64,000 bases of DNA, taken from positions 62,001-126,000 of the forward strand of contig NZ_PYWM01000011.1 of the NCBI RefSeq assembly GCF_003049665.1, read 5' to 3'. The DNA is from Lysinibacillus mangiferihumi (GTDB taxonomy: Bacteria > Bacillota > Bacilli > Bacillales_A > Planococcaceae). Under the pieces are notes generated by a model. That model did not search any database. It was not told the origin of the DNA and saw only the letters and a program-made list of their open reading frames with translations. Every line of letters starts with the position of its first letter. Positions within the stretch are counted from its first letter, which is position 1. The position numbers and the translations under genes are program-made. This document shows positions 1 through 64,000 of this stretch, piece by piece.

Positions 1-1
1 G

Positions 2-445
2 ACTCGTTTTTTTGTAACGATGATGTTTACAGCAATAATAGTGAGCCTACTAATGGCTTTACAACTAGCTGGATTACTATTATTTGTAGAGCCTGAGTAT
101 GGAATGCTTAATGCAACATACATGATGCAGATTGTCACCGTCTTTATCGGTAGTGAATTATTTGCGATATTTGCAGCCTGTTTGTGTATTCTGTTATCTT
201 CACATGCAGCAACTGTTACACTTTGCGCTTTTCTTTTTGGCTGTACCTATATTTTTAGAACAAACTTTGAGACATCCATATTTTCATTAAATGGATTATT
301 TGATAAAGGATTCTTTTCCTATTTAGTGCGGGGAGAAACGCTATTAAACAGCGAGGTTCAAGCTTTTATAGCCTGGTATGGCTTCCTTATGATGATCACA
401 ATTATCCTAACGCTTACTTTTCAATCAAGGAGAAATGAATTATGA
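2..445 (+). CDS. ABC transporter permease-like membrane protein, 5' partial
   Basis: The reading frame is open from base 2, so the N-terminus lies outside the window. The 148 visible residues are very hydrophobic, with about four membrane segments and few charges, and end in a short basic tail (QSRRNEL). The stop overlaps the ATG of the next gene (ATGA), which encodes an ABC ATPase, so this is most simply the permease partner of that ATPase. The substrate cannot be read from the sequence. No family-specific motif was recognised; the call rests on hydrophobicity and operon context. Confidence 0.6.
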   Translation, partial: TRFFVTMMFTAIIVSLLMALQLAGLLLFVEPEYGMLNATYMMQIVTVFIGSELFAIFAACLCILLSSHAATVTLCAFLFGCTYIFRTNFETSIFSLNGLFDKGFFSYLVRGETLLNSEVQAFIAWYGFLMMITIILTLTFQSRRNEL

Positions 446-1323
446 AACTAACAGTCGAACAAGTTACACATCAGTATAAAAATTTCCTTGCTCTTAAAAA
501 TATCAATTTTGAATTCACACCAGGTATTTATGGCTTACTTGGACCAAATGGAGCTGGTAAGTCTACATTTATGCGTATTTTAGTAGATGTTCTTGCGCCA
601 ACTTCAGGCATGATAAATTATGAGGGACGCAATATTTCTATATTAAAGAGTCAATATCGAGATATACTAGGCTATTTACCGCAAGATTTTAATGGTTATC
701 CTCATTTTACAGCGTATCAATTTTTATTATATGTAGCTAACCTAAAAGGGCTTTCTAAAAGCTTAGCTAAACAACGTGTCGATGAATTATTACAATTAGT
801 AGGTCTTATCGAGTCAAAAGATAAAAAGCTAAAGGGCTTTTCAGGTGGTATGAAACGTAGAATAGGCATTGCACAGGCATTACTAAATGATCCACATATT
901 TTAATATTAGATGAGCCGACAGCAGGCTTAGATCCAAGTGAGCGCATACGTTTAAGAGGAATTTTGTCTAAAATGGCTAAAAATAAAATCATTATATTAT
1001 CTACACATATTGTTTCAGATATAGAATCTGTGGCTGATCAAGTACTTTTACTACGAAAAGGAGAGTTAATTGAACACGCTACGCCTGCTCACTTTCTAGA
1101 TAAGATGGAAGGTCAAGTTTGGACCGTAACATTACAAGAACAAAAAGCATTGTCACTAATGGATACATTTATTATTAGTAATGTACATCAACAAGGAACA
1201 TCTATTGAATTACGAATAGTCGCAACACAAAAACCTCACCTAGACGCAATAAATGTACCTCCAAAATTAGAAGATATTTATGTATATCATTTTGGGAATC
1301 CTCACCAAGCGATTAGTAATTAA
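442..1323 (+). CDS. ABC transporter ATP-binding protein
   Basis: Cytoplasmic ATPase subunit that would power the adjacent permease. Seen directly: Walker A GPNGAGKS near residues 34-41, Q-loop region LPQDFNGYP, signature FSGGMKRR, Walker B LILDEPTAGLD and the H-loop STHIVSD. About 80 residues follow the nucleotide-binding domain, as in the ABC-2 export-type ATPases. It starts on the ATG overlapping the upstream stop (ATGA), indicating translational coupling. An inverted-repeat hairpin about 320 bp downstream may end the transcript. At 293 residues it is normal for the family. Substrate unknown. Confidence 0.9.
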   Translation: MKLTVEQVTHQYKNFLALKNINFEFTPGIYGLLGPNGAGKSTFMRILVDVLAPTSGMINYEGRNISILKSQYRDILGYLPQDFNGYPHFTAYQFLLYVANLKGLSKSLAKQRVDELLQLVGLIESKDKKLKGFSGGMKRRIGIAQALLNDPHILILDEPTAGLDPSERIRLRGILSKMAKNKIIILSTHIVSDIESVADQVLLLRKGELIEHATPAHFLDKMEGQVWTVTLQEQKALSLMDTFIISNVHQQGTSIELRIVATQKPHLDAINVPPKLEDIYVYHFGNPHQAISN

Positions 1324-1875
1324 TTTTGAAAACATTCAGTTAAATATTATCCCATACTCCTAGGAACTTATCGTATTTAAATAAGTAAATCTACGAGAGT
1401 GTCAACATAGTTATTTCAATTGGATAATCCATATGGAATTGTGGCTGATCATACACAAGAATTTCTTAACAAATTCAAACCAGCAAAGTAATTGATAACT
1501 TCCAGTTTAACTAATAAATGAATATAAGGAAACCTCACTTATGATACGCTGAACCGTATCATAAATGATGGTAAAGCAAAGAAAAGAATTCATTCTTACT
1601 GGGAAAATATTAGATAACCTACTTAAATAAATTCGATATTATATAGGCACATTAAGATGAATTAATGTGCCTTTAATCATGGATATATTTTACTCGATAG
1701 GAAGTTTGGTTTTCTGAATGTATGATAAAATAAATTAAAGGGTCAGATCCACTTTGCATTTCTAGGATAAAATCGCAAAGTATCTCCAACCCCGTATCTA
1801 GTGTAATTAATATATCTAAATTATATGCAATTCAAGTTTAAATTGCAACTTTAAAATTTAGAAAGGGGAAATTAA
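1324..1875. other. intergenic region with decayed coding scraps
   Basis: No intact gene is seen. About 1407-1490 on the plus strand reads as a short open tail ending FLNKFKPAK and a stop, which looks like the degraded C-terminus of a lost protein that I cannot name. A perfect 9-bp hairpin (TATGATACG/CGTATCATA) lies near 1540-1563 and a second hairpin at 1646-1671. AT content is high. The stretch looks like the edge of a degraded accessory region. Confidence 0.5.
1646..1675 (+). terminator. possible terminator hairpin
   Basis: Inverted repeat GGCACATTAA/TTAATGTGCC with a short loop followed by TTTAAT. It could end the transcript from the upstream ABC genes, but the T tract is weak. Confidence 0.4.
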
Positions 1876-3732
1876 ATGTATAAGTATTTCAAAAATGAGG
1901 GCTATGATCCAGTACTTTCTAACCATCAGATTTATTTTATCCATCGTTGGGGGAATTATTAGAGAATACGCATTTACACTATAGGAAATTGTTAAAACCA
2001 TCAATTCGTTCTGTATTAAAGGAATCTTTAAGAGTTATAAATTATTTTAAAGACCAAACGTTATATGAACACAATGTTTTTGAAATATTAGAAGAAGTAA
2101 TTGAAGCCTTGAATAATAATATCGTATTAAAGAGAACTTATTTGGAAGATTTTAATTTAGTAAAGTCAAGACTAGAAAGGTTTTTATCAAATAAGCAAAC
2201 TTTCAAGGAATTAAAAAGCGGATCAGATAAACATAAACAACTAAATTTACCCTATACTATCATAACTACTCTATATAACAAATTGGAGAATGTTGACATT
2301 CCAAAGATCTATTCTAATTATCTTAAAGATGAATTAGGTAAGTCTAGTCTTTCGTTTGAAATAGTAGATGATTTAACGGAACTATTAATAAGTGAATTAA
2401 TTTATGAGGGACACAATAAACAATATTTATTTAACTGGGGTAAGGGAGTCTTTATTACAGATTCTACTAAAATCATATACTATTGCATTTGATAAATTTC
2501 CTGGATAATATTGCTTATGCTTATTCTCTAAAGTAAAGAGTTTTGTAGTAGATATAAGTTCTTCTCTTGCTAAGTTTATTGCAGCAACTTCATCAGTAGA
2601 TTCAAGCCTTATTTTTGCTATATGTTTATCTGTTTTAAAAAATTCACATAATCCTTGATGATGTCGCTCGTCAATAGTATTCTCTTCTATAAAATTTGTA
2701 CCTAAAACTTCTGGATTCTTATGAAACGTGATTTTACCGCCTTTATGAGTAAACAAAGAATCGTATCCTTCTGGGAGTTTAAGAGGCAAAAAACAATCGA
2801 ATTCCCTTTTATTTTTCTTCCCTAATTCTTTTATTCTTTCTACTCTTTTAAGAAAGTTTGGTTCATGGAAATCATATCAATATGAAGCCACATATTGAGA
2901 GTCATAATCATGGCTTACAAATTTCCAACAATGAGAGATATATTAAAATTAATTTAAGTTCGAAAATGAATAATAGATATCAAGGTTTAAATCAATTATT
3001 ACAGTGGTGTCGAGTAATTCAAGATTCTCCTAAAGAAACAGTGCTAGTTGCTATGTGGAGTCTTTTAGAGTTTTTATTTGTAACAGAGTCTTTTAATAAA
3101 AGACAAAATATTTTAGAACATGCTACTCCATACATTTATCATTTTTATTTAAAGAGTTTAGCATGGCGAACAAGAGAAATTCTTAAACAGAGCAGTGAAC
3201 AAAATATGCTTTTGATAAAAGAAGTAATAAAAGTATTTGGTGAAGAATCGGTGGATGCTTCTAAAGACGAGGTGAAATTACATTATTTTATAAAGTTTAT
3301 GGCTACAAATAAAGCACAAGCCGATGAAATTTATAAGGATAAAACTTTTGAACAACGCTATATAGGTCTTATTAACAAATATTTAACTTTAAGAGGGACA
3401 AAACTATGGTTTGAGAAATACTTAGATAAATTAAAGAAACAAGTACATAGCGATTTTCTTAGGGCCTACAGATTAAGAAATATATTAGCCCACCAAGCAA
3501 GTATGGATGAAGATTTTTGGATGAGATTTATGATGTGATAGCCTTTTATCTAAAACTTATTATTGATGATTTGCTCTTTACGATTACTTCCCAACCAAAT
3601 AATTCTGTACATGACTTAGTATTAGTTAAACGTGAGACTTATAATAATTATTCAGAGCTATTGGTTAATATTAACAAAATTGATGGTGTAGACTTTAAAA
3701 AGTTAGTTTCCACAAAGTCACTATTAGTCTAA
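1876..3732 (+). pseudogene. broken HEPN-domain (ApeA-like) protein gene
   Basis: Three plus-strand pieces and one minus-strand piece look like one roughly 616-residue protein. The start is ATG 1876, behind AAAGGGGA. The frame breaks in a run of five G (1949-1953); a sixth G would join it to the long open frame running to 2492. The middle third reads only on the minus strand (about 2872 down to 2478). The C-terminal part resumes on the plus strand from about 2870. It breaks again at a run of five T (3514-3518), where a sixth T would join it to the last piece ending at 3732. The C-terminus has the HEPN RNase-type motif RNILAH (R-x4-H). The middle LESTDEVAAINLAREEL followed by LNQLLQWC and LVAMWSLLEFLF resembles large Apea-type HEPN proteins, some of which act in anti-phage abortive infection. 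The family call is by eye. As sequenced it cannot make a full protein. Confidence 0.6.
2478..2876 (-). other. apparently inverted internal segment of the HEPN gene
   Basis: The minus strand is open here from about 2872 (residues HEPNFLKRVERIKELGKK) to NLSNAIVYDF. Read in this orientation it supplies exactly the part missing between the two plus-strand halves of the HEPN gene. Breakpoints are approximate; joining plus 2477, then the reverse complement of this segment, then plus 2876 gives nearly continuous coding. I see no convincing inverted repeats at the ends, only a 9-nt direct repeat AAATCATAT at 2470 and 2869. Confidence 0.5.
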
Positions 3733-3795
3733 TTAGTTTTTATTAAACTCTATAGGTATTAGATGCAGAGGAAGCTGGGACAAAAGAGAAAAACT

Positions 3796-3829
3796 GTTAG
3801 ATTGAACCCAATCAACCTAACACTTTTTT
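3796..3829 (+). terminator. terminator hairpin, copy of a dispersed sequence
   Basis: GTTAGATTG and its near complement enclose a short loop, followed by a T run. Nearly the same sequence, including the flanking AACACTTTTTTGCT, recurs at 34696-34737. Confidence 0.6.
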
Positions 3830-3955
3830 GCTATGCCGTTGTTGTCCGCTACAGCGGTGCTTTCCGCTCAGCACCGTAAGCCGCAACCCTCGCTAAGCGC
3901 GGAATGCCAGCGTCTTACGGTGTGTGCGTTCCCGCAGGAGTAACCGCCTCATAGC
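3830..3955. repeat. GC-rich dispersed repeat element
   Basis: A 126-bp GC-rich block in AT-rich surroundings, bounded by GCTATG and CATAGC. It contains nested complementary segments (CACCGTAAG with CTTACGGTG) and the CCCGCAGGAG motif typical of dispersed intergenic repeats in Bacillaceae genomes. It has no coding potential. Family assignment is from memory of such elements. Confidence 0.55.
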
Positions 3956-4038
3956 CGTGTACTTAAGCTAAATTAAATTATTTTCAATAAATACCTCTTC
4001 TAAGTTAGTATAAAAACGAAAACTTAGAGGAGGTTTTT

Positions 4039-4388
4039 ATGTACAATTAACACAATTTGTATTTGAAAACAAGAAGAAAAAAATTTTAAAAAGAGATTGA
4101 GAAGTTATCAAAAAATCTCGCTCTATTCCAAAGGAACATGTTGCTTCGCTTTCGGGATTAACGATTTACTTAACGAATTTGCCGCGGACAATTTCTGCCG
4201 AAAAAATAACGCAGTTATACCGTATTCGCTGGCAGATTGAACTTCGTTTCAAAACATGGAAGTCCCATTTAAAACTTCATCAAATAAAAGACATGAAAGT
4301 GGAACGTTGGTTATGCCATATCTATAGCCAATGTATCGTTATGTTACTAAGTATGATGACCACAGGTTATCTTCGAAAAATTGTTTAG
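4039..4388 (+). pseudogene. IS4-family transposase remnant
   Basis: The C-terminal catalytic part of an IS4-type DDE transposase is clear. From about 4100 the frame reads SRSIPKEHVASLSG, then ITQLYRIRWQIELRFKTWKS, the conserved Y-(2)-R-(3)-E-(6)-K block. The first codons (ATG 4039, behind GGAGG) run into a stop after three residues and the N-terminal and central two thirds are missing. An inverted repeat (3994-4006 with 4021-4033) precedes the ATG and may be an insertion-sequence end. Inactive scar of a transposon. Confidence 0.75.
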
Positions 4389-4589
4389 AAAACATGCAAT
4401 AAATTCATCAGTGAAGATTTATCTATCCGTATGTTTTCGAATAGGATAAATCCTACCTAATCATGGATACAAGGAGCTAAAGTGTTTAGCTTCTAGAGAA
4501 ATGAATGATAGCGTTAGTATGAGTGACGAGTAACGACAAATAATAAATGAGTTGTAATAAAGTGAGAAGTTCAAAATTGAGAAAAATAA

Positions 4590-4603
4590 CAAACATTCGT
4601 TCG
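4590..4603 (+). promoter_or_regulatory. LexA (SOS) box upstream of uvrB
   Basis: CAAACATTCGTTCG matches the Bacillus LexA/DinR consensus CGAACNNNNGTTCG at all but one fixed position. It lies about 30 bp upstream of an extended -10 (TGCTAAAAT, 4632-4640) and 74 bp before the uvrB start. uvrBA is a known SOS operon in B. subtilis. Confidence 0.75.
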
Positions 4604-4676
4604 TTAAATGTTCGATATTTTAGTACTGCTATGCTAAAATAAATGTACAAATTGGAAGGAAAGGACGGGAACATGC

Positions 4677-6656
4677 GTGCAAACATTTGATTTACAGGCG
4701 CCATATCAGCCTAACGGGGATCAGCCACAGGCGATAGCGGAATTAGTGGAGGGTGTACGTGAAGGGAAACGACATCAAACTTTGCTTGGTGCAACAGGAA
4801 CGGGCAAAACATTTACGATTTCTAATGTTATTCAGCAAGTAAAAAAACCAACGCTGATTATGGCCCACAATAAAACACTAGCGGGTCAATTATATAGTGA
4901 GTTCAAAGAGTTCTTCCCAAATAATGCGGTTGAATACTTTGTGAGTTATTATGATTACTTTCAGCCTGAAGCGTATGTTCCACAAACAGATACGTATATC
5001 GAAAAAGATTCAAGCATTAATGATGAGATCGACAAGCTGCGTCACTCAGCGACATCGGCTCTTTTCGAACGTGATGATGTCATCATTATTGCTTCAGTGT
5101 CTTGTATATATGGTTTAGGTTCTCCTGAAGAATATCGCGAATTGGTTGTATCGATTCGAACAGGTATGGAGATTGAACGCAATCAGTTGCTTCGAAAACT
5201 AGTAGATGTGCAATATGAACGTAATGATATTAGTTTTACACGCGGAACGTTCCGTGTGCGAGGTGACGTTGTCGAAATTTTCCCAGCCTCTCGTGATGAA
5301 CATTGCGTTCGTGTGGAATTTTTCGGAGATGAGATTGATCGCATTCGAGAAGTCGATGCGTTAACAGGAGAAATATTGGCGGATCGTGACCATGTAGCAA
5401 TTTTCCCAGCCTCCCACTTCGTTACACGCGAAGAAAAAATGCTGAAAGCGATTGACAATATTGAACAAGAATTAGAACAACGTCTTGCGTTATTGCGAGC
5501 AGAAGATAAGCTATTGGAAGCACAGCGTTTAGAGCAGCGCACGCGCTATGATTTAGAAATGATGCGTGAAATGGGCTTTTGTTCAGGTATTGAAAACTAC
5601 TCACGCCATTTAACATTGCGTGAAGCTGGTGCAACACCATATACATTACTCGACTACTTCCCGGAAGACTTTTTGCTTATTGTCGATGAGAGTCACGTGA
5701 CATTACCGCAGGTACGGGGGATGTATAACGGGGACCAAGCACGAAAAGGGGTACTAGTGGAGCATGGATTCCGTTTGCCATCTGCACTAGACAATCGTCC
5801 TTTGCGTTTCGAGGAGTTTGAACGACACATTCATCAAGCCATTTATGTATCAGCAACGCCTGGCCCATATGAACTTGAACATACGCCGGAAATGGTGCAA
5901 CAAATTATTCGTCCGACCGGGTTACTTGATCCATTAATTGACGTGCGTCCGATTGAAGGGCAAATCGATAATCTCATTGACGAAATTCATGACCGTATTG
6001 CGCGCAATGAACGTGTGCTCGTTACAACATTGACGAAAAAAATGTCGGAAGATTTATCTGCTTATTTGAAGGAAATGGGCTTAAAAGTGGAATACTTACA
6101 TTCAGAGATTAAGACATTAGAGCGGATTGAAATTATTCGTGAGCTTCGTAAAGGTACATATGATGTACTCATCGGCATTAATTTATTGCGTGAAGGTTTA
6201 GATATTCCAGAAGTATCGCTCGTGGCGATTTTAGATGCGGATAAGGAAGGCTTTTTACGTTCGGAACGTTCGCTTATTCAAACAATTGGTCGTGCGGCAC
6301 GTAATGCAAATGGACATGTTATCATGTACGCAGATAACATGACAGATTCAATGAGCAAAGCAATTGAGGAAACGAAACGTCGTCGTTCAATTCAAATGGC
6401 CTACAATGAGGAACATGGCATTACACCGAAAACAATTGTCAAAAAGATTCCGGATGTTATTCGTGCGACACAAGTGGCAGAGGAAGAGGAATCTTATGTA
6501 ACAAAGGCAACGAAAGGCAAGAAGTTGACGAAGGCAGAAAAAGAGAAATTGTTGGCATCTCTTGAAGTAGAGATGAAGGAAGCGGCTAAAGCGCTTGATT
6601 TCGAACGAGCAGCTGAACTACGAGATACAATATTTGAATTGAAAGCAGAAGGGTGA
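4677..6656 (+). CDS. uvrB: Excinuclease ABC subunit B
   Basis: Damage-verifying helicase-like subunit of nucleotide excision repair; it is loaded by UvrA and recruits UvrC. Seen: Walker A GATGTGKT at residues 38-45, the beta-hairpin region [12 protein letters not shown] near residue 95, helicase motifs through QTIGRAARN, and a C-terminal UVR motif ([12 protein letters not shown]). Length 659 matches the family (about 660). The start is GTG 4677; the ATG four bases upstream at 4673 is out of frame and stops after five codons. A GGAAGGAAAGGA ribosome site lies just upstream. First gene of a two-gene operon with uvrA, 7 bp apart, with a LexA box in front. Confidence 0.97.
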
Positions 6657-6663
6657 TTGGCTT

Positions 6664-9528
6664 GTGAAAAATACAGAAATCGTCGTGCAAGGCGCACGAG
6701 CACATAATTTAAAAAATATAAATGTCACAATTCCACGTGATCAATTAGTCGTGTTAACAGGTTTATCGGGTTCTGGGAAGTCTTCCTTAGCGTTTGATAC
6801 GATTTATGCCGAGGGGCAGCGTCGTTATGTAGAATCGCTATCTGCCTATGCGCGCCAATTTCTCGGCCAAATGGATAAACCAGATGTAGATGCAATTGAG
6901 GGGCTATCGCCTGCCATTTCAATCGATCAGAAAACGACAAGCCGTAATCCACGCTCAACAGTTGGAACCGTTACGGAAATCTATGATTATTTACGTTTGC
7001 TATTCGCTCGTATTGGGAAGCCAATATGTCCAAATCATGGTATAGAAATTACATCGCAAACGATTGAGCAAATGGTGGATCGTTTATTAGTTTATCCAGA
7101 ACGTACGAAAATGCAATTACTGGCACCGATGATTTCAGGTCGTAAAGGGACGCATGTCAAGTTACTAGAAGACTTGAAAAAGCAAGGCTTTGTACGCGTA
7201 CGGATTGATGGTGAATTACGCGATTTAGATGATGCGATTGATCTTGATAAAAATAAAAAGCATTCGATAGAAGTTGTAGTCGATCGTGTTGTTGTTAAAG
7301 AGGGCATTGCAGCTCGTCTTAGTGATTCGTTAGAAACAGCCCTTCGTTTAGCTGAAGGACGCGTTCTTGTTGATGTCATGGAACATGAAGAATTATTATT
7401 TAGTGAACATCATGCCTGCCCATTATGTGGTTTTTCAATAGGGGAGTTAGAGCCTCGTATGTTTTCATTTAACAGTCCGTTTGGAGCATGTACAAGCTGT
7501 GATGGGTTAGGAACAACGCAGGAGGTTGATTTAGAACTAATCGTGCCAGATTGGGAACGGTCATTATTAGAGCACGCCATTGCACCATGGGAGCCTACCA
7601 GCTCACAATATTATCCACAACTATTAAAGGCAGTATGTGACCATTACGCGATTCCGATGGACGTACCTGTCAAAGATTTACCTAAAGAAAAGATGGATAA
7701 GATTTTATATGGTTCTGGTAAAGATAAAATTCGCTTCTATTATGAAAATGAATTTGGCAATGTACGAGATCAGATGATTGAATTCGAAGGTGTCGTGCGT
7801 AATGTAGAGCGCCGTTTTAAAGAAACAACTTCTGATTATGTACGAGAGCAAATGGAGAAATATATGGCACAGCAAGCTTGTCCATCTTGTAAAGGTTACC
7901 GATTAAAGCCCGAAACATTAGCTGTGAAAATTGGCGATCAACATATTGGACAAGTAACAGAGTATTCGATTCAGGAGGCAGATACGTTTTTCAAAGAGCT
8001 CGATTTATCTGAAAAGGATATGCAAATTGCGAGACTCGTATTGCGTGAAATCGAGGAACGACTTGGCTTCCTAGTGAATGTAGGGTTAGATTATTTAACA
8101 TTAAATCGTGCAGCTGGAACACTTTCAGGTGGAGAAGCACAGCGAATTCGTTTGGCAACACAAATTGGCTCTCGCTTAACAGGTGTACTCTATATTTTAG
8201 ATGAACCATCCATTGGACTACATCAGCGAGACAATGACCGTCTTATTAGTACGCTACAAAATATGCGAGATATCGGCAATACACTGATTGTTGTCGAGCA
8301 TGATGAAGACACAATGCTAGCGGCAGATTATCTGATTGATGTTGGACCGGGCGCCGGTGTACATGGTGGTCAAATTGTAGCAGCAGGTACGCCACAGGAA
8401 GTCATGGATAATCCACAGTCGTTAACAGGCCAATATTTAAGTGGCAAGAAGTTCATACCACTACCAGTAGAGCGTCGTAAACCAAATGGGCGTAAATTAT
8501 CTATAGTGGGGGCAAAGGAAAACAATCTGCAGAACGTCAAAGTAGATGTGCCATTAGGTTTATTTGTAGCAGTAACAGGTGTATCTGGATCAGGTAAATC
8601 AACACTAATTAATGAAATTTTATATAAATCATTAGCCCAAAAACTCAATCGTTCAAAGGTAAAGCCAGGCGCACATAAAGAAGTATCAGGAATCGATGAA
8701 TTGGAAAAGGTTATCGATATTGACCAATCGCCAATAGGAAGAACCCCTCGCTCCAATCCTGCAACGTATACGGGTGTCTTTGACGATATTCGCGATGTGT
8801 TTGCCACAACAAATGAAGCGAAAGTACGTGGTTATAAAAAAGGACGTTTTAGCTTTAACGTTAAAGGTGGCCGTTGTGAAGCATGTCGGGGTGACGGGAT
8901 TATTAAAATTGAAATGCATTTCCTACCAGATGTCTATGTGCCATGTGAGGTTTGCCATGGCAAACGTTACAACCGTGAAACACTTGAAGTAAAATATAAA
9001 GATAAAAGTATTGCCGATATTTTAGATATGACAATTGAAAATGCAGTCGTGTTTTTCGAAAATATTCCTAAAATCCAACGTAAATTACAAACAATAGTTG
9101 ATGTTGGCTTAGGGTATATGAAATTAGGTCAACCTGCCACAACACTGTCGGGTGGTGAGGCGCAACGTGTCAAATTGGCATCTGAATTACATCGTCGCTC
9201 AACAGGTAAGTCATTTTATATTTTAGATGAGCCAACGACGGGCTTACATGCAGATGATATTGCGCGTTTACTAATTGTTTTACAACGACTTGTAGAAAAT
9301 GGGGATTCGGTGCTTGTTATTGAGCATAATTTAGATGTTATTAAAACAGCGGATTACATTATTGACCTAGGACCAGAAGGTGGCGACAAAGGAGGTACCA
9401 TTGTTGCAACTGGTACACCAGAAGAAGTAATGGAAGTGGCTGGCTCTTATACGGGTAAATATTTAAAACCGATTTTAATACGTGATCGACAACGTATGGA
9501 AACGGCTTTAACAGAAGCAACAAAATAA
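6664..9528 (+). CDS. uvrA: Excinuclease ABC subunit A
   Basis: DNA damage sensor ATPase of nucleotide excision repair. It contains two ABC modules: Walker [10 protein letters not shown] near residue 31 and GVSGSGKST near 640, with two signatures (LSGGEAQR) and two Walker B/D-loops ([19 protein letters not shown]). Zinc-binding cysteines are visible in CPLCGF...CTSCDG and CEACRGDG...CEVCHG. At 954 residues it is full length. The GTG start lies 7 bp after uvrB, with the ribosome site (AGAAGGGTGA) inside the end of uvrB, so the pair is cotranscribed and shares SOS control. Confidence 0.97.
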
Positions 9529-9561
9529 ATTTTTTACAAACAGCAAAAAGAAAAAAATTAT

Positions 9562-9670
9562 AAAAATCTGCTCTGTTTCCGAGGGTGAGATTTAAGACCT
9601 CGCACGCTAAAGCATTTGGCACATCTAGCATAAGTCTTATTTTCACTCTGGAAATGTAGCAGATTTTTTA
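9562..9670 (+). terminator. long structured terminator after uvrBA
   Basis: AAAATCTGCT (9562) pairs with AGCAGATTTT (to 9670) and the inner arms pair imperfectly (GTTTCCGAGGGTGAGAT with TCACTCTGGAAAT; TAAGAC with GTCTTA). A T run follows. It is much longer than a normal terminator and resembles the element at 19013-19136 in architecture. Confidence 0.65.
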
Positions 9671-9816
9671 AATTTCAGTATCAAAAAAACATCTAGATAG
9701 CAGGCATGAAAACTTTTTTACTGTATGACAGTGCATGCTTTTTCTTTTTTCAGTGAAACTTTTCACATATGGAGACGTATAAATAAATATAACAATCTGT
9801 GGGAGGCTATACCATT

Positions 9817-10995
9817 ATGCAAAATGAACGTCAACGAATTTTAGAACTTGTGGAAAAAGGAACTATTTCAGCGCAAGAGGCGATTACATTATTAGAAGCA
9901 TTAGAGCAACCTAGCAAGTCCACTGATAGCAGTATGAACGATACGTCGAATACGGATCAGCAATCCTCAGCAGAAAAAGAACCAATCTTTAAAGAAGAAC
10001 AAAAAAAGAAAGAGGCAGATTTCACAAAGCATTTCCAAGATGAAATCCATGATTTTCGTAAGGATTTAACACAAATTGGCTCACTCTTTATGGATATGAT
10101 GAATACGGCAGTAAAAAAAGTAAAAGAATTCGATGTCTCTTCACCATTTGGAGATAAGTTTGAATTTACTCATACCGAAGAACTTGCAGCAGCGCATATA
10201 GAAAATATTATGGTTGAGCTACCGAATGGTAATTTTTCATTAGAACCGTGTGAAGGTGATACTTTCCAAATTATCTGTAAGGTCAAAGCACCTCTAGTGA
10301 ATGATAGTGAGGAAGAAACACGTAATCATTTCTTGGAGCAATTTGTTGTGAAAAGTGAAGAAGACTCACTACGAATTTTAAGTCAATTAAAGCTAGTACA
10401 AGTAAATGTACAAGTACTTGCACCAAAGGAAAAATTAGATAAATTATCTGTCCGTTTAATGAATGGTGGCGTAACTTTACAAAATATCGAGCTGGAGCAA
10501 TTAAAGCTGAAAACATTGAATGGTGCAATTAAGGGCTCGAAGCTAGTATTTACGAAGGCGGAAGTGGATTCATCGAATGGCTCCATCGAACTAACGGATG
10601 TTCGTGGTAAAGATTTAGAAGCTGAAACTTTGAATGGGCGCGTATATTTAGATGGTGCATTAGATGAAGTAGAAGCAAAATCTATAAATGGACATGTTGT
10701 AGTGACAACGTGCTCTAGTAAATCTTCAAAAATTAAAGCACATACAGTTGCAGGTGCTGTAGAAATATATGTACCACGTACAATGTCGTTAAGCGGTAAA
10801 ATTGTAACGAATTTTGGTAAAGTAGATGTCGGTATTCAAGATGCGTCGAAAATTGAGACACAAGATCAATTTTTATCTAAAGTAGTCCGTTTTGATAAAG
10901 AAGTGGAAGATGCCAACCGTCTATTTATTGAAGGCGAGTCGAAAACAGGAGCAGTTTTAGTACGTTATACAACGACTGACGAGCAAGAAATGTAA
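9817..10995 (+). CDS. YvlB-like DUF4097 beta-strand repeat protein
   Basis: A short N-terminal helical SHOCT/DUF-type segment (QRILELVEKGTISAQEAITLLEAL) is followed by a charged, Lys/Glu-rich linker to about residue 85. The rest is a beta-helix-like domain with repeated NG-S/T turns (MNGGVTLQN, LNGAIKG, SNGSIELTD, LNGRVYLD, INGHVV), typical of DUF4097. No signal peptide is seen. B. subtilis YvlB has this layout and its operon is linked to envelope stress. The ATG at 9817 has GTGGGAGG eight bases upstream and is preferred to the upstream GTG 9799. Monocistronic, followed by two terminators. Exact role unknown. Confidence 0.75.
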   Translation: MQNERQRILELVEKGTISAQEAITLLEALEQPSKSTDSSMNDTSNTDQQSSAEKEPIFKEEQKKKEADFTKHFQDEIHDFRKDLTQIGSLFMDMMNTAVKKVKEFDVSSPFGDKFEFTHTEELAAAHIENIMVELPNGNFSLEPCEGDTFQIICKVKAPLVNDSEEETRNHFLEQFVVKSEEDSLRILSQLKLVQVNVQVLAPKEKLDKLSVRLMNGGVTLQNIELEQLKLKTLNGAIKGSKLVFTKAEVDSSNGSIELTDVRGKDLEAETLNGRVYLDGALDEVEAKSINGHVVVTTCSSKSSKIKAHTVAGAVEIYVPRTMSLSGKIVTNFGKVDVGIQDASKIETQDQFLSKVVRFDKEVEDANRLFIEGESKTGAVLVRYTTTDEQEM

Positions 10996-11001
10996 AATAA
11001 G

Positions 11002-11043
11002 GAGCATTCAAGCAAGGAGATGAAACAGCTTGAATGCTCTTTT
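11002..11043 (+). terminator. Rho-independent terminator
   Basis: GAGCATTCAAG and CTTGAATGCTC form a perfect 11-bp stem followed by TTTT, seven bases after the yvlB-like stop. Confidence 0.9.
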
Positions 11044-11063
11044 GTATATTCAAATGAAGCAAT

Positions 11064-11106
11064 AAACAGGAATCGACTAGAACTTTCCATCGATTCCTGT
11101 TTTATT
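11064..11106 (+). terminator. second terminator hairpin
   Basis: AAACAGGAATCG pairs with CGATTCCTGTTT, followed by TATTTTG. It may work on either strand because the stem begins with A-rich sequence. Confidence 0.75.
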
Positions 11107-11213
11107 TTGTTGGTGTTTGATAGATTTATATAAAATATTCCAAAAAATATTAATAAACTAGGAGAATATTCCAACGAATGAAATAAAACTGTAATAAAAA
11201 ATCCTAGATTGAG

Positions 11214-11222
11214 TGCTATAAT
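11214..11222 (+). promoter_or_regulatory. extended -10 of ftsEX promoter
   Basis: TGCTATAAT is a consensus extended -10 about 54 bp before ftsE. No good -35 is present at 17-18 bp, consistent with an extended -10 promoter. Confidence 0.5.
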
Positions 11223-11275
11223 AGAAAAAAGAATACATCTTACATATATAAGAGGTTTAGGTGGTTTAAAAAATT

Positions 11276-11962
11276 ATGATAGAAATGAAAAATGTGACAA
11301 AGAAGTACCCGAATGGTGTAGTTGCGACAAATGGCATTTCGGTTAATATAAAGCAAGGTGAGTTTGTCTATGTTGTTGGTCCAAGTGGTGCAGGTAAATC
11401 GACATTTATCAAGTTAATGTACCGCGAGGAAAAAGCAACTTCAGGTGAAATTACTGTTAATGGTATTGATTTGGGCAGTTTAAAAAATAAAAAGGTACCT
11501 TTTTTGCGTCGTCAACTTGGTGTGGTTTTTCAAGATTTTAAATTATTGCCAAGATTAAACGTCTATGAGAACGTAGCATTTGCTCTAGAGGTAATTGAAG
11601 AGGAGCCCGTAGAAATTCGTCGACGGGTTATGGAAGTGTTAGATCTTGTCGGCTTAAAACATAAGGCAAGAATGTTCCCAAATGAACTTTCTGGTGGTGA
11701 GCAGCAACGTGTCTCCATTGCACGTTCCATTGTCAATGTACCGAAAGTTGTGATTGCAGATGAACCAACAGGAAATCTAGATCCTGAGACATCTTGGGAG
11801 ATTATGAATTTATTTGAAGAGATTAATGCACGGGGTACAACAATCGTAATGGCAACCCATAACCGTGAAATAGTGAACACTATTCGACGACGGGTTATAG
11901 CGATTGAAGGCGGTATGATTGTCCGTGATGAGCACGGAGGTGACTACGGCTATGAAATTTAA
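11276..11962 (+). CDS. ftsE: Cell division ATP-binding protein FtsE
   Basis: ABC ATPase that pairs with FtsX at the membrane and uses ATP to activate peptidoglycan hydrolases on the outside. Seen: Walker A GPSGAGKS at residues 35-42, Q-loop VFQDFKLLPRLNVYEN, signature ELSGGEQQR, Walker B VVIADEPTGNLD and the H-loop ATHNREI. The length of 228 is that of FtsE. The ftsX start lies inside its last codons (11 bp overlap), so the two are translationally coupled. Confidence 0.95.
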   Translation: MIEMKNVTKKYPNGVVATNGISVNIKQGEFVYVVGPSGAGKSTFIKLMYREEKATSGEITVNGIDLGSLKNKKVPFLRRQLGVVFQDFKLLPRLNVYENVAFALEVIEEEPVEIRRRVMEVLDLVGLKHKARMFPNELSGGEQQRVSIARSIVNVPKVVIADEPTGNLDPETSWEIMNLFEEINARGTTIVMATHNREIVNTIRRRVIAIEGGMIVRDEHGGDYGYEI

Positions 11963-12836
11963 TACGGTAAAACGCCATTTTCGAGAAAGCGTTAAATCAC
12001 TTGGACGTAATAGCTGGATGACAATTGCTTCTGTCAGCGCAGTTACGGTGACTTTAATATTAGTAGGTGTATTCTCACTAATTATGATGAACTTAAACAA
12101 AGTTGCATCTGATTTAGAGAACGACGTAGAAATAAAAGTGTTAATCGACGAAACGGCAGATGAAGCTGCTGAAAAAGCGTTACTAGCAAAGATTAAAAAA
12201 TTGCCAGATGTTGCGGAAATGACATATTCCACAAAAGAGGATGAATTGACAAAGTTAGTAAAAGATTTTGGGGATGACTTTAAGCTTTTTGAGCAAAGTA
12301 ACCCGTTACGAAATGTCATTTATGTAAAGGCGGCAGATCCACAACAAACAGCAAAAGTTGCAAAGACAATTAATAAGTATGAATATACATACGATGTTAA
12401 GTACGGCGAAGGTAAAGTAGAAAAACTTTTCAACTTCCTAAATATTAGTCGTAATGTGGGTCTTGTGCTGATTTTAGGGTTATTGTTCACTGCGATTTTC
12501 TTAATCTCTAATACGATTCGTATTACGATTATCGCTCGTCGTGATGAAATAGAAATTATGAAATTAGTAGGGGCAACAAATTCATTCGTGCGTATTCCTT
12601 TCCTTTTAGAAGGTATGTGGCTTGGAATTTTAGGCTCTATTATTCCGATTGCGGTTGTCGCAACACTTTACCACAATGTTTATAAAATTATTGCACCTCG
12701 TTTACAAGGTGAGCTTGTGCAACTGTTAGATTTCTCACCACTTGTTTACCAAGTAAGTGCTCTGATACTTCTTATTGGTGTGTTAATTGGTATATGGGGA
12801 AGTTTCATGTCTGTACGTAAGTTTTTAAAAATTTAA
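11952..12836 (+). CDS. ftsX: Cell division ABC permease FtsX
   Basis: Four-helix membrane partner of FtsE. Helix 1 follows the conserved start RHFRESVKSLGRNSWM. A large extracellular loop (about residues 60-165) then contacts the hydrolase, and three more helices follow. The ATG at 11952 with GGAGGTGAC upstream gives 294 residues, matching B. subtilis FtsX (about 296); the frame is open further upstream to 11919, but that start lacks a ribosome site. The secreted coiled-coil M23 enzyme encoded next is the obvious candidate to be activated by FtsEX. This pairing is inferred from position. Confidence 0.95.
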   Translation: MKFNTVKRHFRESVKSLGRNSWMTIASVSAVTVTLILVGVFSLIMMNLNKVASDLENDVEIKVLIDETADEAAEKALLAKIKKLPDVAEMTYSTKEDELTKLVKDFGDDFKLFEQSNPLRNVIYVKAADPQQTAKVAKTINKYEYTYDVKYGEGKVEKLFNFLNISRNVGLVLILGLLFTAIFLISNTIRITIIARRDEIEIMKLVGATNSFVRIPFLLEGMWLGILGSIIPIAVVATLYHNVYKIIAPRLQGELVQLLDFSPLVYQVSALILLIGVLIGIWGSFMSVRKFLKI

Positions 12837-13022
12837 CTTGCTTTGTGGCAATAGTCATTAGTTTTGTCGGGTCAAATCGGATATAAACGGTGCAAAAAGA
12901 TGTCACGGATTTCAAAAGCAGATTCTGCCGACGCGTAAACTTAGCTAAATTTGCACCACAATTTAAAGGCTTTTAAAACGGCAAAGTTTATGGGAATTAA
13001 ATATCGAAGGGGAGTCCATTAG

Positions 13023-14324
13023 ATGAAAAGTATAGCGAAAAACTCTATAAAAGCATTTGCGGCAACAACTGCACTACTTCTTTTTATCCAAACTCCATCA
13101 GCGTATGCAAATAGTTTATCGGATTTAAAAGAAGAGAAAAATCAAGTAGAAACAAAGAAAAATCAATTGAATTCTTCTATTAGTGGTAAAGAAAACGCCA
13201 TTAATGCAAATAAAGAAAAGCAACAAAAACTATTAGATCAAATTCAAGCGTTAAACGCTGAAATCGACAAAACAAATAGTGATATTAAAAATATATTGGC
13301 TGAAATAAATGCTACCAATGATGAGATAAAAGCATTGGAAGGAACTATCGAAGAACTTCTTCGCAAAATTGAAGAGCGTGATTTATTGTTACAAGATCGT
13401 GCACGGGCAATTCAAGCTGGGGGCTCAGTTAGCTACTTAGATGTACTACTCGGTTCAAATAGTTTCGTAGACTTTATCGATCGCTTCTCTGCTGTCAATT
13501 CATTACTTGAGGCAGATCGTCAAATTATTCGCGATCAAAAACAAGATAAGCAAACTTTAGAAGAGCAAAAACAAGTTTTAGAGGGCAAACGCCAAAAGCT
13601 TGAAGAACAGAAAGCGAAGCTAGAAGGTTTAAAAGCATCATTAGATGGACAGAAAAAAGAGAAAAACACATTAGTTGATCAGCTAGAAAAAGAACAAGAG
13701 AAACTAAAGTCTGAAAAAGTATTACTTGAGAAAGAGTATTCAGAGGCACTGGAAATTAGTGCAGAATTACAGCAAAAAATCATTTCCGAGCAAAACCGTT
13801 TAGCGGAAATTGCTCGTCAACAAGAGGCAAAACGCAAAGCTGCAGCAGCAGCAGCTGCTGCTGCGGGGAACTCGGGTTCAAGCTCTGGTTCTACGGTGAA
13901 TGCACCAGCATCAGAAGGTACTTGGATTAAGCCGACAAATGGTCGTTTAACATCACCGTATGGCTGGCGTAACCTTGGAGCCGGTCCAGAATTCCATTAT
14001 GGCGTTGACCTTGCCAACAAAACAGGTACACCGATTTGGGCAGCTGCTGACGGAGTTGTATCCTATGCAGCACCACTTAGCTCTTACGGAAATGTTGTTA
14101 TTTTAACGCACTCTATTGATGGACAAATTTATACAACGGTTTATGCACATCTAAGTGCCTTTAACGTTAGTGTAGGGGACGTAGTGAACCAAGGACAGCA
14201 AATTGCAGCAATGGGTAGTACAGGTCGTTCTACTGGCCCGCACTTGCATTTTGAAATTCATATCGGCTCTTGGCAAGGACAAGCAGTTGGTAGTGTGAAT
14301 CCACTAAAATATATTCCATTATAA
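13023..14324 (+). CDS. Secreted coiled-coil M23 peptidoglycan hydrolase (EnvC/PcsB-like layout)
   Basis: Signal peptide at residues 1-29 (ending SAYANS). A long coiled coil rich in Lys, Gln, Glu and Leu spans about residues 30-280, interrupted near 140 by SVSYLDVLLGSNSFVDFIDR. An Ala run and a Ser/Gly linker come next, then a C-terminal M23 LytM domain from about 300. The zinc and catalytic residues are present (HYGVDLA and HLHFEIH), so unlike E. coli EnvC it should be an active endopeptidase. It lies 186 bp after ftsX. By analogy with CwlO and PcsB it is probably switched by FtsEX through the coiled coil. The ribosome site GAAGGGGAG precedes ATG 13023. Confidence 0.88.
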   Translation: MKSIAKNSIKAFAATTALLLFIQTPSAYANSLSDLKEEKNQVETKKNQLNSSISGKENAINANKEKQQKLLDQIQALNAEIDKTNSDIKNILAEINATNDEIKALEGTIEELLRKIEERDLLLQDRARAIQAGGSVSYLDVLLGSNSFVDFIDRFSAVNSLLEADRQIIRDQKQDKQTLEEQKQVLEGKRQKLEEQKAKLEGLKASLDGQKKEKNTLVDQLEKEQEKLKSEKVLLEKEYSEALEISAELQQKIISEQNRLAEIARQQEAKRKAAAAAAAAAGNSGSSSGSTVNAPASEGTWIKPTNGRLTSPYGWRNLGAGPEFHYGVDLANKTGTPIWAAADGVVSYAAPLSSYGNVVILTHSIDGQIYTTVYAHLSAFNVSVGDVVNQGQQIAAMGSTGRSTGPHLHFEIHIGSWQGQAVGSVNPLKYIPL

Positions 14325-14337
14325 TAATGAATTAACA

Positions 14338-14370
14338 GAGTCGTCTTATGTTAAGGCGGCTCTCTTTTTT
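14338..14370 (+). terminator. Rho-independent terminator
   Basis: GAGTCGTCTT pairs with AAGGCGGCTCTC (one G.U pair) and is followed by six T, just after the M23 gene. Confidence 0.85.
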
Positions 14371-14581
14371 ATTTGCGTCAACTTTGTCCGAAAAAAGTGG
14401 ACGGAAATTTATCTGTTAATTGCAATAAAATACGATATGGGGTATTTTAAAATAAAGTACTAATAAAATTAGCATTCTATCTATCCATAAGTAGTTTTTT
14501 GAACACAGTGTGAAATAACAGTTTTCGTAAAAGCATCTATGCTATTCTAAAAGAATCTATATTGATGGAGGATTTGTTTAG

Positions 14582-15202
14582 GTGATCAATACTGAGTGGT
14601 TTTCAATTCGTGCATTAACATTACCAGCAACAGCTGTCGCTTTATTACTAGCGTTTTTCATCGTATGGCTTATTTTGCGAATACAATTCCCGAAAATATG
14701 GTCAGGGGTATATGGGGATGCCATCTTTACTTTTATACTCGTTTGGAAATTTAGTCTTATTATTACGGACTTTCAATCTGTCGTTAATCAACCGCTAGCA
14801 CTTCTTTACTTTAATGGCGGAACAGTTGGTGTGCTATTAGGGGTAGCTGCTATACTGTTACAATTTTGGCGGAAGCGTCAACAGCTACAATTTGATAATG
14901 AGGGTATAATGGCGTGTGGTTGGGCAATTATGTTAACGCAATCCATTTATCAATGGTTCGTGGTATTATTGAATGACAATCCACTTCAAAGCGAACTCAT
15001 CACTTTAGTAGTGCTAAGCGTGCTAACGATTTTCATATTATGGAAAGTACCAACAACTAAGACAGCGTTATTCCTGTTTACAGTTGGCTATGGTATCGTA
15101 GCTGCATTACAGCCACTTGGCTTTTGGCAACCGGCTGTTGGGGTAAGCTTCCTACTACTTCTATTAGGTATAGGAATTCAACGAATGGGAGGAAAAGAAT
15201 GA
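14582..15202 (+). CDS. Multi-pass membrane protein of unknown function, paired with a ResA-like thioredoxin
   Basis: 206 residues with about six or seven predicted membrane helices and short basic connectors (WRKRQQLQ). I do not recognise the family. The start is GTG 14582, behind GGAGGATTTG, with a possible ATG-free leader. Its stop overlaps the ATG of the thiol-disulfide protein that follows (ATGA), so the two are coupled. A role with that protein, such as electron supply or export of a thiol-redox substrate, is possible but is only inferred from context. No cysteine pair like that of CcdA is visible in the helices. Confidence 0.6.
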   Translation: MINTEWFSIRALTLPATAVALLLAFFIVWLILRIQFPKIWSGVYGDAIFTFILVWKFSLIITDFQSVVNQPLALLYFNGGTVGVLLGVAAILLQFWRKRQQLQFDNEGIMACGWAIMLTQSIYQWFVVLLNDNPLQSELITLVVLSVLTIFILWKVPTTKTALFLFTVGYGIVAALQPLGFWQPAVGVSFLLLLLGIGIQRMGGKE

Positions 15203-15786
15203 AAAAAAATATTGGGTTACTTATGGTCGTGTTGTTAATAGCTGCGATGATTGGTACATATGTTAAACAGCAAATTGATAAAGAGCGTGAAATTGAATCT
15301 GCATCCCTCGGTAAAGAAGTAGAAGAACGGACAGTTGGATTAAATAAAGGTGATATACCGCCAGATTTCACATTAACAAACTTAGATGGTGAAGAAGTGA
15401 CGTTAAGTGAATTACGTGGAAAAAAAGTTGTACTCAATTTTTGGGCAACATGGTGTCCACCTTGTAAAGCTGAAATGCCGCATATGCAAAATTATTACGA
15501 CCAATATGCCAAGGAAGATAATGTTGAAATACTAGCTGTCAACTTAACATCTGCTGAACGAGATGTCACAGCCGATGCTAAAATTGATACAGTCATGACG
15601 TTTAGAGATGGCTTTGAACTGACATTTCCTATTTTACTGGACCCAGAAAATGCAGCTGGTTCAGAATATCAAGTCATTACGATTCCTACAACGTATTTTA
15701 TTGATTCAACGGGCACCATTCAGCAAGCGATAGAGGGGCCGATGAATTTAGAAATGTTAAAAAACACTGTAAATGCATTAGATTAA
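15199..15786 (+). CDS. TlpA/ResA-like membrane-anchored thiol-disulfide oxidoreductase
   Basis: An N-terminal membrane anchor (residues 6-24) is followed by an extracytoplasmic thioredoxin fold starting at IPPDFTLTNLDGEEVTLSEL. The active site is WATWCPPCKAEMP (CPPC), with the cis-proline region VITIPTTYFID. This family reduces disulfides outside the membrane, for example in cytochrome c maturation (ResA) or in spore development (StoA); which substrate applies here is not evident. The ATG 15199 has GGGAGGAAAAG upstream and overlaps the previous stop; an upstream ATG at 15124 in the same frame would bury the anchor behind an unlikely leader. 195 residues. Confidence 0.85.
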   Translation: MKKNIGLLMVVLLIAAMIGTYVKQQIDKEREIESASLGKEVEERTVGLNKGDIPPDFTLTNLDGEEVTLSELRGKKVVLNFWATWCPPCKAEMPHMQNYYDQYAKEDNVEILAVNLTSAERDVTADAKIDTVMTFRDGFELTFPILLDPENAAGSEYQVITIPTTYFIDSTGTIQQAIEGPMNLEMLKNTVNALD

Positions 15787-15794
15787 GTATGTGC

Positions 15795-15946
15795 GTGCCA
15801 GACACCCAAACAATTCTGAATTTTGTCAGAAGATTATTCAAAATAGCTAAGTAAAATACACGAAGACTTCTGCGGCTTACGTTGTGACCGTAGAAATCTT
15901 CGTGTTTTCTAATTGTTTGGGTGCCAGACACCTAAACAATTCTGAA
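15795..15946. repeat. pair of 26-nt GTGCCAGACACC repeats around a hairpin
   Basis: GTGCCAGACACC-x2-AACAATTCTGAA occurs at 15795-15820 and 15921-15946, and a third copy lies at 33045-33070. The two copies here flank inverted arms ACCCAAACAATT/AATTGTTTGGGT, so the whole block can fold. Intergenic, non-coding. Confidence 0.75.
15858..15908 (+). terminator. terminator hairpin after the ResA-like gene
   Basis: ACACGAAGA-TTCT type arms (ACACGAAGACTTCTGCGG with CCGTAGAAATCTTCGTGT) are followed by TTTTCT. It is nested inside the repeat block. Confidence 0.7.
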
Positions 15947-16014
15947 AACCAAAACATTATTTTGTATGTTTGAAAAATATAATTCATACAGTAAAGAGAC
16001 AGAGGAGGGAAGGT

Positions 16015-17463
16015 TTGCGCAAAATTACGGCAGGAGTCGGCGTACTTGTCAGCAGTTTATTGATAGGTAGTGGATTTTATTTTGACTGGTTTGATGGAGA
16101 TGGAGCAGAGAAAAAAGTGCAAGTGACTGAGGTTGATTCGATTAATGAAGCATTACAATTAATCGAAAAAAAATCTGTGTATAGTACTAAAAAAGAAGAA
16201 TTAGTAGAAGGGGCTCTGCGCGGTATGGCTGATGCTATTAAGGACCCGTATAGTACTTATTACACGAAGGAAGAAGCCGAGCAACATCGACAAATGCTAG
16301 CAGAAGAACGTGTTGGTATTGGTATTGAATTGACAGAAAACAAAGGAAAGTTCATTGTCGTATCACCTGTTCGTTCGTCGCCAGCAGAAAAGGCTGGGAT
16401 GCGCTCTCTTGATGAAATTGTACAAGTTGATGGGGTAAAAGTAGATGGCAAAACAATGAGTGAATTAATGCATTTGATTCAAGGAGAAAAAGGAACAAAG
16501 ATTACAATTGTTGTCTATCGTCCTAGCGAGGATAAACATATTAAAATGACGATGGAACGGGCTGCGATTTCCAATAAAACAGTAACGAGTGAGGTAGTCA
16601 AGATTGAGGATACGCCAATCGGCTATATTCAAATCTCGTTATTTGGAGAGAAGACAGCAAATGAATGGGTGACAGAAACGAGTAAATTACTACGCAAAGA
16701 TATAGAAGGGCTTGTTGTTGATGTTCGTGATAATCCTGGAGGCTATTTACATAGCGTCGCAGCGCTACTAAGTACACTATTGGAAAATGGCAAAGTATTT
16801 GCTTATATGCAAAATGCAGAGGGTGCCATGGAACCATTAAAAACTGAATCGAAAAGCTTTGATGAAAAATATTTAAGTACGATGAATAAAATTCCGATTG
16901 TCATTATTCAAAATGGCGGAAGTGCATCTGCCAGTGAAGTGCTTAGTGGTGCGTTAAAGGGCTGGAATCGTGCTTCCATTGTCGGCGTTAAAAGCTTTGG
17001 TAAGGGCACAGTACAGGAATCTTGGTCTCTAGCCAATGGGGGAGAACTGAAACTATCAACAAATAAATGGCTGACGCCAAAACGTGAATGGATCCATGGG
17101 AAAGGAATTGAAGCTGGATTAGTGATTGAACAAAATGAATTATTTGCATTCCAATTGCATCCGTTAACAGGACAATTCAAAGTAGGCGATATGAGCGAAG
17201 AAATTGCTTATACGCAAAAAGCCTTGCAAAAGCTAGGTTATCAGATTGACCGATTAGATGGTTACTTAGATGAGACTACACAAGAGGCAGTAAAACTCTA
17301 TCGCGAGCAACAAAAATTAGCGCAGCCTGATAATGATATGTATGTCGATTCTACCTTTTTCAATAGTTTAAATGGCACGTTAAAGGCTTATAAAGAAGAT
17401 CGCCAAAATGACTTACAATTCCAAATGGCGACGAGCTTCCTGCTGCACAATATCGAACAATAG
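16015..17463 (+). CDS. ctpB: Carboxy-terminal processing protease CtpB (S41)
   Basis: Secreted or membrane-anchored serine protease with an N-terminal hydrophobic anchor, a PDZ domain (about residues 90-175: RVGIGIEL...GEKGTKITIVVYRP), an S41 catalytic domain and a C-terminal peptidoglycan-binding repeat (QKLGYQIDRLDGYLDE). The catalytic Ser sits in NGGSASASE and the Lys in SFGKGTVQ. In B. subtilis CtpB cleaves SpoIVFA to trigger sigma-K in sporulation. The TTG at 16015 with AGGAGGGA five bases upstream gives 482 residues (CtpB about 480); the upstream TTG 15970 is unlikely. The neighbours ftsEX and minJ match the B. subtilis locus. Confidence 0.9.
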   Translation: MRKITAGVGVLVSSLLIGSGFYFDWFDGDGAEKKVQVTEVDSINEALQLIEKKSVYSTKKEELVEGALRGMADAIKDPYSTYYTKEEAEQHRQMLAEERVGIGIELTENKGKFIVVSPVRSSPAEKAGMRSLDEIVQVDGVKVDGKTMSELMHLIQGEKGTKITIVVYRPSEDKHIKMTMERAAISNKTVTSEVVKIEDTPIGYIQISLFGEKTANEWVTETSKLLRKDIEGLVVDVRDNPGGYLHSVAALLSTLLENGKVFAYMQNAEGAMEPLKTESKSFDEKYLSTMNKIPIVIIQNGGSASASEVLSGALKGWNRASIVGVKSFGKGTVQESWSLANGGELKLSTNKWLTPKREWIHGKGIEAGLVIEQNELFAFQLHPLTGQFKVGDMSEEIAYTQKALQKLGYQIDRLDGYLDETTQEAVKLYREQQKLAQPDNDMYVDSTFFNSLNGTLKAYKEDRQNDLQFQMATSFLLHNIEQ

Positions 17464-17587
17464 AAATACTCAAACTAATAAAAATGATGGGAAATACCAA
17501 GCTTTCGACCAGTTACTACTACGCAAGACAGTAGTCGTTTGATACAATGAATGCATAGTATTCATGATAGAAACGGCGGGTGTTCGT

Positions 17588-18769
17588 ATGGTTAGTAATA
17601 TATTAATAGAAATTGTAACAGCGATTGGCCGCTTTTTACTGAACCCAGTAGTTTATATTGCAATAGTAGTTGCTATCTTTTTAGGGTATAGACGTGTAAA
17701 GCAAGAGCGTAAATTTTTTAACAGACGTATTATTTGGGGTTGGACCGAGCTGATAGGGCAATGGAAACGAGGATGGCCTTACACCTTAGTCATTTCACTT
17801 ATAAGTCTTGGTGTCGGGCTGACAGTACCCAAAGCATACTTATTGATTTTAACCGCTATAACTTTCCTTGGTCTCTTGTTATTTTTCATCAATGTATTGT
17901 CACCCATTTACACAATGGCAATGGCAACGTTAGCATTATGGGCAATGTACCAGTACAACTGGTCGTTCTCCTGGTGGAAGATCTCGTTGGAAGGCATTGA
18001 TTTATTAGAAGGGGCTATTGTGACAATTACGATTTTAACAGGTCTAAGTGTAATAGTGGAAGGGATGTTAATTCGTCGTACTGCTAAACAAGTGATAACG
18101 CCTAGAATCGAAAATACGAAGCGCGGAATGCAAGCTATCGTATATCGCACAAGGAATGTTTGGGTGTTACCTATATTTTTTATCATACCAGGTAATAGTA
18201 TTCCATCAGCATTGCCTTATTGGCCGCAATTTACATTGGGCGATAGTCACTTTGCACTCGTATTATTCCCAGTCGTTATTGGATTTTCAAAATTGTTAAG
18301 GAAAGAATTGCCTGTTGTTCAGTTGCCGAAAATAGGGCGCTCTGTCTTATTGTTAGGACAGCTGATTGTAATAGGTGGACTTGCATCATATTTTGAACCG
18401 TTAATTGGTTTAATAACGTTAGCGTTAGGAGTATTGATTCGGATTATTATTGCAGTTTATTATGCTTGGCAAGATAAAACAGAGTCATATGCGGTTGCAC
18501 CAAGCACTAAGGGTGCGGTAATCGCTGCTGTGCTGCCTGATTCACCAGCAGAAAAAATGGGCTTACTTGCAGGGGAATGTATTCGTAAAGTAAACGGACG
18601 CACGATTACGACAGAAGTTGAGTTATATGAAGCTTTACAATTAAATGCTGCACATTGCCGTTTAGAGGTGTTAGATCGTAATAATGAAATTCGCCTAACG
18701 CAGCATGTTATTTACAGCAATGACCATTATCGAATTGGTTTATTGTTGGCGGAGCCGAAAGAACTATGA
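17588..18769 (+). CDS. minJ: PDZ-domain division topology protein MinJ
   Basis: About seven or eight membrane helices are followed by a C-terminal PDZ domain (AVIAAVLPDSPAEKMGLLAGECIRKVNG, about residues 315-345). MinJ bridges DivIVA and MinD to keep division away from the poles. The ATG at 17588 behind GGCGGGTG gives 393 residues (MinJ about 397); an ATG at 17564 in frame lacks a ribosome site. It lies 124 bp after ctpB and overlaps csbA by four bases (ATGA). Family call rests on layout plus synteny. Confidence 0.85.
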   Translation: MVSNILIEIVTAIGRFLLNPVVYIAIVVAIFLGYRRVKQERKFFNRRIIWGWTELIGQWKRGWPYTLVISLISLGVGLTVPKAYLLILTAITFLGLLLFFINVLSPIYTMAMATLALWAMYQYNWSFSWWKISLEGIDLLEGAIVTITILTGLSVIVEGMLIRRTAKQVITPRIENTKRGMQAIVYRTRNVWVLPIFFIIPGNSIPSALPYWPQFTLGDSHFALVLFPVVIGFSKLLRKELPVVQLPKIGRSVLLLGQLIVIGGLASYFEPLIGLITLALGVLIRIIIAVYYAWQDKTESYAVAPSTKGAVIAAVLPDSPAEKMGLLAGECIRKVNGRTITTEVELYEALQLNAAHCRLEVLDRNNEIRLTQHVIYSNDHYRIGLLLAEPKEL

Positions 18770-18993
18770 TCGATTTATATGGGAAAATGATGCTAGCATT
18801 ATTTTTACCAGCATTACTCGTGTTATTGTTTACTCGTATTACGTATAACCGCTATGTAGCGTTAAGTTTGGCTATTGCACTTATTGCCGCTTCAGTATAT
18901 GCAGGTTATACTTCCCCGCCTATTATTTTTGTTGTTGATGCTTTTTCGTTAACGCTTGGCTTTTGGCTAGCGAGCAAAATGCACAAAAAATAA
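18766..18993 (+). CDS. csbA: Small membrane protein CsbA
   Basis: 75 residues forming two or three membrane helices (LALFLPALLVLLFTRITYNR ...). It closely resembles the layout of B. subtilis CsbA (76 residues, sigma-B controlled, function unknown), including the LFTR-T-x-N-x-YVA block. In B. subtilis csbA adjoins uvrBA; here it lies at the other end of the ctpB-minJ block, so the neighbourhood is conserved but rearranged. Start ATG overlaps the minJ stop. Confidence 0.85.
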   Translation: MIDLYGKMMLALFLPALLVLLFTRITYNRYVALSLAIALIAASVYAGYTSPPIIFVVDAFSLTLGFWLASKMHKK

Positions 18994-19012
18994 GGAGGGA
19001 TGTGTTGCTGCC

Positions 19013-19136
19013 TTCACTATTAAAATCCGCTCCGATTTTGCGGGCACTGTGTAAGACGTAACTTTCCTAAAGAGGGTGGTTTCGTCTTACATCTTGTGCT
19101 ATTTTCGCAAGCGTCTAAGCGGGTTTTTATAGTGAA
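19013..19136. terminator. long bidirectional structured terminator between csbA and azlD
   Basis: TTCACTATTAAAATCCGCT at the left end pairs with AGCGGGTTTTTATAGTGAA at the right, with an inner stem GTAAGACG/CGTCTTAC. It separates convergent genes and may terminate both. It shares its large multi-arm form with the element at 9562-9670. Confidence 0.65.
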
Positions 19137-19148
19137 AAGGCAAACATT

Positions 19149-19475
19149 TTACATGAAGAATCTGACGGAGGCCATGATAATAACACCTGCTACAACTGTA
19201 ATCGATAAGCTTTTTGTGACAAGTGCAATGATAAGGGTAGGCACAAATGTAATAAAGACAGGCCAATCCAATGTAACGAAATTTTTACTTTCAGTATCCA
19301 ATAAATTTTCAATAACAAGCGCACTGAGAATACAAACAGGAATGAAGCTTAGCCATTTTAAAACAACATCTGGTAGTTTCACACTACGTACGAACATAAA
19401 TGGAATAATGCGTGGTAACCAAGTCACTAGTGCACAACCAATGATTAGCCACACCATCGAAGCTGTTGTCGTCAT
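19149..19475 (-). CDS. azlD: AzlD family branched-chain amino acid export subunit
   Basis: 108 residues with three or four membrane helices; the N-terminal region contains CALVTWLPRIIPFMFV, typical of AzlD small subunits. AzlC and AzlD together form an exporter for branched-chain amino acids and analogues. Its ATG overlaps the azlC stop by four bases, so they are coupled. No regulatory domain. Confidence 0.85.
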   Translation of the reverse strand: MTTTASMVWLIIGCALVTWLPRIIPFMFVRSVKLPDVVLKWLSFIPVCILSALVIENLLDTESKNFVTLDWPVFITFVPTLIIALVTKSLSITVVAGVIIMASVRFFM

Positions 19476-20203
19476 TTGTCTGTCACCACCCCAATCGTTG
19501 CGACGATAACAGTGGCAAGAAGCACTGCTAGATGCGAAGGAACGACGTATGATAAGCCATACATCATGACAACCATATAGCCAATTAACATCAGGTAATG
19601 CATAATTTTATGTTTGCCCACGCTACCAAGTTGTAGCACAAGTAGAGCAATAAACATGGCAATTAGTGCAAAGTCTAAGCCCCACTTTTCAGGATTAGCC
19701 ACCCATTGTCCTAGAAAGGCACCTGCAATACAAGATAAAATCCAAAATGCATACGCTGTTATATTTAGACCATCCATCCAACGACCATATAATTTACCGT
19801 TTTGCATTTGTTTGGTTACGGCCACACCAAACGTTTCGTCTGTTAATAATGTACCGAATCCAACATTCCGAAGCATCGAATAGCGCGTAAAATGTGGAGC
19901 TAATGTTAAACTCATTAATAAGTGACGTAGATTTACGACAAAAATGGTTACAATGATAGCAGAGGTAGGACTGCTTGTTAACAAGAGTGCACAAAAAATA
20001 AATTGTGCAGAGCCTGCATAAACGAGTATTGTTAGTAATGCAATTTCTACTAAAGATAGGCCAGAAGCGGAACCTACAACCCCGAATGCCAGTCCTATAC
20101 TAATATAACCGAGTAAAGTAGGTACACAATCTTTAACTCCTTGTATAAAGCTATCTTCGGAAGCAGTTGTTGGTTCATTATGAAGATCTGTTGTGCTTGT
20201 CAT
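19472..20203 (-). CDS. azlC: AzlC family branched-chain amino acid exporter
   Basis: 243 residues with a soluble N-terminal stretch and about six membrane helices. Diagnostic segments are GVKDCVPTLLGYISIGLAFG, GSAQFIFCALLL and NLRHLLMSLTLAPH. It starts at 20203, behind GAAAGGATG, and is divergent from the XRE-cupin regulator at 20329 across a 125-bp shared control region. That arrangement suggests the regulator controls the exporter. Confidence 0.9.
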   Translation of the reverse strand: MTSTTDLHNEPTTASEDSFIQGVKDCVPTLLGYISIGLAFGVVGSASGLSLVEIALLTILVYAGSAQFIFCALLLTSSPTSAIIVTIFVVNLRHLLMSLTLAPHFTRYSMLRNVGFGTLLTDETFGVAVTKQMQNGKLYGRWMDGLNITAYAFWILSCIAGAFLGQWVANPEKWGLDFALIAMFIALLVLQLGSVGKHKIMHYLMLIGYMVVMMYGLSYVVPSHLAVLLATVIVATIGVVTDK

Positions 20204-20328
20204 AAAAAGGTCATCCTTTCAAAAAAGTTTCCATGTATACTTAAAATAGAATAGTTAGAACATTCACACATGTTTATTAAAGTATACATATGTCTGATAA
20301 AATAAACAACAGGAAATGGTGAGTCGTA

Positions 20329-20880
20329 ATGGAACAAATGAGTCGAAATTTAGCTTTCCAATTAAAGAAAATACGGCAACAACGCAGTGTAAGTTTAGAT
20401 GATGTAGCGAAAGCAACGGGGGTTAGTAAGGCACAGCTTGCCCAAATTGAAAAAGGTGAAGCAAATCCTACTGTTTCAACGATTTGGAAAATAGCCGCAG
20501 GTTTACGCATCTCTTTTTCATCACTTTTACAGCCGCCGATTGCCCATTTTATGAAATTTAGCAGTAAAAATGCACCACATGTCGATGAAGACGAAGGGCG
20601 TTATCGGGTCTATTCCATTATTCCTTATGATCCTGAACGAGGTTGGGAATTTTATAAAGTGGAAATGGAGCCTGGTGCAAGGAGTAGGAGTGAAGCCCAT
20701 ACAGAAGGGGTAGAAGAAACGGTAACAGTGATTCATGGACAAGCTGTTATTTCGGCTGGGGTTATGCATGAAACGATAACCGAAGGGGAAACATTGGTAT
20801 TTTCGGGACATCAAGCACATGAATATCAAAATATATCAGAAGAACTTACGGTTTTACATGTAATCTTGCAATATAAATAG
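20329..20880 (+). CDS. XRE-family regulator with C-terminal cupin domain
   Basis: 183 residues. The N-terminal helix-turn-helix spans residues 7-60 (VSLDDVAKATGVSKAQLAQIE). The C-terminal cupin (about 105-180: METSGAR-type turn EPGARSRSEAHTEGVEE, SGHQAHEYQN) usually binds a small ligand or metal. Such proteins commonly control adjacent transporter genes; divergence from azlCD supports that here, by inference. The next gene starts 11 bp downstream and is probably cotranscribed. Confidence 0.85.
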   Translation: MEQMSRNLAFQLKKIRQQRSVSLDDVAKATGVSKAQLAQIEKGEANPTVSTIWKIAAGLRISFSSLLQPPIAHFMKFSSKNAPHVDEDEGRYRVYSIIPYDPERGWEFYKVEMEPGARSRSEAHTEGVEETVTVIHGQAVISAGVMHETITEGETLVFSGHQAHEYQNISEELTVLHVILQYK

Positions 20881-20891
20881 AGGTGGCACTA

Positions 20892-21515
20892 GTGAATGAA
20901 TGGTTTACTGTAGAAAATATGGAACATATTGCGGCACAATATCGAACACTTGGACCAATAATGGGGATATTACTACCCTTTTTAGAAGCGTTTTTACCTT
21001 TTTTACCATTGGTTGTGTTCGTCGTGGCGAATGCGAGTGCATTTGGGTTATGGATAGGGTTTTTGTTATCGTGGTTAGGTTCAGTAGCTGGTTCATATGC
21101 TGTTTTTTTGCTTGTCCGTCACTTTGGAAAGCATCCGAAGCTCCGTTTTGTAACAGGTAGTAAAAAGGTACAAAAGTTTATTAAATGGGTGGATATGAAT
21201 GGTATTAGCCCATTGTTTGTCTTACTATGCTTTCCGTTTACGCCTTCTGTAATCGTGAATATAGTAGCGGGCTTATCACATATTCATAAAAAATACTATC
21301 TAATTGTTTTATTAGCCGGAAAATTCGTCATGATTTTTGGTATGAGTGTATTGGGCTATGATTTAAAATCGCTTATCACGAGTCCGGTAAGACTAATTAG
21401 TGCGGGAGTAGCTATCGTCTTACTATGGTGGATTGGCAAGCTAATGGAGAAGCGATTGAATGCTCGTGTAGAAAGAGATTTGAAACGTGTGCGAAAAATG
21501 ACGAAAAATGAATAA
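20892..21515 (+). CDS. TVP38/TMEM64 family membrane protein (YhjE-like)
   Basis: 207 residues with about five helices and the VTT/DedA signature: LPLVVFVVANASAFGLWIGF, then GSVAGSYAVFLLVRHFG and FPFTPSVIVNIVAGLS. Members act as lipid scramblases or envelope-homeostasis proteins; the precise role here is unknown. GTG 20892 with AGAGGTGG upstream gives the same length as B. subtilis YhjE, which also lies just upstream of addB. An earlier in-frame GTG at 20883 is less well placed. Confidence 0.8.
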   Translation: MNEWFTVENMEHIAAQYRTLGPIMGILLPFLEAFLPFLPLVVFVVANASAFGLWIGFLLSWLGSVAGSYAVFLLVRHFGKHPKLRFVTGSKKVQKFIKWVDMNGISPLFVLLCFPFTPSVIVNIVAGLSHIHKKYYLIVLLAGKFVMIFGMSVLGYDLKSLITSPVRLISAGVAIVLLWWIGKLMEKRLNARVERDLKRVRKMTKNE

Positions 21516-21684
21516 TCTTCTAGGCTGAATCTGCACATGCGGTCCCTTGTATCATGTAAAATGGTAGGAGGGTCTTTTTATTTCATTTCTTTAGTCGTTT
21601 TATATTGGCGATTACTAGGGGAAACGCTCACTGCAAGTTTCTGAAGCTAGAATTTAATTTTTTAATGAAAAGGGGGAAGCGTGA

Positions 21685-24600
21685 ATGACATTACGAATTG
21701 TATCAGGACGTGCAGGTACCGGAAAATCGGCTTATATTCATAGAGAAATAGTCGAACAATTAAATACCGATCCATTAGGTCACCCTATTTTTATCATTGT
21801 CCCTGACCAAATGTCTTATTCAACTGAATATGAACTGACAAATAGACATGGCTTGCACGGGCTCATACGTGCACAAGTGATGACGTTTAAACGCTTAGCT
21901 TGGCTTGTACTTCAAGAAACAGGGGGTATTGCTCGCCAAGAAGTAAATGGCTATGGTTATCGAATGCTTATTCGAAAATTGCTAGAAGAGCAGAAGAGTG
22001 ATTTTTCGTTATTTCGACAAGCAGCTGGTAAGCGTGGCTTTACAGAGGAAATTGAAACGTTGTTACGCGAATTTAGCCGTTATAGCGTGAACAGTTCGGT
22101 TTTAGGTGATGTAACTGCTTCTTTAAAGGCGATTGATGCACCTCATACACTACAGGCGAAAATCAATGATTTATACATTGTTTTACAAGCATTAGAAGCT
22201 CGGCTCGGTACAACTTATGTCGATAGTGAAGGCTATTACCCGATTTTAACCGAGCACTTAAAATTTTCTGAGACGATGAAACAGGCAACAATTTATATAG
22301 ATGGCTTTACTGCCTTTACTGTAAGAGAGCTAGAGCTTGTAAAAGAATTACTAAAGGTGACGAAGCAAGTAACGGTTGTACTACCGTATGATCATATGGA
22401 AGAAGCCAAGGATGAGCAGGCATTATTCAATGAAGCGGCCACTACAAGTCAACGCTTGCATGATATAGCATATGACAATGGCATTGAAGTCGAAGCACCG
22501 TTGCATTTTATCAAAACCCATCGATTTCAGTCAAAAGACTTACAGCATGTAGAAGCAACATTTGCGGATATAGTGCCCCAAACAGAAAAATCCACAGGTG
22601 ATGTGAAAGTTTTTGAAGCCTCAAATCGTCGGGCTGAAATCCATGCCATTGCCCGGGAAATAACGAAGCTGACTAGGCAGGAGGGCTATCGTTACCAAGA
22701 TATAGTGTTGCTGTATAGACAAGCAGATGTATACGATCCACTAATTTCAACAATTTTCCAGCAATACGACATTCCTATTTTTGTGAATACAAAAAAAACG
22801 ATGCTTCACCACCCGTTAATTGAATTTAGTCGATCTGCATTGGAAGTTGTTATTTCAAATTGGAAATATGAACCGCTTTTCAGAAGTGTGAAAACTGATT
22901 TATTTTTCCCGTTACATGCTGAAAACAGTGTTTGGCGTGAACGGGCCGACCGTCTAGAAAATTACTGTTTAGCGCAAGGAATTTACGGAGAGCGTTGGTT
23001 TGACGAAGCTCGTTGGTTTTATAAGAAATATCGGGGGCTTGAATTCCATTCTCGTGTGCAAACAGACGAAGAACGTGCGATGCAGACAGAAATTGAGGCC
23101 ATTCGCGACGAAATTCGCACACCATTAAAAGCGTTACAGGACAAGCTTATACTGGCCAAAACGGGTAGAGATGTGGCAACAGCGTTATTTGAGCTAGTAG
23201 AAGAAGTGCAAGTATATGACAAGCTTCAAATCATGAAAGATCGTGAATTGGATAGAGGAGAGGCGTTAGCCGCAAGTGAGCATGATCAAGCGTGGAAAGA
23301 ATGGATCGCCGTACTCGATCAGTTTGTTTACATGTTTGGTGAGCAAGAAATGTCGGTACAGGAAGCGGCAAAGATTTTAGATGAAGGTTTTGATACATTA
23401 GAATTCGCTCGTATTCCTCCAACTTTAGATGAAGTGATGGTGGCAACGGTCGATTTAGCGCGCCTATCGCACATAAAAGTTGCCTTTGTTCTAGGAATGA
23501 ACGATGGCGTCTATCCTACACGTCTGGATTATGAAGGTCTTTTGTCTGATGTAGAACGTGAATGGTTTACGCATATTGGCTATGAATTAGCACCGACATC
23601 TAAAAATCGGCTATTACAGGAAAACTATTTATTGTATCGTGCCATAACTACACCATCTGACAAGCTCTATTTGACTTATCCGACGGCAGATGAAGAGGGG
23701 AAAGCTTTAATATCCTCGTTATATATAAAGAAAATTATAGGAAATGAAAAAACGGCAGGTCTTTTAAGTGGGGTAAACGTCGAGCGTGTTGTCATTGATC
23801 CGATAGAATTACTTGATGATAATGTATTGCCTTATATTCGCCATCCTCGTACAGCGTTAGCTCATTTAATGCTGCAATTAAGGCAAGCGGAGCATAGTCG
23901 TGAACTTGCACCAGAATGGGTTGCTTTACAAAAATATTATGAACAAGATCCATACTGGGCATTAATTTTACGTCGCCTGATGCATCCAATGACACATAAA
24001 AATGAGGCAGAACCGCTAGAAGGTTATATTACACAAGAATTATATGGTCGCAAGCTCACTTCAAGTGTGTCACGTATAGAAAAATACTTCCGTTGTCCGT
24101 TTTCTCACTTCACGACGTATGGGCTTCGTTTAGAGGAACGAGCAGAATATCGTTTAGAGACATTTGCAATGGGTGATTTGTTCCATGAAGCATTGAAATG
24201 GATTACCGAAGAGACGCACCGTTTACAACTGTCGTGGATTCGTTTATCAAAACAGCAAATTCAACAACTTGCACGACAGGCAGTAGAGCAAATTGTGCCC
24301 GTTTTCTCTCACCAAATTTTATTATCTAGTGCACGTTATCGTTATATTCAACGTAAGCTGATTCGCATTGTAGAGCGCACGATGATGGCACTGACACAGC
24401 ATGCCAATGTGTCACACTTTAAACCAATTGCTATTGAAGCATCATTCGGACCAGGGCAGCATGAACAGCTACCGCCATTGGAAATTGATTTGCAAGGTGG
24501 CAAAAAAATGTACATGCGCGGTCGTATTGACCGTGTGGATAGTGCATCGATTGATGATCGCTCGTATTTACGAATAGTCGATTATAAATCGTCTGCTCGT

Positions 24601-25194
24601 GACTTAGATTTAAATGAAGTGTATCATGGCCTATCATTGCAGGTGCTAACATATTTAGATGTAGCGATGGAGAATGCATCCTATTGGTTATCTGGCGATG
24701 CAGAGCCTGCTGGTGTGCTTTATGTCCATGTCCATAATCCGATGTTAAAACTGGATAAGGACTTGAGTGACAGTGAGATTGAAGAAGATCGCTTAAAGCA
24801 ATACAAAATGAAGGGACTTTTAACTGAAAATCCTGAGGCTATTTACTCGATGGATGAGCAGCTAGAGGAAGCGAGCGGGCATTCGCAAATTATTCCAGTT
24901 TATATGAAAAAGGATGGTACCCCTTCTGAATCACAATCACGCATCGTGCCCGTTAATGATATGAAAAATCTCCAGCATTTTGTCCGCCGTAAGCATCAAG
25001 AGGCTGGCAACGGCATTTTAGCAGGGGATACGGCTATAAGCCCTTATAAGCTAAAAGCAAAAACAGCGTGTGATTACTGTCAATTTGCAGCAGTATGCCA
25101 ATTTGACCCATCTGATGGCAAACAAAGTTATCGTCAGCTACAGCAAGTAAAGCCAGTAGAAGTTGTCGAAAAAATTCGCAAGGAGATGAACTAA
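21685..25194 (+). CDS. addB: ATP-dependent helicase/nuclease subunit B (AddB)
   Basis: Chi-recognising and nuclease subunit of AddAB, which processes double-strand breaks for RecA. Walker A GRAGTGKS lies at residues 8-15. The C-terminal RecB-type nuclease shows GRIDRVD...LRIVDYKSS. The iron-sulfur cluster cysteines are visible as YFRCPF and the terminal CDYCQFAAVC. The length of 1169 matches the family (1166). ATG 21685 follows AAAAGGGGGAAGC. The gene ends 1 bp before the addA ATG, so the two are coupled. Confidence 0.96.
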   Translation: MTLRIVSGRAGTGKSAYIHREIVEQLNTDPLGHPIFIIVPDQMSYSTEYELTNRHGLHGLIRAQVMTFKRLAWLVLQETGGIARQEVNGYGYRMLIRKLLEEQKSDFSLFRQAAGKRGFTEEIETLLREFSRYSVNSSVLGDVTASLKAIDAPHTLQAKINDLYIVLQALEARLGTTYVDSEGYYPILTEHLKFSETMKQATIYIDGFTAFTVRELELVKELLKVTKQVTVVLPYDHMEEAKDEQALFNEAATTSQRLHDIAYDNGIEVEAPLHFIKTHRFQSKDLQHVEATFADIVPQTEKSTGDVKVFEASNRRAEIHAIAREITKLTRQEGYRYQDIVLLYRQADVYDPLISTIFQQYDIPIFVNTKKTMLHHPLIEFSRSALEVVISNWKYEPLFRSVKTDLFFPLHAENSVWRERADRLENYCLAQGIYGERWFDEARWFYKKYRGLEFHSRVQTDEERAMQTEIEAIRDEIRTPLKALQDKLILAKTGRDVATALFELVEEVQVYDKLQIMKDRELDRGEALAASEHDQAWKEWIAVLDQFVYMFGEQEMSVQEAAKILDEGFDTLEFARIPPTLDEVMVATVDLARLSHIKVAFVLGMNDGVYPTRLDYEGLLSDVEREWFTHIGYELAPTSKNRLLQENYLLYRAITTPSDKLYLTYPTADEEGKALISSLYIKKIIGNEKTAGLLSGVNVERVVIDPIELLDDNVLPYIRHPRTALAHLMLQLRQAEHSRELAPEWVALQKYYEQDPYWALILRRLMHPMTHKNEAEPLEGYITQELYGRKLTSSVSRIEKYFRCPFSHFTTYGLRLEERAEYRLETFAMGDLFHEALKWITEETHRLQLSWIRLSKQQIQQLARQAVEQIVPVFSHQILLSSARYRYIQRKLIRIVERTMMALTQHANVSHFKPIAIEASFGPGQHEQLPPLEIDLQGGKKMYMRGRIDRVDSASIDDRSYLRIVDYKSSARDLDLNEVYHGLSLQVLTYLDVAMENASYWLSGDAEPAGVLYVHVHNPMLKLDKDLSDSEIEEDRLKQYKMKGLLTENPEAIYSMDEQLEEASGHSQIIPVYMKKDGTPSESQSRIVPVNDMKNLQHFVRRKHQEAGNGILAGDTAISPYKLKAKTACDYCQFAAVCQFDPSDGKQSYRQLQQVKPVEVVEKIRKEMN

Positions 25195-25195
25195 C

Positions 25196-26456
25196 ATGAT
25201 GCAGCAAATACCTGTCAAGCCAGCGAATGTCACTTGGACTGATGATCAGTGGAAAGCGATTTATGCAAGTGGGCAAGATACGCTTGTTTCAGCAGCTGCA
25301 GGCTCTGGTAAAACGGCGGTCCTGATTAATCGCATGATTGAAAAGGTTGTGGCAACAGAAAATCCAATGAATGTGGATGAACTTCTTGTCGTAACGTTTA
25401 CGAATGCTTCCGCAGCTGAAATGCGTCATCGTATGGCAGAGGCGCTTGAAAAAGCAATTGCAGCAAATCCGACGTCGAGCCATTTGCGACGTCAGTTAAG
25501 CCTAGTCAATAAAGCGCAAATTTCGACATTGCATTCCTTTTGTTTAGCGATTGTTAAGCAGTATGCTTATTTGCTCGATATAGACCCAGGTTTCCGAATT
25601 GCTAATGAGGCAGAAATCGCCTTGCTCCGAGATGATATATTAGCTGACGTGCTAGAATCTGCCTATGATACAGATGACGAAGCGCGAATTCATGCAATCT
25701 ATCAACTTGTCGATAGTTTTACATCAGATCGTGATGATCAAGCGATTGAAACATTAATAAGTAAGCTTTATGATACGTCGCGTGTCCATGCTGAACCACA
25801 AAAATGGTTAACGAGCTTACCAGAAACCTATCAGCTAGCGGACGATGTGACAATAGACGATTTAGATTTATCTAAATATGTGAAGTTAACTGTAAAACAT
25901 AGCCTTGAAGAAGCATTCGTTCTTATTTCTGAAATGCGTGCGATAACGCTTCAGCCAGATGGACCGGCTCCATATGCTGAAACCGCTGAAATTGATTTTG
26001 CAATGATTCAGGAAGGGATTCGTATCAGTCAAGAGGGCACATGGCAACAGCTATTTGATTATTTTTCAACAGTCAAGTGGTCGACATTAAAACGGGTATC
26101 CAAGGATGCTTTAGTCGATGTGGAGCTTCAAGAGCTAGCGAAGAAAAAGCGTGAGGCTGCTAAAAAAATAATGAATAAGTTGAAAGATACTTATTTTGTT
26201 CGTACACCTGCACGTTTGCTGGAAGAAATTAGATTGATGGCGCCAACGATTGCAACATTAGTTGACTTGACGTCTATTTTTAGCCAGCAATTCCGTCTTG
26301 CCAAATTAGAGCGAGGTATTATCGATTTCTCCGACTTAGAGCATTATGCCCTGCAAATCTTAACGGAAGAGGTAGAGGGAGAATTACAACCATCGCCTGT
26401 TGCGTTCGATTTACAAAGACGTTTTAAAGAAGTGCTGGTGGATGAATACCAAGATA
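25196..26456 (+). CDS. addA: AddA helicase/nuclease, 5' exon (residues 1-420)
   Basis: UvrD-type helicase subunit of AddAB. This exon carries the Q-motif region, Walker A AAAGSGKTAVLINR (residues about 35-48), motif Ia VVTFTNASAAEM and the first half of motif II, VDEYQD at 415-420. The coding frame is broken one base into codon 421 by a group II intron; reading on gives five foreign residues and a stop at 26473. Joined to the 3' exon at 27528 the protein is 1,237 residues, against 1,232 in B. subtilis, and the junction reads DEYQD-T-NMLQETILQL. The ATG at 25196 is 1 bp after addB. Confidence 0.95.
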
Positions 26457-27130
26457 GTGCGACACGTTGCTAATTGAAAAGATTAGCCACTAGCATCATT
26501 TCGCTAGGAGAACTAAGAAATCAGATGAGTCTAATGATGAGGTAACGCTCTGAAAGGCTCGACCTAATCCTCCGAATAGCATTGTCGCGTGCAATCGTGA
26601 TGATGTTATAAGCTCGGTGAAGTCAGTTGAACATCCTCCTAATCGAAAGAAGGAAAGCGGGATAGAGGTACTCTGTGGGATGGATAGACTGGGGTTCTAT
26701 AAAAATACTCATGGTTAGAATGTAGGGAACAAAACTTCCTACTGACGAAATTCCGAATGTACGGCTCTAGAGGTATAGGTATTCGAAAGGGTACACCAAC
26801 TTATTGTTGGGTTAGTGAGGTGGAGTAAAATTTGTCTTTATGAAACACCTTATAGTGTTACAGGCACTATCCAGCTAACAGGGTTAGAGGAATGACCTAA
26901 AAGTATTATATGTACAGATATGATTTCTTGGAACGTGGTAAGCTGGCTACGTGGAGAGATTGCACTCGTTGAAGCGGTATGAGGGAAAGCGTCTATAGTA
27001 TAACCTCATTTTAAGCACAGTGAAAGTGATGGCACAGTACCAGTGAAGCCGTGATAATAAGCGGTTGAGGGATAGCCATTAGTCAATTTATGAATAACTA
27101 AAACATTACTTTATACTATCAGGTTCTCGT

Positions 27131-27427
27131 ATGACTAAAAGAAATGCAATCGCCAAAAGAAGTACTAAAGTGGTGAGAGTATTGACTGAAACAGCAAACA
27201 AGAAAGTTTTAAAACGACAGTCCTTACGAAACAATGAATTACGACATGAAACTAACCTTAGATGACCTTTACAAAGCAAGTCAAATGAACAAACGCTTTA
27301 AAAATCTGTATGAATTGATTATTCGTAGAGAAAATATTATACCTTCAAATGTTAGAGTTAACAAAACAAAGTTTGGACAAAGTAAATAAACTTCGTGTTA
27401 AAGCTGGAAATAAAGTATTAGTTTAAA
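27131..27427 (+). pseudogene. decayed intron-encoded maturase/reverse transcriptase
   Basis: Three overlapping frame pieces inside the presumed domain IV. 27131-27265 encodes a 44-residue Lys/Arg-rich start (MTKRNAIAKRSTKVVRVL). 27246-27389 contains LDDLYKASQMNKRFKNLYEL and IIRRENI, resembling the N-terminal leader of LtrA-type proteins just before the reverse transcriptase domain. A third frame ends LDKVNKLRVKAGNKVLV and a stop at 27426. The catalytic YADD region and the maturase domain are absent. Assignment is by resemblance plus position. Confidence 0.65.
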
Positions 27428-27443
27428 GATTCATAATTGATGG

Positions 27444-27527
27444 AACGCCGTATGAGGGGAAACCCTCACGTACGGTGTGAATGGGGGGAAAAGCTGGAGA
27501 TGATTTCAAAGGCTTACCTATCCATAT
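27444..27527 (+). ncRNA. group II intron domains V and VI
   Basis: Domain V is a 34-nt hairpin with a GAAA tetraloop and a two-base bulge; the triad position reads CGC rather than the commoner AGC. Domain VI pairs ATGGG/GGG with CC/TAT/CCAT and leaves A27520 bulged as the expected branch point. Confidence 0.88.
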
Positions 27528-29980
27528 CGAATATGCTACAAGAAACCATTTTACAATTGGTCAAGCTAGGCGATGAGCACGATGGCAACCTTTTTATGGT
27601 TGGTGACGTAAAACAAAGTATCTATCGCTTCCGTTTAGCGGAACCCAAACTTTTTATGCGAAAGTATGGGGAGTTTGTAGAAAATCCTGATACGACGGGG
27701 ATGCGCATCGATTTGAATGCCAATTTCCGTAGTCGTAGTGAAGTTTTAAACGCAACCAACTTTGTGTTTGCACAAATTATGGATGAACGTGTCGGTGAAA
27801 TACACTATGATGACAATGCTTCATTGAAGCCAGCAGCGCCGTATGATGCTAAAGAGGTACCTGTTGAGCTCGTGATTTTACATCCGCCAGAGGAACAGGC
27901 AGCGGATGAAGAAATAGAAGAAAGTGTAAGTGAAGCATCGGAGCTTGAGGAACTGAAGAAATCACAATATGAGGCACGTTTTATAATTGATCGCATTCGA
28001 CAATTGATGGAAGAGGGAACAACGGTATACGATACGAAAACGGCAACAGAACGTCCTTTAAAATACAGTGATATTGTCATTTTAATGCGCTCTATGACGT
28101 GGTCTACAGATTTGGTAGAGGAATTTAAGTTGGCAGGCATTCCTCTTTATGCAGAGTCATCTAAAGGTTATTTCGATGCCTTAGAAGTGATGATTATGCT
28201 GAACACACTAAAAGTTGTCGATAATCCATATCAAGATATACCATTAGCTTCTGTATTACGTGCACCGTTTGTTGGCTTAACAGAAAACGAGCTCGCAAAA
28301 ATTCGTTTAGCAGATACTAAAACACCGTTTTATGATGCATTAAGGCAATTTATACGCAGTGAAGGACATGGTGTGCAATCCGAAACATTTGAGAAGCTTC
28401 AACGTTTTATGTTGGCATTTGAAAACTGGCGAGATTTAGCACGTCGTGGCTCTTTGTCGGATTTAATTTGGAAAATTTACTTGGATACACATTATTATGA
28501 AATGGTTGGTGCCATGCCGAATGGTAAACAACGACAGGCAAATTTACGCATTTTACATGATCGAGCATTAATGTATGAAAAGACGGCGTTTCGAGGGCTG
28601 TTCCGCTTTTTACGCTTTATCGATAGAATGCGCACGCGTGGCGATGATTTAGGAACAGCAAAGTCGATTGGTGAAAAAGACGATGTAGTGAGACTGGTAA
28701 CAATTCACTCATCCAAAGGTTTAGAGTACCCAGTTGTTTTTGTTGCAGGAATGGGACGACCTTTTAACAAAATGGACTTCCACAATCCGTATTTATTTGA
28801 CCAAGATTATGGGCTTGCAGTTAAAGCAATTGACCCTGAAAATCGGATTACCTATACTTCTTTGCCATTTCTAGCGATGAAGGAGAAAAAGGAGCTTGAG
28901 ATGAGAGCCGAAGAAATGCGGGTGTTGTACGTAGCAATGACGCGTGCAAAGGAACGACTTATTTTAATTGGCTCCGTAAAAAATTGGGATAAAACACTTG
29001 ATTCCTGGCAGGACGCGCAAAACTTGCCTGTGGATGCTCCTTTGCAAGATTATTTACGCGCGCGTGCAAATAGTTATTTTGACTGGGTTGGGCCAGCTGT
29101 TGCGAGACATGCTGATTTTGCAGCTATTACAAATTCTTCGTATAAAGCAAGACAAGATCTCTCGCATTGGTGGGTAAGAGCCATTTCAACACATCATTTT
29201 ATGTATGAAACGCAAGCGTTAGATGAAGACGTGCAACAGATGTTCACAACGCCAGAGGACACAGCTCTACTTGCAGAAATTACAGCTCGCTTCCAAGCCC
29301 AATATGCATACCAAAAATCGACACAGAAGCGTTCGAAAACATCTGTTAGTGAAATTAAACGTCTAGAAAGCTTACAACGTCTAGAGGAGCCAGAATACTA
29401 TTTTACCGCTCCTAAAAAGAACAAGGCTACGATTGCCCCACGACCAACCTTTTTACAGGATAAGCAGCTTACAGGTGCGGAAATGGGGACAGCCATTCAT
29501 ACGGTCATGCAACATGTACCACAATGTGGCTTTAGCACAGTACAAGAAGTGGAGCAATTTGTCACTGAGTTAGTGGTAAAACAACTGCTAACCGAGGCAG
29601 AGAGCAAGATTGTTCCGTGTGAGAAAATTTACCGTTTCTTTACAACCGATATTGGACAACGTTTTAAAAATGCCAAGCAAATTCGAAGAGAAATGCCATT
29701 TACGATAAGCCGCGTGGATGAGGATGGCGACGCTCAAATTGTGCAAGGGATTGTCGATTGCTTGTTTGAGGATGTCTACGGTAACTGGATATTACTTGAT
29801 TATAAAACCGACCGCATTGGGCGGCAATTTGCAGAGGAGCCGGCGTTATCGAAGGAACTTTTAGGTCGCTATGGGGTGCAACTACGTGTTTATAGCGAGG
29901 CACTTGAGTCTATTTTACACATACAAGTGTATGAGAAAGTGTTGTATTTATTTGATATTGAGCAGGCCATTTATGCTTAG
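27528..29980 (+). CDS. addA: AddA helicase/nuclease, 3' exon (residues 421-1237)
   Basis: Continues AddA from the third-phase codon ACG (Thr421). Seen: motif III MVGDVKQSIYRFR, motif IV region DLNANFRSR, motif V VTIHSSKGLEYPVVFVAG, motif VI LYVAMTRAKERL and a C-terminal RecB-like nuclease with GTAIHTVMQ, GIVDCLF and LLDYKTDR. A pseudo-start upstream at 27437 lies within the intron and should not be used: there is no ribosome site, and those first 30 residues come from domain V and VI. Function in the cell depends on splicing of the intron. Confidence 0.95.
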
Positions 29981-30140
29981 GGTCACTATCCTTTGCCTGT
30001 AAAATGAAGTATTCCTTTCAGCAACGTTAAAAACAATAGGCAAACTTCTGCGTGGAAAGTAAGCTTTATCGAAGTTTACTGGAAGCGCAGAAGGGTGCGC
30101 ATTGTAGTTTAACGACTTAGAAAGAAGAGGAGGCTATTGT

Positions 30141-31307
30141 GTGAATTTGAAACCGACGATGTTGCAGGAACGAATCGCAACATTAGATATTTTACGTGGA
30201 ATTAGCTTGCTAGGTATACTAGTCGTTAATATGTATGCCTTTTATTTGCCGATGCCACACATTGATTTAGCGTCATGGTTTACGACACCGTCAGATATTG
30301 TTTGGCAGCAAAATTTAGATATTTATGTGCAAAGCAGTTTTTACCCTTTATTTTCCTTATTATTTGGTTATGGATTAGCGTTACAATGGCAAAAAGCCCA
30401 AAGTCGTGAACAAAACTTTTATGGAACAGGACTCCGAAGGTTAACTGTTTTATTTATGTTCGGTTTGCTACATGCGCTCCTTATTTGGTGGGGAGATATT
30501 TTAATGATGTATGCCTTCTGCGGCGTTTTTCTGCTGTTGCTTTTGCGTTTACATCCAATATGGCTATTAGTAACTGGTATTGTTATCAATGGATTTATGC
30601 ATGTTTTTATGTTGCTTGTAGTAGGTTATATTAGCTTTAATACGGAGATTGAAACGTACTTAGATATTACTGGGGTGGAAAAGGCAATCACAGCCTACGG
30701 CACAGGTAGTTGGATGGATGCCTTTTTACAGCGCTTATCTGACTTATCTATTCAAGCGGGAATCGGGATGTGGATTGCGTCATTATTTACGATATTACCG
30801 TATATGCTAATAGGTGCAGCTGCCTCCAAATGGCATTTAGTAGAACGTGCAAAAGAGCTGAAATGGCTGTGGCTAGCACTTACGATAGCTGGGTTGGCAC
30901 TTGGTATATTCTTGAAAAGTGTACCTATCCTATTTACACGTACGTATTTACTTGATTATATAAAGGTCTATATCGGTGGGCCGATTTTATCAGTTGGCTA
31001 TACTGGCCTTGTTGTTTTACTTTGTCTGATTCCAGTAATACCAAAAATACTTAGTCCTTTTGCAAAAATTGGTCGCATGTCGTTAACGATGTACATATTG
31101 CAATCCATTATTGGCACATTTATATTTTATCAATTTGGATTAGGTTGGTATGGGAAAGTAAGTGTTGCTACAGGTGTGTTAATTGCTATCGGTATTATTG
31201 TCGTGCAAATGATTTTAGCAGAAATTTGGCTTACAAAATGGAAGCAAGGCCCATTAGAAGCAATTTGGCGTAAGTTAACATATAAGACGAAAACCGAATC
31301 AAGCTGA
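30141..31307 (+). CDS. DUF418 family membrane protein
   Basis: 388 residues with roughly nine or ten membrane helices. The N-terminus ERIATLDILRGISLLGILVVN and the C-terminal RMSLTMYILQSIIGTFIFY are typical of DUF418/YeiB-type proteins, a family with an acyltransferase-3-like helix bundle and no firm biochemical role. The GTG at 30141 follows AGAGGAGGCTATT; the GTG two bases earlier is out of frame. It follows addA by 160 bp with no clear terminator between. Confidence 0.8.
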   Translation: MNLKPTMLQERIATLDILRGISLLGILVVNMYAFYLPMPHIDLASWFTTPSDIVWQQNLDIYVQSSFYPLFSLLFGYGLALQWQKAQSREQNFYGTGLRRLTVLFMFGLLHALLIWWGDILMMYAFCGVFLLLLLRLHPIWLLVTGIVINGFMHVFMLLVVGYISFNTEIETYLDITGVEKAITAYGTGSWMDAFLQRLSDLSIQAGIGMWIASLFTILPYMLIGAAASKWHLVERAKELKWLWLALTIAGLALGIFLKSVPILFTRTYLLDYIKVYIGGPILSVGYTGLVVLLCLIPVIPKILSPFAKIGRMSLTMYILQSIIGTFIFYQFGLGWYGKVSVATGVLIAIGIIVVQMILAEIWLTKWKQGPLEAIWRKLTYKTKTESS

Positions 31308-31430
31308 ATTTTGTGCGTAACATGCTTAATTAATAGAGAATTAGCAACATTAAAAATTGTTATCGTAAAAGTAAGGTAATTTATATCATATTGTTGTATC
31401 ATGTAGAAAAAAGAAGGAGCTCTTAAAATC

Positions 31431-32333
31431 ATGAAAATTTTATCATTTAAATTAGGTGGACATGTAAGTTTTGGACCAAAAGTAAAAAAAGAAGAAGCGG
31501 TATGGGATGTACTCGCTATTCAAAACGAATTACAAGTTCTCCCTTCTTTTTCAAGTTCAATTGTTGAGGGCATTGCATTAGGCTTCGATTTTGTTGAACA
31601 AATTCGTAAATTAGTAGAAGCAGCGGAAAAATCAGATCGTGCGAATAGCTTCAAGCGTGAATTTACAGTGATTGAATGGTTATCTCCAATTCCGCGCACA
31701 CCAAAAAATATTATGTGTATTGGCAAAAACTATGATGAGCATGCAAAAGAAATGGGTGCAGAAGCAGCACCAATCGATTTAATGGTATTTACAAAATCGC
31801 CAACTGCTATTGCGGCTGATGGTCAAACACTATCAATCCATGCAGATCTTTCTTCAAAAATGGATTATGAAGGGGAACTTGCAGTAGTCATTGGTAAACG
31901 TGGGAAAAACATTCCGAAAAACTTAGCCTTTGACTATGTATTTGGCTACACAATTGCGAATGATATTACAGCACGTGACCTTCAAGATAAACATAAACAA
32001 TTTTTCTTAGGTAAAAGCCTAGAAGGCACATGCCCATTAGGACCATACCTTGTAACAAAAGATGAAATTCCAAATCCACAAGAGTTAACAGTTGTTACAA
32101 AAGTAAATGATGAAGTACGTCAAAATGGTACAACGAAAGATATGATGTTTACTGTCGAATCTCTCGTATCGATTTTATCGCAACATGTAACGCTAGAGCC
32201 AGGTGATGTGATTTTAACGGGTACACCAGCAGGCGTTGGTAAAGGCATGAACCCACCGCAATATTTAAAAGCGGGTGATACCGTGAAAGTATCCATTCAA
32301 GGTATCGGTACGTTAGTTAATCATTTTGAATAA
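31431..32333 (+). CDS. yisK: Fumarylacetoacetate hydrolase family protein (YisK-like)
   Basis: 300 residues. The C-terminal FAH fold starts near residue 85 with PRTPKNIMCIGKNYDEHAKE. Metal-binding acidic residues are visible in DYEGELAVVIGKR and the nearby catalytic KSP-T region. The end LEPGDVILTGTPAGVGKG is the family signature. B. subtilis YisK (301 residues) is an oxaloacetate decarboxylase-type enzyme that also affects cell shape. The next gene downstream is yisL, as in B. subtilis. ATG 31431 with AGAAGGAGC upstream; terminator at 32342. Confidence 0.88.
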   Translation: MKILSFKLGGHVSFGPKVKKEEAVWDVLAIQNELQVLPSFSSSIVEGIALGFDFVEQIRKLVEAAEKSDRANSFKREFTVIEWLSPIPRTPKNIMCIGKNYDEHAKEMGAEAAPIDLMVFTKSPTAIAADGQTLSIHADLSSKMDYEGELAVVIGKRGKNIPKNLAFDYVFGYTIANDITARDLQDKHKQFFLGKSLEGTCPLGPYLVTKDEIPNPQELTVVTKVNDEVRQNGTTKDMMFTVESLVSILSQHVTLEPGDVILTGTPAGVGKGMNPPQYLKAGDTVKVSIQGIGTLVNHFE

Positions 32334-32341
32334 TATAGCTA

Positions 32342-32373
32342 GTCCGCGTGAGTGTAAGCTCCGCGGATTTTTT
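32342..32373 (+). terminator. Rho-independent terminator
   Basis: GTCCGCG and CGCGGAT arms enclose a short loop and are followed by TTTTTT, directly after yisK. Confidence 0.8.
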
Positions 32374-32622
32374 AATTTGACTCAGCGGAGCTCATCACTT
32401 TTCTAAGGTGGACGGAATAGCAAATAACTAACAGAAAGCTCCCTTAAATCAAGCACTGGTAGCTGTCATAGATTTTTTTATTAAGCAAGTTCGAAAGTCT
32501 GGAATCCATGACGTTTAGACGTAAATTCATTCAATTTTGTGAACACAACTTGTAATATTTGAAACCATTACCACTGCGTGATAGGATAGAGTTTGATAGA
32601 AAAAAAATGAGGTGGGACAAAA

Positions 32623-32994
32623 ATGGATTTTTTAACTAACCAAACACATTTGCACATTACAACTTGGGTAGTTGGCATCGTAATCTTTTTAATTGCAGCA
32701 CTTAGTGGTAAGCAGTCCAAAGGCTTACATATGTTATTACGATTATTCTACATTTTAATTATTATTACTGGCGGGGCATTATTTATTAAAGGCATGGATT
32801 ACGGTCAAGGTATGCTTTATGGCTTTAAATTTTTAGGCGGTATTTTCGTTATTGGCATGATGGAAATGGTATTAGTACGTCAAAAGAAAAACAAGCCAAC
32901 AACAATGTTCTGGATTTTATTTGCAGTATTTTTACTGATTACAATGTTCTTAGGATTCAAGCTACCAATGGGACCAATGAATTTCTTTGCATAA
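32623..32994 (+). CDS. yisL: DUF1516 membrane protein YisL
   Basis: 123 residues, four membrane helices. Strong resemblance to B. subtilis YisL in THLHITTWVVGIVIFLI, LLRLFYILIIITGGALF and GGIFVIGMMEMVLVR-K. Function unknown. It has its own ribosome site (GAGGTGGGAC) and terminator (33005). It is separated from yisK by a terminator and 290 bp, so it is a separate transcript despite the conserved pairing. Confidence 0.85.
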   Translation: MDFLTNQTHLHITTWVVGIVIFLIAALSGKQSKGLHMLLRLFYILIIITGGALFIKGMDYGQGMLYGFKFLGGIFVIGMMEMVLVRQKKNKPTTMFWILFAVFLLITMFLGFKLPMGPMNFFA

Positions 32995-33004
32995 TGTTTA
33001 ATAA

Positions 33005-33034
33005 AAGCCGTGAAGTTGCTTCACGGCTCTTTTA
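33005..33034 (+). terminator. Rho-independent terminator
   Basis: AGCCGTGAAG/CTTCACGGCT with a three-base loop and a following CTTTTA. Confidence 0.9.
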
Positions 33035-33044
33035 TTTTCTTGAA

Positions 33045-33070
33045 GTGCCAGACACCAGAACAATTCTGAA
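33045..33070. repeat. third copy of the GTGCCAGACACC repeat
   Basis: GTGCCAGACACCAG followed by AACAATTCTGAA; it differs from the copies at 15795 and 15921 only at the two central bases. Like them it lies just downstream of a gene terminator. Confidence 0.75.
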
Positions 33071-33216
33071 ATTTCTGTATTTTCGGGTTAACTTAATTTG
33101 ACACCTTTTTGTCGTAATTCATTTTGCATTTCGGTAAAATATTTTGAAATGATAGCAACGTTACTGTTTTATTTGGTAAAATGACGTTGGATTGGTTTGA
33201 AAGAGAGGGAATAAAA

Positions 33217-34692
33217 GTGAAATTTAAGAAGTGGATAAGCGCGACAGCTGCATCGCTTTTACTGGCAACTTCATTAATAGGTGCAACACCGGCACACGCG
33301 GATGAAGTACAAACAAGAACGATTGCTGAAGAAAGCATTTTTGATTTACTCGTTGACCGTTTCTTTAATGGCTCAGGCACTAACGATTATGATACAAATA
33401 CGCAAGACCCAACGAAATTTGCAGGTGGCGACTTCACCGGTCTACTAGATAAACTAAAATTTATTGGCGAAATGGGCTATACAATCGTATCCATTGGGAC
33501 AATTTTTGACACAGAAGTATACGATGGTTCTATGCCAACGAGCTATAGTACAATCGAAGAGCATTTTGGAACAGCAGAAGAATTCCAAAGTGTGGTGAAG
33601 GCCTATAAAGAAAAAAATATGTCAATGATGGTGGACTTTCCTTTAAATAATGTAAGTCCTAATCATGAGTGGGCAAAAGATGCAGCAAAGCAAAACTGGA
33701 TTGCCTCAACAAATAATGGGCACATTCAATGGGATTTAACGAATAAAGATGTTCAAGCTGCTTTAATCGAATCAGCAACAGAATTTGTTTCTACATATGA
33801 TGTGGGTGGTTTACGTTTAACGAATATTGCGGGTGCTGACACAGCATTTATTAATGACATGATTAAGGCGTTAAAAAGTACCAACAAATCGTTATATGTG
33901 ATTTCGAATGAAGAAAGTGATGCGAATTTTGATGCATCCTTCTCACCAGCTACAGCAGAGATTTACCGTAATATTTTCAAAAATGTAGATCAGGACTCTT
34001 CAAAGCTAATGGAGCCTTTTGCTGGTGAAAAGCCAACGCAAATTATGATTGATTCATTACAAACATATCGCTTTACATTTGATTCTGCTTCTGAAAATAT
34101 GTTCCCACCAACACGATTGAAAATGGCGATGGGTGCGTTATTTATGCTGCCTGGTATTCCGGTTGTTCAGTATGGTACCGAAATTGCCATGAATGGGGAA
34201 GACAAACCTGACACGCATCAATTATACAATTTCAAAACAGATGAAGAGTTAATTGACTATATTAAAAACGTACAGTCATTACGTAACCAATCAGCGACAT
34301 TACGAAAAGGTGATTTCGAAGTTATTACAAATGACAATGGTTTACTTGTGTTTACGAGAAAATCCGATGAAGAGCAATGGATTATTATGGTGAACAATAC
34401 AGGAAAAACACAACGTGTCGATTTAACACCAGATCAAATTGGTGAGGGTAAAATGCTAAACGGTATTTTACAAGAAGAAAAGGTGCGAATTAATGAAAAA
34501 AATGTTTATCCAGTAATACTGGACCGTGAAATCGTAGAAATTTATCAAGTGAAGGACGATGAGGGACTAAATGTTCCTTACATGGTTGCGCTTGGATTGG
34601 TCTATGTTGTATTTATTGGCTTCGTTATAGTTATTATTAAACGCGGAAAAAAACGTCGTCAACAACAAGACGCTGCAAGTAAAAATAGCTAA
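33217..34692 (+). CDS. Membrane-anchored alpha-amylase-like protein with degenerate active site
   Basis: Signal peptide (residues 1-28, ending PAHA). A GH13 barrel follows: FDLLVDRFFNGSG, FAGGDFTGLLDKLKFIGEMG. After a C-terminal beta domain comes one membrane helix (VPYMVALGLVYVVFIGFVIV) and a basic tail (KRGKKRRQQQ). The GH13 active-site motifs are altered. Region I reads DFPLNNVSPNH, region II GGLRLTNIA has Thr where the nucleophile Asp belongs, and region IV IDSLQTYRF lacks the NHD. It is therefore probably not an amylase and may bind sugars or act structurally. GTG 33217 with GAGAGGGA is preferred over ATG 33181, which would disrupt the signal peptide. 491 residues. Confidence 0.82.
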   Translation: MKFKKWISATAASLLLATSLIGATPAHADEVQTRTIAEESIFDLLVDRFFNGSGTNDYDTNTQDPTKFAGGDFTGLLDKLKFIGEMGYTIVSIGTIFDTEVYDGSMPTSYSTIEEHFGTAEEFQSVVKAYKEKNMSMMVDFPLNNVSPNHEWAKDAAKQNWIASTNNGHIQWDLTNKDVQAALIESATEFVSTYDVGGLRLTNIAGADTAFINDMIKALKSTNKSLYVISNEESDANFDASFSPATAEIYRNIFKNVDQDSSKLMEPFAGEKPTQIMIDSLQTYRFTFDSASENMFPPTRLKMAMGALFMLPGIPVVQYGTEIAMNGEDKPDTHQLYNFKTDEELIDYIKNVQSLRNQSATLRKGDFEVITNDNGLLVFTRKSDEEQWIIMVNNTGKTQRVDLTPDQIGEGKMLNGILQEEKVRINEKNVYPVILDREIVEIYQVKDDEGLNVPYMVALGLVYVVFIGFVIVIIKRGKKRRQQQDAASKNS

Positions 34693-34695
34693 TTG

Positions 34696-34737
34696 AAAAA
34701 GTGTTAGATTGACTACAATCAATCTAACACTTTTTTG
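34696..34737 (+). terminator. Rho-independent terminator, copy of the one at 3796
   Basis: AAGTGTTAGATTG and CAATCTAACACTT form a perfect stem with a T run. Its reverse side is A-rich and may also serve the convergent yitS gene. Confidence 0.9.
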
Positions 34738-34759
34738 CTGTGAACGTAGTTGCTTATGA

Positions 34760-34843
34760 TAGCGATTTGTCTAGGTTTCCTGGCGATTCGAAGACTTTTA
34801 GTGGCGATTTGTCTAGGTTTCCTGGTATTTCCTAGACTTCTAC
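34760..34843. repeat. 21-bp periodic minisatellite, locus 1
   Basis: Four consecutive 21-bp units beginning TAGCGATT or TGGCGATT (34760, 34781, 34802) and a diverged TGGTATTT (34823). The first and third units are nearly identical. The same unit type and period recur at 41653-41799. Intergenic between convergent genes. Confidence 0.8.
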
Positions 34844-34853
34844 CAGCTTCACA

Positions 34854-35714
34854 CTACGCTTGATAACTTTTATTCGTAAAGAAAATTGCAATTGTACCAG
34901 GCCCAACATGGGAGCCGATAACAGAACCAATCATTGTCATTTGGACTGCTTTTGGTGCAAATCTTTCTTGTATGGATGCTTTTACTTCGTTAGCAAAGGC
35001 CGAGTCATCACTATGGCTAATTCCGACAATTTTATCAGCAAAATTGCCACCACGCTCTTGCATTAAATCCAACATACGCGCAATGGCTTTTTTACGACCA
35101 CGTGATTTTTCAATCGGTACGAGTTTACCGTCCTCTACATTCAAAATAGGCTTTATGCTAAGTAGTCCACCAAGAAAGGCACTCGCTTTCGAAACACGAC
35201 CTCCTTTTGCAAGGTAATCTAAATCTTCCACTGTAAACAGATGCTCCATCTGTGAAGCGAGTAATTGTATTTTTGTTTCGATTTCATCAAGCGAAGTACC
35301 TGCTTTTCGAAGTTGCACGGCCTCTTCAACGACTAAGCCATAGCCTAATGAAGCACATTTCGAATCGACTATTGCTAGCTTTAATGTTGGATATTGTTCA
35401 AGTACTTGGTTGCGAATCATTAAAGCTGTACTATACGTACCTGATAATTCAGATGAAAAGGCGATATAGATGCCTTGCTCTCCGCTTTTTGCTAAGCTTT
35501 CGAACTGTTGCAGAAAGAGCTCTGGTGAAACTTGCGATGTTTTTGGATGAGCCCCTTGGCGAATAGCATCATAAACTTCCTTCGAATCAATCGACAAGAC
35601 ATCATCATATTCATTGTTATTTACTTGTACACGTAGCGGAAGTAGAATGACATCATTCTCTTCGTAGTATGACTTTGGTAAATCACAGCCACTATCAGTA
35701 AAAATTTTCATCAT
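34854..35714 (-). CDS. yitS: DegV family fatty-acid-binding protein (YitS-like)
   Basis: 286 residues. Typical DegV start IFTDSGCDLPKSYYEENDVILLPL with the SD-type motif, and lipid-binding Ser/His region SGTYSTA and GSVIGSHVGPGTIAIFF. DegV/FakB proteins hold fatty acids for phosphorylation by FakA. The gene set DegV, HAD (yitU), esterase (yitV), YitW here matches the yitS-yitU-yitV-yitW order in B. subtilis, which supports the symbol. ATG with AGGAGGTCAAG upstream; a second in-frame ATG follows at once. Confidence 0.85.
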   Translation of the reverse strand: MMKIFTDSGCDLPKSYYEENDVILLPLRVQVNNNEYDDVLSIDSKEVYDAIRQGAHPKTSQVSPELFLQQFESLAKSGEQGIYIAFSSELSGTYSTALMIRNQVLEQYPTLKLAIVDSKCASLGYGLVVEEAVQLRKAGTSLDEIETKIQLLASQMEHLFTVEDLDYLAKGGRVSKASAFLGGLLSIKPILNVEDGKLVPIEKSRGRKKAIARMLDLMQERGGNFADKIVGISHSDDSAFANEVKASIQERFAPKAVQMTMIGSVIGSHVGPGTIAIFFTNKSYQA

Positions 35715-35948
35715 CTTGACCTCCTAAAAACTGTATTTACTAGACATGCTGGTATTATCTATTTCGTCCTGATTTACAATAATAGCATTAGATTCGCTTT
35801 TCTAAATCTAGAAGCTTGCCAAAAGCTATAACTTTATCCACTAGACGTATAAGCATTCAAGTGTACAAATAAAAATCAAATTTTACAAGCATTAGAGATG
35901 AAAAGCTTCTACAGAATAAAGTTTTAATAAATGAAAATGGTGCTTTAA

Positions 35949-36758
35949 CTATGATAATTTTAAGCGTTCAATAAGTATTTTAGCAATGCCATCTTCATTA
36001 TTTGTTGTTGTAATTTCGTTGGCTATGTTTTTTAGGCTAGAAATTCCGTTACCCATAGCGACCCCTATACCGGCATACTCAATCATTTCTAAATCATTGT
36101 CCTCATCGCCAAAAGCGATAATACGTTCACGTGGAATACCTAAATCTTTCGCTACATGTGAAATACCCACCGCTTTATTTAAGCCGCGGCGAACAATTTC
36201 AATAATGTGAAGTGGAGCACCCCAACGACGATGTTCAATCACTTCTGCATGGACAGCTTGTAAATGGTCGCGAATAATCATAGAATTTACTTCGTTTGCT
36301 TGAATTAGTAGACTCGTTGGATTGACTAATAGATTTGTCGAAATATCACCCAATGTAATTTTAGGATTGCCCATGTTAAAAATATTTAAAATCCGATCAT
36401 CCTCCGTGTGCACATAGATGTCGTCCTTCACTTCAGCAATAATATTTTCATATTCATAGTGATTGACCGAATCAACCACTTCTTTTACAACGCTTAAATC
36501 AATCGGTGTATGCATTGTTTGCCAAGCAGCATTTTTAGGGTGGTGGACATAGGCTCCATTAAAATTAACAATCGGTGTTGTTAAACCAAGCTCATGATAG
36601 TAGATATCACTTGCACGATAAGGACGACCTGTGGCAATCATAACTTGATGTCCTTGTTCCTTAGCCTGCAATAATGTTTTTTTAGTTTTTGAAGAAATTT
36701 GTTGTTGGTCTGTTAATAACGTACCGTCTAAATCTAAAACGATTAAATGCTGTTTCAT
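35949..36758 (-). CDS. yitU: Cof-type HAD-IIB phosphatase (YitU-like)
   Basis: 269 residues. HAD motif I LDLDGTLLTD near residue 10, motif II ATGRPYRAS near 43, motif III Lys in the GLNKAVGIS region and motif IV GDEDNDLEMIEYAG. A C2 cap lies between. Members dephosphorylate sugar phosphates or flavin precursors; YitU in B. subtilis has been linked to riboflavin precursor dephosphorylation. It is transcribed away from yitV, with GGGGCAAC before the ATG. Confidence 0.86.
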   Translation of the reverse strand: MKQHLIVLDLDGTLLTDQQQISSKTKKTLLQAKEQGHQVMIATGRPYRASDIYYHELGLTTPIVNFNGAYVHHPKNAAWQTMHTPIDLSVVKEVVDSVNHYEYENIIAEVKDDIYVHTEDDRILNIFNMGNPKITLGDISTNLLVNPTSLLIQANEVNSMIIRDHLQAVHAEVIEHRRWGAPLHIIEIVRRGLNKAVGISHVAKDLGIPRERIIAFGDEDNDLEMIEYAGIGVAMGNGISSLKNIANEITTTNNEDGIAKILIERLKLS

Positions 36759-36881
36759 AGCTTGTTGCCCCTTTCCTATATGTTTGAATAGTATCGCTTT
36801 GTTATCCGTTCGTCAAAATTTTGTCACATTGTAAAAAGTTTGCTAACATAAAAAGGTAGATAAAAGTTGGGAGTGACAAGA

Positions 36882-37646
36882 ATGTTTGTAAAGAATGAAA
36901 TGTGGGGACAGATTCCTTTGTTACATATATACACAGACAATATGAATGAAAAAACCCCAGTAGTAATTTTTTTACATGGCTTTATGAGTGCAAAAGAACA
37001 TAACTTACATTATGCTTACCAGTTGGTAAATAAAGGGGTGCGTGTCCTATTACCAGATGCAAAATTCCATGGTGCGCGTAGTGAAGGATTAACAGAGACT
37101 CAAATGAATTTACATTTTTGGGACATTGTCTTAAATTCTATTCATGAAGTAAAACAATTATATAAAGAATTAAAGAATAAGCAACTAGTAGCTAGCGATA
37201 AAATTGGTGTAGCCGGTACTTCAATGGGAGCCATCGTTACATCTGGCTGTTTAAAGCTTTATGATTGGATACAAACTGCGGCAATATGTATGGGTGGTCC
37301 AGCTTTTATCAAATTAGGAGCCTATCAATTACAGCAATTGGCTAAAAGCGGTGTAAAGTGGCCGATGTCAGAACAAGAAGCCCAAAAAACAAACGCACTT
37401 CTCGCAACGTATGATATTAGTTTAACGCCGGAACAGTTCGCTGTACGACCTGTGTTCTTTTGGCATGGTGAGCAAGATAAAACCGTACCATTTCAGGATA
37501 CCTATGATTTTTATTGTACATTACGTGCATACTATGAAGAAAATCCGAGCAATTTAAAATTTATTGCAGATAAACATGCTGGTCATGCGGTGACACGTGA
37601 AGGTATGCTAGCGGCAACGGAATGGCTTGCACAGCATTTGGCATAA
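36882..37646 (+). CDS. yitV: Alpha/beta-hydrolase esterase (YitV-like)
   Basis: 254 residues. Oxyanion-hole region VVIFLHGFMSAKEHN, nucleophile elbow GTSMGA, acid in FWHGEQDKTVPFQD and histidine in DKHAGHAVTREG. It has the same length as B. subtilis YitV (255) and occupies the same place beside yitU and yitW. Substrate unknown. The ATG 36882 has GGGAGTGAC upstream; in-frame TTG 36867 is unlikely. Confidence 0.85.
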   Translation: MFVKNEMWGQIPLLHIYTDNMNEKTPVVIFLHGFMSAKEHNLHYAYQLVNKGVRVLLPDAKFHGARSEGLTETQMNLHFWDIVLNSIHEVKQLYKELKNKQLVASDKIGVAGTSMGAIVTSGCLKLYDWIQTAAICMGGPAFIKLGAYQLQQLAKSGVKWPMSEQEAQKTNALLATYDISLTPEQFAVRPVFFWHGEQDKTVPFQDTYDFYCTLRAYYEENPSNLKFIADKHAGHAVTREGMLAATEWLAQHLA

Positions 37647-37699
37647 TAAGAAGCATCTGCTATGATTAAGTTAACACTGTGACGAAAGGAGAAATACAG

Positions 37700-38008
37700 A
37701 TGGATCAAGATATGAAAGACAGCATGCTAAGTGCATTAGAAAATGTAATTGACCCTGAGCTTGGTATTGATATCGTCAACTTAGGTTTAGTATATGATGT
37801 AGAATTAGATGACGAAGGTTTAGCGACCGTTACAATGACACTGACTTCAATGGGATGCCCAATGGGACCAGTGATTGTTGATCAAGTGAATACAGCTATG
37901 AGTGAACTACCTGAGGTGAAAAGTACAAATGTCAATATTGTATGGAATCCACCTTGGTCAAAAGATAAGATGTCTCGCTATGCGAAAATGGCGTTAGGCG
38001 TTCGTTAG
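37700..38008 (+). CDS. yitW: DUF59/MIP18 family Fe-S assembly-related protein YitW
   Basis: 102 residues with the conserved ENVIDPELGIDIVNLGLVYD and the reactive cysteine in TSMGCPMGP, then VWNPPWSKDKMS. This family helps Fe-S cluster assembly (SufT-type). ATG 37700 with GAAAGGAG upstream matches B. subtilis YitW length exactly; the frame is open to 37679. Followed by a terminator at 38032. Confidence 0.88.
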   Translation: MDQDMKDSMLSALENVIDPELGIDIVNLGLVYDVELDDEGLATVTMTLTSMGCPMGPVIVDQVNTAMSELPEVKSTNVNIVWNPPWSKDKMSRYAKMALGVR

Positions 38009-38031
38009 GAAATTAGCTTCTTCTAGTGAAT

Positions 38032-38075
38032 AAAAAATCCCTGCTTGCACATAACTGTAAGCGGGATTTTTTATT
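38032..38075 (+). terminator. Rho-independent terminator
   Basis: AAAAAATCCCTGCTTGC and GTAAGCGGGATTTTTT form a stem with A and T runs on both sides, so it may serve both strands (yitW and fnr). Confidence 0.88.
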
Positions 38076-38183
38076 TAGCTTCCTTCATTTCTGTTAACGA
38101 GTGAAATGAAGGATATACACGGGCATTCAGAGGAGATTAAAAACGCGTATGAATTAGTTGCATTTACAAGGCTAATTGATAAA

Positions 38184-38879
38184 TCAATCAATACGGCAAA
38201 TTTGCAATGGACAATTTTCACAAGCAATTTCATCTTTTAAATATTGCAAATCTATAATCGTAATATAGCCTTTTTCGAAGGATAGAATATGATGCTTTTT
38301 TAAATCGTTCAACATACGGTTAATCATTTCTCTACTTGTTGCACACAAATTCGCAATCTCAGAGTTTGTTAATGGAAAATCAATAAAAATTGACCCATCT
38401 TCTAATGGCTTACCGTACGTATTCGAAAGGCGAATAAGCGTTGAAAATAAAGCACCTTTTTTACCGTTTAACACTAAATCGCGTAGACGACTTTGGTATT
38501 TTAAATTTTCTGTTTGCAACCACTTCATATACTCTAACATTAATTGCGGTTGCTCGACTAATAGGTGCTCTAATGATTTACGACTTAAAACATATAACGT
38601 GGAAGATTCTAAAACTTTTGCCGTCATCGAAAAATACGTGAGGTTACAAAATAATGAACCCTCGCCAATTATACTATCAGGACCGCAAATTCGAACGGTT
38701 AATTCTTTGCCGCTCTCGGTTTCTTGACTAATCGAAATAGCGCCTGTTTTAATATAATATATTTCTTTGGCACGTTCTCCTTCTAAGAAAATTTTACTAT
38801 CCTTATTCACTTTGATGAAAACGCCATTATTTTGAAAAATCGCCTTTATTTTCTCTTGTGTACTATCCTTTAGTACCAT
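38184..38879 (-). CDS. fnr: Crp/Fnr-family oxygen regulator (Bacillus-type Fnr)
   Basis: 231 residues. N-terminal cyclic-nucleotide-type beta barrel, a dimer helix and a C-terminal winged helix (TNSEIANLCATSREMINRML). At the C-terminus cysteines 220, 223 and 228 (CENCPLQIC) have the same spacing as the three [4Fe-4S] ligands of B. subtilis Fnr (227, 230, 235), unlike the N-terminal cluster of enteric FNR. It would therefore sense oxygen and control respiration genes. It is divergent from clpB across a 256-bp shared region. Confidence 0.85.
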   Translation of the reverse strand: MVLKDSTQEKIKAIFQNNGVFIKVNKDSKIFLEGERAKEIYYIKTGAISISQETESGKELTVRICGPDSIIGEGSLFCNLTYFSMTAKVLESSTLYVLSRKSLEHLLVEQPQLMLEYMKWLQTENLKYQSRLRDLVLNGKKGALFSTLIRLSNTYGKPLEDGSIFIDFPLTNSEIANLCATSREMINRMLNDLKKHHILSFEKGYITIIDLQYLKDEIACENCPLQICRID

Positions 38880-39029
38880 ATATCAAACACATCTCTTTCT
38901 TTTCGTAATAAAAATTACCTGTATTACAAAAGGATGATGGTAATCATTTCGATATACTAAAACAACGAAACATACCACTATTATAGCGTAATTTCCCATT
39001 GGCTAGTGTAAAATTTTTGAGCTTTTTTT

Positions 39030-39058
39030 TTGCTTGGCTTTGTCGATTGTTGTAAAAT
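39030..39058 (+). promoter_or_regulatory. sigma-A promoter of the clpB-like gene
   Basis: TTGCTT, 17-bp spacer, TAAAAT. The CtsR site begins seven bases after the -10, across the expected transcription start. Confidence 0.75.
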
Positions 39059-39064
39059 AAAGTT

Positions 39065-39081
39065 AGTCAAAAAAGGTCAAA
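39065..39081 (+). promoter_or_regulatory. CtsR heat-shock operator
   Basis: AGTCAAAAAAGGTCAAA is a perfect match to the CtsR heptad direct repeat RGTCAAA-N3-RGTCAAA. Its place over the transcription start predicts repression without stress and induction by heat or misfolded protein. Confidence 0.9.
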
Positions 39082-39135
39082 CTTTCATAAAACAAAATTA
39101 GGGTAAAAATATGAAAAGGGAAGAGGAGTGCTATT

Positions 39136-41262
39136 ATGCAATTTCAACAAACAGATGATAAAAAACCATTAGAGCAATTTGGTCGTAACTTAGTCGAAGA
39201 AGTAAAAAACGGCAAAATGGATCCCGTCATTGGCCGTGATGAAGAAATTCGTAATGTTATTCGAATTTTAACACGTAAAACAAAAAATAACCCTGTGTTA
39301 ATTGGTGAACCTGGGGTTGGTAAAACAGCCATCGTAGAAGGCTTGGCACAACGTATTGTTAAAGGAGATGTGCCAGAAGGCTTAAAAGAGTGCGTGCTTT
39401 ATGAGCTGGATATGAGTGCATTAATAGCGGGTGCAAGTTATCGTGGGCAATTTGAAGAACGATTAAAAGGTGTGCTAAAAGAAGTGAAAGAATCTGAAGG
39501 GCGCATTATTTTATTTATCGATGAAATTCATACAATTGTTGGTGCGGGTAAAACTGATGGCGCGATGGATGCAGGAAATATGTTAAAGCCTATGCTTGCA
39601 CGTGGTGAACTTCATTGCATAGGAGCGACTACATTAGACGAATATCGTATGTATATTGAAAAAGATCCTGCTTTAGAACGTCGCTTCCAACAAGTGCTTG
39701 TACGTGAACCATCTATTGAAGATACCGTTTCGATTTTACGTGGTTTAAAAGAACGTTTTGAACTACATCATGCAGTGCGCATTCATGACCGAGCAATTGT
39801 AGCAGCTGCTGAGCTTTCAAATCGCTATATTACTGAGCGTTTTTTACCAGATAAAGCGATTGATTTAATCGATGAGGCATGTGCGATGATTCGAACAGAA
39901 ATTGATTCAATGCCACAAGAGCTAGATGCGGTGACTCGTCGTATTATGCAGTTAGAAATTGAAGAACAAGCATTGCGTAAGGAAAAGGATGAAGCGAGTA
40001 AAAAGCGTCTTGAACAATTACAAGAAGAGTTAACGAAGCTTAAAAGTTCATCAGAAGGTATGCGTCAACAATGGGAAGCAGAGAAAGAAACACTGCAAGG
40101 TATCCAGAAAAAACGTGAGTCACTAGATAAGTACCGTCGTGATTTAGACGAAGCGGAAAGTAAATATGATTTAAATAAAGCAGCTGAATTACGACATGGG
40201 AAAATCCCTGCACTTGAAAAAGAAATTCAAGAGATGGAAAAGCAATTAGAAAACGGTAGTGAGACACGTATTTTACGTGAAGAAGTAACATCCGATGAGA
40301 TTGCTTCTATTGTATCTCGTTGGACAGGTATCCCTGTTACAAAGCTAGTTGAAGGGGAACGTGAGAAATTATTACGTTTAAAAGATACGTTACATGAACG
40401 AGTGGTGGGGCAAGATAATGCTGTTCAGCTTGTTACAGAAGCGGTTTGGCGTGCGAGAGCAGGCATTAAAGATCCACATCGCCCAATTGGTAGCTTTTTG
40501 TTCTTAGGGCCAACTGGTGTTGGTAAAACAGAGCTTGCTAAGGCACTTGCAGCACAGCTATTTGATTCGGAGGAACATTTTATTCGTATTGATATGAGTG
40601 AATATATGGAGAAACATAGTGTATCACGTCTCGTAGGTGCACCTCCAGGCTATATTGGCTATGAAGAAGGTGGTCAATTAACAGAAGCTGTTCGCCGTAA
40701 TCCATATTCTGTCGTTTTACTAGATGAAATTGAAAAGGCTCATCCAGATGTAGCGAACATATTATTACAAATTTTAGATGATGGTCGCATTACGGATAGT
40801 CAAGGGCGAATGGTTAACTTTACAAATACCGTTGTTATTTTAACATCTAATATTGGCTCTAGCTATTTAATGGAGGCACAAAAAGATGATCCGGCAGTAG
40901 AAGATTTAGTGATGGCAGCATTACGTCAACACTTTAAACCAGAGTTATTAAACCGAGTGGATGATATTATTCTGTTCCATGCGTTATCGGAAGAACATTT
41001 TACAGCGATTGCTTGGAAATATGTTGAGCAGCTTGTAAAACGTGTAGCTGAACAGGAAATTACGTTAGATGTCGCACAAGACGTCATAGATTGGGTTGTC
41101 GAGCAAGGTGCAGATCCACAGTTTGGGGCACGTCCGTTAAAACGATTTGTGCAACGTTATATTGAAACAGCGGTTGCCAAGGAGTTATTACGTGGTGAAG
41201 TACTGCCAGGAGAAACTTTGCATATTAACATGCGTGATGGTCAGTGTGTAGTGGAAAAATAA
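39136..41262 (+). CDS. clpB: ClpB-type AAA+ disaggregase lacking the N-terminal domain
   Basis: 708 residues. It begins directly at NBD1 ([23 protein letters not shown]) with Walker A GEPGVGKT near residue 58 and Walker B LFIDEIH. A full ClpB-length coiled-coil middle domain follows (about 265-395: [20 protein letters not shown]). NBD2 follows with GPTGVGKT and [12 protein letters not shown], then the C-terminal small domain. Typical ClpB is about 860 residues; the Clp_N repeats are missing and nothing upstream encodes them. I see no ClpP-docking IGF/L loop, so it is more likely a disaggregase than a protease partner. ATG 39136 with AGGGAAGAGG upstream. CtsR control, whereas many ClpB genes are under other heat regulators. 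Confidence 0.88.
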
Positions 41263-41270
41263 TAAAAAGA

Positions 41271-41307
41271 AAAAACCTGTCTTGCACTAGGCGAGACAGG
41301 TTTTTTA
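41271..41307 (+). terminator. Rho-independent terminator
   Basis: AAAAACCTGTCT/AGACAGGTTTTTT stem with T run after clpB. Confidence 0.92.
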
Positions 41308-41316
41308 TAAATGTGA

Positions 41317-41520
41317 TTAATGATGGTCTGCAGCTTCTGGAGTTGGCTCGTTTGGAATGATTGCGCCAATAACAAAAATTAGTACAGAGAATACAACTGA
41401 AAGAATCGCACCAGTTTGGAAATCAAATGGTACTCCCATTACAGCGCTTACTACGTAGTTTAACATGGAAACTAGTAAGAATGACCATATGAACGTTACG
41501 ATATATTGCATTAATTTCAC
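41317..41520 (-). CDS. DUF2929-type small membrane protein
   Basis: 67 residues with two membrane helices (IVTFIWSFLLVSMLNYVV and ILSVVFSVLIFVIGAIIP) and a short acidic/His tail. It resembles the small DUF2929 proteins often found next to fabH in Bacillales. Function unknown. It reads away from fabH and starts behind TTGAGGTGAAA. Confidence 0.7.
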   Translation of the reverse strand: MKLMQYIVTFIWSFLLVSMLNYVVSAVMGVPFDFQTGAILSVVFSVLIFVIGAIIPNEPTPEAADHH

Positions 41521-41652
41521 CTCAACCGAACTATTTTAGTACATATACATTATCATATCATAACATAAGTCGAAAAAAAAGAACCTTTTATCAAAAAGTG
41601 AAGTATCGTGTCTTGTGATTTATGGCAATTTTGTCACAACAAAGTAGTAGAT

Positions 41653-41799
41653 TGGCGCAACGCAAAGTGTTTGTGGCGATTTACACAGTTTTAGTGGCGC
41701 AACGCAAAGTGTTTGTGGCGATTTACACAGTTTTAGTGGCGCAACGCAAAGTGTTCGTGGCGATTTACACAGTTTTACCAGCGATTCACAAAGTCCCTG
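41653..41799. repeat. 21-bp periodic minisatellite, locus 2
   Basis: Seven contiguous 21-bp units: three alternating pairs of TGGCGCAACGCAAAGTGTTTG and TGGCGATTTACACAGTTTTAG types (a 42-bp higher-order unit), then one diverged unit CAGCGATTCACAAAGTCCCTG. It lies upstream of the fabHF promoter. An open frame of 74 codons across it (41622-41846) is a by-product of the 21-bp period. Confidence 0.88.
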
Positions 41800-41830
41800 C
41801 TGTCATTTGTTATACTAATTTTAAATCATC

Positions 41831-41860
41831 TTGCACCATTCCTTAATTATGAGTTATAAT
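41831..41860 (+). promoter_or_regulatory. fabHF promoter
   Basis: TTGCAC, 18-bp spacer, TATAAT, 50 bp before the fabH start. Confidence 0.75.
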
Positions 41861-41876
41861 TATGACCAGTTACTAA
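41860..41876 (+). promoter_or_regulatory. probable FapR operator
   Basis: TTATGACCAGTTACTAA matches the FapR palindrome TTAGTACCTGATACTAA at 13 of 17 positions and sits immediately after the -10, where FapR blocks fabHA-fabF in B. subtilis. Malonyl-CoA would relieve it. Confidence 0.6.
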
Positions 41877-41909
41877 TAATTGATAGTAAGAAAGCAGAGG
41901 GGTTGCTAT

Positions 41910-42848
41910 ATGAACGCAGGTATTATAGGGTTAGGCAGATACGTTCCTGAAAAGGTCGTGACGAATTTTGACTTAGAAAAAATTATGGATACGTCGGATG
42001 AATGGATTCGAACTCGTACTGGAATTGAAGAACGTCATTTTGCTGCAGATAATCAAGAAACTTCAGATTTAGCAGTAGCTGCTGCGAAAGATGCTATTGC
42101 AAAAGCAGGTATTACGCCTGAAGAAATAGGATTAATACTTGTAGCAACTGTAACGCAAGATCAAACATTTCCTAGTGTAGCATGTATGGTTCAAGAGCAA
42201 ATTGGTGCGGTAAATGCAGCAGCAATGGACCAAGCAGCGGCTTGTGCTGGATTTATATATAGCTTAGTGACAGCAAAACAATTTGTAGAATCAAATGCTT
42301 ATAAATATGTCTTAGTAGTAGGTGTTGAAAAGCTGTCAAAAGTCATTGATTGGGAAGATCGTAATACGGCAGTTTTATTTGGCGATGGTGCTAGTGCTGC
42401 CATTGTTGGCCCAGTATCAGAAGGTAGAGGGATATTATCATTTGAGCTTGGGGCAGACGGCACAGGCGGCAAACATCTATATTTAACACAGCAACAAACA
42501 CTTGCGATGAACGGTCGCGAAGTATTTAAGTTTGCTGTACGCCAAATGGGTGAATCAGCAGTAAATGTATTAGATAAAGCAGGTTTAACAAAAGAAGAAG
42601 TTGATTTTTTAATTCCGCATCAAGCGAATATTCGAATTATGGAATCGGCACGTGAACGTTTAGCATTACCAGCGGAAAAAATGTCAAAAACGATTCACAA
42701 ATATGGCAATACATCGGCTGCTTCTATTGGTATTTCTTTAGTAGAAGAGCTTGAAGCAGGTAAGATAAAAGATGATGATCTATTAGTACTTGTCGGTTTT
42801 GGCGGTGGCTTAACATGGGGTGCCGTTGCATTAAGATGGGGAAAATAA
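41910..42848 (+). CDS. fabH: 3-oxoacyl-ACP synthase III
   Basis: Starts fatty-acid synthesis by condensing acyl-CoA with malonyl-ACP. Catalytic Cys112 in [10 protein letters not shown], His in IPHQANIRI and Asn in YGNTSAAS. 312 residues from ATG 41910, equal to B. subtilis FabHA; the frame is open to TTG 41880, but AGCAGAGGGG is placed for the ATG. Forms an operon with fabF, 30 bp apart, behind a FapR-like site. Branched-chain primer preference is likely in this group, but that is family knowledge. Confidence 0.95.
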
Positions 42849-42878
42849 ACACGATAATTGCTTGAGAGGAGTAAGACA

Positions 42879-44120
42879 ATGAGTAAACGACGAGTAGTAA
42901 TTACAGGAATTGGCGCAGTAACACCACTAGGTAATAGCATCGAAGAAACATGGGCAAACATTAAAGCTGGTAAATCAGGCGTTGGTGAATTAACACGCTT
43001 AAATAAAGATCTATTCGCTGCAAAAATTGCGGCTGAAGTAAAAGACTTTGATATTGAAAAGTACATTGAACGTAAAGAAGCTCGTAAAATGGATCGTTTC
43101 ACGCACTATGCACTAGCTGCGTCAATTATGGCGATGGAAGATGCACAGCTTACAATCGATGAAGAGTTAGCGCCACGTGCAGGTGTATGGATTGGCTCTG
43201 GTATCGGTGGTATGGAAACATATGAACAGCAATTTTTAACATTCCAAGAGCGTGGCGCACGTCGTGTTAGTCCATTCTTTATTCCAATGATGATTCCAGA
43301 TATGGCTTCAGGTCAAGTGTCTATTCACTTTGGTGCGAAAGGGATCAACTCTTGTTCAGTAACAGCTTGTGCATCAGGTACGAACTCAATCGGTGATGCA
43401 TTTAAAGTAATTGAGCGTGGAGATGCAGATGTGATGATTTCTGGTGGAGCCGAATCACCAATCGTGACGATGGCAGTTGCAGGCTTCTGTGCAAATACAG
43501 CGTTATCTTTAAATACGGATCCTCAAACAGCTTCTCGACCATTTGATAAAAACCGTGATGGCTTTATTATTGGTGAAGGTGCCGGAATTGTTATTTTAGA
43601 AGAATATGAACATGCAAAAGCGCGTGGCGCAAAAATTTATGCTGAAGTTCTTGGCTACGGTTCAACTGGCGATGCGCATCATATTACTGCACCAGCCCCA
43701 GAAGGTGAAGGTGCTGCACGTGCCATGACGCAAGCATTACAAGATGGTGGCGTAGACCCTTCACAAGTAGGCTACATTAATGCACACGGAACAAGTACAC
43801 CGTACAACGATTTATTTGAAACACAAGCTGTAAAAACGGCATTTGGTGAACATGCTTATAAATTAGCAATGAGTTCTACTAAATCGATGACAGGTCACTT
43901 ATTAGGTGCTGCTGGTGGTGTTGAAGCTATTTTTACAGCACTAGCATTGAAAGAGGGCATTTTACCTCCAACAATTAACCTAACAGAGCCAGACCCTGAT
44001 TGCGATTTAGATTATGTACCAAATGAAGCGCGTAAGGCGAACATTGAATATGCAATGAGTAATTCTCTTGGTTTTGGTGGTCATAACGCAAGTCTATTAT
44101 TCAAAAAAATAGAGGAATAA
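42879..44120 (+). CDS. fabF: 3-oxoacyl-ACP synthase II
   Basis: Elongating condensing enzyme. Catalytic Cys164 in [10 protein letters not shown], histidines in [12 protein letters not shown] and [12 protein letters not shown]. 413 residues from ATG 42879 with AGAGGAG upstream, the same length as B. subtilis FabF. Second gene of the fabHF operon, ended by the terminator at 44126. Confidence 0.96.
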
Positions 44121-44125
44121 TGAAA

Positions 44126-44164
44126 AAACGTCAGCCTAATTTACAAGGCTGACGTCTTTTTTTT
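44126..44164 (+). terminator. Rho-independent terminator
   Basis: ACGTCAGCCT/AGGCTGACGT stem followed by a run of eight or more T. Confidence 0.92.
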
Positions 44165-44217
44165 AAAGTTAGCGAATAGAAAAGAAAGTAAGAAGAAATA
44201 GAAAGGATGCCGTTTAT

Positions 44218-44448
44218 TTGTTTCGTCTTTTTATATTTTTAATGAGCTATGGCTTAATGATACTTTCTATCGGCAATTTAATTTTATATTTGAACTATCG
44301 GACACTTGGTTATTCTTGGTCAGTAGTCTTAAAATTCATCATGCACACAACTGAATTTTATATGGCCATTGGAGCTTGTATTGTTCTTTGTAGTGTTGTG
44401 CTGGACTTTGGTTTCGATAAAACAGCGAATCTTAAAGATAAGGCTTGA
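44218..44448 (+). CDS. Small membrane protein, unknown
   Basis: 76 residues with two membrane helices (LFIFLMSYGLMILSIGNLIL and YMAIGACIVLCSVVLDFGF) and a charged end. I do not recognise a family. The TTG start at 44218 is about 12 bases after GAAAGGA; an ATG nearer that site (44207) is out of frame and short. Its end overlaps the convergent zinc-ribbon gene by 17 bp. Confidence 0.5.
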   Translation: MFRLFIFLMSYGLMILSIGNLILYLNYRTLGYSWSVVLKFIMHTTEFYMAIGACIVLCSVVLDFGFDKTANLKDKA

Positions 44449-44740
44449 ATATCACAGGAATGGCGAATGCTTCTGCTACTTTTTTGGCCAAGTCTTCACC
44501 TTGTACATCATGGCTTTTCGCTAAAGTATCCATACCATCAATAAATGAATCTGTTTCAAGGTCAATCCATTCGCCGAAGTTACACATCCATGTTGTCAGC
44601 TCCGTTAATAGGGACTCGTCTAAAGGAAGTTGCTCTAATTCTAAATTGGCGTGACAATGGCCACACCATAATGGATCTGCACCAAAGTCACCTTCTAATA
44701 GAAGGGTTTTGATTGTTTGATGACAATGTTCACAGAGCAT
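44432..44740 (-). CDS. Small zinc-ribbon-like protein
   Basis: 102 residues. Cysteine pairs CEHC (residues 3-6) and CGHC (26-29) suggest one zinc site; the rest is acidic and helical. Function unknown. It starts 15 bp downstream of the trpS stop on the same strand, with GAAAGGAATTAAC before the ATG, so it may be cotranscribed with trpS. Confidence 0.65.
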   Translation of the reverse strand: MLCEHCHQTIKTLLLEGDFGADPLWCGHCHANLELEQLPLDESLLTELTTWMCNFGEWIDLETDSFIDGMDTLAKSHDVQGEDLAKKVAEAFAIPVIFKPYL

Positions 44741-44755
44741 ATGTTAATTCCTTTC

Positions 44756-46136
<1,381 letters not shown>

Positions 46137-46141
46137 ACAAA

Positions 46142-46171
46142 ATTATAGTATAAAGACTTAGTTAAATGCAA
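46142..46171 (-). promoter_or_regulatory. trpS promoter
   Basis: Minus strand TTGCAT, 18-bp spacer, TATAAT, just upstream of the T-box leader. Confidence 0.75.
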
Positions 46172-46177
46172 GCCTGT

Positions 46178-46207
46178 AAATTCAGTCTTATGACTGAATT
46201 TTTTTGT
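46178..46207 (+). terminator. isolated hairpin with T run
   Basis: AAATTCAGTC/GACTGAATTT with TTAT loop and TTTTTG on the plus strand. No plus-strand gene lies just upstream; it may shield spx from transcription through the trpS leader. Confidence 0.5.
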
Positions 46208-46482
46208 ATTGTAAAAAAAGGAAACCAATATTATCTAAAGTGCGTCTTAATTGTACACGTCTACATGACATTATTCTCGTTTGTGTTTTTTAATTGAGAA
46301 CAACTAGTTTCGAGAAATTCATGTTTAAAATGACTTGTTACTGGGAATATTATTATTAGTTCATTGGACATAAAAAGAAAGTGAATACTTTATTGAATAC
46401 ATTAAGGTAGTATTAATAGACAGAATATTTTGTAACAAAGTCATATATCCTGTATTCTTTTTTTCCTTGGAACTATATTCAA

Positions 46483-46504
46483 ATACAGCAGAGTGCTGTA
46501 TAAT
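46483..46504 (+). promoter_or_regulatory. perfect dyad over the spx -10
   Basis: ATACAGCA-GAG-TGCTGTAT is an 8-bp perfect inverted repeat; its right arm overlaps the -10 TATAAT (46499-46504). The -35 (TATTCA region) is weak. This is the form of a repressor site. In B. subtilis spxA has repressors (PerR, YodB), but I cannot match this sequence to either. Confidence 0.55.
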
Positions 46505-46588
46505 GGAACTGTAGATTTACATTACATTAATTCTAATTTAAGAAATTGGTTTATAGATAACGAATACAAATAGAAAGGATGTGTCAGT

Positions 46589-46987
46589 ATGATAGTTACT
46601 TTATTTACATCACCAAGTTGTACGTCTTGTCGTAAAGCAAAAGCATGGTTAGAGGAGCATGAAATTCCTTATACAGAACGTAATATTTTTTCTGAACCGT
46701 TAAGCATTAGTGAAATCAAAGAGATTTTACGAATGACGGAGGATGGAACAGACGAAATTATTTCTACTCGTTCTAAGATATTCCAAAAATTGAATGTAGA
46801 CGTTGAAAGCTTACCTTTACAACGCTTATATGAATTAATTCAAGAATATCCTGGATTATTACGCCGACCAATAATTTTAGATGAGAAAAGACTGCAAGTA
46901 GGCTATAACGAAGATGAAATTCGACGATTTTTACCGCGTAAGGTTAGAGCTTATCAATTACAAGAAGCACAGCGTATGGTGAACTAA
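46589..46987 (+). CDS. spx: Transcription regulator Spx
   Basis: ArsC-like protein that binds the RNA polymerase alpha C-terminal domain and turns on the thiol stress response. Redox switch Cys11-Thr-Ser-Cys14 in [12 protein letters not shown] motif LLRRPIILD. 132 residues (B. subtilis 131). The C-terminus LQEAQRMVN ends as in proteins degraded by ClpXP with SpxH. The adaptor spxH and also mecA, which affects the related Clp system, lie in this window. Ribosome site AGAAAGGATGTG. Confidence 0.95.
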
Positions 46988-47419
46988 AACCCACTTAGAC
47001 TGCATAGAATGATGTAGTAGGTGTTACAAATGCAAATGCATGTTGTGACATCTATTTTTTTATGCTTTACTTATGTAAAAACCTTCATTCCAAAACTAAT
47101 ATTTAATAGGTAAAAGTCATATATTTCCGTAAAAGTATGTTAAACTTGATTTAATACAAATAGTTTACTACAATTTCAATTATTCAAATATCTTCTTTGA
47201 AACGGTGTATATCCTTTTCATTTTATGAAAGAACAGCATACAATAGAATTAGAGACAACTGTGACCAAAAAAATACGATTGCGGTTGCTCGATGATTTTC
47301 TGTAGTGTGGTCAAAGGTTGAAAAACAAAGGAGTATGAAGGTTAAAAACAATGAATCAAAGCATACTAATGAAATAATACTGTTTTTCGACAAATGACAG
47401 TGAAGGGAGATGAGGTCTA
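46988..47419 (+). other. spx-mecA intergenic region
   Basis: Contains a probable spx terminator at 47018-47060 (AGGTGTTACAA with TTGTGACATCT, then seven T). The rest is AT-rich with no supported gene. A minus-strand open frame at 47223-47450 overlaps the mecA start and has no ribosome site. Confidence 0.6.
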
Positions 47420-48088
47420 GTGGACATCGAACGTGTAAATGAAAATACACTCAAGCTCTTTATTACGTACAATGATATAGAGGATCGCGGCTATAGTCGT
47501 GAAGAAATTTGGTACAACCGAGCAAAGGGTGAACAACTTTTTTGGGATATGATTGATGAAGTGAACACTGAAGATTATTTTGATGTAGAAGGCCCGATTT
47601 GGATTCATATCAATGCGTCAGAAGTAGGCTTAGAAATCATTGTCACACGTGCACATATTTTAAAAGACGGTGAAACATTAGATGGTCATTCACATTTTGA
47701 TGAACAAAAAAGTATGTTTGCCCCATTTGACGAAGTTGGAGAGGATCTTCTTAGTCAATTAACTCAATTTGGTGACATGGATGAATCAGAGTTATTTATG
47801 GATACAGACATTTATGTTTATAAATTTAAAGATATTGATGAGTTAATCCCCGTTGCAAAACGGATGACAGATGACTTAGTGGATTCCTCATTATTCAAAT
47901 ATGAAGGTAGTTACTATCTTGTAGTAGACTTTGCGAATGCAGACGATGATTTAAATCGTCATGATAAAAACGCGATTATTAAAGAGTTTTTAAGCCCTTC
48001 TAATTTCACAATTCATCGCCTTGAAGAATATGGCGAAAAAATTATGGAATACGATTGCTTTGAAACTGTACGAAAATATTTTAGTTAA
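47420..48088 (+). CDS. mecA: Clp adaptor protein MecA
   Basis: 222 residues. N-terminal substrate-binding domain (MDIERVNENTLKLFITYNDI), an acidic linker (about 85-125) and a C-terminal ClpC-binding domain (YKFKDIDELIPVAKRM, SFFYEGSYYLV-type). MecA delivers ComK and other substrates to ClpCP. The GTG at 47420 follows GGGAGATGAGG. Followed by a terminator and coiA, as in B. subtilis. Confidence 0.93.
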   Translation: MDIERVNENTLKLFITYNDIEDRGYSREEIWYNRAKGEQLFWDMIDEVNTEDYFDVEGPIWIHINASEVGLEIIVTRAHILKDGETLDGHSHFDEQKSMFAPFDEVGEDLLSQLTQFGDMDESELFMDTDIYVYKFKDIDELIPVAKRMTDDLVDSSLFKYEGSYYLVVDFANADDDLNRHDKNAIIKEFLSPSNFTIHRLEEYGEKIMEYDCFETVRKYFS

Positions 48089-48119
48089 CATCTTCATGCT
48101 TCTGACTCTCAGGGGCTTT

Positions 48120-48166
48120 CAGACTGTAGATATACTCAAAATTGAGTAGACTACAGTCTTTTTTTA
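48120..48166 (+). terminator. Rho-independent terminator
   Basis: AGACTGTAG...CTACAGTCT with an inner stem ACTCAA/TTGAGT and seven T, after mecA. Confidence 0.92.
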
Positions 48167-48276
48167 CGTTTTGAGATAAATGAGGGAAAGAAAAATCAAT
48201 TTTCAAAGAAAAGCACATCATTAGTTGGCGTATAGAAAAACCTTTACTACAATGAGGCAAAAAGGAGAAGGATAAC

Positions 48277-49395
48277 ATGCTTATTGCCTACACAGACAAA
48301 CAGCAATTATTTATTTCCTATCAACATTCAAGACAAGCTTTACGACAACTTCGCCAGCAATTACAATTTTTTTGTCCACAGTGTCAACAGCCCGTACAAT
48401 TAAAAATTGGTAAGCTGAATATTCCGCATTTTGCACATATTACGAATGATTGTGATCATCAATTTGCGGAAGGGGAATCCAAGCTCCATTTGCAAGGGAA
48501 AATTCAATTATTTGAATGGTTGCAGTCACTTGGGCATACAGTAGAGCTGGAGCCATTTTTAAGGAAGCTATCACAAAGGCCAGATTTATTACTACAAGGT
48601 GAACATCAGCGCATTGCCATTGAATATCAATATAGTACAATAACAAAAGAAAACTGGCAACGGCGTACAGCAGGATATGAAAAGCATAACATTCAAGCAT
48701 TATGGCTTTTTCAAACACCACAGAAAAAATATACTACAAATGCTATTCAAAAAATTAGAATTTCCCCTATCCATCAAAATGCAATTGCTTATTCATCCAA
48801 CAATGTGCCGTATTTAGTTACATATGATGCGAGAGCAGCAAAATTTAATTATTGGACGAATTTACTTTATGTTCACGGTCATACTTTTATAGCGAAAGTA
48901 CTCTCTATTCCACTCAACAAACAGCAATTCCCATTCTATGAGCCAAAGCCGATTACACATGAATCTTTTACTATATACAAGGGGATATATATAAGATTGT
49001 GTCAACAGTATGTAATGCAAAAATTATTGCGAAGTCGAAAGGGAGTTCAAGATCGTTTTTTACGGAGTTGCTATGACCAAAATTTTTCACTGAATGCACT
49101 GCCACATTACATTGGTATACCTGTTAAAAATGCACAGGCTATTCCGATGTTCTCAATTGAATGGCAGGTAATTTTATTAGATTATTGCAGGAAATTACAG
49201 TTGCTACCGTATGAGTTAAAGAAAGAAGATATTCGACTGTTTCTAAAGCTTCTTAATGTGGAGCCAACAGAATTGGGCATGCAAGCTGTTGAAAACTATG
49301 GAAACTTGTTAGGCCATCGTTTTTATCAAATGGATTGCGATAGTGCGATATGGAAGCGAGTATATACCTATATGTATAGTCAACCGTTTGTTTAA
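48277..49395 (+). CDS. coiA: Competence protein CoiA
   Basis: 372 residues. N-terminal zinc-ribbon cysteines FFCPQCQQPV, then HFAH, a restriction-like nuclease region (EGESKLHLQGK, VELEPFLRKLSQRPDLLL, IAIEYQYS) and a long C-terminal helical part. CoiA is a competence-induced protein that helps RecA-dependent integration of transforming DNA. Its place between mecA and pepF matches B. subtilis. ATG 48277 with AAAAGGAGAAGG upstream. No ComK box was recognised. Confidence 0.88.
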   Translation: MLIAYTDKQQLFISYQHSRQALRQLRQQLQFFCPQCQQPVQLKIGKLNIPHFAHITNDCDHQFAEGESKLHLQGKIQLFEWLQSLGHTVELEPFLRKLSQRPDLLLQGEHQRIAIEYQYSTITKENWQRRTAGYEKHNIQALWLFQTPQKKYTTNAIQKIRISPIHQNAIAYSSNNVPYLVTYDARAAKFNYWTNLLYVHGHTFIAKVLSIPLNKQQFPFYEPKPITHESFTIYKGIYIRLCQQYVMQKLLRSRKGVQDRFLRSCYDQNFSLNALPHYIGIPVKNAQAIPMFSIEWQVILLDYCRKLQLLPYELKKEDIRLFLKLLNVEPTELGMQAVENYGNLLGHRFYQMDCDSAIWKRVYTYMYSQPFV

Positions 49396-49539
49396 ATCCC
49401 TTCATGGAGCTAATGTTTCGCTGTGGATAATCAAACTAGGATTTTGATGAGTTTAGCTACAGGGTATTATTTGCAATTGTCGCAATATATTGAGAAAATA
49501 TGAGAGTACAGGAAAGTTATATATAAAGGGGGCTGGCTC

Positions 49540-51357
49540 ATGGCTAGTAACAATAATCGAGTTTTAATGAGAAACGAAATACCGGTAGAATTAACTTGGC
49601 GATTGGAAGATATTTTTGCAACGGATACACTATGGGAAGAGGAATTTAAAAAAGTCGCAGAACTTTCGAAAGAAGCATCTAGCTATGCGGGTACTTTAAA
49701 AAATGGTGCAGAAGCTTTATTAGCTGTACTAACTTATTACGATAAAATTTATCAACGTACAATGAAACTCTATACGTATGCGCATATGCGATATGATCAA
49801 GATACAACGAATAGCTTTTATCAAGATATGAATAGTCGAATTCAAACGTTAGCGACAAATATTTCAGCAGCACTTTCATTTTTAACACCTGAAATTTTAT
49901 CACTAAGCGAAGAAACAATTGAATCCTATTTAGCTGATAATCAGGATTTACAATTATATAAGCAATCATTAAAAGAAATTTCAATGACCCGTCCACATGT
50001 TCTACCAGCAGAACAAGAAGCATTACTTGCACAAATGGCAGAGGTGACAGGCACTGCTTCGAATACATTTAGTATGTTAAATAATGCGGATTTAGTTTTC
50101 CCTACAGTTAAAAACGAGGATGGGGAAGAAGTCCAACTAACACATGGTAATTACATTAAGTTTTTAGAAAGTAAAAATCGATCTGTACGTGAAGCAGCAT
50201 TTAAAGCGATGTATGAAACGTATGGTCATTTTAAAAACACATTCGCTGCTACTTTGACAGGTAATGTAAAAAAACATAATGTGAGTGCACGAGTGCGTCA
50301 TTATGAATCGGCGCGACATGCGGCATTGTCCAATAACTTTATCCCAGAAAGTGTCTACGATCAGTTAGTAGAGACTATTCACAAACATCTACCAACTATG
50401 CAACGTTATATTGCATTACGTAAAAAGTTATTAGGTGTAGATGAGTTGCATATGTGGGATTTATTTACACCACTAGTGCAAGAAGTAGATATGAAAGTTC
50501 CGTATGAGGAAGCTAAAGACATTTTAGTGAAAGCGTTAGCACCCCTCGGAAAAGAATATCAAGACATTGTCCAAAGTGGTTTCGATAATCGTTGGGTTGA
50601 TGTTAAGGAAAATAAAGGTAAACGTAGTGGCGCGTATTCATCAGGAGCATACGGAACAAATCCATACATTCTCATGAACTGGCAGGACAATGTAGATAAC
50701 TTATTTACATTGGCGCATGAGTTTGGACATAGTGTCCATAGTTATTATACTCGTAATAATCAGCCTTTTGTTTATGGAGATTATTCCATTTTCGTGGCCG
50801 AAGTGGCGTCTACATGCAATGAGGAACTATTGAATGATTATCTGTTGAAAACAATAGAAGATCCGCAGCAAAAAATATATTTATTAAACCATTGGCTAGA
50901 CGGTTTCCGTAGCACAGTATTCCGTCAAACAATGTTTGCAGAATTTGAACATTTAATTCATCAGATGGATAAAAACGGAGAATCGTTAACAGCGGAACGT
51001 TTAACGGAAGTGTATTATAACTTGAATAAGCAATATTTCGGTGAGGATATGGTAGTTGATGAGGAAATTGGTCTGGAATGGGCTCGCATTCCACATTTCT
51101 ATTACAATTACTACGTCTATCAATACGCTACTGGTAAATCCGCAGCTACGGCATTAAGTAAGCAAATATTAGAGGAGGGTGCTCCTGCTGTAGAACGTTA
51201 TATTAATAACTTCTTGAAAGCTGGATGCTCTGATTTCCCGATTGAAGTGCTTAAAGCTGCAGGTGTTGATATGAATGTAGCAAAACCAATTGATGATGCT
51301 TGTAAAGTGTTTGAACAACGCTTAAATGAATTGGAAAAATTATTGTTGAATAATTAA
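49540..51357 (+). CDS. pepF: Oligoendopeptidase F
   Basis: M3B zinc metallopeptidase that degrades 7-17-residue peptides in the cytoplasm. Zinc site HEFGHSVHS with the downstream Glu (VAEVASTCNE). 605 residues, normal for the family (YjbG about 609). ATG 49540 with AAAGGGGGC upstream. Terminator at 51364. Confidence 0.95.
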   Translation: MASNNNRVLMRNEIPVELTWRLEDIFATDTLWEEEFKKVAELSKEASSYAGTLKNGAEALLAVLTYYDKIYQRTMKLYTYAHMRYDQDTTNSFYQDMNSRIQTLATNISAALSFLTPEILSLSEETIESYLADNQDLQLYKQSLKEISMTRPHVLPAEQEALLAQMAEVTGTASNTFSMLNNADLVFPTVKNEDGEEVQLTHGNYIKFLESKNRSVREAAFKAMYETYGHFKNTFAATLTGNVKKHNVSARVRHYESARHAALSNNFIPESVYDQLVETIHKHLPTMQRYIALRKKLLGVDELHMWDLFTPLVQEVDMKVPYEEAKDILVKALAPLGKEYQDIVQSGFDNRWVDVKENKGKRSGAYSSGAYGTNPYILMNWQDNVDNLFTLAHEFGHSVHSYYTRNNQPFVYGDYSIFVAEVASTCNEELLNDYLLKTIEDPQQKIYLLNHWLDGFRSTVFRQTMFAEFEHLIHQMDKNGESLTAERLTEVYYNLNKQYFGEDMVVDEEIGLEWARIPHFYYNYYVYQYATGKSAATALSKQILEEGAPAVERYINNFLKAGCSDFPIEVLKAAGVDMNVAKPIDDACKVFEQRLNELEKLLLNN

Positions 51358-51363
51358 TAGGTA

Positions 51364-51393
51364 TGGCTGTAGTAACATTACTACAGCCATTTT
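51364..51393 (+). terminator. Rho-independent terminator
   Basis: TGGCTGTAGTAA/TTACTACAGCCA stem and TTTTCT after pepF. Confidence 0.9.
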
Positions 51394-51971
51394 CTATTTT
51401 ATGTAGAAATTAGCTTTTAAGAAAAAAGTAAATAATAATGTTTTTCTTTGATTTACAAATGATTAAAAGTTTCCATCTTGAAAAAATACTGTACTGTAAT
51501 CGCTTTCTATATGACAAATTTGTGAATCTAAAGCAGGATTCATTGCTAAATTTATTATTCCATGATAAAGTGAATCTTGTGAAATAAATCACAAAACAAA
51601 CATACACCCCTTTGTTTGAACGTGAACATTTCTCCCATCCCCTTTGTGAAAAAGAGGCGTCTCTATCTGTCGAGGATAGTGGCGCCTCTTTTATTATAGT
51701 TCTTTCCTGCTAATTCTATATATTCCAAGTCTTTTGTAGTTTTTTTCTTAGCGTCTTTTTTAACTAAGGTGGATAGATTGATATTCACTTAATGATAAGA
51801 CGAAAGATGTAATCTTGTTGCCTTCATATAAGGTTTTAGTATCACTGTCTTTGACCTACAATAGGCACTTCCTATAATGAAAGATTATGACGTTATGAAA
51901 TAAAAAAAAGAATAGGACTCAGTTATAAAATGGTTGAGTTCCTATCCTTTTGGCATAAAAGTATAATTGCA
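51394..51971. other. intergenic region between pepF and spxH
   Basis: No supported gene. A hairpin AAAGAGGCG...CGCCTCTTT with T run lies at 51651-51695, with no gene immediately upstream on either strand; it could mark a lost gene or a small RNA end. The spxH terminator lies at 51903-51951 on the minus strand (AGGATAGGAACTCA with TGAGTCCTATTC and eight T). Confidence 0.55.
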
Positions 51972-52781
51972 TTATTTAATACGCCACAGTGTAGCGTGAT
52001 CTGTTTGAATACGTTCAATCTTTTGTTGTAGCATACGTTTTTTTAATTCACGTTCTGCTGCTTGTTCTGTTAAGGAATAAATAAATGCTATGTCATTTGT
52101 AGAAAGTGTATGGTACTTTGAAAATAATTCTTCAATAGTGGGTAACGGTTGGCGAATTAACTGTTCATTCATCATTTCTTGTAAAATATGTTCATAAACT
52201 TCATAGTCATAGCTACCGCTCACTTTTAGCCCTTCATCCTCAATGCACTCATTGAAAAATACAATACTAGGTACTTCATCAACTTCCATTTCTCTTTTTA
52301 TATAAAGATCGCATTGGAATGCACGTGCGGCTTCTTTTGAACCGAAATCGACCGTGAATTCATTCATATCTAACTGTACTTCCTCTGCAATTTTTAACAG
52401 CGTTGCATAGGAATTAACATCTTGATAATTCAGTAAAACATATTCTTGTAATTTCGACAAATAACGAGCGCCTGAACGTTTACCCTGTAATTCTGCCGCC
52501 TTTATGGCAATAGAGGGTAACACAGGGTGATTAATATCCAGTTCAATACCTGATTCGCAGCCCTTCATGCGCTTACTCAAACAATTAAGTGAAGAGAGCT
52601 CTGTGCTTAACACAAAGCGCCATGAAAAATAATGATTATACTCTAGTTGTAGTTTACGAATGATGGATTGCATACTAAAAGCTTCAGGACAAAGTGGATC
52701 TACGAAAATATACAATTCAATTGGCTTATTGGCAGTAGAAATCGTCGGTGTTGGTTCTTGCAACATTTGAATATTATTCAC
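51972..52781 (-). CDS. spxH: ClpXP adaptor SpxH (YjbH-like)
   Basis: DsbA-family protein that binds Spx and presents it to ClpXP. The thioredoxin-fold start IELYIFVDPLCPEAFSMQSI is clear, followed by a helical insert and a charged C-terminal tail (AAERELKKRMLQQKIERI). The active-site motif is CPEA, with a single cysteine (residue 31), so it cannot act as a dithiol oxidoreductase. The GTG at 52781 with GAGGGGGAA upstream is my choice; the frame extends to ATG 52805. Coupled to the haemoglobin gene upstream by an 8-bp overlap, as in B. subtilis yjbIH. Confidence 0.85.
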   Translation of the reverse strand: MNNIQMLQEPTPTISTANKPIELYIFVDPLCPEAFSMQSIIRKLQLEYNHYFSWRFVLSTELSSLNCLSKRMKGCESGIELDINHPVLPSIAIKAAELQGKRSGARYLSKLQEYVLLNYQDVNSYATLLKIAEEVQLDMNEFTVDFGSKEAARAFQCDLYIKREMEVDEVPSIVFFNECIEDEGLKVSGSYDYEVYEHILQEMMNEQLIRQPLPTIEELFSKYHTLSTNDIAFIYSLTEQAAERELKKRMLQQKIERIQTDHATLWRIK

Positions 52782-53181
52782 GTAATAATTCCCCCTCATC
52801 GTCATTAGGTGTATTAATCATGTGATGAGCTGTTAAAACTAAACGTTGGTAGTAGGTTTCACGGAACTTCCCTTCCAAACCAACCTCATCCATCGCTTCA
52901 GCCATACACTCTAGCCAAGCCTGGGCACGATCAGGTGTGATTGGAAAATTCATATGACGCGCACGCATCATTGGATGTCCATGCTCTTCTGTAAAAAGAT
53001 TTGGACCCCCTAAATATTGTGTTTGAAATTGAATTTGCTTGCGGGCTGTCTCTGTCAAATCTTTAGGGAAGATTGGCATAAGATCAGGATGCTGTGCAAC
53101 TCTTTTATAGAACGCATGTATGAGTTCAGAAAGTTTTTCAGCTCCAAGCTCCTCATAAGGAACAGTGTATTTTCGACTCAT
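52774..53181 (-). CDS. yjbI: Group II truncated haemoglobin (YjbI-like)
   Basis: 135 residues. Truncated globin fold with the proximal His in RHMNFPIT/ARH region, and YLGGPNLFTEEHGHPMMRARH typical of group II globins. Linked in the family to oxygen or nitric-oxide chemistry; adjacency to spxH suggests a stress link. ATG with AGGAGCATTTACT upstream. Confidence 0.92.
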   Translation of the reverse strand: MSRKYTVPYEELGAEKLSELIHAFYKRVAQHPDLMPIFPKDLTETARKQIQFQTQYLGGPNLFTEEHGHPMMRARHMNFPITPDRAQAWLECMAEAMDEVGLEGKFRETYYQRLVLTAHHMINTPNDDEGELLRE

Positions 53182-53365
53182 AAGTAAATGCTCCTTTTAT
53201 TCTTTATAAGAAGTATATCGTAAAGTACAAATCAATATGTTCATGTACCATTTTATCTAATACTTTGTTGAATTGAAAAATGTGAATATCTTGTGACTAC
53301 CTTCATTCTATCAACGTCCATTCGTTTACACAAACAAAGAGCACTTTGAAAATGTTTTCGATAGA

Positions 53366-53400
53366 AAAGCACAAATTTCACCAACGAGGGTGAAATTTGC
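53366..53400 (-). terminator. terminator of the cwlQ operon
   Basis: On the minus strand CAAATTTCACC/GGTGAAATTTG with a short loop is followed by TGCTTTT. Confidence 0.75.
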
Positions 53401-53433
53401 TGAAAAAGACTGTAATTACAGGCTTTATGCGAT

Positions 53434-54264
53434 TTAAACAGTGTAATAATTCATCACTTTTTTGACATAATTCTGCGTTTCTTTAAATGGTGGAATGCCA
53501 TTATATTTTGTTACGCGAGAAGCTCCAGCGTTATAAGCGGCCAAAGCCAGTGTTGGATCATTATCAAATTTATCAAGCATTTGGCGTAAATATTTGGCTC
53601 CAGCCATAATATTTTGCTCGGGATCAAATGAATTCGTTACACCTAAATATTGGGCTGTCTTAGGCATTAATTGCATTAAGCCTTGAGCGCCTGCATGACT
53701 GACAGCGAATGTGTTAAAGTTGGACTCTTGCTTGATAACGGCAGCAATAAGCTTAGCTGGTACATTATAAGTAGCCGCAGCCTTATCGATAATAGCGGCA
53801 TATTGATTAGCTCCAGCAAGTGAATTCGCATAGGCAGTCGAGCCAATGACATCGTCTGATACATAGGAATCTAGCTTAGTGCTGGCTTGCATGTTTGATA
53901 ATGTTGCTTGGAGAGAGGCGGGAATATACACAGAATTCGTTCCATTATAGAGCAATGATTGGAGCGAACTATTTGTATTTCCACCAGTCATACCTGTTAA
54001 GCTACTAAGCTGGTCCATAAAGTTGGCGGAGCCCGAAGAACTCATGCCAAGGAGGCTAGATAATTTTGCGTTGTTCGTTGTTGTCGCATCGCCTAACATT
54101 TCTTCAATCATATCAGAAAAGATAGAATTGCTGTTTGTGAAAGAATTTGGTGAAGTATTTCCAGTAGAACCTAATGTTTGTAGTGCTTGGATTTCAAGCA
54201 TTGTTTTCAAAGATTGGATATCCAATGAGCTGGTCACCCTTTCGTATTGTTCTGTAATAAGCAT
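53434..54264 (-). CDS. cwlQ: Lytic transglycosylase (CwlQ/YjbJ-like)
   Basis: 276 residues. C-terminal SLT domain from about 145: catalytic Glu in AAVIKQESNFN, then AQGLMQLMPKTA and AYNAGASRV. The first 140 residues are Ser/Asn/Thr-rich and low in complexity, without a clear signal peptide. B. subtilis CwlQ is 181 residues, so this version has a longer N-terminal part. The start overlaps the stop of yjbK by one base. Cleaves peptidoglycan glycan strands. Confidence 0.82.
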   Translation of the reverse strand: MLITEQYERVTSSLDIQSLKTMLEIQALQTLGSTGNTSPNSFTNSNSIFSDMIEEMLGDATTTNNAKLSSLLGMSSSGSANFMDQLSSLTGMTGGNTNSSLQSLLYNGTNSVYIPASLQATLSNMQASTKLDSYVSDDVIGSTAYANSLAGANQYAAIIDKAAATYNVPAKLIAAVIKQESNFNTFAVSHAGAQGLMQLMPKTAQYLGVTNSFDPEQNIMAGAKYLRQMLDKFDNDPTLALAAYNAGASRVTKYNGIPPFKETQNYVKKVMNYYTV

Positions 54265-54854
54265 TATTGGTGTTTAGTTGATTGTAAAGCTTTCATAAAG
54301 CGTGCAATTTTTTTTTCAGCAATTTGTTTTTTTATATCGTATTGCTGTAGAAATTCGTCGAAGATTGCTTTTCCTTTTATTTCATCTTTTGATTCATATT
54401 CTACCTCATAATCGTCGCACTGCAAATAGAAAGAATGATCAAATACAAGAAGTCCGTCTTTATAAGGAATTTCGACACGGTCTGTTGTAAGGGAACCAAA
54501 CACGGCTAATTGTTCTAATGCAATGTTGTGTGACGCTAGTCTTTTTGCGACTTCTGGTGCATAAAAACCTTGACCTGCAAGCATTTTCTCTGCTTGTGCA
54601 GCGGTCAATTCATCGGTTGTTTCTAAATGTGTATGATTTGAAGTTTTCTCTTTTAATGTACATTCATAATAATTATTAATAATGCGGATACGTAACCCAC
54701 TTTGCAAATTTCGAATAGCATTAGTAGGTGTGTCGAAATAATGATTTGTTTGACGATGAATAGCATTTTTTTGGATTTGGAATTCTTCTAGCAAATGCTC
54801 ATATTGTTGTTTTGTTAAAATATTTTTAAACTCAATTTCAAGTTGTTGTGCCAT
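54264..54854 (-). CDS. yjbK: CYTH domain protein (YjbK-like)
   Basis: 196 residues. The defining ExExK motif is seen at LEIEFK near the start, followed by a beta-tunnel pattern (YFDTPTNAIRN, GLRIRI, CTLKEK, VEYESK). CYTH enzymes act on triphosphates. Divergent from yjbL-yjbM, the latter a (p)ppGpp synthetase, as in B. subtilis. ATG behind AAAAAAGGATGAGC. Confidence 0.88.
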   Translation of the reverse strand: MAQQLEIEFKNILTKQQYEHLLEEFQIQKNAIHRQTNHYFDTPTNAIRNLQSGLRIRIINNYYECTLKEKTSNHTHLETTDELTAAQAEKMLAGQGFYAPEVAKRLASHNIALEQLAVFGSLTTDRVEIPYKDGLLVFDHSFYLQCDDYEVEYESKDEIKGKAIFDEFLQQYDIKKQIAEKKIARFMKALQSTKHQ

Positions 54855-55146
54855 ATATGCTCATCCTTTTTTATTAATGTAACTTGCCTCAACGGAAGTC
54901 AGCCACTTCCATTAACTGGCTGTTGCCAAATATATAATTTGATTGAGAGGGCTTCTCCCTTAGGTTGTCATAGATTTTAACTGGAGCTTTTTTCAAGCAG
55001 AAATGAAAAAGCTCGGGACGCAAATAAGCGAATGTTGTAATCGGTTTTTAGCCGAAGTTTGCTTGTTGTTTTGCAATTACACACTGCAACTATTTACCCC
55101 ATATGCTAAAATAAGAGGAAGAGAACGACGAAAAGGGGACCCACAT

Positions 55147-55530
55147 TTGCGTAAAATATATACTATAGAATCATTTTATTTTGAAAATCAGCAACCTCAT
55201 TTTAGTTTAAACGACAATCATAAAAATTTACAGCTAAAGCCTGCTGCCCAAGTAATTGCAGATTCAGATGATTTTGCATTTATCTATTTACTGGATGCAG
55301 GAGAGGACTATCATTACTTGCGTTTTCCACAAAACAGTTGGGACAATCTTGTACATATTTTACAAGCCAAACAAAACCCAATGTTAAAAGTAGATGGGGA
55401 AGTAATTGAACTGACAAACTTTTACGAGGAATTGGAAATGCTCGTGTATAATATTGAAGGAAATTACAATTACGGAGCAGAATTTGTTCAAGCAGTGGAA
55501 CAACACTTCAAGGCAGTTCTCGCTGATTAA
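55147..55530 (+). CDS. yjbL: UPF0738 family protein (YjbL-like)
   Basis: 127 residues, no membrane segments, acidic. It has the size and place of B. subtilis YjbL, next to the (p)ppGpp synthetase gene; function unknown. The TTG at 55147 behind AAAAGGGGA is chosen; the frame runs back to 55003, but those 48 residues are Cys/Leu-rich and look like untranslated sequence. Confidence 0.7.
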   Translation: MRKIYTIESFYFENQQPHFSLNDNHKNLQLKPAAQVIADSDDFAFIYLLDAGEDYHYLRFPQNSWDNLVHILQAKQNPMLKVDGEVIELTNFYEELEMLVYNIEGNYNYGAEFVQAVEQHFKAVLAD

Positions 55531-55593
55531 AAACGACAAAACGAACAGACGGTGTTGGTTTTGTCCGATACCGAATGTCGGGAGGTTTTAGCG

Positions 55594-56265
55594 ATGGGAC
55601 AATGGGAGATTTTTTTAAGTCCTTATAAACAAGCAGTAGATGAGTTGAAAATAAAATTAAAAGGTATGCGATCTCAGTTTGGCATTGTCAATGCAAATTC
55701 ACCAATTGAATTTGTGACAGGACGAGTAAAGCCACTGGCAAGCATTTACGATAAAACGCTAGAAAAAGGACTAGCCTTTGAACCGTCGAAGCAACTTGGC
55801 GACGAGCTTGGCGATATTGCAGGTGTTCGTATTATGTGTCAATTTGTAGATGATATTTCGACTGTGACAGAGCTAATTCGACAACGTAAGGATATGCGCG
55901 TAGTGGAAGAGCGAGATTATATTACTCATAATAAGCCAAGCGGTTATCGTTCATATCATATGATTGTAGAATACCCCGTTGAGACCATACAAGGAAAAAA
56001 AGTAGTGCTAGCAGAGATTCAAATTCGTACATTAGCTATGAATTTTTGGGCATCAATAGAACATTCACTAAATTATAAATATAAGGGCATGTTTCCAGAG
56101 GAAATAAAAAATCGTCTACAAAGTGCAGCAGAAGCAGCCTTCCGGTTAGATGAAGAAATGTCTTCGATTCGTAGTGAAATTCAAGAAGCACAGGCCTATT
56201 TTAGTGAATTTAAAGAGGCATCGAATCCTAGTTTACTATCAGAGAAGGAGCGTGACTCACAATGA
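55594..56265 (+). CDS. relQ: Small (p)ppGpp synthetase SasB/RelQ (YjbM-like)
   Basis: 223 residues. RelA/SpoT synthetase domain without hydrolase: [36 protein letters not shown], and the catalytic [17 protein letters not shown]. It makes the alarmone (p)ppGpp in the cytoplasm, with a C-terminal helix for tetramer formation. ATG 55594 with CGGGAGG upstream. Its stop overlaps the nadK start by four bases (ATGA), so alarmone and NADP synthesis are coupled in one operon. Confidence 0.92.
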
Positions 56266-57056
56266 AATTTTCTATTCAATCACGTAGAGATGCACAATCA
56301 AATGAATTAATGGAGCTAGCAAAAACATATTTGCAAGATTTTGGATTAACATACGATGAAGAGACACCTGAAATTGTCGTATCGATAGGTGGAGACGGCA
56401 CGCTATTACATGCTTTCCATCGCTACTCACATTTGCTAGATCAAGTTGCATTTGTCGGTATTCATACAGGTCATTTAGGATTTTATGCGGATTGGAAACC
56501 TTCAGAACTAGAGAAATTAGTGCTATCTATTGCGAAAAAAGATTTTAATGTTGTGGAGTATCCCTTATTAGAAGTAAAAGTGGAACATCATAATGCAGAA
56601 TCGAACACTTATTTGGCACTAAATGAAGCGACCGTGAAATCGCCTGATGTTACCCTTGTAATGGATGTTGAGTTAAATGGTAATCAGTTTGAGCGTTTCC
56701 GTGGGGATGGCCTTTGTGTTTCGACCCCATCAGGTAGTACAGCCTATAACAAAGCTTTAGGAGGAGCCATTATCCACCCTACATTAGCGGCACTTCAAAT
56801 AACTGAAATTGCCTCTATAAATAATCGCGTCTTCCGAACAGTAGGCTCGCCACTAATTTTACCAGCTCATCATCACTGTATTTTACGCCCAGTGAACGAT
56901 CAAAACTTCAATATGACAGTTGATCATCTACAAGTCACACAAGGTGATGTGAAATCCATTGCTTTCAATGTAGCAAATGAAAGGGTCCGCTTTGCACGCT
57001 TCAGACCGTTTCCGTTTTGGGAACGTGTGCATGAGTCATTCGTTGCAAATGAGTAA
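56262..57056 (+). CDS. nadK: NAD kinase
   Basis: 264 residues. [13 protein letters not shown] diphosphate-binding motif near residue 45, LNEATVKS and [14 protein letters not shown] substrate motifs. Makes NADP+ from NAD+ and ATP. Operon with relQ and the pseudouridine synthase, as B. subtilis yjbMNO. Confidence 0.95.
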
Positions 57057-57957
57057 TAGCGATACACGTTTTACACTTCAATTTCAAGCTAAAAAGGATG
57101 GTCAATTGCTACGTGAGGCTTTAGCACAATGGCAAATATCGAAACGTGCTTTAACAGCTATTAAGTTTGATGGGGGTTTACTATCGGTCAATGGTATCGA
57201 GCAAAATGTACGTTACCCCCTTCACATGGGAGATCAGGTAGAAATAAAATTCCCACCAGAAGAGAAAAGTGATGGACTCACAATTGAATATGGTGCGCTG
57301 TCGATTATTTACGAGGATGAGGCTTTGTTAGTGCTTGATAAACCAGCACATCAAAGTACAATTCCATCCCGTGAGCATCCGTCAAAAAGTGTGGCTAATT
57401 TTGTTTGTGGCTATTTTGAACAACAACGCATAGCCTCCACCGTCCATGTAGTGACAAGGCTCGATCGTGATACATCAGGCTTGTTATGCATCGCTAAGCA
57501 TGCACATATCCATCACTTAATGGGTTTAGCCCAACGCAGTGGTAATGTGTCGCGTGAATATGAAGCAATTGTACATGGACATTTAATAGAGGATAGGCAG
57601 TCTATCATTGCGCCTATTGGTCGAAAAGAATCTAGTATTATTGAACGAGAGGTACGGGAGGATGGCCAATTTGCACATACGGATGTGACCGTCTTACAGC
57701 GTTTTGCTGTTCAAGGAGAGCCGATGACGCATATTCGCTTAAAATTGCATACAGGACGAACACATCAAATCCGCGTGCATATGGCTTATGTAGGTCACCC
57801 ACTTATAGGCGACGAATTATATGGGGGAAGCCGTAATCTGATAGATCGGCAAGCACTACATTGTGTATCGTTGTCTTTGCAGCATCCATTAACAAATGAG
57901 AAGTACTCTTTCACAAGTATGTTAAAGGATGATATGCAACAAATATTAAATATTTGA
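57031..57957 (+). CDS. RluA-family pseudouridine synthase (YjbO-like)
   Basis: 308 residues. N-terminal S4-like part, then the catalytic motif [12 protein letters not shown] with the active Asp, and [16 protein letters not shown]. Modifies uridine in rRNA; the exact site is unknown. The ATG at 57031 after GGGAACG overlaps the nadK end by 26 bp; an alternative ATG at 57049 gives six fewer residues. Terminator at 57955. Confidence 0.87.
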
Positions 57958-57995
57958 GGAGGTGTTCGCGAAATCGAGCATCTCCTTATCATTTT
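57955..57995 (+). terminator. Rho-independent terminator
   Basis: GAGGAGGTGTTCG and CGAGCATCTCCTT pair with G.U steps, then TATCATTTTT. Confidence 0.7.
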
Positions 57996-58183
57996 TACTA
58001 TTAAATAGTATCTTAATAGCATGTTAACAGAAAAATAAGCAATTGTAGGGTATAGTAAAGAAGAAAGTTGTTTTTATCTAAAAAAAGAGTTTGCACAAAC
58101 AGTGCATGCACACTATTATATAAAAGGTAGATTTGCGTCAATGAACGTAAAATAATTTCAACGCTCGGAAGGAGGGGACAAGC

Positions 58184-59560
58184 ATGATAGAGGAAAGAAA
58201 TGAAAAGGATGATGTGCAATTCGACGAGGCACATTTACGTGGTATGCTAGAAAACAATGAAATTAACGCATTCCGTGATGAGTTTTTAGAACTTCATCCA
58301 TATGATCAGGCAACGTTTTATGAAAAGGTGGAGCCTGATATAAGGAAGATCATCTATTCGTACTTGTCTCCGACGGAAATGGCTGATATTTTTGAGGCAA
58401 TCGAAATAGATGATGACGAATATACAGCGTATTTAGCTGAGATGGATCCAGCATACGGTGCAGAAATGCTGTCCCATATGTATGCTGATGATGCTGCAGA
58501 CGTTTTAAATGAGTTGGATACAAAGCAACGAGAAAGCTATTTAGGCATGATGGATGTAGAAACAGCTGAAGAGATTAATGAGCTTTTAAGTTATGATGAA
58601 TATACAGCTGGTTCTATTATGACAACTGAATACGTAGCTATTCCTGAAAATTCAACTGTTCGTTCTGCAATGGCGATATTGCGTAAAGAGGCACCAAATG
58701 CCGAAACGATTTATTATATATTTGTTGTGGATGAGGCACATCGACTAACAGGGGTTATTTCACTCCGCGATTTAATCATTGCTGATGAGGATACACTTAT
58801 TCGCTCGATTATGAATGAACGAGTGGTAATGGTGCATGTGGGTGATGACCAAGAGGAAGTAGCACAAATTATGAAGGATTATAATTTCCTAGCAACACCT
58901 GTTATTGGTGATCAAGGTGAGCTTTTGGGGATTATTACTGTCGATGATATTATCGATGTTATTGATGAGGAAGCATCTGAAGACTACTCGAAATTAGCGG
59001 GTATTTCCGATATGGATAAGTTTGATACTAATCCTTGGCAAGCAGCAAAAAAACGTTTGCCCTGGCTTGTTATTTTATTGTTTTTAGGTATGCTAACAGC
59101 GAATTTAATGGGGCAGTTTGAAGATACATTAGATAAAGTAGCGTTGCTTGCTGTCTTTATTCCGCTTATTTCAGGTACTTCCGGGAATAGTGGCACACAA
59201 GCACTTGCTGTTGCCATTCGAGGCATTGCGACAGGTGATGTCGAAGAACATAGCAAAATGAAGTTGTTACTTCGAGAAGCAGGTACTGGCATCTTAACGG
59301 GAATTGTTTGTGGCCTGATTGTTATCGGCATTGTATATATATGGAAAAGTGAATTAATTTTAGGGATGCTTGTTGGTGCAGCAATTTGTGGTTCGATTTT
59401 AGTGGCAACACTTGCTGGCTCATTCATTCCATTATTAATGCACCGTATGAAAATTGATCCGGCTGTTGCATCGGGTCCGTTTATTACAACATTAAATGAT
59501 ATTACGAGTATTTTAATTTATTTAGGACTAGCGACAATGTTTTTAAGTCAAATAGGCTAA
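58184..59560 (+). CDS. mgtE: Magnesium transporter MgtE
   Basis: 458 residues. N-terminal superhelical MgtE domain, two CBS domains (about 140-260; VDDIIDVIDEEASEDYSKLAG at the plug helix), then five membrane helices with the filter region PLISGTSGNSGTQALAVAIRG. Takes up Mg2+ and closes when cytoplasmic Mg2+ is high. ATG 58184 with GGAAGGAGGGG upstream. I do not see an M-box in the 190-bp leader. Confidence 0.93.
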   Translation: MIEERNEKDDVQFDEAHLRGMLENNEINAFRDEFLELHPYDQATFYEKVEPDIRKIIYSYLSPTEMADIFEAIEIDDDEYTAYLAEMDPAYGAEMLSHMYADDAADVLNELDTKQRESYLGMMDVETAEEINELLSYDEYTAGSIMTTEYVAIPENSTVRSAMAILRKEAPNAETIYYIFVVDEAHRLTGVISLRDLIIADEDTLIRSIMNERVVMVHVGDDQEEVAQIMKDYNFLATPVIGDQGELLGIITVDDIIDVIDEEASEDYSKLAGISDMDKFDTNPWQAAKKRLPWLVILLFLGMLTANLMGQFEDTLDKVALLAVFIPLISGTSGNSGTQALAVAIRGIATGDVEEHSKMKLLLREAGTGILTGIVCGLIVIGIVYIWKSELILGMLVGAAICGSILVATLAGSFIPLLMHRMKIDPAVASGPFITTLNDITSILIYLGLATMFLSQIG

Positions 59561-59613
59561 GAACCAATTTCTTTACTTTTGCATATTGTAGGGAAAAAAG
59601 GGAAGTGATAATT

Positions 59614-60036
59614 GTGGAGCGAGAGCCACGCCTATATATAAAGTCACCAACTTATTTCTTAAACATTTCTAAAATGCTACATGAATTGGATTTGGATGAA
59701 AGTACGTCTGTCTATGTAAAGGATCACTACGATAGTGAGTCGAGTCTAGAAGAAGCGGTACCTAAATTAGTGAAAGAACAAGATGCAGAAGTAAACGAAG
59801 TAGTGGACGAATATATTATAAAGCAGCTACAGTTTTTAGAAAAACCGTTTCGTCAAAAAGCTTATCAACCATTATTAATCACTTTAAAGGATGGTAGAAG
59901 ACTAAGTGGAACTGCTTCAGATATGCAAATGGATTCCCTATTGTTGACGTCCAAGGAGTTCAATACACAAGAAATTATTTACTTCGAGGATATTGAACAA
60001 ATATTATGGCGGGGGAAACAATTGCCGATATTATAA
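59614..60036 (+). CDS. Possible spore coat CotO-like protein
   Basis: 140 residues. N-terminus REPRLYIKSPTYFLNISKM, acidic middle, then LEKPFRQKAYQPLLITLKDGRRLSG with a beta-rich end (SLLLTS...IIYFEDIEQILW) that has the rhythm of an Sm/KOW-like barrel. This order and the convergent position next to a CotY/CotZ gene recall CotO, which lies beside cotZ in B. subtilis, but similarity is weak to the eye. The GTG at 59614 behind AAAGGGAAG is preferred to GTG 59605. Confidence 0.45.
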   Translation: MEREPRLYIKSPTYFLNISKMLHELDLDESTSVYVKDHYDSESSLEEAVPKLVKEQDAEVNEVVDEYIIKQLQFLEKPFRQKAYQPLLITLKDGRRLSGTASDMQMDSLLLTSKEFNTQEIIYFEDIEQILWRGKQLPIL

Positions 60037-60038
60037 AA

Positions 60039-60076
60039 AAAGTGTACAGCAGAGGATGCTGTACACTTTTTTTTTA
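60039..60076. terminator. bidirectional terminator
   Basis: AAAGTGTACAGC/GCTGTACACTTT with A and T runs on both sides, between the convergent CotO-like and cotZ genes. Confidence 0.92.
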
Positions 60077-60102
60077 TGTGTAGTGTGTCAAAGGAGAAAG
60101 AC

Positions 60103-60627
60103 TTAGTTACAAATCCCTAAGTCAACATCAGCGATACATTGAACAGCGCAGAAACAAGATAAATCCACAGTGATACAGCTATCAGTAGAGTTCCAATCAT
60201 CTACTTTACAAATTTTCTTCATATTTACGCAGCAGCCATCACGACTTAATAAGTCTACAGTGCTTTCAGTAGAATCATAAGTACATAATGGTTCTAAAAC
60301 GCGTAAAGTAGCACAGCATTCATCAAACATATCTTCGACACGGAAAAATACTGATGTACATTTACAAGGATCTGCTGATGGTGAGCTAAAGAATGCTTTA
60401 AATGGAGTACCGTCTTTTGTAATAAGCATGAATACGCGTGTATCTGCTGTTGAGCGTGCAGGACTTACGATCCCGCCTAGTGGTTCTAAGAAACAGTTTG
60501 CTGTACATGGAGAACACTCATCTCGCACCGCTTGATTTTGAATATCTAAAATTGCACGCACCACGTCACATACGCAGCCTGCTGAATGGATAGGTCCAAT
60601 AGGATTTGTTGGTTTACCACAACCCAT
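60103..60627 (-). CDS. cotZ: Cysteine-rich spore coat protein, CotY/CotZ/ExsY family
   Basis: 174 residues with about 20 cysteines, including CVCDVV, CKCTSVFFRVEDMFDECCATLRVL, DGCCVN and CFCAVQC. These are hallmarks of the disulfide-linked crust or exosporium lattice proteins. The N-terminal MGCGKPTNPIG is typical. ATG behind AGAAAGGAGGTGAC, a strong site. Expected in the mother cell under sigma-K; I could not confirm that promoter by eye. Confidence 0.9.
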   Translation of the reverse strand: MGCGKPTNPIGPIHSAGCVCDVVRAILDIQNQAVRDECSPCTANCFLEPLGGIVSPARSTADTRVFMLITKDGTPFKAFFSSPSADPCKCTSVFFRVEDMFDECCATLRVLEPLCTYDSTESTVDLLSRDGCCVNMKKICKVDDWNSTDSCITVDLSCFCAVQCIADVDLGICN

Positions 60628-60761
60628 ATTGTCACCTCCTTTCTTTCTAACTACTTCTACAATATGTGCTTTTGAAAAATGGACTCGGGCTTTCGTTTAC
60701 TTATTCAAATGAATAGTTTTTTTATGTGTGGAGAAACTGTTAGGAAAAGGAGGGTAAATAC

Positions 60762-61166
60762 TTGAGGTTATTAGGAATGATGTTGCCTCTATTCGTCTGT
60801 ATGACATTGCTGATTGGATGCACGGAAAAAGAAAAATTTATTGTTTATGGTTCTCCACAAAATGAAGCAGAGCTTGAATCGGTATTAAAAGAAGAAAAAT
60901 CGGTTGAAAAATCAACTGTCATTCAATATGACGATAAAATGCTTGTGGCTGTGCAAATTAAACCATTGAAAAAATGGAATACGACTAAAATAGAGAAGAA
61001 ACTCCAAAAGAAGTTTGATGAAAAATATCCCAGCAAAGAGGTTTTTGTTTCAGCCGATTATAAAATATTTTATGAAGCCAATAAAATAAAAAAGGACCAA
61101 CTTGAAGATAATAAACTAAGCAAGAAAATTACGGAGCTGCAGAAGCTTGCAAAGGAGGAAACATAA
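60762..61166 (+). CDS. YhcN/YlaJ-type sporulation lipoprotein
   Basis: 134 residues. Signal peptide with lipobox LLIGC, Cys at residue 20, then a small alpha/beta domain and a Lys/Glu-rich end. YhcN/YlaJ lipoproteins sit in the spore inner membrane and join germinant receptor or SpoVA complexes. TTG start at 60762 behind AAAGGAGGG. The stop abuts the spoVAC start (TAATG), so it is the first gene of the spoVA operon here. Confidence 0.72.
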   Translation: MRLLGMMLPLFVCMTLLIGCTEKEKFIVYGSPQNEAELESVLKEEKSVEKSTVIQYDDKMLVAVQIKPLKKWNTTKIEKKLQKKFDEKYPSKEVFVSADYKIFYEANKIKKDQLEDNKLSKKITELQKLAKEET

Positions 61167-61621
61167 TGGAAAAAGAGCAATATCAACAGCTAGAACAAAA
61201 CATAACACCGCCTACCCCTTACTTAAAAAATGCCGTTAAAGCATTTGTAGTAGGTGGCCTCATTTGTACAATTGGGCAGGCGGTTTCTCTTTTTTATATC
61301 GTTTTCTTTAATTTCACAGAAGCAACAGCCGGAAACCCAACCGTTGCAACTATGGTATTTTTTGCAATGATTTTAACAGGCTTTGGTTTATACAAAAGAA
61401 TTGGTCAATTTGCAGGAGCAGGTTCAGCAGTGCCTGTTACAGGGTTTGGGAATGCGGTAATCTCTGCTGCAATTGAACATAGATCTGAAGGTTTAGTCCT
61501 CGGTGTTGGCGGTAATTTATTTAAATTAGCGGGATCTGTTGTGTTATTTGGTGTAGTATCTGCATTTTTTGTTGCACTTATTAAATATATCCTTGTGACG
61601 ATAGGGGTGGTTTCATGGTAA
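61166..61621 (+). CDS. spoVAC: Stage V sporulation protein AC
   Basis: 151 residues, four membrane helices with the signature YLKNAVKAFVVGGLICTIGQ and GFGLYKRIGQFAGAGSAVPVTGFGNA. A membrane component of the channel for dipicolinic acid in the spore; AC is mechanosensitive in B. subtilis. ATG behind AAAGGAGGAAAC, overlapping the lipoprotein stop. Overlaps spoVAD by 7 bp. Confidence 0.95.
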   Translation: MEKEQYQQLEQNITPPTPYLKNAVKAFVVGGLICTIGQAVSLFYIVFFNFTEATAGNPTVATMVFFAMILTGFGLYKRIGQFAGAGSAVPVTGFGNAVISAAIEHRSEGLVLGVGGNLFKLAGSVVLFGVVSAFFVALIKYILVTIGVVSW

Positions 61622-62610
61622 TCATCTTTCCGTCAAAACCATCGTTGTTAGCAGGAGGCGTAGTAGCAGGACCGTTAGAGGACCGCAGTACTTTCAAACA
61701 ATATTTTGATACGGTCTACGACGATGAGCGCTGGCAAATGGATACAAATGAACAAGGCCATCGAAAAATGGTTGAAGAAGCTTGTGAATTTGTTATGAAA
61801 AAAGGGGGTATTACAACTGCAGAAGTCGATTATTTATTAGGTGGCGATTTAGTTAATCAAATGACGCCTACCAATTTTGCGGCAAGGGAATTAGCTATTC
61901 CGTTTATCGGATTATTTTCAGCTTGTGCTACCTCTGTTTCTGCTGTAATTGTAGCTAGCCTTTTAACGGAGCTCGGAGCTGCAAACTATTCAATTGCTGG
62001 GGCATCAAGTCAGCACAATGCGATTGAACGTCAATTTCGTTATCCGATTAATTATGGTGCACAGAAACCACAAACGGCGCAATGGACTGTAACAGCAGCA
62101 GGTTATGCGCTGGTTGGTAAACATCGTGAAGATGCTCCTTCCATTGAAGCAGCCACGATAGGTAAGGTCATTGATTATGGAATGGATGATCCATTTCATA
62201 TGGGTGCTGCCATGGCTCCTGCTGCCTTCCAAACGATTAAGTCTCATTTAGATGAACGTAAACAAGAAATATATCATTATGATTTAATTTTAACGGGCGA
62301 TTTAGGACAGCTTGGCTTAAAACTGCTGAAAGGCATGCTTGTCGAGAGTGGCATAAAAAATGAGGAGTTAACACTTTTACGCGATGCTGGAGCGGAATTT
62401 TACGGTCAAGATGAATCCTTTCAATCGGGGGCGAGTGGAGCAGGCTGTTCAGCGGCTGTTTTTTTTAGTTATGTAATGCAAGAGCTTCGTGCAGGGACAT
62501 ATAAACGAGTGCTCCTTGTGGCGACAGGTGCATTGCTATCTCCACTTTCGTTCCAACAGAAAGAGACGATTCCATGTACGGCACATGCGATAGAAATTAC
62601 AATGAAATGA
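61615..62610 (+). CDS. spoVAD: Stage V sporulation protein AD
   Basis: 331 residues, thiolase-like fold without the condensing activity; SACATSVSAVIVAS occupies the usual nucleophile region. SpoVAD binds dipicolinic acid. ATG 61615 lies inside the spoVAC end, with GATAGGGGTGG as ribosome site. 9 bp before spoVAE. Confidence 0.95.
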   Translation: MVIIFPSKPSLLAGGVVAGPLEDRSTFKQYFDTVYDDERWQMDTNEQGHRKMVEEACEFVMKKGGITTAEVDYLLGGDLVNQMTPTNFAARELAIPFIGLFSACATSVSAVIVASLLTELGAANYSIAGASSQHNAIERQFRYPINYGAQKPQTAQWTVTAAGYALVGKHREDAPSIEAATIGKVIDYGMDDPFHMGAAMAPAAFQTIKSHLDERKQEIYHYDLILTGDLGQLGLKLLKGMLVESGIKNEELTLLRDAGAEFYGQDESFQSGASGAGCSAAVFFSYVMQELRAGTYKRVLLVATGALLSPLSFQQKETIPCTAHAIEITMK

Positions 62611-62619
62611 GGCAACAGC

Positions 62620-62985
62620 ATGGTTATGACTTTTATATTTGCATTTATTGTAGGAGGCATTTTCTGCGTTATCGGTCAATTATTAATGGATGTTGGCAAA
62701 TTAACGCCAGCACATACATTAAGTACGTTAGTCGTTGTTGGTGCAATTCTAGATGGAATGGGCTTGTATGAGCCACTCATTCATTTTGCAGGTGCAGGTG
62801 CTACTGTACCTATTACATCATTTGGTAACTCCTTAACACATGGTGCAATGGCTGAAGCGGAAAAGCATGGATTAGTAGGCGTATTGACTGGCATGTTTGA
62901 AGTAACAAGTTCGGGAATCAGTGCTGCAATTGTTTTTGGCTTTATTGGCGCATTAATTTTTAAACCAAAAGGGAATATTGACTAG
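62620..62985 (+). CDS. spoVAE: Stage V sporulation protein AE (AEb type)
   Basis: 121 residues, helices [19 protein letters not shown] and GFIGALIF with the [10 protein letters not shown] motif that echoes SpoVAC. Third part of the AC-AD-AEb core. spoVAA, spoVAB and spoVAF are not in this operon. ATG 62620 behind GAGGCAAC. Confidence 0.93.
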
Positions 62986-63049
62986 ACGAATACCCCTCTC
63001 TTGCCTGCAACTTTACATATTATAGGTTGTAGAAGGGAGGGGTGCTTTT

Positions 63050-63217
63050 ATGGGATATCAAGGCTGGTGTGCACAACCTTATGGTAATAATGTTGCAGGT
63101 GCAAATAGCTGGAACTATTGCGGAGGCAATAACAATAATGGAATGGGCTCAACATTTGTCTTAATTGTTGTCCTATTCATTCTCCTAATTATTGTTGGCG
63201 CTACTTTCGTAAGTTAA
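63050..63217 (+). CDS. YjcZ-type small sporulation membrane peptide
   Basis: 55 residues. Soluble, Gly/Asn/Tyr-rich start (MGYQGWCAQPYGNNVAGA) with NYCGG and an Asn run, then a single membrane helix FVLIVVLFILLIIVGATFVS at the C-terminus, exactly the YjcZ/sporulation small-protein pattern. Strong ribosome site AGAAGGGAGGGGTG in front of ATG 63050. Lies between spoVAE and spoVIF. Confidence 0.85.
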   Translation: MGYQGWCAQPYGNNVAGANSWNYCGGNNNNGMGSTFVLIVVLFILLIIVGATFVS

Positions 63218-63407
63218 TTAGTCTAGCTAAAAGTTCTAGAGAGTTTTAGATATATAGGCTTTAGCTTTTTTCTGTGAGTATATAAAAAACTTACTGAATA
63301 AGGTTAGAGCCTCCAACAGTTGTCATGGATGTTTTGTGTACGATTAGTTACCGTTTATGAATCATTCGCGACAATAACGTTGAGGTGGAATTGATAGGAG
63401 GGGGAAC

Positions 63408-63656
63408 ATGCATCGCTCGTTTTTTAATTCGATTGAACAAAAGACAGGCGTATCAATGGATGAAATCTTTGCATTAGCTAATGCAATTCAATATGCTGAT
63501 TTCACCAATGAAAAACAAGTAAGAAAAATTGTACGTCGTGTAGGTAAGGTGTCTAATAGACAAATTACACAAGAGCTTGAAGATAAAATCGTAAACTCTA
63601 TTATTCAAGATGGCGCTTCACTAGATTTCGAAAAGCTTGCTAGAATGATGAAATAA
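63408..63656 (+). CDS. spoVIF: Stage VI sporulation protein F (SpoVIF)
   Basis: 82 residues, helical, no membrane segment: FFNSIEQKTGVSMDEIFALA, then VRKIVRRVGKVSNRQI and LEDKIVNSII, which fit SpoVIF (YjcC). It is needed for late spore coat assembly in B. subtilis. ATG 63408 behind GATAGGAGGGGGAAC. Terminator at 63724. Confidence 0.88.
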   Translation: MHRSFFNSIEQKTGVSMDEIFALANAIQYADFTNEKQVRKIVRRVGKVSNRQITQELEDKIVNSIIQDGASLDFEKLARMMK

Positions 63657-63723
63657 TGATAAACGTTTGTCTATTTTGGTGTGAGAAAGAGCTCCAAATA
63701 GAGAACACGCTACAAAGGCATAA

Positions 63724-63768
63724 AAAAAGGTGTTACGACTATGCTTTTAGCATATCGTAACACCTGTT
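63724..63768. terminator. bidirectional terminator
   Basis: AAAAAGGTGTTACGA/TCGTAACACCT with inner ATGCT/AGCAT arms, between convergent spoVIF and the GNAT gene. Confidence 0.88.
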
Positions 63769-63770
63769 CA

Positions 63771-64000
63771 TTATATCTCTTTTTCCATTGCTCGATGAGG
63801 TATACCAGCATCCATAAATTCAGGAGATGTTACCGTGTAACCAAGCTTTTCGTAAAAAGGAACTGCGTAGCTTTGAGCATGGAGTTTTAATTTCTTTTGT
63901 TGAATGGAAATTGCGAATTTCTCCATTTCTTGCATAATTAAAACGCCAAGTTTTTTGCCCCGCTGACTTTGTAAAATACATACGCGTTCAATTTTTGCAG
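63771..64000 (-). CDS. GNAT-family N-acetyltransferase (YjcF-like), 5' partial
   Basis: The C-terminal 76 residues are in the window; the start lies beyond base 64000. The acetyl-CoA loop appears as VCILQSQRGKKLGVLIM, followed by LKLHAQSYAVPFYEKLGYTV and the family end FMDAGIPHRAMEKEI. This is the ElaA/YjcF subgroup. Substrate unknown. Confidence 0.85.
   Translation of the reverse strand, partial: AKIERVCILQSQRGKKLGVLIMQEMEKFAISIQQKKLKLHAQSYAVPFYEKLGYTVTSPEFMDAGIPHRAMEKEI

What the first reader, a model, noticed from the sequence alone, without database searches (positions are those of the whole stretch)
26457..27527. Group II intron in frame-breaking position inside addA
Seen: GTGCG 5' end, domain V hairpin, domain VI with bulged A at 27520 flanked by G.U pairs, AT 3' end, and perfect restoration of a 1,237-residue AddA (DEYQD-T-NMLQET) after excision. 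Introns in bacterial housekeeping genes are uncommon, since most sit in mobile or intergenic DNA. Ordinary annotation will call two broken AddA genes.
Basis: partly seen in the sequence, partly recalled or inferred. Interest (0 to 1): 0.92.

Follow-up and report, generated by a model that had tools for sequence, protein, structure and literature searches.

The report
Group II intron reading protein motifs
A self-splicing, mobile RNA element interrupts a DNA-repair gene exactly at its catalytic motif, and its guide sequences appear built to recognise every synonymous way of writing that protein motif, which would let it jump between different essential genes and species.

Summary
Window 26457-27527 is a 1,071-nt group II intron (two Rfam hits). 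Removing it restores a 1,237-residue AddA, and two near relatives carry the predicted empty site. It is an IEP-deleted copy of a 2,692-nt intron found at the same addA site in another genome of the genus (98.6% identical over 888 nt; flanking exons only 75-80%).

It is not alone. The same genome has related introns in polC and recJ and a more distant one in pcrA. In a capped scan of named genomes this lineage sits mostly in-frame, in phase 1 in 89 of 95 readable cases. Common targets are DEYQD|T (AddA, PcrA), GDYDA|D (RecJ) and PDIDL|N (PolC). addA and pcrA introns interleave on a tree.

The new point: the guide segments (EBS1, EBS2), found by covariation, use wobble pairs opposite codon third bases and Watson-Crick pairs elsewhere (33:6 against 1:58, p about 8e-19). 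Met and Trp codons, which have no synonyms, face strict C (4 of 4 read). This intron's guide pairs 10/10 with all 16 encodings of EYQD. The guide thus seems to read a protein motif rather than one DNA sequence. Splicing and homing are inferred, not shown.

The parts
25196..26456 (+). addA exon 1 (420 codons plus the first base of the codon for T421), ending ..DEYQD-A|
   Evidence: TIGR02785 profile 1-399; UvrD-helicase PF00580
26457..27527 (+). group II intron, 1,071 nt, phase 1, IEP-less
   Evidence: Rfam; exact empty site in relatives
26444..26455 (+). E-Y-Q-D codons; bases -2..-6 pair with EBS1 and -7..-11 with EBS2 (IBS1/IBS2)
   Evidence: covariation scan over 25 target motifs; 10 of 10 positions pair here
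26471..26473 (+). first in-frame stop (TAA) for a ribosome reading unspliced exon 1
   Evidence: ORF 25196..26473
26508..26703 (+). Rfam D1-D4 match (RF02004, group-II-D1D4-5)
26772..26776 (+). EBS2 GGTAT, faces exon -7..-11
26834..26838 (+). EBS1 GTCTT, faces exon -2..-6
27098..27342 (+). remnant of the N-terminus of the intron-encoded protein, frame-broken
   Evidence: tblastn with the G013 IEP, intron nt 642 onward
27339..27342 (+). junction of the internal deletion of about 1.6 kb that removed most of the IEP
   Evidence: intron nt 1-886 and 883-1071 match nt 1-888 and 2504-2692 of the 2,692-nt intron of G013
27340..27423 (+). remnant of the IEP C-terminus (28 residues)
27443..27527 (+). 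domains V and VI; candidate branch-point A at 27520
   Evidence: RF00029
27528..29980 (+). addA exon 2 (..CG-N-M-L-Q-E-T.. to stop)
   Evidence: TIGR02785 profile 401-1232
21685..25194 (+). upstream ORF of 1,169 aa, by position and length AddB (name from recall, not scanned)

Best explanation
This is a recently arrived copy of a mobile group II intron lineage that lives inside conserved motifs of DNA replication, repair and conjugation genes. It splices out of the addA mRNA to restore DEYQD-T. It has lost most of its reverse transcriptase/maturase, so it probably depends in trans on the one closely related intact maturase of the genome, encoded in the recJ intron. The lineage finds its target by pairing two 5-nt guide segments (EBS1, EBS2) with the codons just before the insertion point. 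At guide positions that face codon third bases it mostly carries G or U, which tolerate C/T or A/G. The guide therefore accepts many or all synonymous encodings of one peptide motif. That explains how one intron type occupies both addA and pcrA in many species. SHOWN by computation: intron anatomy, exact exon restoration, empty alleles, near-identical introns in diverged hosts, mixing of addA and pcrA introns on the tree, guide-exon covariation, wobble bias at third positions. INFERRED: splicing in vivo, trans-action of the recJ-intron protein, retrohoming as the route, selection for codon tolerance.
For: Intron. Empty sites; 24 of 32 genomes of the genus have uninterrupted addA and 8 have split addA. 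Spread: intron 99.4% identical over 620 nt to that of G013 while exon 1 (600 nt) is 79.7% and exon 2 (400 nt) 74.8% identical. Tree of 31 introns: addA needs 5 changes (at least 4 forced by well supported branches) and pcrA 7 (at least 5). Trans maturase: 2 RT genes found in the genome; the recJ-intron protein is 47% identical to the IEP that this copy lost and hits TIGR04416 at 353 bits. Guides: a covariation scan over 25 target motifs picks EBS2 (z 8.9) and EBS1 (z 7.7). Codon third bases: wobble 33, Watson-Crick 6, mismatch 5; first/second bases: wobble 1, Watson-Crick 58, mismatch 3; Fisher p 7.7e-19. G-ending degenerate codons face U 18 times, C never, G (mismatch) 3 times; the Met and the Trp codon of the set face C, as do two more Trp codons read by eye. 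This intron's guide pairs 10/10 with 16 of 16 EYQD encodings and with all 24 empty addA alleles fetched. 24 of 26 DEYQD introns have EBS1 GTCTTT; the 26 sites use 10 encodings, those 24 use 9 (with the exceptions placed).
Against: No RNA data: splicing and homing are not shown. Two of 26 DEYQD introns have A instead of G at guide position 1. In the PolC group EBS2 pairs poorly (3 of 5) and the wobble/strict contrast inside EBS1 is blurred. In the four phase-1 introns of five found in divergent viral contigs, third-base EBS1 sites other than Trp are 4 wobble to 2 Watson-Crick (by eye). Counted as absolute pairs over synonymous encodings, real guides beat a strict complement in 14 motifs, tie in 2 and lose in 9 of 25, because several real guides carry mismatches; only relative to their own native pairing do they win in 25 of 25. 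A second intron type (LtrB-like 5' end) fits at -4 (6 wobble, 0 Watson-Crick, 1 mismatch) but not at -1 (4 wobble, 7 Watson-Crick, 2 mismatches), and its guide segment was picked by a fitted text pattern. Post-insertion synonymous drift tolerated by G.U pairs could produce part of the bias. The 25 motifs are not fully independent lineages.
Confidence: 0.83

Rival explanations
1. The intron is a dead insertion: an IEP-deleted relic that no longer splices, leaving the strain AddA-deficient.
For: The IEP is deleted and frame-broken; no RNA evidence; the nearest empty relatives are only 2-3% diverged around the site, so decay might not yet show.
Against: The ribozyme parts scored by Rfam are complete, guides pair 10/10, exon 2 is intact, and polC, found in one copy, is interrupted by an IEP-less intron of the same lineage.
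Confidence: 0.08
2. The wobble bias is passive: introns inserted at Watson-Crick matched sites and the host codons later drifted synonymously, G.U pairs being tolerated; the guides were not selected for tolerance.
For: Ten synonymous encodings are seen at 26 occupied DEYQD sites with a nearly constant EBS1, so exons do differ under one guide. In 9 of 25 motifs the real guide has fewer absolute pairs over synonymous encodings than a strict complement would.
Against: Under this model guide A should be common opposite third-position T at insertion, but opposite T-ending codons the EBS1 guide is G 16 times, A twice and T twice, and G or T fills 57 of 66 third-facing EBS1 positions against 35 of 66 at -3 and -4. 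Met/Trp codons face C, 4 of 4 read.
Confidence: 0.2
3. Ordinary, isolated case: one more group II intron that happens to sit in a housekeeping gene, like recA of Geobacillus kaustophilus.
For: Precedent cited in PMC4424553 and PMC3522654 (passages seen).
Against: Four replication/repair genes are split in this genome; 21 matches in 10 of 32 genomes of the genus, 20 read plus own polC, lie in addA, pcrA, polC, recJ or a radC-like gene (names by eye except AddA and PolC).
Confidence: 0.03

Closest known systems
Geobacillus kaustophilus recA group II intron (Chee and Takami 2005; seen only as cited in PMC4424553 and PMC3522654)
   Same: Group II intron inside a housekeeping DNA-repair gene of a Bacillales bacterium.
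   Different: One gene is named in the passages seen; here a lineage recurs in several replication/repair genes and moves between paralogous helicases. Its guides were not compared here.
Thermosynechococcus elongatus TeI3/TeI4 introns (PMC2882425, passages)
   Same: IEP-less introns derived by ORF deletion and mobilised by the protein of a related intron.
   Different: Only a small number of those introns lie within genes; here insertion is into coding motifs in a nearly fixed phase.
Homing endonucleases of group I introns, e.g. the cytochrome b enzyme discussed in PMC3943268 (passages)
   Same: Found at conserved protein motifs; tolerated target positions correlate with wobble positions of the host frame.
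   Different: There a protein reads DNA; here an RNA guide would achieve it with G and U opposite third bases.
Inteins in replication/repair proteins (PMC2814812, passages)
   Same: Same kind of host genes and preference for conserved sites.
   Different: Spliced at protein level. The same paper found no significant preference for conserved sites in the group II introns it analysed (combined p = 0.49).
Ll.LtrB of Lactococcus (PMC6003770, passages from abstract and text)
   Same: Group II intron in a DNA-processing gene.
   Different: Relaxase gene on a plasmid; that abstract says group II introns seldom interrupt housekeeping genes.
Group II introns in phages (PMC12350094, passages)
   Same: Notes a near-identical intron in two remotely homologous helicase genes.
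   Different: No codon-third-base rule was seen in the passages read.

Membership tests
Group II intron | 5' end GUGYG | tested here: met
   GTGCG at 26457
Group II intron | Domain I-IV structure | tested here: met
   RF02004 154.1 bits, full model 1-201
Group II intron | Domain V with catalytic triad and domain VI with bulged A near an AY 3' end | tested here: met
   RF00029 62.7 bits, full model, ending at the splice site; CGC triad and A27520 read by eye
Group II intron | EBS1/EBS2 pair with the 5' exon | tested here: met
   Covariation over 25 motifs; 10/10 pairs here
Group II intron | Excision restores the host gene | tested here: met
   empty alleles
Group II intron | Splicing in vivo or in vitro | not testable with these tools
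   No RNA data
Mobile (retroelement) group II intron | Intact reverse transcriptase/maturase in domain IV | tested here: not met
   This copy has lost IEP residues of about 83-621; a full-length copy exists at the same site in G013
Mobile (retroelement) group II intron | Evidence of spread to the same site in other hosts | tested here: met
   98.7-99.4% intron identity (620 nt) against 79-80% exon 1 identity for G021 and G013; interleaved tree
IEP-lineage class (A-F, ML, CL) | Placement of the IEP on a reference tree | not tested
   Only TIGR04416 and RVT_1 matches obtained
Conserved-site homing element (intein-like behaviour) | Insertion in conserved catalytic motifs of replication/repair genes | tested here: inconclusive
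   21 of 21 genus matches lie in addA, pcrA, polC, recJ or a radC-like gene; that the motifs are catalytic is established knowledge; no conservation statistic was computed

The most novel reading that the evidence does not exclude
A group II intron lineage targets peptide motifs rather than DNA sequences. Its EBS1 and EBS2 act like strings of anticodons: G or U opposite degenerate codon third bases, strict pairs elsewhere and at Met/Trp. One guide thus recognises the synonymous encodings of a conserved peptide, which lets the intron home across species and between paralogous essential genes. The insertion phase (1 here, where the guide starts at -2; 0 in the LtrB-like introns, where it seems to start at -1) keeps the guide in register with codons.
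Probability: 0.7. Interest if true: 0.92.

Novelty: new variant of a known kind. Interest (0 to 1): 0.86.

Why it matters
A review describes bacterial group II introns as mostly outside housekeeping genes and ORF-less ones as rare (PMC4424553, passages), and one survey found no preference for conserved sites in the group II introns it analysed (PMC2814812, passages). Here is a lineage that does the opposite, in motifs of PolC, PcrA, AddA and RecJ, with a simple, testable reason for its reach: a guide degenerate in the same way as the genetic code. It gives a principle for RNA guides that tolerate synonymous change (relevant to targetrons and other RNA-guided tools). It offers natural cases in which essential bacterial genes would depend on ribozyme splicing, and it warns that annotation can split such genes into false fragments.

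Tried and rejected
EBS2 by regular expression gave wrong segments (counts 14:11 and 10:23, p 0.06 in the reduced set) and was replaced by the alignment-based scan. A first EBS1 search by mean pairing alone was ambiguous on register; exchange of exons between groups settled it. The idea that phase 1 exists to place an early stop codon (TAA at intron 15-17) was dropped: the search pattern itself requires TAA, and several more distant introns lack it. Wider searching: phylum sample 4 of 398 genomes, own included; order 35 of 261. Viral contigs gave 3 and 8 stretches, three of them shared.

Rows dropped before counts. One search reports 16 introns from 21 loci given; L012, L158, L161, L165 and L167 gave none (5' pattern, 3'-end pattern or stop-free filter). 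One search keeps 86 introns in which the EBS1 context was found; 77 had phase 1 and an upstream ORF of at least 40 codons; 33 remain after removing repeats of the same last five residues and EBS1; 25 remain with one per last-four-residue motif. The DEYQD row of the 25 is L086, one of the two exceptions (first in the list, not chosen). In one search EBS1 could not be read from the alignment for two of the 25 motifs (GQFEW, PDIDL); of 116 matches, 95 had an upstream ORF of 40 or more codons (89 phase 1, 6 phase 0) and 21 did not; 22 rows, EBS1 read in 20 by a text pattern fitted to the loop seen, which fixes some bases; L255 was caught at a wrong place; the one phase-1 row is a chance second match inside L269. 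Met/Trp codons facing EBS2 were looked at only in the 25 representatives. L225, with a 40-codon frame and guide A opposite T at -5, resembles the non-coding sites and was not counted either way.

Literature: ten searches listed no paper whose title or abstract start reports codon-tolerant EBS guides. Only open-licence papers are held; nine papers were opened, passages only, plus one section of PMC8919778. Simon et al. 2008 is not held; Michel et al. 2007 (specialised lineages) was not read.

Full report
WHAT IS THERE. Rfam places group II intron domains at 26508-26703 (154.1 bits) and 27443-27527 (62.7 bits). Removing 26457-27527 joins 25196-26456 to 27528-29980 into a 1,237-residue AddA. The exons match the AddA model TIGR02785 at 1-399 and 401-1232. 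The insertion lies between the first and second base of the codon after DEYQD, the Walker B motif of the helicase (motif name from established knowledge).

EMPTY SITES. Of 32 genomes in the genus, 24 have an uninterrupted addA reading frame and 8 a split one. Six are split at DEYQD|T; G001 and G031 also carry a second intron at GDVKQSI|Y (helicase motif III), and G016 and G025 carry only that one. G027 and G029 have exactly the sequence predicted for ligated exons. AddA differs between this strain and them at dN/dS 0.085 and 0.082.

ORIGIN. The intron is a 2,692-nt intron of the kind found at the same addA site in G013 and G021, minus one internal stretch: against G013, nt 1-886 match nt 1-888 (98.6%) and nt 883-1071 match nt 2504-2692 (96.3%). 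Remnants of both ends of the encoded protein remain. Over the first 620 nt it is 99.4% (G013) and 98.7% (G021) identical to those introns, while the flanking exons are 75-80% identical: the intron moved between species recently (inference). On a tree of 31 introns (11 of 26 inner branches well supported, 11 forks open), addA and pcrA copies interleave: the Kurthia huakuii pcrA and addA introns are sisters (100/100), and the G013 pcrA intron groups with the addA introns of this strain, G013 and G021 (96/91). A Peribacillus plasmid holds a relative at the same motif of another UvrD-type helicase, annotated as two CDS.

NOT ALONE. The same genome has related introns in polC (PDIDL|N, IEP-less, 767 nt) and recJ (GDYDA|D, 2,771 nt, with an intact 634-aa protein), and a more distant one in pcrA (LAY|V, motif VI, with its own 592-aa protein). 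PolC was found in one copy. The RVT_1 search found two reverse-transcriptase genes, those two. The recJ-intron protein is 47% identical to the protein that the addA intron has lost, the pcrA-intron protein 26%, so the former is the likely trans-acting maturase (inference). A 5'-end pattern found 21 matches in 10 of 32 genus genomes and none for the reversed pattern; they lie in addA 6, pcrA 2, polC 7, recJ 5 and a radC-like gene 1 (names by eye except AddA and PolC). In a named-genome scan that stopped at its limit, 95 of 116 matches had an upstream reading frame of at least 40 codons, 89 of them in phase 1. The commonest targets were EYQD 19, DYDA/DYDT 11 and DIDL 6, then a long tail that looks in part like conjugation genes (by eye). 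16 genus introns splice in silico to open frames.

THE GUIDES. Aligning one intron per target motif (25 motifs) and asking which intron segments pair with their own 5' exon better than with the others' gives two peaks: one facing exon -7..-11 (observed 0.87 paired, expected 0.44, z 8.9) and one facing -2..-6 (0.87 against 0.49, z 7.7). These are taken as EBS2 and EBS1; here GGTAT at 26772-26776 and GTCTT at 26834-26838. Base -1 lies outside the best-scoring segment, so with phase 1 the guide begins exactly at a codon boundary.

CODON TOLERANCE. Where the exon base is T or G, the guide can pair strictly (A, C) or by wobble (G, U). At codon third bases (-2, -5, -8, -11) the counts are 33 wobble, 6 strict, 5 mismatched; at first and second bases 1 wobble, 58 strict, 3 mismatched (p 7.7e-19, one intron per motif). 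A less reduced set of 33 introns gives for EBS1 26:3 against 2:32 (p 5e-12); nine introns in non-coding or other-phase places show 3:5 and 0:11. Degenerate codons ending in G face U 18 times, C never and G 3 times; the one Met ATG and one Trp TGG in the set face C, as do two further Trp codons (L226; L244; by eye). Several guides read like anticodons: GUC for Asp, UCC for Gly, CCA for Trp, UUG for Gln, GUU for Asn (anticodon identities from general knowledge). This intron's guide pairs 10/10 with all 16 encodings of E-Y-Q-D and with the 24 empty addA alleles fetched. The 26 occupied DEYQD sites examined use 10 encodings; 24 of the introns have EBS1 GTCTTT. Averaged over synonymous encodings, real guides keep all of their own native pairing (ratio 1.00) while strictly complementary guides would keep 86%, better in 25 of 25 motifs; but in absolute pairs real guides are better in 14, equal in 2 and worse in 9.

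LIMITS. In the four phase-1 introns of five from divergent viral contigs, third-base EBS1 sites other than Trp are 4 wobble, 2 strict (by eye). In LtrB-like introns, mostly in addA motif III and a RadC-like gene, 19 of 20 rows with a long enough frame are in phase 0 (the other is a chance match). There the presumed guide starts at -1; position -4 fits (6:0, 1 mismatch), -1 does not (4:7, 2 mismatches), first/second bases are 0:39, but the segment was picked by a fitted text pattern, so this is suggestive only. The own pcrA motif VI intron fits by eye only. The polC group has weak EBS2 pairing. Motif groups share ancestry, and passive drift may explain part of the pattern.

MECHANISM. Most likely: the intron RNA, with a maturase supplied in trans, splices from addA mRNA. 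Full-length relatives retrohome to sites that encode the same peptide motif, aided by guide bases that ignore synonymous change; internal deletion then leaves splicing-only copies such as this one. Splicing, trans-action and homing are inferred.

LITERATURE. Passages seen state that most bacterial group II introns lie outside housekeeping genes and that ORF-less ones are rare in bacteria (PMC4424553), that they are virtually never in housekeeping genes (PMC3522654), and that the group II introns analysed show no conserved-site preference (PMC2814812). Wobble tolerance is described for a homing endonuclease (PMC3943268). No report of codon-tolerant EBS guides appeared in the listings.

Noticed in passing
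L012 (G000:C62:40000-50000): pcrA of the same genome is split at motif VI (LAY|V-GITRA) by a different group II intron with its own RT/maturase with an HNH domain; its DEYQDT site is empty.
   Followed up: partly
L165, L167 (addA of G001, G031): addA with two introns of two different kinds, at motif II and motif III, i.e. a three-exon bacterial gene.
   Followed up: partly
L258-L263, L265-L267, L270: LtrB-like introns in a RadC-like gene at HPREI| (or HPREV|), phase 0; L269 has one at a PcrA-like motif III (DSDQSI|). G001 also has an intron of the addA type in a RadC-like gene at AHNH| (L034).
   Followed up: partly
   Followed up: partly
L099 (Metalysinibacillus, position 7914 of the minus strand): A matching intron 5' end in a frame ending ..SRNAMNIDG, probably ligA.
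   Followed up: no
L013 (G000:C68:24054-24125): Isolated match to the domain V region of the intron, no intron around it recognised.
   Followed up: no
window 45810-46041 (-): T-box leader (RF00230, 134 bits).
   Followed up: no
window 51579-51691 (+): RsaE/RoxS small RNA (RF01820, 82.9 bits).
   Followed up: no
window 27437-27527: Domains V-VI are open in frame with exon 2 (ORF 27437-29980), so unspliced RNA could yield an AddA C-terminal fragment; similar open 3' ends are seen in the polC, recJ and pcrA introns.
   Followed up: no
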